Below are positions 1 through 64,000 of a stretch of DNA of 64,000 nt, piece after piece. A program made the translations under genes and the position numbers. The stretch comes from Branchiostoma floridae. Lineage: Eukaryota; Chordata; Leptocardii; Amphioxiformes; Branchiostomatidae. Every line of letters starts with the position of its first letter. Position 1 is the stretch's first letter. The stretch spans positions 33,789,978-33,853,977 of the forward strand of contig NC_049982.1 in NCBI RefSeq assembly GCF_000003815.2, written 5' to 3'. Under the pieces are notes generated by a model. It made no database searches and had not been told where the DNA came from. It saw nothing but the letters and a program-made list of their open reading frames with translations.

Positions 1-72
1 CACATAACGGATCCGTTAATAGTTTGGACAAGGATACGTAATATATGAAGCTGGAAAATGATGATCACTCAC

Positions 73-131
73 CTTTTGTGCTGTTCTGTGTCCGTCTGTC
101 CCCAAGAAAACTCGGCCAAAGATTGCCTGAA
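73..131 (-). other. possible internal exon of an unknown gene
   Basis: On the minus strand a 59-nt segment is bounded by a good acceptor (ATCAACAG) and a good donor (GTGAGT) and is open in at least one frame. No family was recognised and no partner exon is visible. It may be a chance splice pair. Confidence 0.15.
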
Positions 132-1900
132 CTGTTGATAGACTAGACGCCTGATTACGTCTGCTCCCATCCAGTACGTCTGCTCCCATCACTGGAGGGT
201 CTATTGTGTTCACTCAAAAGTTCTCGAATGCTCTTCCCTATCTCTGTGCTCCGCCTTTGGGTTGATCTGTCATGTAAACACCCAATAAGGTCCACCCTTC
301 TCTCCTCCCACTTTTCCTCCCAACAAATAACGTCCACCCTGCTTTCCACAGAAATCTCCGCCCAGCTGTCTGTCCATCTGGTCATCAATCATTGCACTTT
401 CTGTGGTACATTTGTAATTGATAACAGTACTAACACACAGCTATCTATATGTTGGTAACATTCTATGAACTTATTTGGAGACACGATTAGCTTTTACAAT
501 GTCTATAGCATCTGTACTCTTCCCGTTATCCTTTATTCATCAATATCCATGGAACAAATCTAGATAACACACAGCCACAGGAAAATATCATATACAGCAA
601 CTTTTCAAAAGAGTCACAAAAAGTAGGAAGTCTACGCTAGGTCCATGAACAATGGGACAAAATCTAATTTCCTTACACAAACTATTCCATGTGTTAGACG
701 TTCTGTGCAGAAATTGTTCAGTTTTTAGCATTTGAATTTGTTCTGGGTTTCAGAGAGCGGATATTTTCTGACTTTGAAGATTTGGTCCGATAACAGTGAC
801 CTTGCATTGCGGGTAGTTTACATATTGACACTGATGGTTTGTTTTCATGACTCATGAAAATTCACTAAGTTTTCTGCTGGATCATGTCTTTCAAGTTTAA
901 TGGCACTAACGTTAGCATCTGCAGTAAACTGTAAAGAGTCTCTGGACCCGTCGGACCTGTCGCATCCAAGGGTGATCCTGGCCGCTGTGTTTTGTATCGC
1001 TTGAAACCTGAAGTTGTTACATACTTTTCTCAGATGTATCGGTACCCAGCCGTGTCAGTACCAGCTTAAATCAGTGCCACCTTCTGTCTGTGTGGATTGG
1101 AAGTGATTTACTCACTCTCAGCTCACTTGACCATACTGATATTGCACTTCTTTGCTGCATAGCCTATTTGAGATTCTAATGTAAGATTTAGATTTGTTTA
1201 TGTAAAATTTGCGTCAACAATAACGTGACAGTGGGTCCAGTTGTACAGGTGGTGGTGCAAGTGAAACGTTTTCACAGATGTCCCCATGAACTCCCAGTAC
1301 TAAGCTTGTCGGTGGGCACCTGTTTAACACTGTCCCCTGAGCTCGGGTTCCAGTTGTACAGGTGGTGCGAGTGTTATGATTTAACAGACACAGATGTCCC
1401 CACGGGCATGGTATACTGGAATGGGCTGTAATTCTTACCAGATGTCCTACAGCTGGTCTGGCAGTCTGTGCTTCGGGACTCTCAATGGGCTACTTTACCA
1501 TTGTGACATTGTCAATCGGCCACGAGGTGATTAATCCCCTAATAAACCAACATTTTATCCATATGAAAATGAATTCCACTTCGTCGTGGATTATCATAGA
1601 TATAATACGTTACGTCGTAAGTTATTAACATTTCTAGAATCAAGTAGATCAGATTTTAAGAGACTAGATGCTACAGACAGATTTTAATGTATATAAATAT
1701 AAATTATCTTCAATGGTACAACGCAAAAATAGGCAAATATAAGAGACAGCTTTGTTATTAGAAAATATACTGGCACTCATGATAATTCCCGCTCGATTGA
1801 AATTTGATATCGAAATTTATGCTAGCATTCATTGTTATAGTAATTAGGATATTTAGTTTTACCCAATACCTTTATTTCACACTCTGTGTGATAGTTGCTG
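132..1900. other. no gene seen
   Basis: I see no splice-bounded exon or conserved protein motif here. At about 1227-1420 a stretch of about 90 bases is imperfectly duplicated (both halves contain CCAGTTGTACAGGTGGT and CAGATGTCCCCA). Confidence 0.5.
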
Positions 1901-1927
1901 CCATGCATTCCACCGTGTACATTTAAG

Positions 1928-2048
1928 GTCATTCATTCATTCATTCATTCATTCATATACTGTCAAGGCACAGACAGTCCACATCAGAGACAAAGGGTGT
2001 CTATGACAGAATAGTCTTAATAAAACAAACAAACAAACAAACAAACAA
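1928..2048. repeat. simple repeats, retroposon-like tail
   Basis: A short CATT-type run (about 1928-1956) is followed about 70 bases later by AATAAAAC and an AAAC run (about 2024-2048). A TAATAAAACAAACAAAC ending looks like the 3' tail of a retroposon inserted in plus orientation. Confidence 0.5.
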
Positions 2049-2184
2049 CTTTTCCATCGTAAACTTTCGTCGCCTGTGTTTTTATAAACACCATGCTTGT
2101 TTAATCTTTTTTTTTTCATAATTGCCTTCAAATTGATTTTACTGAGGTTTTTGGCTATTCTTATGTATATTTTTGCCACCTGTA

Positions 2185-2480
2185 TCCTGGTATCACAGCC
2201 GAATGACCCGAAATTTGGTACCGAGGTGCCTTGATCATATGCCAACATAGATTCTATAACAGTTTTGGCTTTAAAATGCTTTAAAGTGCTTTGGAATTTT
2301 GCGATTTTCGGCCATTTTGTTTACAAAAAAATGACATTTTTGGCTCCTGTACCCTCGTTTACAACCAAATGACCTGAAATTTAGTAAAGGGGTGCTCTAG
2401 ATATGTATTGAAATGACCCATGTATAATTTTGAAAATGATATATTTGAGGATTTTTCAAGTCATGTTGCAATGACCAAAC
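2185..2480. repeat. degenerate ~165-bp direct repeat
   Basis: Two diverged units about 165 bases apart each contain a motif like AATGACCTGAAATTT(A/G)GTA followed by a T/A-rich stretch. The same motif pair recurs at about 50205-50500 with a similar period, so this is a dispersed repeat family and not a gene. Confidence 0.5.
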
Positions 2481-3614
2481 GGGTTAACGACCTCGCCCCA
2501 CCTCAAGACTGCAGGTGCAAGCCAGAACATTTGTATAACTTAATCTAACTTAAAGGTAGGTAACCGATCACTTAGCCTAAATCAATAACCTGATGATGAT
2601 TCGGGAGCAAATCAGTGAGCCTGGTGTTTTCTGGAAGAGTCCATTCTCTTCTTCGCAAGCTCCGAAGAGAACTATGTTTTCCGACTATTTCACAGACAAG
2701 TACACACACCGTTAGGGTAGTGAGCTCACCGTCACGAGTACGGTCGGGCATTTATTGGTTCATCAGACTCAACAACAGGACAACATCTGTTTAACACATC
2801 GGTTCATCAGTGTTAACAACTTCTGTTTACACATTATTGGTCTCATATCTACTACCCCAAGCATGTCTTGCTACGAGGTGGCGACCGTTATCCTGGTTGC
2901 CAAATTGTTGCCATAACAATGTTGCAAAATCAATGACATGGCGATGAATAAGTAACGCAGATACCATCAGCCAAGAGGGAGAATAGCTCACAATGACGCT
3001 TACACAACCGCATGAACAACACAGCGACTTGGCTATATACAGCACTAAAAAGTCATGTCAGTAGGAAAGTTGCATACTTGCATGTCAAGCTTCAATTCAT
3101 AACAGAACGTACACGAACTCAGCATGCGCCACATAGGGGCTCAACTTTACACACACATCTACTGAATCCCACAAGCAGTCACTCTGTGAGCACAAACAAT
3201 AGCGTAAGGGTTTGATCTCTCTCAAGATTGCATAGAGACTAGGTTAAGATACAACTGAGTGCAAAAGCTATAGTAGAAACAGACCATACAGTATAATTGA
3301 GCGTCTTGAAGTCAGATAAGTGAGGGTAGGGTTGGGTGGGAAATATGACCGTACTCAGTGAAGGAGAAGCCACGAATGACCTACATGGGAGATGGGGGAA
3401 AGGTCAGAGGGTAAATGGGGTCAGAGGGGCATCAGGGTAGGGGGACACGTGACTTGTCTGCTCAGCCGTCGGAAAACTTGAATTCTTGTACGGACGGGTT
3501 CTTTTTTTTATTCATCTTTGGACTGGTGATTATTATGTAAAGTCTTTCAGTGGGAGTCTTTTTGGACTGGTCTACTTTGCAACTTTATATAGTGTTGGGG
3601 ATGCGGATTAATCC

Positions 3615-3920
3615 AATTATAGTGCAGTGTGGATAGTGCATATATAGCTCCCAACAGAGCTCTAACAATTTCTTGAAGGTGACGAGAACCATGTATTTGT
3701 ATTCACAGTGCGTAGAGCTGCTCGTTCAGAACTACCACCACGCTATGTTGTTTCTTTAGCAGAGCTCCTCCATAGATCTCTAACAATTTCTTGAGGGAGC
3801 CGTGAATCATGTTTTTGTTTTCACATTGCGTGGAGCAAGGTATACGGGGCTGGCAAGACCTCTCCGTATAGGCCTAAACATTTCTTCAATGTGACGTGAA
3901 GCATGTGTTTACATACGTCG
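3615..3920. repeat. GAGCTC/CATGGAG dispersed repeat, several units
   Basis: Successive units contain AGAGCTCTAACAATTTCTTG, a GTGACGAGAACCATGT-like block and a GCGTAGAGC block. Further copies lie near 4820-4950, 8340-8465, 47830-48130 and 48600-48790. The recurring phrase is a GTGACG(A/T)GAAC block followed by TTCA...GTGCGTAGAGC. Function unknown. Confidence 0.5.
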
Positions 3921-3959
3921 ATGTAGGTTAGATATCCAGGTAATAAGATATACCAAAAA

Positions 3960-4830
3960 GTAGTTACTTAAGCAACTGGATATGATTTTGGAAACGGTCA
4001 GACGTTTCGGATAGAATCCACTATCCTTTGTCAGTGAAGTTATCTGAAGGAAACAGGTCTTTTATACTCTAACTATGAATGAAGACAATATCAGATGTTC
4101 AATAGGAAACGTTGTAAGAAAATTCAGACTGAAGACCATTTGGATTCCAAAGAAAGCAAAGGTAAGGCAAAATCAAGCTGAAGACAATTTGGATTTCAAA
4201 GGATAGCAAGGCTAAGCCACAATGTACTATTGATGGTTGCCAAATGTACTATTGCTGTTGTTGTTTTTAATAATAAAAAAATGAATAAAATGAGAACAAA
4301 ACACACACAAAAAAAGGCTAAGACACAGTTAATGCAAATGAGTCAATTAGCTCCTGTTGTTTTAGTTGGGAGCGCTATGTCCCAAGTGCCGGAAAGTTCC
4401 ATACGTAGCCCCCCTTTTCTGTTGAGGATGGGATTGTATATTCTCTCATATATGGCCTCTCTAACTCCCCGTTCAAACCAGCGGGCTTCGCGGTCTAGGA
4501 TGTCGGTGGACTGGATGTTGATAGCAGAGGAGTAGCCGTTGGCGCTGGGTTTGCAATATTCTTTGTACCTTGCCTTCAGTGGCCGACTAGTCTCACCAAT
4601 GTATGAGTTGGTGCAGTTGGGTTCTTCACATTTGAGTCTGTAGATTACATTGGCCTTAGAACTTTTCTGTGGTCTGTTTTTTAGATGTACCAGTTTGTGT
4701 CGGAGGGTTGAGAGAGGTTTGAAGCTAGTGGCGATTTTGAAGTTCCGTCTGAGTTTTTCCGAAAATCTTTGGACATAAGAGATGGCAATGTTGGCTTTCT
4801 TTCTGTTGGTCAATGGTTTGCACGTTTACA
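3960..4830 (-). mobile_element. Penelope-like retroelement, 3' fragment
   Basis: The minus strand carries a GIY-YIG endonuclease reading frame (4343-4813). Beyond it, toward lower coordinates, is a terminal-type segment whose minus-strand text includes CACTGACAAAGGATAGTGG and CCGAAACGTCTGACC, typical of the ends of such elements. A diverged copy of the whole stretch lies at about 44495-45095. The reverse transcriptase part is missing, so this is a truncated insertion. Confidence 0.65.
4343..4813 (-). pseudogene. GIY-YIG endonuclease fragment of a Penelope-like element
   Basis: The frame of about 156 residues contains the GIY-YIG core: [12 protein letters not shown], then NSYIGETSRPLKARYKEY, then the distal ILDREARWFERGVREAIYE segment with the expected Glu, ending in NPILNRKGG. 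In Penelope-like elements this domain nicks target DNA for integration and follows the reverse transcriptase. Here the reverse transcriptase is absent and the frame opens without a clear start codon, so it is read as an element remnant and not a host gene. Confidence 0.7.
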
Positions 4831-5924
4831 TTCATAGTGCGCGGAGCTAGCTCCGTGGAGCTGGAAGGTTGTACTAGCAATCTCCACGGAGGAGGTCAGG
4901 CCTCTACCATTGAGGTTGCTCGAGCAGCCCTATTGTCCTGCTACTGCTTCTACTGTCGTATTGAGGCCACCTGAGTCATTAGCACCCAATGTGACTATTT
5001 CAAGCGCCTCGCAATTCAGCCCCTGACTTCCAGGTGTGAGTGGAACATTAAATCTGTCCGGACCTGCAGCTTGTACTTTCAGTGTGTTACGCCATAAGGG
5101 GCTTTACAGGTACTGCAATACAAAAGCGTCACTTGAACTCAACAAACTAACTTGAAATAAGGATTTGAAGCATCATAAACTTTGACGCATCATTGACGTC
5201 ATTAGCCTCTCGATTGGAATTTCTGTCGTCAGCGATCTGGATCTCTACCAGTAACTACCCAGACATATGTACCGGCATGCCTAATAAAGATAAAAGGTAA
5301 TCCAGGGATAATGATAAAATTCCCATAACAAGTTAAAACAATTTGCATCATTACAAGCACCTGATAAAGCGGAAGCTGGAGGGAGGGGTTTGGTCAAACG
5401 AACACAGCTTCATCTTTGCCCCAAAACCTATCCTACACCTCAACCAAAACCGCAGCACTTTAACTTAAACCTATCCAGACTGAGTTCCATGAACACATAC
5501 CTTTGCCAAATAAACCAGGTTTGTCATGCAGAAAGATGTCTGTAGACATACAAAATTTATTTTATATGTTATGTTAAGTCACACGAACTCTTACCAACTA
5601 GAGTTTGGTGACCTAATACCTCCATGAAATATTAAGAGCTTGTGTAAATTTTATGCCAATGACTTACAAGGGGGCCCAAAATCTAATCATTAGTCTGTGT
5701 AGGGAGGGTGGAGAGGTACATGTGTACGGGCGTATGTCACTGGAGTGTTGAACTTCTATTGTTGCAATATTTTAACGAAAGAAAGTTTGCAAGTTCTTGC
5801 CCGAGGACAAATTTCAACATGGAACATACAGAATACTAAACATACAGAAAATAAAAGACTTTGGTATAGATAACAATTGTGACAAGAAGAGACAAGTGGC
5901 TATTCTAGTAATGTTATGTACTGC

Positions 5925-6190
5925 TGAGAGCTACAATCTAAGTATATTGGGTTTGACTTCTTTCTGGAAGCAGTGGAAGATGACCCACTTTTCATCTGAA
6001 TTAGCTCTGCCCCAAATCTCACAACCATATGATATAAAAGGTTTGATACATGTTCTAGATAGTTCGAGCTGAGTCTTTGGAGACAGAGTTGAATGCATGA
6101 AGGGTTTGAGACTGAAAATGGCTTTTAAAAGATTTTTGCGAGGACAGCTCAATTTGAGACCATGTACATGTAGTGAATGGGGAGATGACA
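5925..6190 (-). pseudogene. LINE reverse transcriptase C-terminal fragment
   Basis: The minus strand reads KAIFSLKPFM followed by CIKPFISYGCEIWG. The (K)P..(L/S)YG(C/S)E(I/T)W pattern is characteristic of the region downstream of the polymerase active site in many non-LTR retrotransposons. Only this piece is recognisable and stops lie on both sides. Confidence 0.55.
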
Positions 6191-6399
6191 GTGTACCTAC
6201 CTTTCACTAGAATACTAAGAATAGAATAGTAGAGTAGAATACAGACTAAGACTGTTGTTATGCACATATGCCCTTCATTTTGGCATGACAAGCTGATCAG
6301 ATGGCTTAAGGGTCAACTAACACATTGCAAGGTCTGACCTTTACACCTCTGAAGTATCAGGTTGCTCACAGCACTGACAGATCATAGGCCAGTCCAATC

Positions 6400-7140
6400 T
6401 AATGTCTTGGCTCAAGATTTTCCTGCTCTTATTAAATATGCAAATTAGCTTTTAATTTGCATAACTAGCTTCTTTTTATGAAAGTCTTTAATTAAGCTAT
6501 CGTATCCAAAATCATGACGATTCGGCAACACGTTCATATTTGCCATTAATTATGCAAATAAGGTCATCATTTGCATAATTGATATCTATCGACATTTCTC
6601 TCTTTCCCAGCCACACATGTCACAAGTTTGAAAGTCCTAGCATGGCCTGAGGTGGACTTATAAACTTTCCTCATTAATTATACGAATGAGCTGCCCAATA
6701 AGTAGCATTCCATCACGCAGGTCATCACTCATACTATCTGCATACCAAAAATCATGATGATCCGTCAACACGTTCTCCAGTTATCCTCGTCCGAAGTTTG
6801 AGAGTAAGCCGGCGCCTGCAATTCCAAGAAAGCCGATAGGGGGCCCAAACTCGCAGCAATCACTCTCTGCCCCGAGGGCTCTCAACCGCTCAAAAATCAC
6901 GACCGCAGCATGTCCAGAACACGAGATATCAAACATAGAGTTTCCGCTGCAGTACCTTAGCAAGCCGCTAGGGGATCCATTATCGACCTCCCCCTTAGTT
7001 TTCCCGACCCCTACCCACCTACCAAATATTAGCTGCATCCATTGAAGTTTTCTCGAGTTATGCTGTTCACGGACAGGGGACAAACACACAACCGAACCGA
7101 AAATATAACCTTAGCCATTCTGGCAAAGGTAACTAAGAAA
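6400..7140. repeat. dispersed ATGCAAAT-rich repeat, copy 1
   Basis: Repeated blocks such as AATTATGCAAATAAGGTCAT and AAATCATGATGATCCGTCAA are followed by a G/C-richer block with GCCGCTAGGGGA, CCAGAACACGAGATATC and similar words. The same order recurs at about 38390-39080, and the ATGCAAAT part at about 58060-58340. The open frames inside it are incidental. Confidence 0.55.
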
Positions 7141-7639
7141 CTTAAATTTCTAACTTCACTCCCATGTATAGATTCTTTTTAAAAAAGAACAAGGTCATTT
7201 TCATGCAACGGACAGCCATTCGACCAATGATGGACTGCACATGCAACACATTTATTCCAGTTTAAACCATGGGCAAGTCATTTTTACAACTTTGTTAAGT
7301 TGATAGATTATTGCGAATTGACCACTCACAGCTGCATGGTCCGTTCTGTCTGATTACATTTGGGAATTTGAAGCTTTATCCGGGTCGAAATGGTTTCATA
7401 CGACGCCACACCTTGGGCATTTGAGTACTGACAAGGTCATAGCCTCAGGTCCAAGGTCAAGCCATTTGAGAAGTTGAAGTGCAACGTTTTGTGTCCTCGA
7501 GGTTGTGCAGGATCTGACCTTAGATAAGATAGCATCATCATCGCCGGAAACCAAATGTGAAGAAGCCTGTCAACGAGCAATCATCAACCGCAATCCCCAT
7601 GACATTTCATAGCCATTGGAATATGCCGAGTTAATACTG

Positions 7640-7935
7640 AAGACCGTTTGATGGACAAAGTTTGTTGACAGAGGCATCTTATTTGTAGAGGACTTGCTTG
7701 ATATAAGTGGAAAACCCATACCATACAATGTTTTAGTTAAGAAATACGGTAAACTGTGCTCTGAAAATCCATACAATGGGTTAGTTTCTACATTATGTAC
7801 ATGGTCTTCGAGTAAAACCAAAAAAGGTTTCAACCACCTGCAAGTGTGTAGACCAATTTTAAAGAATTATGATTGGCTGAGAGGGGCAAAAATCAACAAA
7901 AAAACTTATGATCATGTTATGGAAAAAGAAATCTT
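7640..7935 (+). pseudogene. L1/Tx1-type LINE ORF2 fragment
   Basis: The frame reads FVEDLLDISGKPIPYNVLVKKYG and continues with NPYNGLVSTL. This resembles the segment between endonuclease and reverse transcriptase in L1-type ORF2 proteins (a D..G....Y....KYG.....Y..L pattern). The frame runs directly into a tRNA-derived SINE at about 7938. Family placement is from a remembered pattern. Confidence 0.4.
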
Positions 7936-7937
7936 AA

Positions 7938-8075
7938 GGATCGCGGATCGCGTGGCGCAGCGGCAGCATTTGTGCCTCGTAACCGAGAGGTTGCGGGTTC
8001 GAATCCGTCTGCGTGTCACCGATCTTGTGAAAGGCACTTTACACGGCTTTCCTCACTATACATCCATCGCGTAAA
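7938..8075 (+). mobile_element. tRNA-derived SINE, short copy
   Basis: The internal Pol III promoter boxes are visible: TGGCGCAGCGG (A box) and GGTTCGAATCC (B box). They are followed by GTCACCGATCTTGTG and AAAGGCACTTTACACGGC, which match the head of the full SINE at 28060-28540. The body is missing after about 140 bases. Confidence 0.75.
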
Positions 8076-8089
8076 ACAATCTTCATACG

Positions 8090-10180
8090 TACATTATAAC
8101 AGCTAGGCGAAAAGATAGAACACAAATACAACACACCTAAAACGACAGTCATTAATTCTTATGAAAATGAAACTGTTGCCATGGCGATATTTTTTATTGC
8201 CACACTTATTAATACTAATAAGCTTAAAAGCTAAATAAAACTCCCTGGTGTTCTTGTGTGTGCTACGTTCCTGGGCCGGTGAAGGTCATAGCCGGTGCTA
8301 GTTCAGCCCGTCCCCGTTTGTTTTTCTTCTACGAGAGAAGCTTCTCCATGGATTTAAAAAAAAAAGAAATCATGAAGGTGACGAGAACTAAGTGTTTGCA
8401 TTCATGAGTGCGTAGAGCCCGTTTCGTGGAGATGGAGGGCTGTACGAGCAACCTCCATGGAGGCCCTATCAATGGCCCTTTTAGCGTCAGTCGATCCGGT
8501 ATGGAGGTAGGTTTGTTGCTCATCCCATGTTGTGTTTTGGGCAGGTTACCTGGCGGAGCCCATCCCTCTCCAGGCCCTTACAACACTGGTGTGGCCCCCT
8601 CACATGGTTTCGCCCACCTGCTGAGACGGTGTACCGGGGTGTGCGCTTGTATGACAGGAGCCAGCATGTGAGAGATTAAAGGGAGTGTTATTTCCCAATA
8701 GATAATGTATCAATGAATACATGATCAGCCGACCTTTTGTGGAATTCCACTTGTGGCGAATTACGCAACGTGTGTTTGTGAAACAATATGACACTCACTA
8801 AATCCATGCAGACCCTACCCATGTATTCCCTATACGTGTAGACACTTCCTTTATCTTGAATATTTTCGGCATAAATAAGGGGCGCTAAGCATACCACGAA
8901 GGTCAATTGTTCACAAGATATCAAAGAACACATATCTAGACGTGTTTTTCTTAGCGCCCCTGAAATTAGCTTTGTATCCTAACTTAAGTCAGGCACGTTG
9001 TATTCAGCCATAGGCTGAGATTGATTTAATTTAATTAGAGGGTACTTGGGGAGTTTTGTAGAAGACTGAATGCTTTTTGATGCGCGTGGGGCTAATGGGT
9101 TCTCTTTCGTGTAATGGTACATAGCATACATTTGTCACTTCTACAATTAATATCTATCGGAAACTAACAGTCCCGTCTGGAGTGGAATGCCCCTTTAAGG
9201 GATTGGTGTGAGGTCCAATGGTGCCTGTCCACACTACTGATGCAGCAGACAGGCTACCAAAGGTGCAATCAAGGTTCAGGGTGCAAGCCCGGTATCTTTG
9301 CTCATATAGAAAGATAAACAGATGCATTCTCCATTCATTTATTTTTCACATTTTATTTCTAGAACAAAATCAACCATATGGAAGTTGCCAAAAAACTTGT
9401 GTATATGACATGTAACCACTTCAATAAATTAATGATAAAGAATATCAATAAATACTTACTTAAAATATTGCACTCAAGCACGACAAGTAAATTACCCCAA
9501 TCATTTCAATAGATATCAATGATACAATATGTGAACAAGATATAATTCAGAAACAATTTAGACATTGCAACGCAGTACTTAACATGGATAAACAATACAT
9601 GGCACATTTCAACTGTAATACCGGTTGAGATATGTTGGCATCACTGCTGAGTATTTAGTGCAATAAATAGACATGGTAACATTTGAACAGTATTTTCAAG
9701 CAAAAATCCTTTTTTGTTTCATCTCTACACACTAAGGATACATATCTTCTGTAGCCTCGAATATCACACATGCAAAACATGCAACAGTATAAATACTATT
9801 ATAATGACTAAATAGCAGCATCTTCATATGAAATTGATACGTCGTCAGTTAATTCTCTGTTGATTTCTTTCCAACGACACCAAGTTAATTCCACTTTGTT
9901 CTATTTTACCAAGGACGTTATAAAATATTTTACCTAGCTTCTCTAGCTGCCAAGGATATCATTGTGTGTAAACTAACTCAATCAAATGACATTTATCTAT
10001 TCAAGTCTATTTCAAGTCATAATAGTAAAGGTTGTAGCACCTATTGATTCTGGTTTTCACATTGTAAAAATTACAATAATCATCAAAATAGTTTGGAGCT
10101 GATGACAGCTCGAAATGAGAGCTAACATTTTACATTTTCTGAACCCTATACAATAGGATTCATGTCAATGAAAGATATAT
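8090..10180. other. no gene seen; scattered repeats
   Basis: Apart from a GAGCTC-family repeat unit (about 8340-8465) and a small inverted-repeat element (8879-8960) I see no coding exon. The right part is A/T-rich and lies downstream of the minus-strand cytokine-like gene. Confidence 0.5.
8879..8960. mobile_element. 82-bp inverted-repeat element
   Basis: GGGGCGCTAAG (8879-8889) is matched by its exact reverse complement CTTAGCGCCCC (8950-8960). It has the size and form of a very small MITE-like or foldback insertion. No target duplication was established. Confidence 0.4.
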
Positions 10181-10186
10181 GTTTTG

Positions 10187-10231
10187 ATGCTTTTGAAGCA
10201 TACGTCGTGTAATCACGTGACATCCACGTGG
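10187..10231 (-). promoter_or_regulatory. paired hairpins in the 3' region of the minus cytokine-like gene
   Basis: In the gene's sense direction, 25 bases after the stop codon, comes CCACGTGG-ATG-TCACGTGA (10231-10213). It forms a 7-bp stem including one G-U pair, with an ATG triloop. About 11 bases later comes ATGCTT-CAA-AAGCAT (10201-10187), a perfect 6-bp stem with a CAA triloop. The plus-strand paralog has the same two hairpins in the same order. As DNA, TCACGTGA is also an E-box/CLEAR-type site, so an enhancer role is the alternative. Confidence 0.55.
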
Positions 10232-10255
10232 ATTCTCGCGAGAATTTAGTGTTAC

Positions 10256-12306
10256 TTATCTGCGGTACTTGGCAGTCAGGATCGTGAAGTCCCTGTGGAC
10301 TCTGTAGACCAAGCTCTTGAACTCCCGAAGCACCACGCAATCTCGGATGGAGCGGGCGTACTCACCAGGAGGATCCTGTAGAGTGGTTGACATGATCTCA
10401 GAAACGTCGTCGGAAGATGTAAAGCCCAAAACGTTGTTCTGAAAAAAAAAATGTTTAAGATTAAGACTTGAAAGAAGTATATGCTGACATGTACGGTCAG
10501 ATTCTCCTTTTAAGTGTAATCTAAGTCGGAGAAAATCAAAGTACGTCAGGTTGAAATTCGATAACTATCTGGTGTATTTGCAGATAGTGCCATAGGCAGG
10601 TACCAAAAACCATCGTTGTGTGCGTTTGGGACATTTTGTATTTCCTAACGAACAAGTGTATTTACGATGGAAAGCAAAAAATCTCCAGATATCGTGTTTA
10701 ATCATTGAATTTGCAAGCATAGAATATTCGTATCTTAACACTGATTTCAACGATCAAATGCAGGAATAAGACCTTGTTGATGTTTTAGTATAGTGAAGCG
10801 GTGACTAACAATTCGTGATGGCACTGCAGTATGAAATGGACGGAAGATAAACTGGATTCGCATTAAGAGATATGGGTAAGATCTAGTCTTACTGTGACTA
10901 CAATGGCTGTCATGAGCCCGTTGAGCTGGTGAATTGTCGCCTCCACCGTGTCAGCGGTGTCCGTATGACCGTCCTTGTCCAGTTCGTCTAGCTTTACCTC
11001 CTGTAGGTACAGACCGAATACCTGCAGGTCACGGCGAAGTCGCTGGAGGCGCTCTTCATCCTAGATAGGAAGGAACAATTGTTGTCTTGATTGTACAATG
11101 GCACAAACTTCGTTAAATACATGTATTTGAATGATACAGTTCACGCAGAGACTATTTGTGAGCCAAGAGCAATATAGTTCTAACTATTGATTCACGTCGT
11201 TGGGAGGGAGGGAGGTCCGGTGAAATTTTTAAAAAATCTTGACCTCTGAAACGCCATTGCTTGCATTTTGAGAGGGCAACAAGATCGAAAGGAAGAAAAG
11301 CTTTCGAAACCTACATAACTGATTCGTATTTTTTTCATGGCCCTCCCCCAACCCGTTTTTTTTTCATGGCCCTCCCCCAAGCCCACCATTTTTAAAATTC
11401 CCCACTCCCTGTACACAAGCCATTCCCCGGTAAATCTATCGCACGATCCCTAAGCGTAAGGGACTGTGTAACCTCCACTGGACACGGTTCAAAGAAGTTT
11501 ACTATATAATTACACCACCGTCTGTCGTTCAGCCAAACAGTATGAGCTTACAAGAAAAGTCTCCAGCATGACGTCACATCCGTGTCAACGTCCTACAGTA
11601 CTTTCAGTTTTGTCATGCATATTAACACGGAAGTGTTTGTGTGTTAGCCAGGGTACATGTACTGCATATGTGCGTTTTCATACCTCCATTGCTCTCCACT
11701 CAATCGTAGTCATTCTGATGTCGATGAGTTCTTCCCATGTGATTTGCTCGGCACAGTAACCAAAGTTGCCTTTGAATTCGTCCTCGATCTGTAGAAATAA
11801 AAACAAAACATATACAGTAAAAACTTAGCTCATGCCTAGCGTAGGTACTATGTAGATAGATAGAGAGATAAGATACTGGACGTTCGTCGAAATTCAAAAT
11901 CGTTAATTTCGTAAGATTGCCTCGTGAAACTTGTGTAGGGGATTTTAACGTGTGTTACTACAACTGACTGAGAACAGTATTGACAAACCTCTATAATATG
12001 TGATCAAAACATTACGGGGTGTACGTTAATCGCTACCTTAGAGGTTTTGAACTTATGCCAAAAAATTGAAATAGGTAGCAGTATCAAATTAAGGAGAACA
12101 AATATAGGAGACAGGGTGTCAGGATAGTTTAGGATACTTACAAACGCATCGTAGGCGGCCGTTGCTTTTTCGTGTAGTCTCAAGGTTAGGGTTCGGGAGT
12201 TCATTAGCACTTCCAACGGAGTCTGCTTCGGGAAGTCGGAACTTGTAGCTGGGATGGGCCCTGCACTGGTCCCGCAAAACACCAGGAGTAGTACCACAGC
12301 TATCAT
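10256..12306 (-). CDS. secreted four-helix cytokine-like protein (CNTF/IL-6-type), copy 1
   Basis: Coding exons on the minus strand are 12306-12142, 11788-11684, 11060-10893 and 10438-10256 (stop TAA). All introns are GT-AG and phase 0, giving 206 residues. A noncoding first exon ends at 12475 and joins an acceptor at 12323. Residues 1-16 or so are a signal peptide (MIAVVLLLVF..). About 30-55 form amphipathic helix A. Residues 56-90 are the AB loop with Cys67. Residues 91-146 hold helices B (DEERLQRLRRDLQ) and C (TIHQLNGLM). Residues 147-206 hold helix D, starting at IRDC (Cys180). Size, exon plan and helix patterns fit long-chain class I cytokines. By eye, ERLQ..DLQ in helix B, TIH.L in C and VLREF..LV.R.HRDF in D recall CNTF/CLCF1/LIF. 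Such ligands act outside the cell on gp130-type receptors. A growth-hormone-like protein is the main alternative, since an AB-loop-to-helix-D disulfide is also typical there. Confidence 0.8.
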
Positions 12307-12311
12307 CCTTG

Positions 12312-12317
12312 TCACAT
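12312..12317 (-). promoter_or_regulatory. start-stop minimal upstream ORF
   Basis: In the spliced leader of the minus cytokine-like gene, ATG is followed at once by TGA, and the main ATG begins 5 bases later (12306). In other mRNAs such start-stop elements hold ribosomes and lower translation of the main frame. The plus-strand paralog lacks it and instead begins with three tandem ATG codons. Confidence 0.45.
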
Positions 12318-12474
12318 GAGCTTCTGTTAAATTGACGTCAAACTAGTAAATCTATGCACCATGTAAACGCAACGGCTAAAGACGTCAAAGGGTTTCAAAA
12401 ATGATGCCGAAGGCTGCACTGCAAGAGGAATTGGCATAAAACGTTTTTGATATAGTTTGAAAAAAAATACTCAC

Positions 12475-12731
12475 TTTTCAAGAGAGAAGAAAGAGCGTTG
12501 TTGAACGCTGCACCCATAGTATGTCTGGAGTAAGCTGTACGAAGATCTTCTCAGACAGAAGTTTTGAGAGTTGTTACGCTGCCCTCTTCTTTGAGGTCGC
12601 TTGGTTTCTTCAATGTTGAACATTTTTCTCGGCCTTTTTATGCAATGCAGATCAGTTGAGCTAAATTTAGTAACGCTTCCCAGATTAGCCAAGAGAAACT
12701 GCATACGTCAAATGACCGGATGGGGTTTTCC
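12475..12731 (-). promoter_or_regulatory. promoter and noncoding exon 1 of the minus cytokine-like gene
   Basis: Reading in the sense direction: GGAAAACC (12731-12724), 23 bases, AGTTTC, 52 bases, a TATA-like CATAAAAAGG (from 12642), then CCGAG. Transcription should start near 12610, and exon 1 runs to the GTGAGT donor (last base 12475). The plus-strand paralog shows the same words in the same order and nearly the same spacing. GGAAAA is the core of Rel/NFAT-type sites, and AGTTTC is the reverse of an IRF half-site. Factor identity is inference. Confidence 0.5.
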
Positions 12732-12739
12732 GGTGGAAT

Positions 12740-14230
12740 TTTCATCCGTAACTTATTATCAACAGGGGATGGTGCTACTAGTAACACGTGGTCTTATTCA
12801 TCAGTGACACTTTTCAAATCATCACGTTCTTCGAGTTCAGTACAGCGAAAGTATATTTCTCATTTACAGGTATACTATTCATTTTTACTTCCGGACGTTG
12901 ACAACGAATGAGTAACTTCATTAATAAAGTTAATGTATAATGAAATGTTATCATCTTCACCATTTTCAGTGAGCTTTTTTGTTGTCACGCGCTTAATGCG
13001 CGCCTTTATGAAGAACGCCCACATATATTGTGAAGACCCGTATCCGCAGTGTATCCCAAAATAGGAACACTCACTCATTGAAATAAACAAGAACACGTAC
13101 GTATACCTATAGCAACATTGTGCATATTCAAATCACGTGGGTGCGAAAGTGATAAGAATTATCTTGAATGCTGCACTTAAAAGGAATGAGGGTATTTTTA
13201 TGAATACAAAGTATTAAGATGGATAAAGTTATCTTGAAGGTAGGAAAAGACAAAATTTGAATGAATCTATGCTAAATATTTATAGATAGTCCGTTTCTTT
13301 CTATAGATATGATACATGCTGGCAATCCACAGAGGCCGGATGGCGGCCCATACACTAACACATGACAAGCGAGGGGGTTTCCCAGGCCATTACGTCATGC
13401 TTTGTACACCGGAAGTATAAGGTCGCTGGTGGCCTGTGCCAGTGTGTGGCGGAAGTGAGCTGAGTGGCAGCCTCCGGGCCACTTTGCAGTCGTTAAACAG
13501 TTTATGATTCATGTCTGAGGTCTATGGAGTTATCATATGGAACACTAGGCTGGATTTAGCGAATGATAGGGGAATCTTTTCACATAAAAACCTTCCGATT
13601 ATCCATAAACGTTGACAGATTTTGCCATTTCCTAAAAATTTCAAGTAAGTTCATGTAATACTTACCCCTGTCTATTAGTACTGGCGCGGTGTACAAGACA
13701 GGGCTGCGCGCTCGAAAAGTTTCAAGGGATTTGAATACAAAGTTCTGAGTGGTTTGCCACAGTATTCATGGCGTTGCACATGATACTAACGAATTGTCGG
13801 AAGATCCACACGTATCTTGTCCCACTGTTCTCTCTTTTAACCAAGGAGTGACTTAGCAAATTCCAGAGGCGCACTCCTCCCCGGGTTCACTATGCGCAGT
13901 CATGTCGTTGACGCAATGAAGTCCCGGGAAGTTGCACTGTACACATCCCGGCGACATCCCCGATTTGAATCACGGAAAATTCCAATTGCTTTTGTTGCAA
14001 CCCAGACTTCCTGGTTCAGTGACCTCGGATTCATTAAGAGTTTCCTCCTAAACGGAAAGATCATACAGGAATGTTCCTATTTAAAAAGACTCCATTCAAA
14101 TCAAGGGAACGAATGCGCAACGTTATCAGTCACTTGTATTACTTTCGTCTATCTATGTTTCGGCAGTGTTTGATCTTTCTGCAATATCTATTTATAGTAT
14201 CTATCTGCAGCATCTATTTATCAACAGCAT
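12740..14230. other. intergenic, no gene seen
   Basis: This is the part of the divergent intergenic space nearest the minus gene. I see no exon-like segment with matching splice sites and family motifs. Confidence 0.5.
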
Positions 14231-14234
14231 CTAT

Positions 14235-14516
14235 CTAGATAGATGGATAGTGTCCATACATACATGTATACAGAACTATCTACAGTATCTATCTAGATGG
14301 ATAGTGTCCATACATACATGGATACAGAATCTATCTACAGTATCTATCTAGATAGATAGTGTCCATACATACATGGATACAGAATCTATCTACAGTATCT
14401 ATCTAGATAGATAGTGTCCATACATACATGGATACAGAATCTATCTACAGTATCTATCTAGATAGATAGTGTCCATACATATATGGATACAGAATCTATC
14501 TACAGTATCTATCTAG
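14235..14516. repeat. 55-bp tandem repeat (minisatellite), about 5 units
   Basis: The unit contains GATAGTGTCCATACATACAT and then AGAATCTATCTACAGTATCT. Successive GATAGATAGT starts at 14351, 14406 and 14461 give an exact 55-base period. It runs directly into a CTGT microsatellite. Confidence 0.85.
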
Positions 14517-14517
14517 A

Positions 14518-14553
<36 letters not shown>

Positions 14554-14715
14554 CGTCCGTCCTTCTGTCTGTCCGTCTGTCTGTCTGTCTGTCCGTCCGC
14601 CCGTCCGACTGCCTGTCTGTCTGTCTGTCTGTCTGTATGTCTGTCTGTCGTCCGGCCGCCCGCCTGTTTGTCTGTCTGTCTGTCTGTCCGTCTGTCTGTC
14701 TGTCTGTCTGTCTGT
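14517..14715. repeat. (CTGT)n microsatellite with CCGT variants
   Basis: About 200 bases of CTGT tetranucleotide repeat, interrupted by CCGT, CCGC and CGGCCGCC variants. The long open frames on both strands are artefacts of the repeat. Confidence 0.9.
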
Positions 14716-14729
14716 GTACAAGATAATTC

Positions 14730-15830
14730 AAGAATGGTTGAATGGTCGTGTTGCGAACTTCTTAGGGGAAATGAAGATCGCGAACGGCACGATGCGGTAG
14801 GCACGACTTCAGGGAAGCCAGGCGGCTAGGTAAAAGCTGTACGACACTTTGGAAAGTTTGGGAAATAAGTTGTGATAATATGATACCTATTCGACGTTTA
14901 AAAAACTTATGTGATGGGCACAACACGATTGAGGAGATGATCTCGGGAAACGAATGTCAAGAAACTCATTTTGTGGGAGCGGGCGTTAAGAACCATACAT
15001 ACACGACCGTGACGGTAGTTCTTTTACTCAAGTTCGCAGTTTTACCCTGAACGTCAAGAATCAGACTTTCATCAACAAACTATAAGATCTACAAATCATA
15101 CTTAAGCATGGTAAATAATTCCGCGAATACTTCTCCAATACCAGTATTCAATCCCTACTATGTAACATTTTCGCTGCTCAATTGAAAGTATTCTCGAGAA
15201 CAAAACCTTCCTGTGGATGAGATGTACCGACACTTCTCAGCATAATCGTGGTGGCTTACAGCCTTTCGGCATGGTCAGTTTAGCAGTAAGTTTAGTTATT
15301 CTGGTGTATGTATGTATGTATGTATGTGTGTTTGAGTTTCTAAAATCCATCTCAAACTAGAACATCTTTGTGTAAACAACAACGTAACTGTACACTGGTG
15401 GATCTCCTAGGATTGACTAAGACTAGGGTGGGCTAATGATGAAAATATGCTTAAAATTAGTTTGACACATCTTTCATATGAAGGTTTTGTTGTAGAAAAT
15501 ATTCTAAAATTTGGAGCCGAACTGTTGCATACTGGCCATGGATTTCTAAATCTCACGCAATGGTAACGTTAGTGGTAAGAGAACTGGAATGGCTACAGTA
15601 TATGTTCCCGACTAGAATTTTGGATTATCTTTCCGCCACGTCTCCTACATTAAGTTATTTAACCTGGATAACATTCTCACCATTATAGATTCAATTATCA
15701 TGGCATAGAAGTCCCTGAATCAATTTGGGGAAGTCAGCAATTATTCATTTGTTCGAACTAAAGCACTGAAATGTTCTATAGAATCGTGCATACTGGCAGC
15801 TATTTCCAATCATGCTTTTAGATTTCAACT
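14730..15830. other. intergenic, no gene seen
   Basis: Unique-looking, A/T-rich sequence with a short GTAT run near 15305-15325. No exon or recognisable element was identified. Confidence 0.5.
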
Positions 15831-15836
15831 TCCTAA

Positions 15837-17556
15837 TACCCCTGTCACATTAGGCGAAAATCGATCGGACGACGATTCTGCGGCAATCGCCCGAGCCTCG
15901 CTTATAATGATAACTTTATTGCACAACAATTGTACAAGGTACAGAGTATGACTTAGATGTGGCAGGGATAGTTTTCAGGTGAAAATACCCTCTGTCGATC
16001 TTTAATATGGCCGATCTTTACGAAGCCGTCGAAGGACCATTTGGACAAAACCTGTTTTAGCGAAGAATATTTGTGCTCACAGCGAAGGGGCTGCATGCTC
16101 GGCGAAAGAGCTGTGTGCTCACAGCGAAAGAGCTGTGTGCACGCAGCAAAGGGGCTGCGTGCTCAGCAAACGAGCTGTGTGCTTACAGCAAATAGGCTGT
16201 GTGCTCGGCGAAGTGCCTGTGTGCTCACAGCGAAAGAGCTGTGTGCTCACAGCGAACGGGCTGCGTGCTCACAGCGAACGGGCTGCGTGCTCGGCGAACG
16301 AGCTGTGTGCTGTGTGCTCGGCGAAGGAGCTGTGTGCTCACAGCGAAAGGGCTTTGGGCACCAGGTTGAAGCTGGTCGCTGATTGGTAGCCGCCGATCCA
16401 GCCGCCGATTCGTCATTAAACAAAACAAAACATAGCATCCCATTCAGACGCCCATTCGAAGAAAGTAAAAATTCCTAATTTCCTTTAAAAGCTTAAATGG
16501 ATATCAAGAACTACTGGATATTGTCTATTACCACCCAATATATAAACATAGATAATAACAGAAAATATTATATCAACGATTAAGCACGAATAATAGGCCC
16601 AATCGGCTGCCAACTTTAGCCTGGCTTTTAGATAGCGCATATCTAAAAGTGAATTTAGATAGCGCATATCCTAACCTATTCAAAACAAGTATCAAATCTT
16701 ACGGCCCGGATCTAATTAATGAACTAGAGGGGAACTATCTAATTTACTAATAGCTATAGGAAATATGAAATACCCAAGCAAAGGAGGTGCTAAAATCGGC
16801 TGCCATACGGCTTGTAGAGCAAACTGCTACTTATCTAAACGCGGACCGTTAACTTTTAAGACGAATTTAGATAGCGCATACCCTAAGGTATTCAATCCAA
16901 GTATCAAATCTTACGGACCGGATTTAATTGATAAACTAGAGTTGAAGCAGTTTGGTCTATAGGAAATCGGCACTGAGCTCCAGTTCATTAATTAAATCCG
17001 GCCCGGAAGATTAGATATTTGTATCAAATACGACAGGTATGAGCTATCTAAATTGCACTTAAAAGTTCATGGCCAACGTTTAGGTAAGGGCCAAATTGCT
17101 CTATAGGCCGTATGGCAGCCGATTTTAGCGCCCCTTTTCTTAAATGGGTATATCCTATTAGATAATTCCTTCAAGTTTTTTAAATAAATCCGGTCCGTAA
17201 GATTTGATACTTGTTTTGAATACATTAGGATATACGCTATCTAATTTCGTCTTAAAAATTCACGGGCCACGTTTAGATAAATAGCAGATTGCTCTACAAG
17301 CCGTATGGCAGCCGATTTTAGACCGTGAAGTTTGCCGATGATTGGGCCTATTAGTTGTGCTTAATCGTTGATATAATACTTTCTGTTATTATTCATGTTT
17401 ACATATACATATATTGGGTGGTAATAGACAACATCCAGCAGTTCTTGATATCCATTTGAGCACACAGCTCCTTTGCTAAAACAGGTTTTGTCCCAATGGT
17501 CCTTCGTAGATCTTCCATCGATACGCCCGAAGATCGTGGATAATGTGACAGGGGTA
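15837..17556. mobile_element. foldback DNA element with ACCCCTGTCACATTA ends
   Basis: TACCCCTGTCACATTA at 15837 is exactly inverted as TAATGTGACAGGGGTA ending at 17556. The arms pair well beyond the ends: AAAACCTGTTTTAGC near 16048 versus GCTAAAACAGGTTTTG near 17475, and GGATATCAAGAACTACTGG near 16499 versus its inverse near 17440. Inside are four copies of a block of about 85 bases (AGCGCATATCCTAA, TATCAAATCTTACGG), two direct (about 16655, 16862) and two inverted (about 16990, 17185). No transposase was found, so it is non-autonomous. It sits between the two cytokine-like genes. Confidence 0.8.
16060..16352. repeat. 20-23-bp minisatellite inside the foldback element's left arm
   Basis: About 13 units of the form GCTGTGTGCTCACAGCGAA(A/C). 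The right arm has only a single equivalent unit (about 17458-17475), so the array expanded in one arm only. The translated Cys/Ala-rich frames are repeat artefacts. Confidence 0.8.
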
Positions 17557-17559
17557 TAA

Positions 17560-18400
17560 ATAAACTTCAGAATAAGCATTAGAACGGGCATTTTCATTCC
17601 ATTTCCAAAATTAGCGCAATCCAATTCTTGAAATTAAAAAAAATCTAAAATTGGTTTGCGCGTTTATTTTGTAACTTTTGATTGATTTCAAAATATCATT
17701 TTCAATAACCAGGATTGCACAGTTTTAGTTTCTCTTAGATTAAGATTTTGCTCGGTATATTTCTTTTTGTGAAGTTTGCTTCTCAATGAGGTACTTTTGT
17801 TTTCCCATTATGAAGTACACGAAGAAACCATGCGGTAAATATATCGTGGACAATTAGATGACAACACCTGGTAACGTTACGATGAACACACAGAAAACTG
17901 TCATCGAAAGTTTTCCTGTTTTTTCGTAATCTTAACGTTACGTATATTCTTTCTACACGTTTACACCTGATCTAACCACGAAAGTAAAAAAGGGAAACTC
18001 TAACAATCATAGCGACAATTCTACTTCAGGAAATAAATGAACGCTACTTCCTGTCGATTTCAAATTTGCTTTAAATTTTGTTATACCTGCCAACCTGCCT
18101 GACAGGTCAAAGTAAGCTCAAATCAATGACCAATCTACTTAAAAGTTTCTTATGTGGATGTTAGGAAATAGGCACTTCTTCCTGCCAACTTATATGCATA
18201 GTGAGTCCAAGTCCTTAAACCCTGCATACGTAAACTGAACGCTTTTCGTAATGTTAAATAATCCAACTACCGCTCGTGAATTGGGACTTTAATGTATATG
18301 GTATTGAATGCGTTGGAATTCCAGAGATGACTGGTAAATACCTCATACCATTGGATCACTCCCCGTGAGCTACGAACGGTATGTGATGGTGTTGTAAAAA
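17560..18400. other. intergenic, no gene seen
   Basis: A/T-rich sequence between the foldback element and the plus-strand promoter. Nothing coding was recognised. Confidence 0.5.
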
Positions 18401-18404
18401 TCTT

Positions 18405-18626
18405 GGGGAAAACCACGAAGACCTTTTTTTTTCTCTCCAGAGTTTCACACCGTCATCCGACACTGGAGTTGCCATCTTTTGTTAAGCCTCCACATAAAAA
18501 CCGAGCAAATCAACCAGGCAGGCAAAATAGTCGCCACAAACAGCGGATCTGGAGAAGACAACTTTTGTAGTGGACAATCTAAGAAAGATCATTTTACGCC
18601 TTCAGTTCCAGTATTCAATGAAGCAG
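18405..18626 (+). promoter_or_regulatory. promoter and noncoding exon 1 of the plus cytokine-like gene
   Basis: GGGGAAAACC (18405-18414), 26 bases, AGTTTC (18441), then a TATA-like CATAAAAA (18493-18500) followed by CCGAG. The gap from GGAAAACC to CATAAAAA is 78 bases here and 81 in the minus paralog. Transcription should begin near 18520-18525. The leader exon ends at 18626 before GTAAGAA and splices to 18872 just upstream of the ATG cluster. Confidence 0.5.
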
Positions 18627-18874
18627 GTAAGAAACTGTTTTATAGAGTTAAATTTTACCCGTTTGTTTATTTTGTAATGGAATCTCTGCACCCGCTAATT
18701 CGTTAATAGTGAGAATTGAACTTTTATGTTAAAACTTATATTGTAGATATTCTAGAAAATATATATTTTACATTGATATATTCATTTCAAAGTACTTTTA
18801 TATATATTTTACTGTAATGCCTGATGCACTTTTAATCATATCTTTACTGCTTGTCTGTGTTGTTTTACAAGTAC

Positions 18875-21480
18875 ATGATGATGAAAATGATCGCATTCAC
18901 CGTGGCGCTTCTCCTGACGCCAGGCGGGTGCAGTGCAGGCCCCGTCCCGACCACCCAAGCTCTGCTGCTGACCCCGTTAGAAACGATCATGAACGCCCGG
19001 ACTCTCGCCGCTAGAGTGTACGAAAGGGCATCAGATGCCTACGATACCTTTGTAAGAGCTTTTTCGTTGCTTATAACCCGTTCCTCTACATCTTAAAGAT
19101 TATGATTTGTTGTAGTGAGTTTATGCCTGTGTAGTTTAACGTTGAATCCTAATATAACGTTATAGGACGATTCTTCTGTCATAAACGTCAAAATTCATGA
19201 GGAAGCGACACGTTTCCCCCACTTCACTTCCTCTTTTGACACACTTCACCAGCTAATTCGTCACCTAGTCATGATCAATGAAGCTTACACTCATTTTTTC
19301 ATTTTCATTCTACACTCTAAGTAGCGGTTGGTGAGAAGACTGAAATCTTTATCATATGCCCCGTTTTCTTTCAGTTGGCCCCCAAAGGTCAATCTTTCCA
19401 CCAACCTGCGCTATTGGAGTAGGCCAAACCTGCACCAGCGTACTTCCTTGTTTTGTTGAACATTACTTACTGCTATCAGACCACTTGATCTGCGTGAGAC
19501 TCAGTTAATATGTATCAGTTGCCAAACTTATCTCTACGATACAAGGGGGCATACATGCCAACTGTACCGCGGAGGCTTTGAGAACTCAACTATGACGCAA
19601 AGCAACTACGTGGTCTTTTGTTATTCAAATGAGGCTGTGCACACCTCAAGCATGCCACACAAAAACCTGCCCTTGCTCTCTGACCCAGCGTTAAGGTTAA
19701 TCTTTGCCTGTATACATTTGATAGATTCAGGACGAATTCGGCGGCGATTCTGGATTCTGTGTGGAGGATATAACTTGGAACGAACTCTTCAGTGTTCGAA
19801 TCCCAACCCTGGAGTGGAGAAACTTTGGGGTAGGTAGAATTCAGCAAGGTTTTCGTTCACTTCCGGGTTGTTGCATGTGTGCTATTTTTATCGGTTTATG
19901 AACGGATGTGATTTCGGGACACTTCTTCCACATTCTTCCATATATGGTAGTGACAGAGTGTCTGAAGTCTAGGACATGTTTACTTTACGTCCTGGTCAAC
20001 ATTTACGTAATTGGAATAGCTGCTCAGACTATCGGATAAAGTAGCCTGTATTACGCGACTTTTATGGAACATTGGCCTCAAATCTTTTCTAGCTGACATA
20101 CGTTTGTGAGGAAATTTGGGCAGAAGCCTAAGTATGTATACTTTTCTCAAACTTTATTCACAGAAGGACATGCTGCGTTAAACACAGGTCGGTCATAACC
20201 GAACACTTAATAAATGTCCTGTGACATTTGTATACTTGAAGAATTGAACATGGATGTAAAGAAAACGTCCACATTTCTAAGCCATCGTTTGGAAGAAATA
20301 TTCTCTGTTCTGATATTTCCATCACGATTGACTTCCATTGTGCTAGGTTGTCCTACTTGGTACGTATGTTTAGGTAGCGTATACGTATACAACTGCACAT
20401 TGTGCTAGGTTTCTCCATTTGGTATGTGCATGTATGTTTCGGTAGTGCATACGTAGACAAGTGTACATTAACACAGCGCACAAAGCACTGTGATAACAAA
20501 GTGTGTTAACAACTGAGTCAAGAATGCCGTTAGCCTACATATTTTCAGCCTGTATTTTGTGAAGAATTTTCTTATTTATTTGCGGTTCCTCTCCATATAT
20601 CCGCTTGGCTTTGTTTCTAACTGTTTCACCGTGTGAAGTTAATATCAAGGGCATTATATATGTAATCTATCTTGACAAAAGTACAACGACTTTATTCAGG
20701 TCTTCTACATCTATACCTACATATAAACAAGTGGATACAGACATGATGACAAACAGCATTGCGTTTAACACGTTTTCACCACTAGCTCTAGGGTCTAATT
20801 CTTTATCATATGTACCCATTTCTACACGGTAAGGGTTTTCTGCTCATAGAATATGATGATCTATAGGATGGAATGTATTGAATTCTTTATAAGGTTATAT
20901 AATGCTCACGGCTTTATTACCTAACTTTACCCATCAAGGATGAGGAGCGCCTCCAGCGGCTTCGCCGTGATCTGCAGTTGTTCGGACTGTTCTTGGACGA
21001 AGTCCTGCTGGACGAACAGGATAAGCAGGGCCACACAGACACCGCTGACAAGGTGCAGCAGACTATTCACCAGCTCGACGGGCTGATGGTAGCCATAGCC
21101 ATTGCGGTAAGATACGTATCAGCATTTCTACATTACACAATGTATACAGCAGTAGTAACTTAAGTAGAATCTTCCACTTGAAACCCAAACATCTCCCACA
21201 TTATCCTCCTTCAAAGTAGTTTTCTTCAAAGGTAATTTTTGAAGTGCTTCTTTGTCAAATAACGACAGATTTTAAGTATTTCTTTCTACTCTCCCCACAG
21301 AACGACGCCATGGGCTTCATCCCTCCTACCGACGTCACCGAGATCATGTCGGACAGCTTGCGGGACCCAGCCACCGAGTCCGCCCGCGCCATCCGCGACT
21401 GCGTGGTGCTGAGAGACTTCAAGACCCTGGTCGAGAGGGGCCACAGAGACTTCACCCTGCTCAGCCGAAAATACAGTTAA
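18875..21480 (+). CDS. secreted four-helix cytokine-like protein (CNTF/IL-6-type), copy 2
   Basis: Coding exons are 18875-19051, 19725-19829, 20939-21106 and 21301-21480 (stop TAA), with phase-0 GT-AG introns, giving 209 residues. The acceptor before ATTCAG at 19725 is chosen so that exon 3 is 105 nt, exactly as in the minus paralog. The start is one of three tandem ATGs at 18875-18883; a later in-frame ATG is at 18887. Residues 1 to about 21 are a signal peptide ending CSAG. Helix A covers about 33-59. The AB loop (60-94) carries Cys71, helices B and C lie in 95-150, and helix D in 151-209 carries Cys184. Counting by eye, identity to the paralog is 18/35 in exon 3, 42/56 in exon 4 and 36/59 in exon 5. 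The two Cys would tie the AB loop to helix D. The role as an extracellular receptor ligand is inferred from fold pattern only. Confidence 0.82.
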
Positions 21481-21520
21481 ACGTTGTCACTTTATTTACT
21501 TAAACTTGTTACCTGAGAAA

Positions 21521-21711
21521 TCACGCGAAAGTCGTGTGAATATAATTAGCCCTGTTTATGCCCTGTTTATGGAGAAACTACGTGAATGTCACGTGACCGC
21601 AGGTTAACCTGCTCTAGAAGAAGTCACGAATAAGTAACATGACGCCTTAACCTGTTCCGATAAAAACTTCACGTGAACGTCACGTGATTATGATGTATGC
21701 TTTGAAAGCAT
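21521..21711 (+). promoter_or_regulatory. four hairpins in the 3' region of the plus cytokine-like gene
   Basis: Three stem-loops of one design follow the stop codon: TCACGCGA-AAG-TCGTGTGA (21521-21539), CTACGTGA-ATG-TCACGTGA (21578-21596) and TCACGTGA-ACG-TCACGTGA (21669-21687). All have 7-8 bp stems and an A-N-G triloop, and substitutions are mostly absorbed by G-U pairs. Ten bases after the last is ATGCTT-TGA-AAGCAT (21697-21711). The last two correspond in order and spacing to the pair behind the minus paralog. Confidence 0.55.
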
Positions 21712-21860
21712 TGAAATAAGTTGTATGATAAGAATCCTTTTGGGATTGGAATAGTTGGCTCCCATTGCGAGCTCTTAGCTCTTCATGTAACGTTACGGAT
21801 TGCAAATTTGCTTGTAATTAGAATTCTATGTGAAATCAAAGAAGAATATTGATTTACCGT

Positions 21861-21929
21861 GGCCGACAAGTACAAGTTTCTGAATCAGAGGTGCTGCGCA
21901 GCTGAAGCAGAAACCCTTACTTGTCGGCC
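21861..21929. repeat. 69-bp imperfect palindrome
   Basis: GGCCGACAAGTACAAGTTTC near 21861 is inverted as GAAACCCTTACTTGTCGGCC ending 21929, with a few mismatches and a loop of about 25 bases. It could be a tiny MITE or a structured transcript end. No second copy was seen. Confidence 0.4.
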
Positions 21930-21961
21930 AAGATTAGCATGACAGTTCTGTTCTTCATTTA

Positions 21962-22892
21962 AGCCTAGGTTACATATAGCCGAATTTAGCTCCCGACTCT
22001 CTCCTGACTATGGTTAGGAGTGATTCGGGAGCTAAGTCGGCTGTAGCCGGCTAGGGTTCGGCTGAGTCGGCTGGCGTTTGGCTGAGTCGGCTGGTGTTCG
22101 GCTGCGCCATCCACATGTTTTGAAATGTTCAAAACATTCGACTCTGAACGGCGGGTCTGGAATGGGTTGGTTGTCGGTCGGCTGGTGTTCGGCTGGTGTT
22201 CGGGAGTAAGTCAGCAGTCAAATTCAAATATTAACCACGCCATAAGCACTGCTGACTTACTCCCAGCTTGTTTCCAACCTACTTACAATTCAACCCCCAA
22301 ATCATAGACAAATCTCTGTTAGCTCAATCCCAAGCAAAATGACTATTAGGCGAATCACCCCCGAACTTCACACGACCGACATCCAGCCCAAAACAAAAAG
22401 AACCATAAATGCCGTATTAGAGCTATCTGTGATCCAAATTTGATCTCTTGGTAATGTTTACAAAATAGAAGAAAGGACTACCAGTATTTTGATTAAAAAC
22501 AAAAATGGCCTCTTTTTTGAAAGTCGCTGATTATGTCCATTTCAAGTCGTGAGAGGGTCTGCAATCGGCTGGGAATCAGGAGTGATTCGGTAGTCTGCGG
22601 CAAGAGGTCGGGATGATTGGGAATAGGTTATTGTCACAATTGTCACAATGTCAATACTGTTACAATGTCATTCACCAACACAGATGAAAGTTTCATGCTA
22701 AGATGGGAATAGGTTAGATAGCATTCGGGACACAGTTGGGAGTAAGTCATTTACTCGACGGGACATGTTCGGCGCTTAAAGACAGGCGTGGCCTAAACTG
22801 GTCAGACTGCTCCCGAACACCAGCCGACCTGAGTCGGCTAAGGGTCGGCTGGTGTTCGGGAGCTAAATTAGGCTATGTGTAACCTGGGCTTT
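21962..22892. mobile_element. inverted-repeat DNA element with CC(T/C)AGGTTACA ends
   Basis: The left end reads CCTAGGTTACATATAGCC then GAATTTAGCTCCCGA. The right end inverted reads CCCAGGTTACACATAGCC then TAATTTAGCTCCCGA. Subterminal GGCTGGTGTTCGG words repeat on both sides in opposite orientations. It is about 930 bp with no transposase: a non-autonomous element just downstream of the plus cytokine-like gene. Confidence 0.75.
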
Positions 22893-23004
22893 AGATATAC
22901 AAACAATCAATAGATTCATGGTACGATGAAAGGAAACAAAATTTGGTAATCTTTATATAATAATCACCAGGTGTATTTTGCCAGCCAGTAGGTACCCATT
23001 ATGA

Positions 23005-23205
23005 GTAATGAGGCTGATTAACGTGGTCGAGGCACCTCCTCGAGCACGGGACCCCCGTTTTACGTCCCTCCCGGAAGACGATTTCGTGGAAAGCTTCGTG
23101 AGGCTACAGCAATCCGGACGTCCTTGGTTGGTCTCCCATCCAAGCACTGTCCGGACCGTCGCGTTGCTTAACTTCCGAGATCGAGGGATCGGGTGTACCA
23201 ACGCG
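23005..23205 (-). mobile_element. 5S rRNA-derived SINE
   Basis: The minus strand reads CACCCGATCCCTCGATCTCG, GAAGTTAAGCAACG and CTTGGATGGGAGACCAACC, which are the hallmarks of the 3' two thirds of 5S rRNA including the internal promoter. The body that follows contains GGGACGTAAAACGGGGGTCC and CGTG, close to the GGACGTTAGATTGAGGTCC body word of the tRNA-headed SINE at 28060-28540. A simple 5S pseudogene is less likely because of that shared body. Confidence 0.7.
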
Positions 23206-23539
23206 CCACACATAGAGTAAAATCATTGGGCAAAGAAAGTATAGAAATTTTATATTGAGACCAATGTTGAGTAGATTGATTTTGCTTTAGGCCACAGCAA
23301 GTAAATTTTATGGATGACGTCCTATGCCGAGTGCAAAAATAATAAGATAAAAAAAATCAAGTTGGGTAAAGAAAACAAGATGGCTAAATATTCAAAATAA
23401 ACACCATAAGTGTCGTAACAAGATTTGAATTGACAAAACGTGACACAACTACAAGGTTTTTCATTCCTGTATTAAAGAAGTGAACTACTGTAGTAAAAGT
23501 GGCCCTTTTGCAAGTATCCAACAAGTTTAACTTCTGCAA

Positions 23540-25080
23540 CTATAGTCTTGGCGGTGTACCGAAAGTGCGAAAAGGAACGAAAAGGAACGAAAAGGAACGA
23601 AAAGGAACGAAAAGGAACGAAAAGGAACGAAAAGGAACGAAAAGGAACGAAAAGGAGCGAAAAGGAACGAAAAGATCGGATAGGAACGAAGTATGAAGCA
23701 ACTTGAAATAAAATCAATGGTAATGTAAGGCAACGGTAAACTGTGATCGGCAAATGCATATGAAACGGGCTTTACTTTGGCATTTTGCGGCTTCCTCCAC
23801 GAAATTCCTATAGCCCCAATGGTTCAATGGAGGAATGGATATTGATGAGACCTATCTATGCATATCTATGCTCATGTACTTGTTAATGTGGTTATAACAT
23901 TCCTTAGAATATCCATATTACATTTATATTATAAAATTTCACAAGAAGAAATGGATTATGTCGAGAACGATTGNNNNNNNNNNNNNNNNNNNNNNNNNNN
24001 NNNNNNNNNNNNNNNNNNNNNNNNNNNNNNNNNNNNNNNNNNNNNNNNNNNNNNNNNNNNNNNNNNNNNNNNNNNNNNNNNNNNNNNNNNNNNNNNNNNN
24101 NNNNNNNNNNNNNNNNNNNNNNNNNNNNNNNNNNNNNNNNNNNNNNNNNNNNNNNNNNNNNNNNNNNNNNNNNNNNNNNNNNNNNNNNNNNNNNNNNNNN
24201 NNNNNNNNNNNNNNNNNNNNNNNNNNNNNNNNNNNNNNNNNNNNNNNNNNNNNNNNNNNNNNNNNNNNNNNNNNNNNNNNNNNNNNNNNNNNNNNNNNNN
24301 NNNNNNNNNNNNNNNNNNNNNNNNNNNNNNNNNNNNNNNNNNNNNNNNNNNNNNNNNNNNNNNNNNNNNNNNNNNNNNNNNNNNNNNNNNNNNNNNNNNN
24401 NNNNNNNNNNNNNNNNNNNNNNNNNNNNNNNNNNNNNNNNNNNNNNNNNNNNNNNNNNNNNNNNNNNNNNNNNNNNNNNNNNNNNNNNNNNNNNNNNNNN
24501 NNNNNNNNNNNNNNNNNNNNNNNNNNNNNNNNNNNNNNNNNNNNNNNNNNNNNNNNNNNNNNNNNNNNNNNNNNNNNNNNNNNNNNNNNNNNNNNNNNNN
24601 NNNNNNNNNNNNNNNNNNNNNNNNNNNNNNNNNNNNNNNNNNNNNNNNNNNNNNNNNNNNNNNNNNNNNNNNNNNNNNNNNNNNNNNNNNNNNNNNNNNN
24701 NNNNNNNNNNNNNNNNNNNNNNNNNNNNNNNNNNNNNNNNNNNNNTTTAGTCCTTACTTTCTTATCTCAGTTCCGTTTCTTTGTATTTCGCAGATCTTCA
24801 AAGAATAATTTAGCCACACAAAAACAACAGCCTGAAACAGCGGTGTAAAAATAAAACACGTTTCATATGCTTCTAACGCCCGCAGTACCGATTCCTTATA
24901 TTCTCATTGATTTTGTTTAAGTTTGCTTCATACTCCGTTCCTTTTCGTTCCTTTTCGTTCCTTTTCGTTCCTTTTCGTTCCTTTTCGTTCCTTTTCGTTC
25001 CTTTTCGTTCCTTTTCGTTCCTTTTCGTTCCTTTTCGTTCCTTTTCGTTCCTTTTCGCACTTTCGGTAGACCCAGTCTTG
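23540..25080. mobile_element. foldback element with (AAAAGGAACG)n arms, nested
   Basis: The left arm reads ACCGAAAGTGCG, then about 12 units of the decamer AAAAGGAACG, then GAAGTATGAAGCAACTTG. The right arm (24920-25075) is the inverse with about 12 units of CGTTCCTTTT and CGCACTTTCGGTAGAC. Homology of the arms continues inward to AAATGCATATGAAACG near 23752 and its inverse near 24858. The loop contains the N gap. Confidence 0.75.
23974..24745. other. assembly gap, 772 N
   Basis: A run of N inside the loop of the decamer-armed foldback element. Reading frames across it are meaningless. Confidence 1.
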
Positions 25081-26223
25081 GCTACCTCCTTAGTGTCACT
25101 TCTACCACGTACCAGTATGATTAGTAGGCTACAACACATGTTTGCCTATTTTGGTCTATCTAACCATTCTTGAAGAGGAAAAATTCTTTATTTTTCTGAA
25201 GTCAGGCGAAAATTAATGAGCTCGTCGATGTCATCCATAGAATTTACGTGCTATGTAGATATATTAACAAGCAATAGGCGTTGTAACTAATACTAACTAC
25301 GACTACGACTCATGCTACAAAAACGGTTTATTATCTATAGAGCAAAATCATTTTGGCAACATTGATCTCCAGGAAAGTATATAACTTGATGTCAAGACTA
25401 ATGTAGAGTAGATACACAGGCTGTATTGGGTTACAGGACAACGGCGTTTGTTTCTCGTACGTAATGAAATACTGTAAAAGTTATAGTAAATTCTGACAAT
25501 TGATACAGCGAATGTGCATGGGCATCGTCTTGTAACAATATGGAACAATATAACTATTCAGACTTGTTGTCTTTTTTTTTCAAAAAGCCAATGCTTTTTA
25601 GAGGATCTCATATCAAAAATGCTGTTTTTAACACAACAACTGTTACCACACTAGAAAATACCAGCCTTTCTAGGAGAACACGATTACTTGTAGATAATAA
25701 ATTTTTTTAAATCATTTGAACTGAGATAAGCAAACCTGATAATCACCATATTCCCATGATACGTTACTGGGTAAAGACTATGCTATATATGTCGTCGGGA
25801 CGCCAAGGCCCAGCCATCCGCGGGCGACATTCTTGACAGGCCGCCCACTAAAGTACTGGTACTCTTACCCTGAACGGGAACACGCCGGAATCACAAATCC
25901 TCCGGGGCACGTGCGCAGTGCTCTCGGCCACTGTTTCTTCCTTTCATCGCTACCTTTCCGACATATGTTACTGTATCTTTGTATGGAGAGATCCCCGCCT
26001 TTTTTTAAAGTAAGCTCAAAGGCAATGGTAACGCAACGATATCGGTAAAGGTGCACTCTCACTGCACTTGGGGCACGCTTGCGGCATTGCTGCGTTCGAA
26101 AACGGAAACCTTTACGGAACCTAGAGGCACCCCCGCGAAACCTAGAGGTGCCGCAAACAAACCTAGAGGTGGCGGTTGCAAGCTCGACGATTTTTGGAAA
26201 GTTGAAAAATAACGCAAGTGGCA

Positions 26224-26332
26224 AGATGCCGCAACAGTGCCGCAACAGTGCCGCAACAGTGCCGCAACAGTGCCCCAACAGTGCCCCAACAGTGCCCCAA
26301 CAGTGCCCCAACAATGCCCCAACAGTGCCCCA
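26224..26332. repeat. 11-bp minisatellite (CAACAGTGCCG/C)n
   Basis: About ten units of GTGCCGCAACA shifting to GTGCCCCAACA. A single related GCAACAGTGCCGCA remains in the other arm near 27630. The encoded repeat peptides are artefacts. Confidence 0.85.
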
Positions 26333-26469
26333 AGCATCAAAAGTTAGCATCCTTTTATCACTGAAAAGCTATTTTGGATGCATCTCTTATCATTTTACCG
26401 TCTTTGATTCAGTTGAACAACACTGCGGTTTCCACAAAACTTGGACAGAACTATACCTGCTACTCGGAC

Positions 26470-26733
26470 AGAACTATACCTGCTACAGCTCGGCACTGAC
26501 TGAACTCTCCCTCACATCACTGTCTCAGAGACGTCATGACCTATGCAGTTCTTATGCTCGTTCACTGTATAGATTCCCGACCTACAGGGACTGGTTCCCT
26601 CCCTGTCAGAAGGAGATTACTGGCAGAAATACACGTTCAGCCAACAAACTGCAGGTCCCCAGAGCCAACACCTCTCGTTTAAGGAAAAGTCCAATATACT
26701 ATATGGTCTCACTACTCAATGACGACATTGTAT
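26470..26733 (+). pseudogene. LINE ORF2 C-terminal end
   Basis: The frame reads LTSLSQRRHDLCSSYARSLY, then YRDWFPPC, TGRNTRSANKLQVPRA, TSRLRKSPIYYM and a stop. This is the typical C-terminal tail of CR1-like non-LTR retrotransposons (a spacing of L..RR..L...FA..L and SPI.Y...LLN). Only the end is present, as expected for a 5'-truncated insertion. Confidence 0.6.
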
Positions 26734-26849
26734 GAACTATGTGTTTCTACCTTCCCAGTTTGTAAATAAGTCTGCGTAATGATGTGATTATTGATGTACA
26801 TATGTATATAGTTGGAACAGTTTTTAAGCCATTTTTAACTGTGAACAAG

Positions 26850-27320
26850 NNNNNNNNNNNNNNNNNNNNNNNNNNNNNNNNNNNNNNNNNNNNNNNNNNN
26901 NNNNNNNNNNNNNNNNNNNNNNNNNNNNNNNNNNNNNNNNNNNNNNNNNNNNNNNNNNNNNNNNNNNNNNNNNNNNNNNNNNNNNNNNNNNNNNNNNNNN
27001 NNNNNNNNNNNNNNNNNNNNNNNNNNNNNNNNNNNNNNNNNNNNNNNNNNNNNNNNNNNNNNNNNNNNNNNNNNNNNNNNNNNNNNNNNNNNNNNNNNNN
27101 NNNNNNNNNNNNNNNNNNNNNNNNNNNNNNNNNNNNNNNNNNNNNNNNNNNNNNNNNNNNNNNNNNNNNNNNNNNNNNNNNNNNNNNNNNNNNNNNNNNN
27201 NNNNNNNNNNNNNNNNNNNNNNNNNNNNNNNNNNNNNNNNNNNNNNNNNNNNNNNNNNNNNNNNNNNNNNNNNNNNNNNNNNNNNNNNNNNNNNNNNNNN
27301 NNNNNNNNNNNNNNNNNNNN
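26850..27320. other. assembly gap, 471 N
   Basis: A run of N inside the AGGTGCAC-ended inverted-repeat element. Confidence 1.
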
Positions 27321-27758
27321 TTTCATTTGAGAAATTTGAAAATTGTTGAATAAACCTATAAACATACATCACTTCACATACATGGTGCAAGTACACATAA
27401 TCAATCGAGTCAAATCTGGTATATGGTTAGTGTCCGTTCATTGGGGTCCTTTCTTTTACTGTAAAAGTTTTTAAGGTTATTTACAAAATCTGTAACATGT
27501 AATTCATCATCATAAGGGAAATACTTTCATTACGTATCTTATTTTGGGCCATTTTCATCATTTTCCAGTGATTTTTCATAAAATGACAAGGCTGCGATTT
27601 CCAATAACATGTTCATTTAGTCTAGAGACGCAACAGTGCCGCACGTCAGTGAGAGAGCAAGAGAAAATCGGCGAAATTAACAGTGAACGAACCCAGCAAT
27701 GCCGCAAGCGTGCCCCACGTGCAGTGAGAGTGCACCTAAAAGCGCTGCACGTTAACCA

Positions 27759-27912
27759 TAGCCTCTACCAGGCTCCGTGGATCGGTAGAATCATTATCCT
27801 CACCACGAAGAAACGTACTCTTCTGGTCGGCTAACTCCCCTAGCGTACTATTGACTCTATTTGTCCAATTTCTACAATTAGACCACCGATCCACGAAGCC
27901 TGGTAGAGGCTA
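27759..27912. mobile_element. 154-bp MITE with TAGCCTCTACCAGGC ends
   Basis: TAGCCTCTACCAGGCTCCGT at 27759 is inverted with one or two changes as ACGAAGCCTGGTAGAGGCTA ending at 27912, and pairing continues through GGATCGGT. GTTAA words on both flanks may be the target duplication. Complete and compact. Confidence 0.8.
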
Positions 27913-28059
27913 CGTTAAACAGGCAGCCACCGCCTTAGCCCAAGCAGCACAGCCTTAGCCCAAGTAGCACAGGAAAAGACAACACATAAAAAACATAGGT
28001 GGGTTCTCAGGGCGGTTTTAATAGTGAACAGTAGCGGAGACAGGTTGTTTCGCAGCAAT

Positions 28060-28540
28060 CATCGTCATCATCAGCCCCATAGATTTTTTATCAGCCGCAC
28101 AGCAACAACTGTCATGCTGACTCAACATGCTTTTCGTCCCCTGGCGGCGCCTATCTCCTCTCCGGGACATGGTGAATGATGTAAATCACCGTGTGGCTGA
28201 CACGAGAAAGAGTTTCGCCAGGCCTCCATCCGGGTGATTTGTAGTGAATCACCAATTCCAGACAGAATTGTTTGCTCCATCGCAAAACGCACCATCGCAC
28301 GTGTGGTGGGTTCTTTAGCGTGCTTGAGGTGTGGCTCTCCCCAAACACGGGACCTCAATCTAACGTCCTATCCGAGGGACGGCCCTTGCCGAAGCTAGAT
28401 ACTCATTTTCACCTGAGTCAAGTGAGGAAAGTCGTGTAAAGTGCCTTTCCCAAGGGCACAATATCGGTGACACGGCAGGATTCGAACTCGAGACCTCTCG
28501 GTCCCGAGCCAAATAAGCTGCCGCTGCGCCATGCGGTCTC
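28060..28540 (-). mobile_element. full-length tRNA-derived SINE with 12-bp target duplication
   Basis: TTTCGCAGCAAT flanks the insertion exactly on both sides (28048-28059 and 28541-28552). On the minus strand the tRNA-like head has ATGGCGCAGCGGCAGC and GAGTTCGAATCC, followed by TTGGGAAAGGCACTTTACAC. The body holds GGACGTTAGATTGAGGTCCC and CACGCTAAAGAACCCACCAC, and the 3' end is GCTGATGATGACGAT. A diverged relative is at 51376-51745 and a head-only copy at 7938-8075. Confidence 0.85.
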
Positions 28541-28689
28541 TTTCGCAGCAATGTCAGTTTGCAAACGTCAGTTCGCAACAAGGCAAGTCGTTTCGCAACA
28601 GGTACAAGTCGTTTCGCAACATTTGAATTTTATTAATCTTGAAAGCCTATTAGTATTAGAAATCCTAACATAATTATGCTATAATTATA

Positions 28690-31600
28690 CCGCGTAAAAA
28701 TCTGGGAATCACACTGGGAATTGGCACATGGAATGTCAGAACACTTAACGCTCAACAATTGGAATATGAGCTGACGATCTATAGATGGGATATTATAGGA
28801 ATAGCTGAGGCAAGATTAACAGGCACAAGCGAACTAGTCACTGATGAAGGGCACACTGTTTACTATAGTGGTCATGAACGTCTACATCAACAGGGTACTG
28901 CGATAATGGTACATAAGAAGATCAAGGCGGCCGTAATCGAGTTCCACCCTGTTTCAAGTCGACTTATGGTACTACGTTTTAAATCCACTCCATTTAATCT
29001 CACTGTGTTACAGGCGTATGCGCCAACGGCAGAAGCCTCCAGTACAGATCTGGATAACTTCTATGATGACTTAACCCAAACAATGCAAAGAGTTCACAAG
29101 AAGGATATAACCATACTACAAGGAGATTTCAACGCAAAAATAGGCACAGATGCCCACAAGGATTGGAAAGGGACAGTGGGTAAGCATGGACTGGGCAAGA
29201 CAAATGACAGTGGCCTACGTTTACTAGAGTTTGCTAGGTACCATAGCCTAGCTATAGTAAACACCTATCCACGACACAAAACCAGCAGGAAGGCAACTTG
29301 GCACTCGCCAGGTGGCAAAACCCACAACATGATAGTACATCCTCATAGGGAAAAGACACTTGAGTAGCCTAAACCTAGCACAAACCCGCACCTTCCCAGG
29401 TGCGGATGTTGGGAGCGATCATGACTTAATAATGACAACACTAACAGTCAGTCTGAAGACACCGCATAAAAGGGAAAACGCAAGAACACGCTATGACACA
29501 GAAAAACTTAAGGACCCAAGCATTCCACTTCCTCTTCCCTTGCCTCTTCCCTCATGACCTCAATGAAAAGCGGCCTGCAGGCTGATTTGAGCTTTCATGA
29601 ATAAATAAAGGTTCAAACAAACAAACAAAACAATTCTTGCTGCATTCCAGGAGGACGTGGAAGCAGATTTCACCCCTACTGCCGACAGCATTGCAGAGGA
29701 CAAACTCGCGACTGAAGCAGAAACAAATCTGAAAGCTGCGGCAGAAAGCATACTAGGGAAAGCACGGCGAACAAAACATCCATGGATATCAGCTGAAGTC
29801 CTCCAAAAGTGCGACGACAGAAGGGAAAGGAAAAAGGTTAGATTCAAAACACGACAAAAGAACAATGAGTATCAGAATGCAAACCGGGAAGTTAAACGGG
29901 CCATTAGAGAGGCAAAGGAAGTATGGATACGCCAGGAGTGCAGTAAGATAGAAGAGGGCATACAGAACAACAACACTAAGCAAGCATACCAGACTTTGAA
30001 GACACTGACTCAGAAGACGGTAAACAGAAACACAGGCATCGAGGACGACGAAGGTAACTTATTAACTACAAAAATTAAAGTTAGACATAACAAGACGCTG
30101 GAAAGAGTACTGTCATGAGTTGTACAATTACCAGCTGACAGCAGAACAAGACGTACTGGAAGAACTGAAAGCACACACATGACAACTACAAGAAGAAGAT
30201 GACCCTGATATCCTTGAAGCAGAAGTGATCTCAGCCATCAAAACCTTAAAACTAGGAAAGTCACCCGGCATTGACAACATACCTGCAGAGTTACTGAAAG
30301 CTGGAGGTGACCCCCAGTGGTCAAGGTGTACACTAAAATATGTAACCATGTATACAAAACAGGGGACTGGCCAGAGGACTGGACAACTTCTATTGACATA
30401 CCGCTCCCAAAGAAAGGAAACCTAAAGAACTGCCAGAACTATCGCACTATCAGCCTGATCTCGCACCCAAGTAAAATTCTTCTAAAGATCATCCTAAAGC
30501 GGCTTCAACCACAAGCTGAACAGATCCTCGCAGAAGAACAGGCCGGATTTAGGAAAGGCAGGTCCTGCGCTGAGCAGATCTTCAATCTACGTATTATCTG
30601 TGAGAAGTACAGGGAACTTGGGAAACCAGTGTACCACACATTTGTTGACTACAAGAAGTGCTTTGATAGGGTATGGCAGAACGGACTTTGGGCAGTAATG
30701 CGACGCTTCAACATAAGTCGGGGCATCATTAACTCCATTGAAGTACTCTACAAAGCGTCACAAAGCATAGTCATGATAGGCGACGAGTTCAGCGAATGCT
30801 TCCCAACGTCAGTAGGAGTGCGGCAATGGTGCCTGCTGTCACCAACACTCTGCAACATCTTCTTGGAGAACATCATGAGAGAAGCCTTGCTACCACTAGA
30901 GTCACCGGTCAAACTCGCAGGTCTCATCATCAACCACCTACAATTTGCCGATGATGTTGACATGATCGATGGCTGTAAACAAGACCAACAAACTCACTTT
31001 AGCTGCCTGGACTCTACCAGTAGGAGATACGGTATGGAAGTCAGCCTAGAGAAGACCAAGTGCGTAGTGACTGGCCCGTCAGACACAGTACAGGTTACAG
31101 TGAGAGGCACTGACCTAGAACAGGTTAGTGAATTTACATACCTGGGATCCCTTCAGACAGAGGACTGTAGCTCAGTGAGAGAGATAAAGGTCAGAATAGC
31201 TAAGGCAACTTCCGTATTGTCAAGGTTAAAACACTTCTGGAATAGCCATAACATTTCCCCGCAAACAAAAATCCATCTACTACGCTCCCTTGTGTTATCA
31301 GTCTTCCTATATGGAGCTGAGGCATGGACTTTAAACGCTGAGATTGTGAAACGGATTAATGCATTCGAGATGAACTGCTACCGAAGACTACTCCGGGTCC
31401 ACTGGTCATCGCACACCACAAACAGAGAAGTCATGCAGCGTGTTAATGCCCTGGTAGGCCCGTGTCCCAGTTTCCTTTCGCTTGTGAAAAGAAGAAGCTA
31501 CAGTGGATTTGGCCATGCTACAAGAGCAAAGGTCACTCTGACTCACACTATACTGCAAGGAAGGGCGGAGGGTGTAAGACCTAGGGAACATCCACGACGG

Positions 31601-31733
31601 ACTTGGACTAGTGACCTGAAAGAATGGTCGGGACAAACAGCTAGAAACCCTGGCTGAAGATAGAAGATGGAAAACTTACGTTGATGGCATTGCTGCCCCT
31701 ACGGCCGGTGAGGCTATGGGACCGGTGAGGTGA
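28690..31733 (+). pseudogene. APE-type non-LTR retrotransposon ORF2, broken
   Basis: The endonuclease begins GTWNVRTL, continues with IIGIAEARL and QGDFNAKIG, and ends with GSDHDL near 29415: the order of conserved residues in apurinic-type endonucleases. The reverse transcriptase follows with NYRTISLISHPSKILLKIIL, EEQAGFRKGRSC, FVDYKKCFDRVW and the active-site box LQFADDVD (near 30943-30963), then YGAEAWTLN and a tail ending AAPTAGEAMGPVR and a stop at 31731. Breaks: frame changes near 29360, an inserted tail at about 29556-29636, stops near 30116 and 30180, and a frameshift near 31640. The protein copies element RNA into DNA at a nicked target; this copy cannot make it intact. No ORF1 was seen. 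Confidence 0.85.
29556..29640 (+). mobile_element. short retroposed tail inside the LINE
   Basis: TGACCTCAATGAAAAGCGGC, then TTTCATGAATAAATAAAGG and an AAAC run, interrupt the LINE protein between its endonuclease and polymerase parts. The AATAAATAAA plus AAAC tail suggests an independently retroposed 3' end of another element. Confidence 0.5.
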
Positions 31734-32039
31734 GGTAAAAATCTAACCGGCTGCGAAAGACAACCCCGGCTGAGGAACATGGGGCCGCATGGACCTGACA
31801 GCCCGGTGATTTTCATACGCTAGGCGGTACAGTTCCATACGCGGCGTACACAGGGACCGTAAGGACTGGGGACTAAAAAGTATATCCATTTCAATGCTGG
31901 ATCTGCTAAGCGTATGGATTGCGGTACTCGACCATTTACGAACTGACGTTTGCGAACCGACATTGTCGCGAAATAACCTGTAACGTCCGTAGCTTTTGAG
32001 AAATTATGTTTGTTTTTACCATTTTATCAGACTGTAAAT

Positions 32040-32345
32040 GTCATATCATGTACAAAGACTTCAGGATCATCGTGATGTTCTTTATGAATTGGTGAGGGAC
32101 AATCTGAACTTCTTTCAGCCGAAATCGGACCTCAGATCAGTAGACAACAATGGCGCCCAAAGTGCTGCTCAGATACTCCGCGGAGTTCATGAAGCACCTC
32201 GAAAACTGCACATCAAGAACAACTCCACAACTGAAAATGACGTTACTAGAGATTGGAATAATTAGGGGATCATGCCGGCCGAGAGGAACGAAGGCGGGTA
32301 GGAACTTTATTCGCAATACTGACACCATGCGGGTTTTTCAATGAT
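32040..32345 (+). pseudogene. LINE ORF2 N-terminal leader fragment (possible)
   Basis: A frame at 32150-32344 reads LLRYSAEFMKHL, then LLEIGIIRGSCRPRGTKAGR. A YS.EF...L...........L...GI...RG.R.G pattern is common just before the endonuclease in CR1/Rex-like elements. No further domain follows. Confidence 0.3.
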
Positions 32346-32349
32346 ATTT

Positions 32350-34240
32350 GTAATATTTTAGAATTAATGTCATATAATTCTAAATTGTTATTAATATTAA
32401 TCAATATTTTGAAAAAAAGGAAATGCAGAAATGCCATGTTTTAGAATTAGTTTTGATGATTTGCAAACATTTCTAAAGTTACCATCGAAAGATATCATTT
32501 TTAAGCATAAATTCTAATAATAAAAAGGTTTGCATCAACATTACAAATATTTCGAAATTAAGAATGCCCCCTGTAAGGAACGCTATTCCTCCCAAGGTCT
32601 TTTTTTGGGGGGGGTCTGGCAGTGGACCGCCGACAGGGCATGAAGTCACTCTGGCGTGACACATCTGTGGTCATCAGGCCAGAGTTTACTAACAGGCGGG
32701 CGACATGTTACAAACTAAAAACAATCATTTTTTTCTACACAAAAAGGGCCAACAAACATTGCAAACAATCAGGAAGTAACAACAGCAAGAACGAAAAGTT
32801 ACAACATTCGTTTAATCCATGCCAAATTAGCCCGAAATTTGACACAGTTCAGCGGGTGTATCATCTGTCAAATAGCACAAGTTTGGCATCAAAGAGACCA
32901 TTTGGCTTCTAATTTACGCTGTTCTTTTGCAATGGTGAATTATAAACTGAAAGGCAGTGTTATATCATAGAGATATCATAGAGGGGCTATATTACTCACG
33001 AAATCAGGAAAATTCTGGAGAAAAACATTGAGAATGGACTTCTGTCGCATGTTTTCCCTAGGCCCTGTACATTGTCTACCGCTGCAGGGAGAGTCTATTT
33101 TGTGTGTAGGGGGAAATGTTGTTGGGAGTACCTCAAACTGATTGAAAATGATCAGGGATCTGCTACTCTATATTTGACAGAAGTAACACAACAATACTAT
33201 ACTATAGATACTTCCATCGTAGCCTCAAATTGTAATTTCTATCAGCAGATTCTGTAGGTAAATGCTTTTTCTACCCATTCCCCCTCAATCAACTCTCCCG
33301 GGCGGCTATGCGGGCAGCCATGCGGTCTGCCGCGGTACATGCGTGAAGTTTGTGTGGCCTTCGGAGAACAAAATTCACCAGAGGACTTTATCTAAATCAA
33401 CAATACGTCTTCTGAAAGGTTTCTCTGTTCGGTGATAGGCGTGTGTAATTTGCCAGTGGCGTACAGTCCCCCGGCAGGTTTGTTCAAGTCGTCTGTCTGT
33501 GTCAGTTACAAGTGCCGACATGCACATATCCGTACCATGGGGAGGGTAACAGTTACAATTTCTGTTCTTTCTGTAACGTTACTTTCCCGGGGATTTTGGT
33601 AATTTTTGCTAGGGTAGAGAATCTAAGCGATCCCAAGAGACTAGAATGTTTGTTTCTAGGTAGCGTTAGACTGTGCCGGGGCCTCGCCCGACCCACTCAC
33701 GACGGGGTGTCCGCGCTCTGCCCGGCCACGTCTATTTTTGGATGTGACTGATCAACACACAGCAGGTCTTTTACGGCTCATTAACCAGGATTAGAAAAAA
33801 TGGTGCAGATTTCGAAATTTAGACTGTGCGATGTAGCTAATCTTTAGAAAGTATTGGGTATATTGTTCTCAGTGCTATGAATTTTCCGAATATTCCATTG
33901 ACCACGGAGAAACATTTAGAAAGTGTAAACAAGTTTCAAAATGTTTTGAAGTCATCAAATATTATTATGAATCATTACAAAGATTTAAACTATATTCTAA
34001 ACAGTGGCAACAAACACACGCACGGTGTCTTGGAATCGACTCTATCTCCATGAAATACTCTGATTATGCAAATGACTTGCACATCTGCATAATTTATGCT
34101 TGGTTATGTACATCTTAAAATAACTTACACAGGTCACAATGTTGACAATTCAATCATTTACTACATGTACTTATGTCACTCATATTGATTATACAAATAG
34201 GGACTTATTTGCAGAATTGAATGCCTGTGGGTACGTCCAC
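32350..34240. other. no gene seen
   Basis: Mixed sequence with a G run near 32605 and no exon or element that I recognise. Confidence 0.5.
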
Positions 34241-34244
34241 AGCG

Positions 34245-34790
34245 ACTAACAGTTTTCATCTGTAGCGTTATGTACTGTCTACCCACCTCCACAATCACCA
34301 CATGAAGTTCTACTCGTCGAACATCTAATCACAGCGTTGGATCAGCTTCGCACAACGTACCCTGATATCGGCTTTCTTGGAGACTTTAATCATGTCAATA
34401 TCTCATTTTCTACAATGTGCCCGAGGAACCATATCATCTGAGGAACCTCAACGTACTGAAAAACTGCTGACCCAGATTCTTTATTTAAGCATAACGCCAA
34501 ACTTCCTGAGAATGTTTTTTAAAAAGGTTTCAGCGAGTCTACCCCGAGAATGCGCGACCGCGACCAATAATCGCCAAATTTGTGTGGTTTTTAATCGAGA
34601 GCTGGTAAGAGGAGCGGCCAGAAATCTGAAAGGCATGAACTTTGGTATCGCAAAGGATTTTTAAGACAGATACGATACAGGATACAGGAAGAAATTCATG
34701 CGAGTTAAGAGCAGCACGGGACGCGCAGCTGCCAAAGCTCGCCACTCTAACTTGAATCAGCTGTACATTGATGGTGTTCTATACAACTGA
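34245..34790 (+). pseudogene. LINE endonuclease fragment
   Basis: The frame reads VYPPPQSPHEVLLVEHLITA, then LDQLRTTYPDIGFLGDFNHV. YPPP..P......L......L....P....GDFN is the central block of APE endonucleases in CR1-like elements. It then breaks into several frames. Confidence 0.6.
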
Positions 34791-35474
34791 CCAGAAAGCA
34801 ATAAATAGACCGTATGCTACTTCTGAGAATGTTGAATAGTACTGAACATCGCCTCCGAACTTGTTATTTTTTGTGTATCATTCATTGTCTTATGTGTATA
34901 AACCACGGATTCAGGTGGAACGGATAACCTGATTACCATGTGTAAAATGGTTGACTTGCTAATTGAATTGTCTCTCGTTGCTGTTTTAACCACACTCTAC
35001 TCTCCACGTCCCAATTTGAAAAACAGAGCAGGATAGCCACCATGATAAACAAAAACGTATAATTGAGTCATACCATGCCAAGTATCTAGTATATGAGCAC
35101 AGCTCCATCGGTAATATAATCACTCTACTTGATATGGAGGTTTCGACGCATGTGAAATGTAGTTATTGATGGTGATTGCTGGGGGTGGTGACACATGACT
35201 TTTGTTTTTTTCAAGCTTATAGTATTAGCTGAAGTCCTAACAGGCAACGGAGAATTTGTCCAACAGTGTTTGTAGCTTGTGCACAGAGTGAGCTTCTAGT
35301 GCAGCATCTGCAATTATATAGAAAATCTCTGATGAGTATCTCACGTATTATGGTTTTTATTTTAAGTCGAAAATCTTCCAATCCGATCTTGTGTGGAGAT
35401 AGAAATACGCAGCCCTCCTTTCATACCCGTGTGGAAGGACTGGATCATTCTGAGACGTTTAGGGACCTTCGATC

Positions 35475-36387
35475 TTGGCAAGGATTTTAAAATGGCCATA
35501 TCTGCTGACAAGATCAAATGCCCCATATCTGTTTGTGATTGTCCTTGACTATGCACTAAGGACGGCTGCGGGGGGTAGGGAGGAAGAACTTGGTCTGCAA
35601 GTGGAGAGGAGGAGAAGTAGAAGGATTGGCCCGAAGGTAGTGACTGACTTGGATTTCGCTGATGACATAGCGCTGCTATCAGAGGCTATCCAGCAAGCAC
35701 AGGAACTACTCAGGTGTGTAGAGAGTTCAGTGGGCAAGGTTGGACTCTTATGAATGCTGGGAAAACTAAGTACATGGCCTTCAACATCCAGCCCCCACAC
35801 TGCCTCAAAACAGGTGATGGGTGTACCCTAGAGGAAGTAAAGGATTTTAAATACCTGGGGTCCAGAATGGAAATTTCAGCAAAGGACATAACAGCAAGAA
35901 AAGCAGCAGCCTGGCTTCCTTGCAACAGGTTAAAGAAGATCTGGAGATCTAACCTCACACGTGAGCTGAAAGTGAGGCTTTTCCTCTCGACCGTCGAATC
36001 AGTACTCCTGTATGGGTGCGAGTCATGGACACTTACTACCAGTTGGACGGCTGATATACGAGGTAACTAAGAACTGCTCTCAACGTCCACCGGTCACAAC
36101 ACATCACTAACAAAGTCTTGTATGCTGGCATACCAAAACTGTCCGATAAGATTCGAACTAGGAGATTAAAGTTTGCGGGACACTGCCTTAGGAGCAAAGA
36201 AATAGTTGCTGACCTGGTACTATGGACACCCAGGCATGGGAAGAGGAGGCCAGGTAGGCCAACAGCAACATATATAGACCTGCTCAAAAAAGACACTGGC
36301 CTTGAGGTTGACAATCTACATCAAGTAATGACTGACAGAGACGTATGGGTTGCCATCACAACTCGAGGCCGGAAGGACTCGCCTTAA
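35475..36387 (+). pseudogene. LINE reverse transcriptase, C-terminal half, broken
   Basis: The first frame has the active site FADDIALLSEAI (near 35652). After a frame change near 35735 comes NAGKTKYMAFN, then FKYLGSRMEISAKDITARK, VRLFLSTVESVLLYGCESWT. After another break comes SDKIRTRRLKFAGHC and GKRRPGRPTATYIDLL, to a stop at 36387. The tail is an AAGC-rich run. Same general type as, but clearly different from, the LINE at 28.7-31.7 kb. Confidence 0.75.
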
Positions 36388-36399
36388 GCAAGCAAGTAA

Positions 36400-36805
36400 G
36401 CAAGCAGATCAAATGCTTTTTTGAGGTCAATAAATGCAATATGTTCTCTGCATTTTCGTTGTAATTGTCGGAGACATGATAAATGTATCATGTCAATGGT
36501 GGAGCGCTCTGACCTGAAGCCGCATTAGGATTCTGAATACACCCTGTCAGCAAGCCTCTGGAGCCGACCCAGGACCATTGGTGCAAAGATTTTCCTCACA
36601 ATACTGAGTTGGGAGATTCCACGGTAATTACCACAACTTCTATCTCCCTTGTTTTGGATGTTAAAGTCCTTCATGCCCTGTGGGACCTTTCCCTCCCCCC
36701 AGCATTGACACAGTAGTTCATGCAGCTCAACAACAGCAATTCCACCGAAACCAGGTGCTTTCCCTGAGCGCAGACTGTCAACGGTTCCCACGGAACAGAT
36801 ACGGC
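36400..36805 (-). pseudogene. LINE reverse transcriptase, N-terminal fragment
   Basis: The minus strand reads SLRSGKAPGFGGI, VPQGMKDFNIQNKGDRSCGN, YRGISQLSIVRKIF, a stop near 36527, then CGFRSERSTIDMI and HIAFIDLKKAFD. These are the first reverse transcriptase blocks of a LINE, abutting the preceding fragment in opposite orientation. Confidence 0.7.
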
Positions 36806-36899
36806 CTCGCTACTGTCCAGTGCAGTCTTGTGTCCCGTTTATGGCAGCTTCCCTTGCATACAGCTATGAGGGTTTCAGGGGAAAATACGCTTTCTAATT

Positions 36900-38385
36900 A
36901 TCTACAGTAGAATACATTTGATGAAGTCAGAAAGTAAATTAATCAAATTTGAGTTTACTACCTTGTTTGTGCGAAAGAGCATTTCATTCAAGAAGACAGT
37001 ATCATTTTACGATAGATATATATCTTAGGAAGTAATAAGTACTACTTCACAAAGTACAATAAAGTATCTACCCTTCATCCCCAAGCGCAGCAATTTAAAG
37101 GCTACAATAGCTGTTTGCACCTCTGAATGCCCGACGTTAAAAATCTTAACTCTCATCAAAGCCTCTAAAGGAAATGCATGTAATGACAACATATATATTT
37201 TAACAATGAGCAAGGAATTGTCAAGAGCGCAAATCTCAGACAGAACGGTTTTTATTGGCTTCATTTCTTTACAGTGAGAATTCTAGACTAGTATGATATC
37301 ATTCCGGGTTCATCTCACCAAGTGATACTTTATATCATGTTTGTATTCAGAGTGTCTTCTTTTTTCCAAATCACATTTATGGCGTCTAAAAGGAAACACA
37401 CACCACATTCCCATAATGCACCACTTTACCCATAATGCACGTCACGCAGTGCAAATCCGGTAGAAGAACAAGATCCAGGCAACGGTACTTATAACAACCA
37501 TCTACATCATAGACACATATCCAAGAGCTCCAACCAAATACTGTACGTTTCTAAAGTGTACTGTACGTTTATAATTCCCTCTGAGGGAGAAACTCTCCAC
37601 TTATTACAGAACTGCTGAATGGCAGGGCCAAGTATTGGTTGTAAGAACAGAAAAACGTATTACTGTACATCATTCTGACAATTCTTTCCATGTGACATCT
37701 ATATATCATACACAAAAATAGTTATCTTTGTACAGCATCTTCGTATACAATCAGTACATGCAAACATGACATTGTGCTCTGTTCTCCGAAAGAAGTTTTC
37801 ATTCAATATTTTTGTAGCTCTGAAAGATTCTAATAGTCCTTGCGAAAGACAACAAGTGTGTCATAGTGGGTTTCCATACATTGAAAATAATTCTGTGTTA
37901 ATTTCTTTATCTTTTTATAGTGAAGCATCCATCCAGTACATCATTGGATGGTTGCAGTAGAACAGATTTGTTGTCGTTGCTTAGCAACGGACACTATACA
38001 CAAAGATGTTGCAGTGTGTCTGAATGTTTTTAATCGTCTTATGTAATTCTAAACATTGGTGTGAGTCAGAACTTGTGTGTTTAAAGGTACATACAAAGTA
38101 TGGTGGTATGTCCAGTATCAGGTTGAAGTGGCAGATATTAGAAGCTAGGTGACGTCATTGTAAGTTCTGCCACTGACCAGGTTAAGGTGGCAAGTGGCAA
38201 GGTGGAAACGTTTGGTGATGTAATCCAACCGCAGAAACTCAACACAGTATGGCTGACAGAATCTCAACATAAGGTCAGATGGCTTAATGGTGTTATAGTC
38301 AATTTTGATGCGAGACGAAATTGAAAGTAGAATTCCACGACCCCATACCTTCGCCAAATGATTCTATCTTATACAACTGCTGTAT
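36900..38385. other. no gene seen
   Basis: No exon or mobile element recognised. CCCATAATGCAC is repeated near 37411-37440. Confidence 0.5.
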
Positions 38386-38389
38386 TAGT

Positions 38390-39085
38390 TGTGTTTGTCA
38401 CTAATTATGCAAATAAAGTTATCATTTGCGTTAATTATATAACTTGATCATCTCCTCCACCAAACAATAGACATACGCAATCTATGTTAAGAAAGAAGGC
38501 TTTTATCGCATTTTCTGACAATTTATGCAAATGAGGACCTCAACTTTATTAGTTACAGATGTCACATGTTACAATGGTCCTATAATTGAACTAAGCATGT
38601 TTAGACGATTTCCTAACTGATTGTGCAAATTAGATTCCAATTTGCATAAATAACATCTAATGATATGAATCATCACTTAAGCTAAAAAAAGTATCTACAT
38701 ACCAAAAATCATGACAATCTGTCAACTCCTTGAGTTATTCTCTTTCAAAGTCTGACACTAAACCTTTCCTGCAGTTCCAAAATAAGCCGCTAGGGGACCC
38801 AAACCTATACCGCGTACTCTTGGCATCAAAAGCTATCCACCACTTAAATATCATAGCCGCAGCATATCCAGAACTCGAGATATCAAACCAGGAAGTTGCA
38901 CTGCACTGCAATACCGTAAGTGACCGCTATAATCGTTTTGGGGCACATACCGAATATTAATACAATCCATCCAGGCGTTCCTGACTTATGCTGGTCTTCT
39001 ACAGACATACAAAAAAACATACACACGCTACCCAAAATATAATCTTCTTGGCGAAGGAAAAAAGTCGCTAGCACTACCCAGCCTT
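38390..39085. repeat. dispersed ATGCAAAT-rich repeat, copy 2
   Basis: Same word order as 6400-7140: TTATGCAAATAA, AAAATCATGACAATCTGTCAA, GCCGCTAGGGGACCC, GCAGCATATCCAGAACTCGA, CCCAAAATATAATCTT. Diverged, no common coding frame. Confidence 0.55.
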
Positions 39086-39109
39086 ACATTGTTACTATCC
39101 ACCCTCCCG

Positions 39110-39620
39110 GGCCACTATCGGACGTAAACAGGGTTGCCTATCACGAATTTGCACGAATCTTGTGAATTCGTACGAATTTTATGAAAAAAACGCACAACTC
39201 ATTGTACGAAAGCGTACAAATCCAAGAAAACCGAACGAATCACTATGCAAAAATCCACGAGCCTTATGTATTACGCACGAACGATTATTGAAACGAAAGA
39301 ATCCTATGAAAGATGCACGAACTACATGCAAACCTGCCAACCCCTACCTCAGGAGAGGGTATGTTTCCGGAGTGTTTCTGCCTGTGATCTTTTTATTTCA
39401 AAATATCATTGAATGGCATTGGATGGACATATATCGTCACGAAGACATATTTAATAGCCTGCGAGCTTCATGTCGGTGCGTCACATCGCATTTTCAGTCG
39501 CCGAAGATCGATGCTGCCATCTTGAACATCCCGTTGGCCCGAGTTTGCATATGATTCACATTAGATTCGTACGTTACACATTGTGATTCGTACGTATCAG
39601 ATAAGGTTCGTGTGGCTTCT
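39110..39620. repeat. cluster of TTCGTACG / GCACGAAT words
   Basis: ATTCGTACGAATTTTATG and many ACGAA(T/C/A) words occur at 39140-39330, and GATTCGTACGT twice at 39563-39600, with about 220 bases of other sequence between. It may be a small palindromic-word element. No target duplication found. Confidence 0.35.
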
Positions 39621-39639
39621 GGTGGCTTACGGAAAAGTT

Positions 39640-40835
39640 CGAAAATACATGTGACGTAAACCTATTCTAGCTTTTGCCAAATTCTGCCATTTCATCCTAA
39701 TACTGCACTTGAATGGAGTATGACCCGATGTAGCGTCATTCCTTAAATCCTATGTCCATATAGTAAAGATTCGATATTTCAATGGAAATCATGAAGTATA
39801 ATCCATGGATGCCGAAATGACGCAGCGATGAGTCAACAAATCATTATTGCTGGTGGGCTTATTATGTTCTTGCCTATGGCACATTATTCCCGGCATGCTT
39901 TTCGTTCCGCGCTAATGTACCTCGTGCCAACGGAACCACTCAAACCAAAATGGCCGACGAGGCCGTGGAGCTAAATATCTAATAGCACTCCTTCCATTCT
40001 AACAGTAAATTAGCTTGGTGCGAACTTCACTTCAAAGGTTCACCAGCCGTCTATGGTGTTCGAAACCGACATTCAGTATTCATTTTCATTCTAATGTACT
40101 TATCTAACTTATCAGGAGAATCCATCAATATACAAATCATCGAGCGCCACCAACTTGTCTGCATCTGCACTTACCAAGTGAAACAAAGATCTAGAACTAA
40201 ATATACTATGAGTTTGAGACATAAGTTATGCAAAGTGTAGTTGAAAGGCTTTCCAACGCGAATCTACTTCTCCGTCGCTTTTTGTTGTTTTCTGTTTCTC
40301 TCAAAAGGGATCAACATGATCTTGGCTTTAGCAAAATCACAAAAACAAAGTTTTGCATTTTTGAAATACACGTTGGTTGTTATGAGGTACATCGAAGGGT
40401 CAAATCTTAAACGAGGCGCCAAAGGCGTCCAAATACGGTCAACGCACAAGACTCTTCACCATGAGATGGAAGACCATGAGATGGATGTGATGTTAGAATG
40501 GACCAACCGGGTTAGGATGACGAAATGAAGCTATGAATGAAGAAGTCACAACCGTTTTACCAGTTGCCTCTTATCTTCTATCGATGAACGGTTTGTCTTC
40601 AGCATTTTGTTTGTATTGAATAGAGAGTTTGCTACTGAAGGGGTGGGCACTGTGCCTCGCCCTTTGCTATGTGCGAATTATCTTTAAGAACCTACTTTCC
40701 TCTAAGCTGTGTTTTTGTAATCCTCTGCCGATGAAGAGACCCCACTGAAACCATTCATAGACTATTTACGTTCTTCAAAGAAAGTTCACACACACAAGGG
40801 CGAGGCATTTCCTAGCGGCCTAGGTGACTCCTCCC
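39640..40835. other. no gene seen; downstream flank of the SLC18A gene
   Basis: Beyond the transporter's stop codon. The poly(A) site was not identified. Confidence 0.45.
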
Positions 40836-40840
40836 TGATG

Positions 40841-43800
40841 TCACTCAATGGTAAGCTTTTGCTTTTTCATCTCATCTTCTTCGTAATCTTCAGGTTGTTT
40901 TTCGGCGTCCGGTTGTTGATGGAAAGCGTTGTACGTCACCTGACACTCATCCTGAGCCAGGATTGCCTGGAGATTTAGACATGAATGCAAAAAACGCTGA
41001 GTTCTATATTGGCAAATTAATTACGCGCTTGGGGGGCATGAACATAATTGTTGTGTAAGCATGCGGTGTGTGTGTCGGGGGGGGGGGGGGGTGCCATTTC
41101 TTGTAATCTCGATTAGGCCACAGCAAGTAAATTTTATGGATTACATCCGCGCGCTCATTAATTTTTGCCTGATTTCAGAAAAAAAAACAAGAATTTTTTT
41201 CTTCTTAAGGGAAGGCCGGATAGACGAAAATAGGTAAAGGTTGTGTTGTAACCTAATCATTGAAAGTAGAATTGACACTAGAGACTGTGTAGTATTGACT
41301 GTAGTTGCAGAGGTGCAACTTGATAGATAGTTGTAAAAGTGGCACAACTATGGAAGCTATGAGTGTAGTTGCCAACATGGTTAATGATACCAGTCTACCA
41401 CATTAATGTCACTTTAACTATACTGGTGCACTTCTTAAATACAGAAATGAATGCCTTGTTGGCTGTGATGCCACATTTTGTCACATCAAGTCTTGTTACA
41501 ACGTCTATTTGGAAAATTTGCCATCTTGTTTTTTTTTACCCATCTTGGTTTTTTTTCGCCCTATCTCATTATTTTTGCAGTCTGCAGAGGATGTCATCCA
41601 TAAAATTTACTTGATGTGGCCTTATGGATGAATGTTTAAAAGATATTAGAATTAAAACATCAGTTGTGCTAGGTTGCTGATACCCCCTTTCCACTAGGAC
41701 GGCGCTCTCTTGGCGCTCTCTCTGCGACCTCAAATTGGGAAGAGCGCGGTGAGAGCGCGACGGGATCGCCAAGGTCGCCATGGGAGCGCGCAGAGAGCAA
41801 TAGGTCTCAACAGTGGTTTATGATGCCAATTTAGCTAGGACGGCGCTCTCTCTGCGCTCTCAACTGCGGTTTGTGAAGTGTATTTGACATATAGACAGAA
41901 CCCGGAGAAATGTCCAAAATGTACCGGTGATGAACAATTAAACAAACTGAGATGGAATAAGCAAGGTTTAAAAACAAAGGTTTATCATTTCTGAACTAAT
42001 TTTTTAATTTCAACAGGATGACATTAGGTTTTCTTGTTCTCCATCTGTACATTTAGATTATTGAAGTCCCATTTTCAATTAAATTGAAGTGTTTCGGTGT
42101 TGTATGATTTACACCAATAAATTAAATAAAGTGGCATGATAAAGATATTTATGGTGAACAAGCTACATGACAGATTTAAGAAAAAACAGCAAGAGAAACG
42201 TGTATATTTCAGTCTGAGTGACTGTACAGTGACCAAAATTGGATTTGTTTACAGCCTTAATTTTATACTTTGAATGTTATGTAAGACGTAAAAGGAAGAC
42301 TTCAAAAATACAAAAATACACTATACGTCAAAAGACTCGTTCTTTATTTCTGAAATTCGTTGAGTAATCTTTCGAATCTTTGCTAGCTCATAAAAAGATG
42401 TTGACATTTGAGTTTTTCGTCGCGGTGAGAGCGCGCTGGGGTCGTCGGAGAGATTCCACTAGAGCAGTTTTTTTTCTGGCGTCGCGGCGCTCTCACCGCG
42501 CTCTGGCCAATTTTCCATCGCAGCGAGAGCGCCGTGAGAGCGCCGTCAAGTAGAAAGGGGGCCTGGTCAATTAAAACTACTGATAACAACGTTGCTGGTG
42601 CTGATGATTAATGAATGTATGGTTAATATCAAAACATATTGAAAAATTAAAACATATAAGAGTATGGAAGCTAAACACACTACACTACCAGTGGACTAGC
42701 CCCCTGATTTCACCTATGTGTGGCCCAGGGCTCTGGAGCAGAGATATGCGCCGAGCCGAATCATCTTCTGATCAAGGAGGTTGGCCTCCTTGTTGTAATA
42801 CATGGACATCTTTAGCTTTTAGCCTAAGAGAATTTCAGATTCTCCTAGAAGAGGATGAAATTCCAACAGAGTTCTTGTTAACTTCCAACCTCTCCTAGAG
42901 GAGATTGGAATTCCAATCTCTCCTGGGAGAATTCCAGATTCTCCTAGAATTCCAATCTCTCCTAGGGCAGATTGGAGAATTCCGAATTCCCCATCTACTC
43001 TGTCACAGGCATCGTTTCTATAGATAAAATTACCTCTTTCTCTTCCTTTCCTGGTGGTTCTCTTAAGAAGATACACAGAGGAGAGTATAGGATGTTGATG
43101 ATCCCAATCCCCCACATCAGCCTGACAAAAACAAGATATTGCAAACCAATGGTGAGACAAATAGCAGGAGCAAATTGTATTTTAGACCCCTTTCCAACTC
43201 CGGCGCTATTTTGGGAGCTGATCTCGAGACAGCGTCATTGAGTCGGAATGCGCGTGATTCGGTAGGCAGGCGGTAAGGTTTCAGAACACAGTATCCATCC
43301 GCGATCCCCGTCCCCAATAGTAGTTCAAGTGTAAGGTAGTGCGGCCCTATTTATTCTTCTGTGCACAAACGCTGGGTGGGAACTGTGCTGAATGGTAGAG
43401 GAATACATACTTTGAGACCGTATAAGGCGTATTATGATATTTCTTCGGTAGGTGTGACTTTGTGCCTTCCTACTGTTCCTACATTTAGCCTGTGCACCGG
43501 CTGCACTTCCAGGACCTCACTGGGGTCAAATAGAAGTGGTTTTAAAAAATGACTTAATTGTTTTTGCACCTTTCCTCAGTTAATTCCCATAGACGAAAAA
43601 CATGTACGACAGTGCTAATTTCCCAGGGATGGGCAACAATTTCGTATTTGACTATTCGATATGTGTCAGTAATTGACGTCGGCACACATGACCTGTACCA
43701 TCTTTATTACCGTCAGCCCCGCTGCTACATTGGTAACAATCCCTCAAGGCGGCCTCCGATGCTTCACCATCATCATCATCATTGGCCTCGGTCCGTCTGC

Positions 43801-46800
43801 AGAGACGATGGGTTTTAGTCATGGTTGGCATCTCCTTTAGTGGCTGAACAAACCGATTCTAGAATCGTATGGTAAAAAGAAGTGTTGGGATCTGGTTGCG
43901 TCAGCTTTCTTCACCCCTGCTTTAACAGTTTGTCTCCATGCTGATCGGTCAGTTGCTGTTTCATCCCAAGAGTCTACGTCGATGTTGCCGACTTAAGGTC
44001 CCTCTTGCACACATCTCTGTATCTCAGGTGTGGGTGACCAGTTGGATGTGAACCACACTAAAGCTGGACATATAGGAGATCCTTCGGAATACGCCCTTTC
44101 GGCGAACATGTCCCAGCCATCTCAGGCGGTGTTCACTGATCCTTCTGAATATAGTCCGGTTACCAAACCCCAGTTTAACCCAAGAGTAACCTTGCAATGC
44201 GGTTCATACCAAGTTTTTTTGCTGTTTCTATACCTCTACGGTGTGCTCTTTCAGAATCTGGATGATGCCACTCTTTCATCATCGGGCAATTCGCACAATA
44301 TGCAAGTTAAGGTGGCCAAAATTATTATCATTGCCCTGTCATTTAATTCCTAGAATCCTGCAAAGACGATCCATGTGAAATGCATTGAGTTTTGCTTTTT
44401 GTTTGGTTTATTGTCCATGTTTCACTGCCATAGAGAATGACACACAGGCCTGGTACACCTTTAGCTTGGTATGCCAAAAAGCAGTTTCTCAAGCAATGGG
44501 GTATGGTTTTGGAAATGGTCAGGCGTTTCAGATAGCATCCACTGTCCTTTGTCAGTGACACTGAAGTGATGTGGAAGGATCTGACCTTTTATAACCTATA
44601 TAAGAAAGAATACAATTTTAGATGTCCAATAGGAAACATGGTAAGACTGGAGACAATTTGGATTCCAATAGAAAACAAAGGTAAGGCAAAGTCAAGCGGA
44701 AGACAATTTTGGATTACACTGTGAAACATAGCTAAGACACAGTTGACGCACATGAGTCAATTAGATGGATGCAGGAGCTTATGTTTTGCTGCGGGGGGGG
44801 GGGGTGCTATGTCCCAAGTGATGAGCTGCCCAAGTAAAGTCCCCTTTCCTATTGAGGGTGGGATTTTATATTCTCTCATATATTGTCTCTCTGACTCCCC
44901 GTTCGGGGTTCGCGGTCTAGGATATCGGTGGATTGAAGGTTGTGTTTTAAGTGGTTGAAAATGGCAGAAGAGTAGCCGTTTGTGCTGGGTTTGCAATGTT
45001 CTTTTTACCTTGCCTTTAGTGGGCAGCTGGTCTCACCAATGTACGTATCGTTACAGTTGGGTTCTTCACATTTGAGTTTGTAGATTACATTGGCCTTGAT
45101 ACCGTTCCATAACACACAATTGACGATAGTTGAAAATTGTATAGTATGCAGAAACTTGCCATGTAATCTAAGTACACTAATTGCGGTTGTCTTGTGTAAA
45201 TAAGCAGGAAAACTTCACATCATAACCACACCATTATCTGCTGCAAGTCGTGATACCAAACTTAGGGTCGCATAACGTGTTGCATCTGTAGGAAAAATTA
45301 CGACACAACATCAGTTTGTAAAATATATGTTTTCCTTCTTGAAGAAGTGTGCAACAAAGAGATACCATTTAGTGTCCTGTGGCAACTGGAGCCTCTTCGC
45401 ATTTTGTTCCTGTGGCGTTCCACATGTGATCTACTACCAATGTCATTGTGTCATGGATACTACTAGATTTCATTACCGCCCGTGAACCAAATCACGCGCG
45501 TTCTCGCCGGATGATACTCTCGCGAATTCTCAAAATGGCGCCAGAGTTTGTAAAGGGTAGTAAAGGGTCTATCTGTATAAGAGTTCTTACATGTTTTGTC
45601 AAGAACACTATCTTTAAAGACGCCATGATATGCAGCATAATCCACAATGGTACATAGGGTACAGAAAACAAAACAAAGTCTTAATGGTCACTTACCAACC
45701 AAATCCGTATTTAACGACAACTTCTCCGCCCACAGCAGGCCCTGAAATAGCAAAAGATTAATTATGGCTAGTTTTGGTAGCGGACCCTTCGATTCATATA
45801 TTGATTGAAAGAACTGTTGTGCATTACACTCAAACTTATTCAAGTCAAAGAAAAGATTGCGATCTGGAAAAATCACCGATTTTACCGATAGAGAGCCCTC
45901 TGTCAACAGATGCTCCAATCAGGATGCTAAGATTGTGATAGGGTGGACCTCCAACCTGAATAAATCCTAAATTTTAAGTCAATCCAATCATCTAAAATTA
46001 CAGGAATTGAAGTTGAAAAGTTCTCACTGTCTTATGGAATATCTTTCAATTTACATCGGCGAATCTGCCAGATTGCAGTCTCTACGGAAGAGACACTGCA
46101 TATTTGGAGTACATATGGTATATAGAGTTTCCTTACCAATAGCAAATCCAACGCAGTTTGCGACATCAGCAATAGCGTACACACTTCCGTACACAGACAC
46201 GTGCCTGAACGATGGAATACATTCTGATGAATTCTGTTGTTAAGTGCAAAACAATACTCCAAACATCTTACAACGCCACAAGTGATTTAGATCAAGAAAT
46301 TTCGAAAGCATTGCCGTTCTTTGTGTGGCTCTACAATTATTTGACTTGCTTTCATCTCTTTTTCATGCACTCTAGGGTAGATCATTGTTGAAAGGAGATA
46401 ATATTTATATCGGCACATGTTATCATACTAAATTTTAGTAGTAATACCTTCGCCGTAGTACTGCATGTACTGGAAATGATTTTATTAGCTTGGTAGAATA
46501 TATATAACATAGTTAGCTTTGCTTACGTTTTGACGTCTCTCAGATACCAGGAATTTTGGAACAAGACTAGAAGAACACAAAAAAGGAAGCTGGCAACGTA
46601 AATTAGACAAAATACACAAGGTCTCAAAAAAGGAATGCACAAAAAAGAAGAGAAGAAATCTAGCGTAACGGACCGTATTGTCGGGAGTAATTGACTGGGG
46701 GGGGGGAGACAACAGGCGGGTCCGGTGAATCAAGTAGGCAGTCTGGATAAAACCCCAGTGATGAACCCGGGCGAGGGGTGACAAACTCAGCTTCGTTTGG

Positions 46801-49800
46801 GATTGGTTCTCGTCGCAAAAGCGACTGCATCGGCTACATATACTATACAGAGGTGAGAATCAAAAATCCAGTAAGAAGCTCTGAGGCAGGCGTCGGAGAG
46901 ACATCGAAACGTAAGCTAAGTGAGTACAAACTGATCATACAAAGGAATTCTCCTACATCCAGTACTACATGTGATTTAATTTCTTTTTGATATTAGAGCG
47001 TATAAAATCTTCGAGTATAGATAATTCAAAGGACTTTGATATAAGTAGATGATTGATGAGTTGACGAAGGTAAGACATCCAGGGAATAAGATACACAATG
47101 CAGAGGTAACCCAAGCCACTTGGTACGTTTAGTAATCCAGAACATTTTACAACCCTCTATCTTGTGAACGGTGGACAACAGTGCAGCCAAATATTTATTA
47201 CCAGGTCTTTATTCTAAGAATAGGGAGTAATATCAATCGTTTATCCCTCAAGCTGGTGGGCGGTTTTTCGTCAGAAAGAAAGCTTTTTCATACTCAGGTG
47301 CGGTGCTCTGGAACTCCCTATCGTCCCAATTAAGATCGGCGAGAACACTATCCCAGTTTAAACGACTGTATGATCAGGACTTCAAGACTTATGGGCTCTG
47401 ATTACATATATTTCAACTTCAGTTCCTGCTATATCTCAGTGGATCATTTTGTTTGATTTCTGTATTATGTTTTTTTTTATGATGACATTTTTGTTCTCTT
47501 TTGACTGTTATTGCTTATTTACTTATTAACTTTGTAACAAACACTGCCCGACCAGCGACACATTGATATGCAAATTTCACTTTTCGTTACTTTAACTTTA
47601 AGTTGATCCACTGCGTGAATCTGTTATTATCATCATTATTGTATTAAGTTATCTTGAGTTGCTTGTTTTGTAAATAGTTGACGACTTGCGAACAAACGAA
47701 CGTTATGTTGGCTTGTCATTTTATTTTGATCAGTTGTTGTAATGTGTTGGGGTCTCCCCGGCCCCCAGGAGGCATTGAAAAACGCTAGTAGGCGATGTGT
47801 GCTTTCCTGGTTAAATAAATGACTGAAGCTGAATTGTATGCATTCAAAGCGCGTAGAGCCAGTTCCATGGAGCTGGTATGACTGGCACTAATATTTGCAC
47901 TAATAGCTCCATGGAGCTGGCACCTATTGGCTCTCTGGAGGAGATCGATCTCGTAATGGACAAACATAGCGAGCAGGTACAGCTGGACGAGAAGCTCCAC
48001 ACACTATGAGTACAAACATTGCTAATTTCACCTTCAAGAAATGGTTAGAGCTCTATGGAGGATCTAACGTAAGGGCAAAGATAGCGCACGGGTAGTGCCG
48101 AACGAGCAGCTCTACGCATGGTTCACGTCAAAATTGGACAAATAGAGGGAGTAGTATGCCAGGGGAGACAGCCGGCCAGAGGAGTCAGTAGGCGACCCAC
48201 GGGGTCCCTCTATCTGTCAAGGGACTATATAACGTTCTTTATCCTTAAAATTTCTTCTCATTTGACTAGCGATGCGCGGATCCTGAAAGAGGCTATGACC
48301 AAAGCGAATTGAGAATTGTTTGTCTGCTCTTGCCAGGAATGCGAAAAGTTAGCAACTCCGCGCTAATCGTCCGAAAGTGCTCTTATGGGTTTACCACAGC
48401 CCTGTCCCAAGTTTCTGTGGGAGGTCTACGCACTGTTAATAAATACATATGGCTTACGTCACTATAAAAAAATAAATTTAGACCTGTTATGAGGAGCTCT
48501 TCAGAACTATTCCCCAAGCGGAGGTTGGGTCGCGGAGATAGTAGAGGTCGGGATTTTTACTAGCGTGAGGGGAGCGAGATATTTATGATAATGTATACAT
48601 AGTCACAACATATGTCCCAGTGTTGAAGGTGACGTGAACTAAGTGTTTGAATTCATATAAGTATTTCGCGAGCGGTATATTTATCCTTTACGAGAGCTCT
48701 TCTATAGAGCTCTAACTGTGTTTGTATTCATAGTACGTAGAGCCGCTCGTTCAGCACTACCCTCGCGCTATATGGGCTGCGTTGCTATATTCCCACTATT
48801 AGATAGGCTGCATGCCGCCCAGGCACCCTTCCGGGCGATCATGCTGCGGAGATGTCAATAAAATTTAAACGGCATCCAAGAAGTTGTGATGTTTATTTCG
48901 ACTGATGACCTAGGACAATACTGTGGCTATCAGTTGTCTTGCAGCAAAAGAGAAGGAATAAAAAAGTCATTTCTCGAAGCAAGCTGATGAATCTAATAAA
49001 GAACACATTACCTTCTGTCCACAAGGTACCCCATGATCGGCATCAAAGACGAGTCTACCACACCTGGATAGGAAAAGTAGACATCATGCAGTCGGAGAGG
49101 CTTACGTGATACTCTAACATGTGTTACACAACCTCTCACCATCATGAGCTGATTGAGCCTCATCCCTGATAGACATCTTGAGATACCATTCTCATTTCCT
49201 GTGTCACTAACAGCAGTTCAGGGTTCTTTATAACTATCAAAATCAGACTAATTAGCGTAGTCTTCTCTCTAACTAAATTTACTTGTTTAGTATATATTAG
49301 TATGTTGTAGTTTTATTCTTGAACAATTATGACCATCTGAGATACATATGTTACTTTGTAATACATATATTACTTTGTAATGAGGATGATTTCGTATCTA
49401 ATAACGTAACTTATCACGCTTTGTATAGTATTCATATGACAGGCAAATTCCTAATTCAGAGAATAAAATGTACAACACACCAATGGCCAGGCCGAGTACA
49501 GCGTTTGGAGGGATGAGTCCATGGAAGCTTCTGGCACAAGGCATCTGGTGGTATTTCGAAGAAGAAAAAAATGAGGAAAAAATAGTCAAAACCCACACGA
49601 CGTTATGCAATATCATCACATAGCCAGACGAAGTCGACCAGTCAGAAGGCTCCATTTTCTTCATTTCATATACTACCCCTGCATACGGGGTATAGGACTC
49701 GTTCGCAGGGTATTGAGGATCTTACAAGACGAACAAAACATAAGAATCTATCTCACACAGCAAAGTAACGGATGGTGCGGGGAATGGTGGTGAGATTTTA

Positions 49801-52800
49801 TCGCCCGGCCGCACAGGTAGGAAGGTTCGGGAGGCAGGGAGAGCAACAATCCAGCCCGACCAGCAAGAAGAAGGGCCGGTCGAACAAAAACTGGATCTTG
49901 TTTACGGGCTACTATAATGTCACGAGCAAATGCGCTCTCCGGAGCTGAATCGTCTCGGCTAGATACTAGTACATGATAATAATATTATCATATGGACAAT
50001 ATACCACTTTCCTTCGGTGTATTCGGTGCCATGTTTCATGACTGCTACGCGGACTCGGTCGTTCATTCGTTGGTTAAAGTAACCGGACATGCACCGTATA
50101 CACCTAATGGCGGGTCATTATATTTCAGCCATACCTGTAGGTATAGTAAAATATGTTGTATTCGTAATGTTTCTTCTTCTTTCTTTCTTCTGTCAAATTT
50201 TCAAAGCGATTCATCTCCGTCATTCCTGGTCCGAATGACCTGAAATTTGGCATAAGGGTAGAGTGGGCCAATACCACGATGCGTTTTCTTTTTTTAGTTT
50301 TTTTTTATATCTGTCTCTTAAAAGGTTTTGTTGAGGTTTTATGGTCATTTATAGACCAAAACGGCATAGTTTGGCCCCCTGTACCCTGGTATTATAAGTG
50401 AATGACCTGAAATTTGGTAAAGACAGACATAAGATATTTGGCGAAATGACCCAAGTAAGATTTAATGGCATAAATTGCTTAATTTCAGCACTTTTCTGAG
50501 GGGAAATTGGTTTTCTTTCAGCCTCCTGTCGTGACCTTTCAGACCGTTCACCCCACAGAGCTCCACACCTGCAACGGAGTCGACTTCTGCAAGAGTCAAT
50601 TCAATTAATGAGCCAGCCAATCAGCGAATGAGAAGGGGAAGGCGAATGCTAATTATCATTCATAAGCGGGACCACACAATCCGGTATATACAGAAACACT
50701 GAATATCGTGACCATACAGCGGTCGTATGTCATGCCATCGTAGTTTGCGAGGATTTGGAGCTCACAACAGGGTCATTTGGGCTCTATTTTCGTGCCTTGA
50801 ACGTTAGGGTACAAGTCTTTGTCGATGAATTTACGAAAATTCCGCATTGCAATATAAGGCCACAGCAAGTAAATTTTATAAATGACATCAGCGCGCGCAT
50901 TAATTTTCGCCTGATTTCAGAAAAAAAACAAGAATTTTTTCTTCTGCAGAGATGGTCAACATGATAATAAAGTATCAAAATGTTGTAGCCTAATGGTTGT
51001 ACTTGTAGAAGTGACACTTGCGAGGTACCCAGGACTGTAGTTGTAGAAATGAAACTTATTGGATAGTTGTAAAAGTGACACCAATATGGAAGCTATGAGT
51101 GTGGTTACCAACTTTGTTGGTGATGCCCGTCTACCACACTAGTGTCACTTTTCACCAGTACATGTCTTGAATACAGGAATGAATGCCTTGTTGGCTCTGA
51201 TACCATCAGTTTTGTCCCTTTAATTCTTTTTACAACAGTCATCACAACTTTATGATGCCTATTTTTGAAAATGTAGCCATCTTGTTTTTTTCACCATCTT
51301 GTTTTTTTTCGCCCTATCGCACTATTTTTGCAGTCTGCAGAGGATGTCATCCATAAAATTTACTTGCTGTGGTCTAAGTCACCGTAAGGCTGATGCAAGA
51401 CGGAGGTTCGCCGGTCCTCCATCCGGGAGATTAGTAGTGAATGACCAAATCCAGACAGAAGGATTTGCACCATCGAACACCGGGGCATGGCCGTATTCTT
51501 TTTGGAAAGACGTGATGGGTTGTTTCAACGTGAGTGGGATGTGGCTGTACGCACCTAAACATGGGACCTCTATTTAATGTCCTATCGTCCCAAGCCGAGT
51601 TAGGTGCCCTTTTTCGCCCGAGTGATGTAAGGAAAGTTGTGTACTCCTTTCCTAAGGGCACAAGATCAGTGACACGGCAGGATTCGACCGGGGATCTCAG
51701 GGTCCTGAACTAAACACGTTGCCGCTATACCACGCTACATCTCACATCTATTGATGACGTCACAAATGTTCCTGAAAAATTGGGTCAGATATCTAAAGAG
51801 GACTTTTTTTTAAATTTTGTTTTATCTAACTTACCCAAATCATGGAGGCCCCGACGAAGATCATGGCAAGCAGTCCGCACAGCCATCTGCAACATACGAA
51901 ATCCAAAAGACTTTAATATACGGCATAGCCAGAGGAAACGGTACAAGCACAAGCTGGAAAAAGAGATATCGCCAGTTTGTTAACTGCCAAATAACCTCCA
52001 CTATCGTGTACTCCGCAAACGAAGTTGTCAAATGAAATGCTAAAAAAAGATTATTAGGAAAGAGTGCTTCTAGGAGATACGAAACTGAACTCTAAACTAA
52101 ACAAAACTTTGCAACAGGTGTTGCAAAAATCTAGACAAACGGGTGTTAAATGTGTGCCATGCACGCCCAGAAGCGAGGGAAATAAGTCGAATGTTGAGGC
52201 GTAGCTATCTATGAAAATCCATCAAACTTAATTTTTCTGCATACATCATGTAGAGGCATCCTTCAGGACAATCTACACTTCTTTATTTTCCTTCTGCCAA
52301 AAACTTATCCTTAAATGAAACGTGATGAATAATTTACGTTACCTTCCAAGTTTGGTTGCAATGAAGCCAAACATGTACGCCCCAACAAGGTATGCAATGC
52401 TGGACGGCAGCCAAATGGAGCCTGTTATAAAAAGATAGAGATATGGCGCAATGAATAACGACAATATTAAACGGTAAGGCCAAATACAGCTTATTAATCA
52501 TATTCAATTCCAAAAAAATATGAAATACCGAAAGACGAACATTCGAAGATAACAACAAATAATTGAAAAATGTTTCCGGTAATAGTGTACAGAAAACTAC
52601 AAGGCAAATAAAACTTATCGCACAAAATGTTTGATTAATAATAAATCTGTTCAATATTTTGCTAAGTCTGTAATTCCTTCTCACAAGTGATCATCTAAGA
52701 CCATCCGCTCACCGCGTGCTGCAATGCTAAATTGTACATATTTACTCTCTCACGGTACAAAGATAGCACTGCGGAGCGTCAAGTGTTCTCTAGACGATAA

Positions 52801-53859
52801 GGCGCCTCCTTAGAAATCCTCTCGTTATCTTTGCAAAACAGGTACTAACTGTAAAGCCGGATAACTGGCAGCTGAAGCACAATGTTCCGTCAGACTACGA
52901 CCCATAAAAGTGCGAGTCTTACCGATTTGCCAGCTGGGAGCATCTAGCGTGTCCATCATCCAGATAGGAAGGGTTGGCTCCAGCAAGGCGATTGCCATGT
53001 TCGCAAAACATATTGACCCTGATTTGCAACGCGCCACCAAAGTTAAGAAAGAATAAGAGATATATTAGTATGTACCAATCACTCAAAATACTTTCTTAAG
53101 CAAAATGGATATTACTTTCAATATAGCTACTTCGAGTGCCTTACCTATATATGTTTTCTGCTAACAGGAAGTTGTTCACAACGTGTTTTAAAGTTATCGC
53201 AGTAATACGTATGGTGTAACCTTCTCGGTCAGCTTTGTTAATCATCGTTAAATCGTAACAAATGAGAAGAATCACGCAACAGCTTGATGACACGTGTGAC
53301 AGACGACCCTGTCAAACAAGCGGGCATCAACTCATAACTCTAGATTATCGAGTGCACGTATCAAATGTAGTTATCACGTGAATACACGTCATACGTCGAA
53401 AGCCCTAAAACAGAGCCAAACAGGAATCCAGCTTTCCCCCAGCATTCCTCTCTGGACTACTGGAACTTTTCTGGAACTCACTCAAAGAGTAGATAATTTC
53501 AAATAGCTTGTGTCCAACATCATGTGTCCCAAAAAGGACCTACACAAAGTTACTTCGCAGACACTTAATATATCTTCTCAACATGCTACTATAATCATTT
53601 ATTTCCCCGGCTATCTCAGAGGCTCACTCAGCGACGGTTAAAATGTGCGGGTCGTTGCTGTCGAGCCATGCAGGAAATACTTTCGTCCCTTCTCCAATGG
53701 AAACCAAGCAGCCGAGTACATTGCAGTAGTTTGACTTTTGCTAGATACTCTGGTAGTGAATTGAACTTCCAAAAAATAATGCTAGACATTGTAGTGGAAT
53801 CCTTACTAGCCTGGTTCCACAAATGGTCGTTAATATATGTTTGTATGTATGTATGTATG

Positions 53860-53893
<34 letters not shown>

Positions 53894-56800
53894 TGTATTC
53901 CCCAGACCATGGTTAGGAGTATATTGAGAGCAAGGTCGGCAGTGGTTGGTTGTAAAACGGTTATGAGTTATGACATCGTCTTCGCGAAGGATATGGATAG
54001 CCCAATACTGGTCAGAACTGGTCAAACGTTTGGTTGGGTAGTGGTCCAGATAAATGTCAGAGGAAGGTCCTGAATGTGTCCCATCTCATCCCATCCCATC
54101 CCATCCCATCCCATCCTATCCTATCCTATCCTATCAAGTCATGTGATGTTTTTCAAGCCACCGTTCTTACCAGCCGCAATGACGATGTACGGATCCCTGA
54201 GCAGCACGCCTAATGGAGCTCCCTCCATCAGGATCTGGAGGAACGACAGTAAATACGTGCTGTAATGCGATGTTATGCGATGGTCACAGTTGCACGGGTG
54301 CCCGTAAGGGGTGTACATGCAGCCCGACCGATCTTTGAAGGCGCAAGATTGTCCATTTGTCAAGAGTCGATTTTAAATGCGAGATTTAAAAAAAAATCCT
54401 GGGGCCTAGCCTTGCCCCCCAAAAGACCGTTAGCCGCAACTAACCAAACGGGTTGATATTCATATTACCATGCTAAAATCGTAAATAATTTTCGTTGAAT
54501 TGTTTTCCTCAACATATTAAGGTAGTATGTTCGTTGACCACCACCCCCCATAAGTTTAGAGCCCCAAAATATCGATTAGAATTGTCAAATGTCACGGTAT
54601 TGTTTATTTTGATAGAGTATCTTTGTCTAAGACAATAGGTTTGGCTTTTTTGTATAAGTCTTTCTCAGCCGGTAGCAACATTTGGAACAGGCTGCATGGT
54701 AGAATAGGACAAATGTCACTTATTTCATGCGAACGCAACGCAAAATGTTCACGTAAAAAAAATCCTTGAAAACTAGCCAAAAACTTCGTTCCTAAATCCC
54801 CTGCTGTCACGACATGAGGATGTCTGCCGGAAATCGCATGGGTCGTCTTGATTATGTATCCTCTAAATCTCATTCTGTAATCGATTCTGACTAGTAATAA
54901 GAAAGGAGCTACACGTAATTTCGCAGTTCAATTACAATTATGCATGACTTGGTACTTAGATGTAATTGACATTCTTTTGACCCCTGGAAGGGCATGTTAA
55001 GTTGGAAAGCACGGTGTCCTGTGAAATAAGGCAACTGTTTTCATTACCCATGTGGAAGCCGAGGTCAGTTAGTTAGTTTATTGCTTGTTTTCTATGACAA
55101 TACTGTGTGTCCGCATTTCCACAATTTGAATGCTAGACACTATCAGAACTGTCCCACTCCGCGGCAGACTGTTACCACCGGCTAGATCCCAGGACCCACA
55201 CAACATTTTGTCTTGAAGAATAACTGCCGTTGTCTGTTTTCTACATATCATGATCATGATATCGTAACAGGGATGATGAATGTCTTTACAGTTGCGTCAT
55301 CAAAATTATGACATAAATGTAACACTCCGCACTTATTCCCAGATTATATGTGACAACCTTTCCAATATAGCATTTAAAAGTATCTAAAGGGAAACGAAAT
55401 GTAGGCACAATTCCACCTTTTCTTATATGCCATCTATGACTATACCGCAAATTGGATAAAAAGACCCCTCCCGCATCTATAACGTTGGATGAGATTTGCA
55501 AGCTCAGCCGCGAATCCTTTTTATTTAATCTTAATTATTGGTCGCGGAGGATGCCGTCTTTAGTAATTCAGGCAAATGGGTTTTCACAAATTGGATTAAC
55601 TTCGGGACGCTCTGAGATTGTAAATCATTGTTATCAAGTTTCGTGGAGTCATCGCTCGATGGAAAAATGCAGGCAATGTAATCTTTAAACTTTCCGGACG
55701 ACTCCGTCGTCTCTACTTAAAACTGGTCGAAAGCAGACACACGTAAACTTTGCGGCTGCGGCGGCGAAGAAGAAAACATACGTGAAAAATGTACATTAAA
55801 AGATACCTGTTTTTATTGAATTTTTCTTTTTTCGACGTATTTTTTTCTACTGTGACCATGGGTTGCGTTATTCTGTTGATGTAGAAACGTTGATTTGGTT
55901 CATGTGAAAAAAATCAGACGATCTTCTCGGAGTTGTTCGCTTCCGCACAATCCTTACCTCCTTCTTTGCTCCTGGTCGAAGTACTAACAGCTGCAAGCCT
56001 GTGTGAGTATACAAAGTCAGTGCTTGTCAATGTATCGTAGTAGCATTTAGCCTCCTTCACCGGCCTCTCTGGGGGCCTCTCGGCGTAAGTTGTTGAGGGG
56101 GGGGGGGAATTCGTGATTTTTANNNNNNNNNNNNNNNNNNNNNNNNNNNNNNNNNNNNNNNNNNNNNNNNNNNNNNNNNNNNNNNNNNNNNNNNNNNNNN
56201 NNNNNNNNNNNNNNNNNNNNNNTCCTTTCCCGTCGTATTCCCAGCTCAAAATCACGACCCCCCCCCCCCTCAACAACTTACGCCGATGCCCCCAGAGAGG
56301 CCAGTGAAGGAGGCTAAGCAGCAGTACTGAATTCTTTATGATGCTATTAACTACTCCCGGATATATCATTTTCAACTGATCCCGGACATGCTTATATCAA
56401 CTGATCCCGGACACTTAGTATTTGTATGTATTCCACTGATAGACACACCATAGACTCGTTCTCATTGAAATGTACCAGATAGCTATTTTGGGTTGGAAAA
56501 ATAACAGCTGTGTGCGGTAGTAGATGGCTGATGAATATTCACTTGCTGTAGCCCTGCAATGTTGATTATACAGTGTCTTTATTGTCCACCGCGCATGCAC
56601 AGCTACATCAATGACATTTCTTTAGGCTGTAGAAAACAAACTATGTTGACCACGGTGTTACGAACGGGGAGTCAGGCAGACCGAGCAACCCCACCTTCAA
56701 CTGTAGAGAGGACTCCGCGTAGAACTCTCTAGTGCATGGGACCCCGCTTTGCATCATAAAGGACAATAAATTTTCCTATGAACTATACAAACATTGTTTA

Positions 56801-58845
56801 CATTAGAGTTCCATACGATCGTCAGGAGTAAGTGAATTGACATGTTCAACCAGATTTTCTAGTTAGCTGTACTTGTATTGAATTATTCTGCCAGTTCATT
56901 CTAGTGACGCTGAAAAAGAGTGATATATGCCAATGGAAACGGTCGGAAGTAAATCTCCGTTTTTTTTATCCAGTTGTAGGGGTTGAATCGTGCTTGAATA
57001 TTGTTTACCTGGATGTCTAACCTTCATAAACGTGACAAAAAATGACAACTGATTGTTTGTATTACAGGCAGGTAACAAACGTCAAGTGAACTGAACTAAA
57101 TAAACATTGCCTGTGACGTACTCTTTACCTTTTTCTTCTTCGAAATGTTTTACAGTTTAGCTGCACCACTGGTACCTAGGGACATTTAAGAAGTGGGCAG
57201 TTATATTTTAGACCAGATCAATAGATAACGTAGAAAGTATCAAACAATGGTAACGTTTGTTACAGAATATTTTTGGCTACTGTTTGAACTCTTCGTGTCT
57301 TCTAAGGCGTCAGACATTTTAGGGGGTAGAATCCCACATATGGTACTAATTTAAATCAATACGAATGTTGTGGTGCATCTTTTATAAAACTTCATTCATT
57401 CAGGTGTTGTGAGAAAAGGTGGCGAAAGCAGGCGAAAGTATTTAGCACATTTCAATGAGAACGAACACATAGCGATCATGCAGCCAAATATCAATAGCTG
57501 ATTCCTTGTCATTTTCTGATTAAATGATGTGGTTTCTCCGGCAAGACGGGCTTTAACTATAAAGGCATGGTAGGCCATTGTTTTAGGATTTAGAAAATTC
57601 ATCTTGGTACCTTTGGAACTTACCTGCAATCTCTGAATCAATTGACTTCAAGCAATGATATAAAGTATAAGATGAAGCCATGTACAATCTAAGCTATACA
57701 TCACATATCAAAAGACTGATGCAAACTGTTTAGATGACGATCACTAGGCGGTCGTTCAGCGACAATGCACGTTGGACCCTTGTAACATTCGCCATGAATG
57801 TCATATTTCGGGTGGCATTTGTATGTATGTATGTGTGTTTGTTTGTTTATAGAAGTCCGGCATAACTGGAAAACGCCTAGATGGTCTGTATTGATATTAG
57901 GTATGCGGGTAGATCTTGATGACACCTGGAAACGATTAGATATTTGGTCCCCTGGTGGCTTACTTTTGAACTGCAGGGGCCGGTTAAGTGTCAGACGTTG
58001 GAATATAGTACCTCAGGAAGGTTTTTTTATATGCACTTTAGTGATGCTTCATATAGTTTTATCTTAATTACGCAAATCATAATCTTCATTGCTTAATCAA
58101 TGAGAAAATTGTCTAAACATGACTTACAGGACCATTGCAACATGTAACTGAGAAAGAGAAGAACTTGATAGGTAAATATCGTGCAAAGTCCTAATTTGCA
58201 TGATTAAGGAGAAAATGCTATAATTCCATAGTGGTAAATTACGCGAATTTCTTCATTATGGCTTTAAGAAGTTATGTACAGGCGAACATCGTTGAAGATT
58301 AATCATGCAAATGAGCACATCATTTGCATAGATTATTAGAAAATGTAACTAAAGCCAATTTCTTAATGTATATCTATATGAGAGATAGAGGCTTTGAGAT
58401 GCTGTATTTGTCCATTAGCAGTGATACAAAAAACTTATAAACATAATCGCAATACTCTATGTTGCACAATGTAAAAGTTTTACTTAAATGACAACAAGGC
58501 ATACACAACGTAAATCCACTGAGCAAGACCTTGTTGGAATTACGTATAGTAAAGAACCTTATAGGTGCTTGAGAGGACGAAGAGACTCGGTAGATAAGAG
58601 CTATTTGGATACCAGGCTACTGAAGAAGTGGTGTCGATCTATAACCTAAGAATGTTCCTACAATGTCCAAAAAACTTGCTATGTGCAATGACTGCCTTAA
58701 TACCAAAATCTAAACAAAAGGAGGAGGTATAAAAAGTATGAGAAAAATTGCTTACAGCCCTCCAGCAATGCAATGCCTGCGAGAATAAGGAACGGCACGC
58801 TCTTGTCGAAGAACTGGTACATGATCCCACCGAACAGTGGACCAC
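40841..58845 (-). CDS. SLC18A: vesicular monoamine transporter-type SLC18A, partial (5' end not in view)
   Basis: Minus-strand exons, 5' to 3': 58845-58756, [one not found], 54234-54171, 53018-52923, 52421-52343, 51886-51835, 49544-49481, 49063-49012, 46204-46137, 45741-45696, 43121-43034, 40966-40841 (stop TGA). All have GT-AG ends and the ten from 54234 onward join in phase. The protein is a 12-helix H+ antiporter of synaptic vesicles that loads monoamines. Family signatures in order: [50 protein letters not shown] with [74 protein letters not shown]; and an AIL plus acidic C-tail. The Asp residues in VVDSS and IADV match those needed for transport in VMAT2 helices 10 and 11. PIWMM and the tail favour VMAT over VAChT. 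The N-terminal helices 1 to about 5 lie upstream or outside. Confidence 0.9.
41114..41623. mobile_element. foldback element with GGCCACAGCAAGTAAATTTT ends, intact copy
   Basis: The left terminal repeat starts at about 41116. The right inverse (GTCATCCATAAAATTTACTTG, then TGTGGCC) ends at about 41621. Internally there is TTTTTGCCTGATTTCAGAAAA, a CTGTAGTTGCAG block and TTTTTTTTCGCCCTATCTCA. It is about 510 bp, noncoding, in the last intron of the SLC18A gene. Confidence 0.8.
41683..42561. mobile_element. inverted-repeat DNA element with CCCCCTTTCCACTAGGACGG ends
   Basis: The left end reads CCCCCTTTCCACTAGGACGG, then CGCTCTC. The right end inverted reads GCCCCCTTTCTACTTGACGG, then CGCTCTC. Further GCGCTCTC words are clustered near both ends (to about 41865 and from about 42420). 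About 880 bp with no transposase. Confidence 0.75.
42830..42995. repeat. palindromic TCTCCTAG/CTAGGAGA word array
   Basis: About eight words such as TCCAATCTCTCCTAG, AGAGGAGATTGGAATTCC and GAGAATTCCAGATTCTCCTAG alternate in both orientations, giving a dense set of possible hairpins. It ends about 40 bases before the donor side of the SLC18A exon at 43034. Confidence 0.55.
43830..44480 (-). pseudogene. LINE reverse transcriptase C-terminal fragment
   Basis: The minus strand reads [33 protein letters not shown], then [16 protein letters not shown] and ARGT.S-type words. LYGSETW followed by LRWLGHV is the usual order in the C-terminal part of many LINE polymerases. Broken by several stops. Confidence 0.6.
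44495..45095 (-). mobile_element. Penelope-like retroelement fragment, copy 2
   Basis: It matches 3975-4690 in order: GGTATGGTTTTGGAAATGGT, CAGATAGCATCCACTGTCC, AGATGTCCAATAGGAAAC and, near the right end, GTTCTTCACATTTGAGTTTG, which is the antisense of the GIY-YIG domain's YKLKCEE segment. More decayed than copy 1, with a G run near 44795. It lies in an SLC18A intron. Confidence 0.6.
47250..47822 (+). mobile_element. CR1/L2-like LINE 3' end
   Basis: The frame reads [19 protein letters not shown], then [17 protein letters not shown] and a stop near 47400. (F)SYSGA.LWN.L...LR.A.....FK..L is the characteristic last block of these polymerases. About 400 bases of untranslated tail end with CCTGGTTAAATAAATGACTG, typical of a LINE 3' terminus. 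Confidence 0.7.
47830..48130. repeat. GAGCTC/CATGGAGC dispersed repeat
   Basis: GCGCGTAGAGCCAGTTCCATGG, AGCTCCATGGAGCTGG, GAGCTCTATGGAGG and GAACGAGCAGCTCTACGC occur in alternating orientation. Same family as 3615-3920. Confidence 0.45.
50205..50500. repeat. degenerate ~170-bp direct repeat
   Basis: Two units with GAATGACCTGAAATTTGG(C/T) about 170 bases apart; same family as 2185-2480. Confidence 0.5.
50859..51375. mobile_element. foldback element with GGCCACAGCAAGTAAATTTT ends, intact copy
   Basis: Same length and internal order as 41114-41623: AATTTTCGCCTGATTTCAG, GGACTGTAGTTGTAG, TTTTTTTTCGCCCTATCGCA. The right terminal repeat ends at about 51375, directly against a SINE. Confidence 0.8.
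51376..51745 (-). mobile_element. tRNA-derived SINE, diverged copy
   Basis: On the minus strand, TAGCGTGGTATAGCGGCAAC (head), CGGTCGAATCCTGCC, GTGTCACTGATCTTGTGCCC and the body word GGACATTAAATAGAGGTCCC follow the order of the full SINE at 28060-28540. Confidence 0.75.
53836..53898. repeat. (ATGT)n microsatellite
   Basis: About 15 units of TATG/ATGT with one ATAT interruption, in an SLC18A intron. Confidence 0.9.
54080..54136. repeat. (CATCC)n / (TATCC)n pentanucleotide repeat
   Basis: CATCC units change to TATCC units. It ends about 35 bases before the SLC18A exon whose last coding base is 54171. Confidence 0.9.
55980..56325. repeat. inverted repeat around an assembly gap
   Basis: TCCTTCACCGGCCTCTCTGG, then AACTTACGCC-type words and a G run on the left (56050-56120) are inverted on the right (56240-56315: C run, CAACAACTTACGCCGATGCC and CCAGAGAGGCCAGTGAAGGA). 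It contains 100 N at 56123-56222, a conventional unknown-size gap. Confidence 0.75.
58060..58340. repeat. ATGCAAAT-rich repeat, partial copy 3
   Basis: TTACGCAAATCATAATCTTC, TTAATCATGCAAATGAGC and CATTTGCATAGATTATTAG blocks at the spacing seen at 6400-6700 and 38390-38650. Confidence 0.4.
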
Positions 58846-58859
58846 CTACGGAAAAAAAC

Positions 58860-59340
58860 AGAACATCCTCGTTTAGGCATGACTTAACGGTAAAAAGATG
58901 ATTGTTATAAGGTGCTATTTACTAGAACTTACATAAAACATGAATAAATGAATTAATGAAAATTTTATTGTTGTATACGTAAAACCTTGCAGTATTGCGT
59001 TTTACTTATAATCTGTAAGGATCAAACAATGGAAGTAAAAAAATCGATTTGGCTTACTTTTTGCACAGTGATGGTACTTGGTCCACAACCTCTCAAAATA
59101 GCTTTGTTTTAGATCAAAACTTTATTTTCATCTGTTCAAAATGCGACGGTACATTACACAGACCTATAGGCAGCACAGCTGATTACATAGGTCTACAAAT
59201 ATAGGTCTACATAAGTCTACTAACATAACAACGTTACAAGACAATTTCACATAAAACGGTATATACATGATGATATGGAAGAAACACAAAATTTAGGTAA
59301 TGAGAAGCAAATTTCAGTATAGCTAAGTAAATGCAAATAA
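58860..59340. other. no exon seen
   Basis: The SLC18A exons upstream of 58845 should begin somewhere to the right of here, but none was recognised up to 64000. A TAGGTCTACA-type word recurs at 59165-59225. Confidence 0.4.
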
Positions 59341-59359
59341 GAAGGCTATTTGAAGTCGT

Positions 59360-59718
59360 AATCTACAAGTCAGCATTGATGTAGGTTACATAGGCTACAA
59401 TAGGCTATAAATGTCTTCGGAATCTACAAAGTCAGTATTGATGTAGGCTACATAGGCTACAATAGGATATAAATGTTTTCGGAATCTACAAGTCATCATT
59501 TATGTAGGCTACATAGGCTACAACAGGCTATAAATGTTTTCGGAATCTACAAAGTCAGCATTGATGTAGGCTACATAGGCTACAATAGGCTATAAATGTT
59601 TTCGGAATCTACAAAGTCAGCATTTATGTAGGCTACATAGGCTACAACAGGCTATAAATGTTTTCGGAATCTACAAAGTCAGCATTGATGTAGGCTACAT
59701 AGGCTACAAGAGGCTAGG
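59360..59718. repeat. 61-62-bp tandem array, about 6 units
   Basis: The unit is AATCTACAAAGTCAGCATTG, ATGTAGGCTACATAGGCTAC, AA(T/C)AGGCTATAAATGTTTTC, GG. Starts at 59360, 59421, 59483, 59544, 59606 and 59668 give the period. Each unit holds the palindrome-like GTAGGCTACATAGGCTAC. Confidence 0.9.
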
Positions 59719-60469
59719 AGGAGTAGATGGAAGGTGCTGTGAATCGGTTTGTTGATAATGAAGAATGAATGCAAAGGGTCGAAGAGTTTTTGGTTTGTAG
59801 CAACTTTATGACCTGGAGAACCATTAAGGAGGACTCCGGTGGAGAGAGACTGGCCGACAAAGCGGTGCACTGTAGCAGCTAACGTTTGTCGTGCAGCCGT
59901 GTGCAGAGAACAGTGAAGTAGAAAGTGTGTGACCGTCTCAGATGTAGCACCACAGGCACAGCTCCAGGTTGTGATATTGAAAACTCCTTGTTACCATGGT
60001 ATCGAGCAAATCGAGTAAGTTCCCCCCCCCCAAAAAAAACACGGAGATGAGCATACTTTACGGCATTGTCACTGCAACACTATGAACGTATCGTCAAAAC
60101 AAAACAAAAAGATCTGAAAAGACCAACATTCTTACAAATGGCTATGAAATGCCAAAGGAAATGCATTAGTGCTTGAGCAGTATCAAAATAATGCAATGTT
60201 ATAAGCTTAAAAACAAGAGTTCGTAGACCTCAGGCCTGCATGAAATGTAATTGGTGTCTGTTGAGATGTTGTGTATTTGTGGGTGTGTGGGTGGGTGTGT
60301 GGGGGGTGGGGGGCTGTGTATCTTTGTGTGAATGGCCAGCTATGTGTAGCGGTATGGTTGTTGTAACCATACACTTACCTTGTTTGAATGGGTCATGGTT
60401 TGTTATGGTTTTGGTGTGTGTGTGTGAACTAGTGGTTTGATCATTACTACAATGGTTTAATCTGATTTT

Positions 60470-60840
60470 GTACCCCTCAAAACATGGAAACACCAGAATA
60501 ATTATTTTTGTAGCAGGTGTGGTTACAGTGATATTGACAAAAATAAGATTTTCTGTAAAACTGCCAAAATGGTGGTGTGATCATTACAAACATGGGTTAA
60601 TCTGGTTATTTATCCTTCGAAACATGGGGATAGACACCAAAATCAATTTGATACCATGTGAAGTTACTGAGATATTGACAAAAAGAAGACTTTTCTTAAT
60701 GGCCGCCCTACTTTGCATATTGTGCGTATTGCCTAATGATGACAGAATGGCATAATCCAGATTCTTATAGAGCACACCTCAGAGGCATAGAAACATCAAA
60801 AGAACTTTGTATGAATTACATTGCAAGGTTATGTAAAAAT
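60470..60840. repeat. degenerate ~140-bp direct repeats
   Basis: CCTC(A/C)AAACATGG followed by GATATTGACAAAAA(T/G)AAGA occurs near 60475-60550 and 60615-60690, and a third partial unit begins near 60777 (CCTCAGAGGCATAGAAACATC). Confidence 0.45.
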
Positions 60841-61631
60841 ATGGGGTTTGGCAACCAAACTAAGTCTTGTGTGGTAAGTATCAATGTGGTCGCTATGTTC
60901 ATGTTGTAACAAAGACATTATAAAATGAAGGTATTGAAGTCAAAAGGCCAGTAACATTCTGTGCATAGTAAGAAAACAGTTTGTAACATATAGTTGTCAG
61001 GCACATGGCAGTATTGTATATCAGTAATAGTATCAAAATGACACAATGAAGAACTGGTACCCTTTGGCGCAAAACACCTGATCATCTGTAACACAGGACA
61101 CACAACCATATAAATACAGTGTAGGTCCTAGTCATGACTTCCACTGGCACAATTTAAAGCCACCCTTCATTCCAGATATCACATGACATCCCAACCATTT
61201 ACCCAACATAAATACCAAATCCTATGATAAACATTTACACCAAAACAAGGTACAAACACACACAACCATACAACATCGCAATACATCATCGCATATGACT
61301 ATCAGTACAATAGACAACAAATACAAGGGCATACATAATCTACAAAAAAACATACACATACCACTCTCTTACGCTAACACACTAGTATCTCCTTCTCCTC
61401 CACCTAGAAACTCGTCTCTTCTTGCGTTTCCCCATGATGACCAAACACGCTCATAACCTCGTATCACAAGTATAGAGGCTTGTACAGGACTGAAAGCAAC
61501 ACTTTAGCCTTCAGCACCACAACTTATACCTGACCAATCAATACAGCATCAGATTAAACCAACCTACAAGCACTCTTAGAATAGAAGCCACTGATGTGAT
61601 TTGTAACAACAGCACAGCCTGCTGTGACCAC

Positions 61632-61890
61632 AAGCAAGCAGACCTACATGTATCATCTGTTTCTTAGGAACAGATCCACTGCAGGATATCTAAAATTAGA
61701 CCTGTCACTCAAACAGCCACACAAACCGTCATCTGGGTTCACAACCAAGCATATGTTAGTGGACCTGCACAAGCAAGCAGACATATCATCTGTTTCTTAG
61801 GAACAGATCCACTGCAGGATATCTAAAATTAGACCTGTCACTCAAACAGCCACACAAACCGTCATCTGGGTTCACAACCAAGCAGATATG
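61632..61890. repeat. 143-bp tandem duplication
   Basis: ATCATCTGTTTCTTAGGAAC through GTCATCTGGGTTCACAACC occurs at about 61652 and again, almost unchanged, at 61795. The near-identity suggests a recent duplication. Confidence 0.85.
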
Positions 61891-61933
61891 AGTAGACCTG
61901 CCCCAACCAAAAAAAAAACAGCATCAGCCTACA

Positions 61934-62545
61934 GTGTCAAGTTCAAGCACTAGGAGGCGCAAAATCAAACCTGACCACCAGGACACCAGCAACAATCCAC
62001 GTAACAAATAGCAACACAATGGCACCTTGCGTTCCGGAGATACAGCGCACGCGCCGTGCCCACACAAAAGGTAACCTGGAATGTCAAGTTCAAGCACCAA
62101 GGGCGCCAAAAGCAAAATTGAGAATTATTCAGCCACCACCAACACATGTGCCAAATATCATCGCGCCCGCACCAACCGTTCAGAAGATATAACTCCGGAA
62201 AAAACCTCCCGGACACAAAATTCGACCTGCCGCGTCAAGTTCAAACGCGACAAGGCCCAAAGTCAATCCTAGGCAACAGGCAACAACTCCCCACCCATGC
62301 ACAAAAAATCGTCGCAATGGCGCGTATCGTTCCGGACTTACAGCGCCAAAAGTGCCCAAAAAACACCAAAAATGCCACCTTCAATGTCAAGTTCAAGCAC
62401 CAGGAGGCCCAAAATCAAACCTGAGTGTTAGGCTACCACCCCCAACCCACGTATCAAAAATCGTTGTACTCGCACCATCCGTTCTCGAGATACAGCGCCC
62501 TAAATCCCCAGCTTCCAAAAATTCCCACGCCCCTGAAAACCATAC
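61934..62545. repeat. four diverged ~150-bp tandem units
   Basis: TGTCAAGTTCAAGCAC(C/T)A begins units near 61937, 62081, 62233 and 62387. Each ends with a CGTTC(C/T)GGA(G/C)(A/T)TACAGCGC-like word. Related by period to the 143-bp duplication on the left. No consistent coding frame. Confidence 0.7.
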
Positions 62546-62849
62546 CTGCATATATGCAGGTAATAACGTAATTGATGGCCCAACTTTGTAACACTATTAG
62601 TACCGCTGTGGTAATTTTTGCCTTGTAATCTGTACAGATAATGTCCATATCTATCAAATGCATTGTTTCAAACTTTGGCTTTGGTTGTCACATGGTTGTC
62701 CTGAAAATTAGGCTAATTTTGCGTTTGGTGATCTTAAGTCATGTGGTTGTCCTGACATTAGACTACATTTTGCCCTTAACTTGAAATCACCAGTCGGGGC
62801 TGTACTTGAAGCTGTTGAATTGTGGAACTGAAATATTCAGTGGCTGCTT

Positions 62850-62945
62850 CACACTACAGTTAAACCTGCCCAAGACGACCACCTGGGGACCGGGCAAAAT
62901 CGGTCGATTTGGACAGATGGTCGCTGAGAAGAGTATCGACTTACA
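62850..62945. mobile_element. possible DNA transposon terminus
   Basis: CAGTTAAACCTGCCCAAGAC followed by GACCACCTGGGGACCGGGC resembles the terminal sequence of common animal DNA transposons that begin CAGTCAAACCTG. The matching right end was not identified. Confidence 0.3.
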
Positions 62946-63664
62946 ACATACCGATGTATAGTATAAATGGTTTCCGCTGTGTTTAATGGCAAATAGCAAG
63001 CACACGCACGCAAAGTAAGCGAGATGTTTAATGTCAAATACAACACGCACACGCAGGCAAAATACTCTGTGATCGCCGTATCTGTACGTTCCATCCACTG
63101 AAATTACTGTACGGTGTACCTTCGAATTCGATGCCTGCAGTCATACCCGGTACGTCTGGATAGCGTACTTCCCCACTGGTGAATGTACAGTAATGATCAA
63201 TAATTTGTTGGAAAAAAAAGCACTTACACAGATCTTTTTTTAAAGGTATGTGGCTATTCGTTCACTCAATAATTATAAAGATTTTTTAGAACTTCTGTAA
63301 CAACTAAATTCAGATTTTCATCCAACGAAATTTCCGCCCATATTACAATAGACTGCTCCATTGACCTACCCACGCGCATCCGCCGCCATCTTTATTTTGA
63401 ACACAACATCGTAACGGCAGTTAAAATCCGCAAACTGTCCGATTTCGGCACAAAATCGCGAAAGTTATCATGAAAAATCGAAACTGAAATACCAGATCAT
63501 CCTTCGAGTATATATGTGGCCCTACAATTGTGTAATAAAGGAAGGCTAGCCAGAGATTTGCAAAACCCCTTCATTCAAAGTGTTTTATATTCATACTACC
63601 CCATAGCCCTGTTACTGTGTCCAAATTGATAAGGCCTTACGTGTGATGCCAAATTACGTGTGAT

Positions 63665-63965
63665 ACTGAATTTCAAAACCCCAAAGTCTATAATCATTTA
63701 TTTGATAATACGAGAATGTAGATCTACATGGAATTAGAAAGTTGAATCAGAATTCTAGTTTACTACGTCACGTAGAGTACTTTGAATATGGCTAAAATCC
63801 ATAATTTTCACCAAACACAAAAAGTGAGCGAAATTAAATTTTAAGACCCCCAACTCAACAACCGATTTTGATAGAAAATAAGATAGATACTTCGGTAAGA
63901 AGTTGAGTTCAAATTCTCATTCACTTTGTCAAATGTAGTACTTTGAACATGGCTAAACGCAAACG
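63665..63965. repeat. diverged ~168-bp direct repeat at the window edge
   Basis: Two units each end in TAC(T)TTGAA(T/C)ATGGCTAAA (about 63778 and 63939) and contain a GTTGA(A/G)T(C/T)A(A/G)A-type block about 60 bases before that. The array may continue past the window end. Confidence 0.45.
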
Positions 63966-64000
63966 CTGGCCTACTTTTCAGGACAACCATGTGACAACCA

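Follow-up and report, generated by a model that had tools for sequence, protein, structure and literature searches.

The divergent gene pair A and B of the amphioxus Branchiostoma floridae probably encodes secreted helical cytokines of the long-chain class I type, members of a family in which the C-terminal half is nearest to the CLCF1/CNTF branch of the gp130-type cytokines and not to growth hormone (GH) or prolactin (PRL). Judged by the positions of published primers, gene B is the orthologue of the published amphioxus GHl. The family seems to be new in its size (at least seven loci) and in its affinity; gene B itself was already known. The window analyzed is a stretch of 64,000 nt (NC_049982.1:33,789,978-33,853,977, assembly GCF_000003815.2, forward strand), and positions refer to it unless another contig is named.

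Genes A (minus strand) and B (plus strand) were found to have four coding exons each and to encode proteins of 206 and 209 amino acids, respectively. Exon 1 of gene A (12142..12323; coding 12306-12142, 165 nt) encodes a hydrophobic N-terminus and the proposed helix A, and exits in phase 0 at a GT donor. Exon 2 (11684..11788, 105 nt) covers the AB-loop region with the invariant residues C67 and W86, exon 3 (10893..11060, 168 nt) covers the proposed helix B and the start of helix C, and exon 4 (10256..10438, 183 nt including the stop codon) covers the proposed helix D. The exons of gene B are located at 18872..19051 (coding 18875-19051, 177 nt), 19725..19829 (105 nt), 20939..21106 (168 nt), and 21301..21480 (180 nt including the stop codon). 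In both genes, the three introns that separate the coding exons have GT-AG borders and lie in phase 0. The two oppositely oriented paralogues with a common exon plan (165/177, 105, 168, and 183/180 nt, phase 0) that had been proposed from the sequence alone are thus confirmed.

Genes A and B are 62% identical, a likeness that exceeds chance. When the two loci were compared by blastn (plus strand, E ≤ 0.01), parts of the four coding exons matched in order, and the only matches outside of them were two short 3' stretches of 25 and 44 bases. A third member, gene C (C4:30972358-30974767), follows the same plan as A and B (174/105/168/180 nt) and encodes 208 amino acids; the three are about 60–65% alike. 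The dN/dS values were determined to be 0.27/1.08 for A-B, 0.25/1.78 for A-C, and 0.31/0.79 for B-C, with dS near saturation, and A and B are under purifying selection. By inspection, the N-terminus is hydrophobic in A, B, and C and would form a signal peptide; the proteins have 206, 209, and 208 residues, respectively. The earlier description of probably secreted proteins of long-chain class I cytokine size is supported. The hydrophobic moments computed for the four proposed helices (the helix-A stretch of C being misplaced) are weak evidence at best for a bundle.

A leader exon 0 is proposed for gene A at 12475..12555 (minus strand) and for gene B at 18560..18626 (plus strand), with only the donors at 12475 and 18626 fixed. 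An in-frame ATG at 12517 in gene A stays open across the phase-1 junction 12475|12323, and an upstream ATG in gene B stays open across the phase-0 junction 18626|18872. For this reason, exon 0 may be a short coding exon instead of a noncoding one in both genes.

In the B. floridae genome, at least seven loci of this family are spread over three contigs of chromosome size, namely, A, B, and C and four that are more distant. The genome search gave 19 matches among the 20 candidates scored, 12 of which are exons of A, B, and C; the other seven are more distant and lie on C4, C15, and C17. Exon 2 of D, F1, F2, and G was looked for and not found. A possible eighth copy at C4:30981.9 kb (minus strand; L029, E 0.00086, exon 1 only) was rejected because its core seems, by eye, to recur in that stretch and no further exon was found.

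The best places for the B. japonicum ghl qPCR primers P19 and P20 were found to be exons 3 and 4 of gene B (19/25, at 20985, and 18/23, at 21318, respectively). Read in frame, P19 gives LFLDEVL, which matches B only. Since the published GHl primers fit gene B, the A/B pair is not the unrecognized cytokine system that the sequence-only reading had thought possible. In PMC9010856 and PMC5376476, which cite Li et al. 2014, the GHl of Branchiostoma japonicum is described as being produced in Hatschek's pit, binding GHRl in vitro, promoting the growth of zebrafish, and raising IGF-like expression and the salinity tolerance of amphioxus. According to the former source, GHl has 208 amino acids and counts among the type-I helical cytokines, and a phylogeny puts it nearer to GH (PMC9010856). 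These properties and that phylogeny favor a reading in which A and B are stem relatives of growth hormone and prolactin that act via a GHR/PRLR-type receptor. We consider this reading unlikely.

A profile of six C-terminal halves matched only one of 177,635 distinct PDB sequences at E ≤ 10, and this was human CLCF1 (8d7h_D, E 0.095), colinear up to the end of helix D. The single sequences A and C retrieved no cytokines from the PDB, the two-sequence A-B profile gave no match, and there were no GH or PRL chains among the matches from any of these four PDB searches. The cytokine matches in Pfam are limited to PRF (the CLCF1-type family), LIF_OSM, and IL11, all of them below the curated cut-off: PRF for A (E 0.051) and C (0.0091), IL11 for the gene on C17 (0.089), and PRF (0.03) and LIF_OSM (0.049) for the C-half consensus. 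When the peptide of exon 4 was scanned by itself, A, B, and C matched PRF and nothing else (E 0.0067, 0.12, and 0.013, respectively). Three of the six members had no cytokine match in Pfam, the best PRF score was 16.3 bits against a cut-off of 22, and a search of NCBIfam with C only gave no match. The genome was also searched with Pfam LIF_OSM and PRF without a match; the controls were silent too, and hence this is not evidence of absence.

Every single match is thus below threshold, as would be expected if the proteins were a secreted helical family unrelated to cytokines, and unrelated Pfam families do appear at similar E values by chance. The reversed C17 gene matched Adenylsucc_synt (0.039), the C-half consensus matched CNNM (0.052) and DUF6847 (0.075), and the full consensus matched Diox-like_N (0.14) ahead of PRF (0.23). 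None of the five reversed-sequence controls (reversals verified) matched a cytokine family. An unrelated family is nevertheless very improbable, since the same few gp130-type families (PRF, LIF_OSM, IL11, and CLCF1) turn up repeatedly, in register with helix D, for divergent members and from two libraries that are independent of each other, and since gene B is orthologous to a protein with reported cytokine-receptor binding.

The C-half profiles were then compared head-to-head against 11 human cytokines (one manually entered sequence each) with 1500 pattern-preserving shuffles each. CLCF1 was best in all nine profiles and was reached by 0/1500 shuffles in each; six of these profiles left out one member at a time, and two were built from disjoint subsets (A, B, C and D, F1, G). 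The corresponding values were 0–20/1500 for CNTF, 104/1500 for GH, and 598/1500 for PRL, and the latter two argue against the GH/PRL reading. These results support CLCF1 and CNTF as the vertebrate relatives that fit the C-terminal half best, with CLCF1 as the best match in the PDB, Pfam, and shuffle tests. IL-6 (5), LIF (29), OSM (33), EPO (35), CT-1 (36), and G-CSF (47 of 1500) also scored above most of their own shuffles with the C-half profile. The second place after CLCF1 varies, and without D the lead of CLCF1 over IL-6 is small (11.8 versus 10.3 bits).

The order was different for the N-terminal half, where GH was best (7/1500), followed by EPO (13) and LIF (14); CNTF was at 589 and CLCF1 gave no score. 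The position of GH favors the GH/PRL reading, and the company of EPO and LIF, with the several long-chain cytokines that stand above most shuffles, favors an unsplit long-chain class I cytokine that is co-orthologous to the GH, EPO, IL-6, and CLCF1 branches, with CLCF1 being the least changed. The lead of CLCF1 in nine of nine C-half profiles speaks against this, tempered by the small IL-6 margin without D. We regard an unsplit cytokine as a serious possibility, at somewhat less than even chances; it overlaps with the CLCF1/CNTF reading and would work alike, so that the two probabilities are not mutually exclusive.

The cysteines C67 and C180 are invariant in A, B, and C and would form a putative disulfide between the AB loop and helix D. 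We take this pair to be at the same place as C53-C165 of GH, in favor of a GH relationship, but LIF and OSM likewise have an AB-loop/helix-D disulfide. GH has a C-terminal disulfide after helix D, for which A, B, and C lack the residues: the last cysteine is C180 in A and the counterpart of C180 in B and C. The Pfam family Hormone_1 (PF00103) was not matched at E ≤ 10 by any of 15 forward sequences (whole proteins, halves, and peptides of single exons) or by two consensus sequences, in scans where most weak matches are dropped by the HMMER filters. Both absences count against the GH/PRL reading.

W86, which is invariant in A, B, and C (exon 2 was not found for D, F1, F2, and G), aligns with W64 of CNTF, the AB-loop tryptophan that contacts the alpha receptor, and with the tryptophan of CLCF1. 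Counterparts of CNTF R171, H174, and D175 are also present. The FXXK motif at the start of helix D is the site 3 motif for LIFR (PMC10022904). It is absent from A, B, and C, which have YARS, SARA, and FARS, respectively, contrary to the expectation for the LIFR-type ligands that had been suggested, and LIFR is no more than a candidate receptor for A and B.

Class I cytokine receptor genes are present in the same genome. One of them, located on a different contig, is matched by the published qPCR primers for GHRl, the soluble binding protein of GHl, and encodes an N-terminal Ig domain and a cytokine-binding module. The module is closest to the prolactin receptor (3e-30), which favors the GH/PRL reading, followed by CRLF1 (1.2e-21), gp130 (5e-20), the leptin receptor, and GHR (5e-11); the resemblance to PRLR, CRLF1, and gp130 at once favors the unsplit cytokine. 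A gp130-like receptor gene, which the sequence-only reading had proposed to look for, was found on C7 and has an Ig domain, a cytokine-binding module, three FN3 domains identified by eye, and a putative cytoplasmic exon; its transmembrane exon was not located. The IL6Ra-bind profile gave two matches in the genome, below the cut-off. STAT-docking tyrosine motifs were searched for by eye in the receptors, and no claim is made from them. Linkage to OXCT1 has been cited in print in favor of GHR; as human GHR, PRLR, LIFR, and OSMR all map to 5p12-p13, this linkage of GHRl was taken to be non-discriminating. Synteny with the human CLCF1, CTF1, and LIF regions found no support, with BCL7 on C76 and RAD9 on C11, and not on C4.

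If A and B are of the CLCF1/CNTF type, the secreted protein would fold into a four-helix bundle. Its site 1, for a partner with an Ig domain and a cytokine-binding module (for example, GHRl), would consist of the tryptophan of the AB loop together with R-x-x-[HKR]-D at the basic end of helix D. A tall gp130-type receptor (Ig-CHD-FN3) would join this complex and signal via JAK-STAT. More tentatively, GHl and its soluble "GH-binding protein" might be a CLCF1/CNTF-type ligand and its CRLF1-like Ig-CHD partner, within a pre-vertebrate gp130-type family of at least seven members.

A CLCF1/CNTF affinity would question the published claim of a single functional amphioxus growth hormone, and this claim is one of the arguments for regarding Hatschek's pit as a pituitary equipped with a GH/IGF axis. 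On the more tentative reading, this axis would depend in amphioxus on another branch of cytokines, and ligands of the IL-6 type would not have arisen in vertebrates. The account of the origin of this hormone may need a second look because the C-terminal half of GHl resembles CLCF1/CNTF more than GH. In a 2026 survey, IL-6 family cytokines are confined to vertebrates and IL6R-type receptors extend back to molluscs (PMC13203501), which therefore leaves invertebrate receptors without ligands; an amphioxus family with CLCF1/CNTF affinity would help to close this gap. The affinity of GHl is directly testable since recombinant GHl has already been made and its binding to GHRl was reported by others.

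Among the known systems, CLCF1 (with CNTF and plethodontid receptivity factor; Pfam PF06875) shares a colinear stretch of the C-terminal 80 residues, the AB-loop tryptophan, and R-x-x-[HKR]-D-F in helix D. It differs in that the matches are below the curated cut-offs, the N-terminal half has no affinity to CLCF1, and A, B, and C carry two conserved cysteines and four coding exons, whereas vertebrate CLCF1 has fewer. Published GHl agrees with gene B in length (208 versus 209 amino acids), but it is described in print as "a single GHl gene" that is GH-like, whereas A, B, C, and four distant loci are found here with a C-terminal half on the CLCF1/CNTF side. GHRl shares the combination of an Ig domain and a cytokine-binding module with CRLF1, although its module is nearer to the prolactin receptor, and the receptor gene on C7 resembles gp130 in its Ig domain, cytokine-binding module, three FN3 domains, and candidate cytoplasmic exon.

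The divergent genes A (10256-12306, minus strand, 206 residues) and B (18875-21480, plus strand, 209 residues) are real and as the sequence-only reading had described them, with exon coordinates, splice sites and lengths all confirmed. The coding exons of A/B are 165/177, 105, 168, and 183/180 nt, and the introns are GT-AG and in phase 0. The two proteins are 62% identical, the alignment of the loci by blastn is confined to the four coding exons and two short 3' matches of 25 and 44 bases, and dN/dS of the genes is well below 1. By eye, a long run of tetranucleotide-like repeats lies between A and B at 14180-14720 (ATCTATCT..., then CTGT/CCGT units). Also by eye, a repeat with GCTGTGTGCTCACAGCGAA units occupies 15970-16390 and 17300-17500 and seems to be bordered by an imperfect, long inverted stretch at about 16030-17480; frames similar to its translated units were seen near the receptor gene on contig C7 (C7:20673.9-20674.3 kb). 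The window also contains a LINE-type retrotransposon at 28669-31657 (plus strand; frames for endonuclease, PF03372, 1.2e-7, and reverse transcriptase, PF00078, 2.3e-33) and a second fragment at 35666-36070 (DUF6451, 5.5e-6, slightly under the cut-off).

Ligands of this kind had been called scarcely described and possibly unrecognised, which is wrong for gene B because it has already been published as the amphioxus growth-hormone-like gene, GHl. The qPCR primers for ghl of B. japonicum, printed in Table 1 of PMC5376476, were searched in 20 sequences (the window and 19 fetched loci). The best site for P19 was in exon 3 of gene B (19/25 bases) and that for P20 in exon 4 (18/23 bases), in the correct order and orientation. 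Sixty shuffled versions of each primer reached a maximum of 19 (mean 17) in the window for P19, which is thus weak alone, and 17 (mean 15.7) for P20. The in-frame peptide of P19, LFLDEVL, is exactly that of B (LYLQEVK in A, QYLEEVK in C), and that of P20 is TQPTDIT vs IPPTDVT in B. The gh/prllbp primers for GHRl, the published soluble binding protein of GHl, match the receptor on contig C15 at 24/26 and 22/24 bases (15 loci searched). PMC9010856 describes GHl as a type-I helical cytokine of 208 residues with low identity to GH, places it nearer GH in a phylogeny, and mentions several further type-I helical cytokine genes in amphioxus; PMC5376476 describes the GHl gene as single. Full-text searches of open-licence papers turned up no report of A, C or the CLCF1/CNTF affinity.

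The genome (513 Mb, 431 contigs, with the window on C4) was searched with the protein of gene A at E<=10. Twenty candidates were scored, so the count of at least 19 matches is a lower bound. Twelve of these are accounted for by three four-exon genes, namely A, B, and a third one, C (C4:30972358-30974767, 208 residues, exons of 174/105/168/180 nt). The seven distant matches (E 0.0065 to 2.6) fall in D (two, C4:30.989 Mb), the tandem copies F1 and F2 (four, C15:10.35 Mb), and G (one, C17:12.318 Mb). With F1 as the query, nine matches were obtained. Besides F1 and F2 (93%), six fall in A, B, C, and D (E 3.3e-4 to 3.4), and the last is a stop-ridden one on C11. Profiles of A, B, and C, run on the four loci that had been fetched, picked up exon 4 in F1, F2, G, and D (E 6e-11 to 4e-5); for exon 3 they gave 1e-7 to 1.3e-4 in D, F2, and F1 and 0.43 in G; exons 1 and 2 of these distant members were not established. 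At C15:10.3537-10.3565 Mb (L031) the reading frame stays open between exons 3 and 4 in F1 and F2, and the resulting frames are 187 and 195 residues long.

Proteins or C-terminal halves of A, B, C, D, F1, and G were scanned against Pfam. A gp130-type family was the top match in three of the six (A, PRF 0.051; C, PRF 0.0091; G, IL11 0.089), and the other three had no family; A also matched three unrelated families (0.13-0.18). PRF stands for plethodontid receptivity factor, a CLCF1-type protein. The exon-4 peptides of A, B, and C matched PRF alone (0.0067, 0.12, and 0.013), those of D, F1, and G had no Pfam match, and none of three N-terminal halves had one. The full consensus gave Diox-like_N (0.14) ahead of PRF (0.23), and the C-half consensus gave PRF (0.03), LIF_OSM (0.049), and then three unrelated families (0.052-0.14). 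None of five reversed controls, the reversal of which was verified, matched a cytokine family; four had no match, and one matched three unrelated families, down to 0.039. Since controls and unrelated families reach similar values, a Pfam E-value of this order says little by itself, and it is the repeated family identity and the register that carry weight. Among 177,635 PDB sequences, a profile of the C-terminal halves of these six found exactly one at E<=10, CLCF1 (0.095); searches with A, C, or an A-B profile found no cytokine. Every Pfam cytokine match lies below the curated cut-off.

The six-member C-half profile was then compared with 11 human long-chain cytokines, counting how many of 1500 shuffles of each reached the real score. 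With plain shuffles the counts were CLCF1 0, CNTF 1, IL-6 1, EPO 8, OSM 14, G-CSF 24, CT-1 29, LIF 35, GH 64, leptin 96, and PRL 252; when the shuffling preserved the hydrophobic/polar pattern they were CLCF1 0, CNTF 0, IL-6 5, LIF 29, OSM 33, EPO 35, CT-1 36, G-CSF 47, GH 104, leptin 246, and PRL 598. CLCF1 had 0/1500 and the top bits in all six leave-one-outs (C-half, pattern-keeping shuffles) and likewise with two profiles that share no member, one of A, B, and C and one of D, F1, and G. Built from A, B, and C at full length, the profile gave CLCF1 0, CNTF 2, GH 25, and EPO 44 per 1500. The N-half alone (A, B, C) gave GH 7, EPO 13, LIF 14, and CNTF 589 per 1500, with no score for CLCF1; this speaks against the CLCF1/CNTF reading, and the N-half may perhaps be part of the basis of the published GH assignment.

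A search of the same genome for a gp130/LIFR/CNTFR-like receptor had been suggested, and a gene of gp130-like layout is indeed present at C7:20.674-20.697 Mb (minus strand). By eye it comprises Ig exons, a cytokine-binding module with WSDCA, three FN3 domains, and a candidate cytoplasmic exon; no transmembrane exon was found in this stretch, part of which is N. In Pfam, its Ig and D2 matched EpoR_lig-bind (28.9 bits, above cut-off) and LIFR_D4 (24.2 bits vs a cut-off of 25). Among the best 60 of 115 PDB matches to the module plus first two FN3 domains, contactins and receptor phosphatases rank first, by alignments to the FN3s (1.2e-17), and the module matches CRLF1 (4.7e-14), PRLR (1.7e-13), gp130 (5e-12), and LIFR (1.3e-8). 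The D2 exon occurs in two near-identical copies about 41 kb apart (C7:20.654 and 20.695 Mb), and a third, related one lies at C7:19.44 Mb. The GHRl gene on C15 encodes an Ig domain and a cytokine-binding module with WSEFS, and the WSEFS exon ends in a stop without a membrane segment, in agreement with the published soluble form. Directly downstream on the same strand is a second gene, seemingly with FN3 domains, a hydrophobic segment, and a cytoplasmic part (by eye), also noted in PMC9010856. Inside an intron of the GHRl gene (C15:19052.2-19054.4 kb, L040), 58-base units repeated in tandem duplicate, by eye, the end of its D2 exon together with the splice donor, which could influence splicing.

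What the analysis shows is gene structure, family, and sequence affinities; the product of the A/B family is most likely a secreted four-helix cytokine, site 1 of which would bind an Ig-CHD partner, with a gp130-like receptor engaged for signalling. The multi-gene family, the CLCF1/CNTF affinity, and the matching receptor set call two printed statements into question, and this challenge is testable with reagents of types made before.

Compared with known systems, GHRl resembles CRLF1 in domain layout and differs in that its module is nearest the prolactin receptor by phmmer (3e-30), ahead of CRLF1 (1.2e-21), gp130 (5e-20), the leptin receptor, and GHR (5e-11) among the best 60 of 116 matches; a CRLF1 reading is neither proved nor excluded by this. 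The C7 gene is like gp130 in layout. In the alignment with CLCF1 and CNTF, the invariant W86 lines up with CNTF W64. According to PMC10022904, W64 packs against CNTFR alpha, and the region of CNTF R171, H174, and R177 is also in contact with CNTFR alpha. This region (CNTF numbering checked) corresponds to an R-x-x-basic-D at the helix D end that is kept in A, B, C, and G and absent in F1; D retains the D alone. A (YARS), B (SARA), and C (FARS) lack FXXK, the motif of LIFR ligands; its aromatic residue is retained in A, C, F1, and G and lost in B and D. The evidence thus favours an alpha-receptor-like site 1 over a LIFR site 3.
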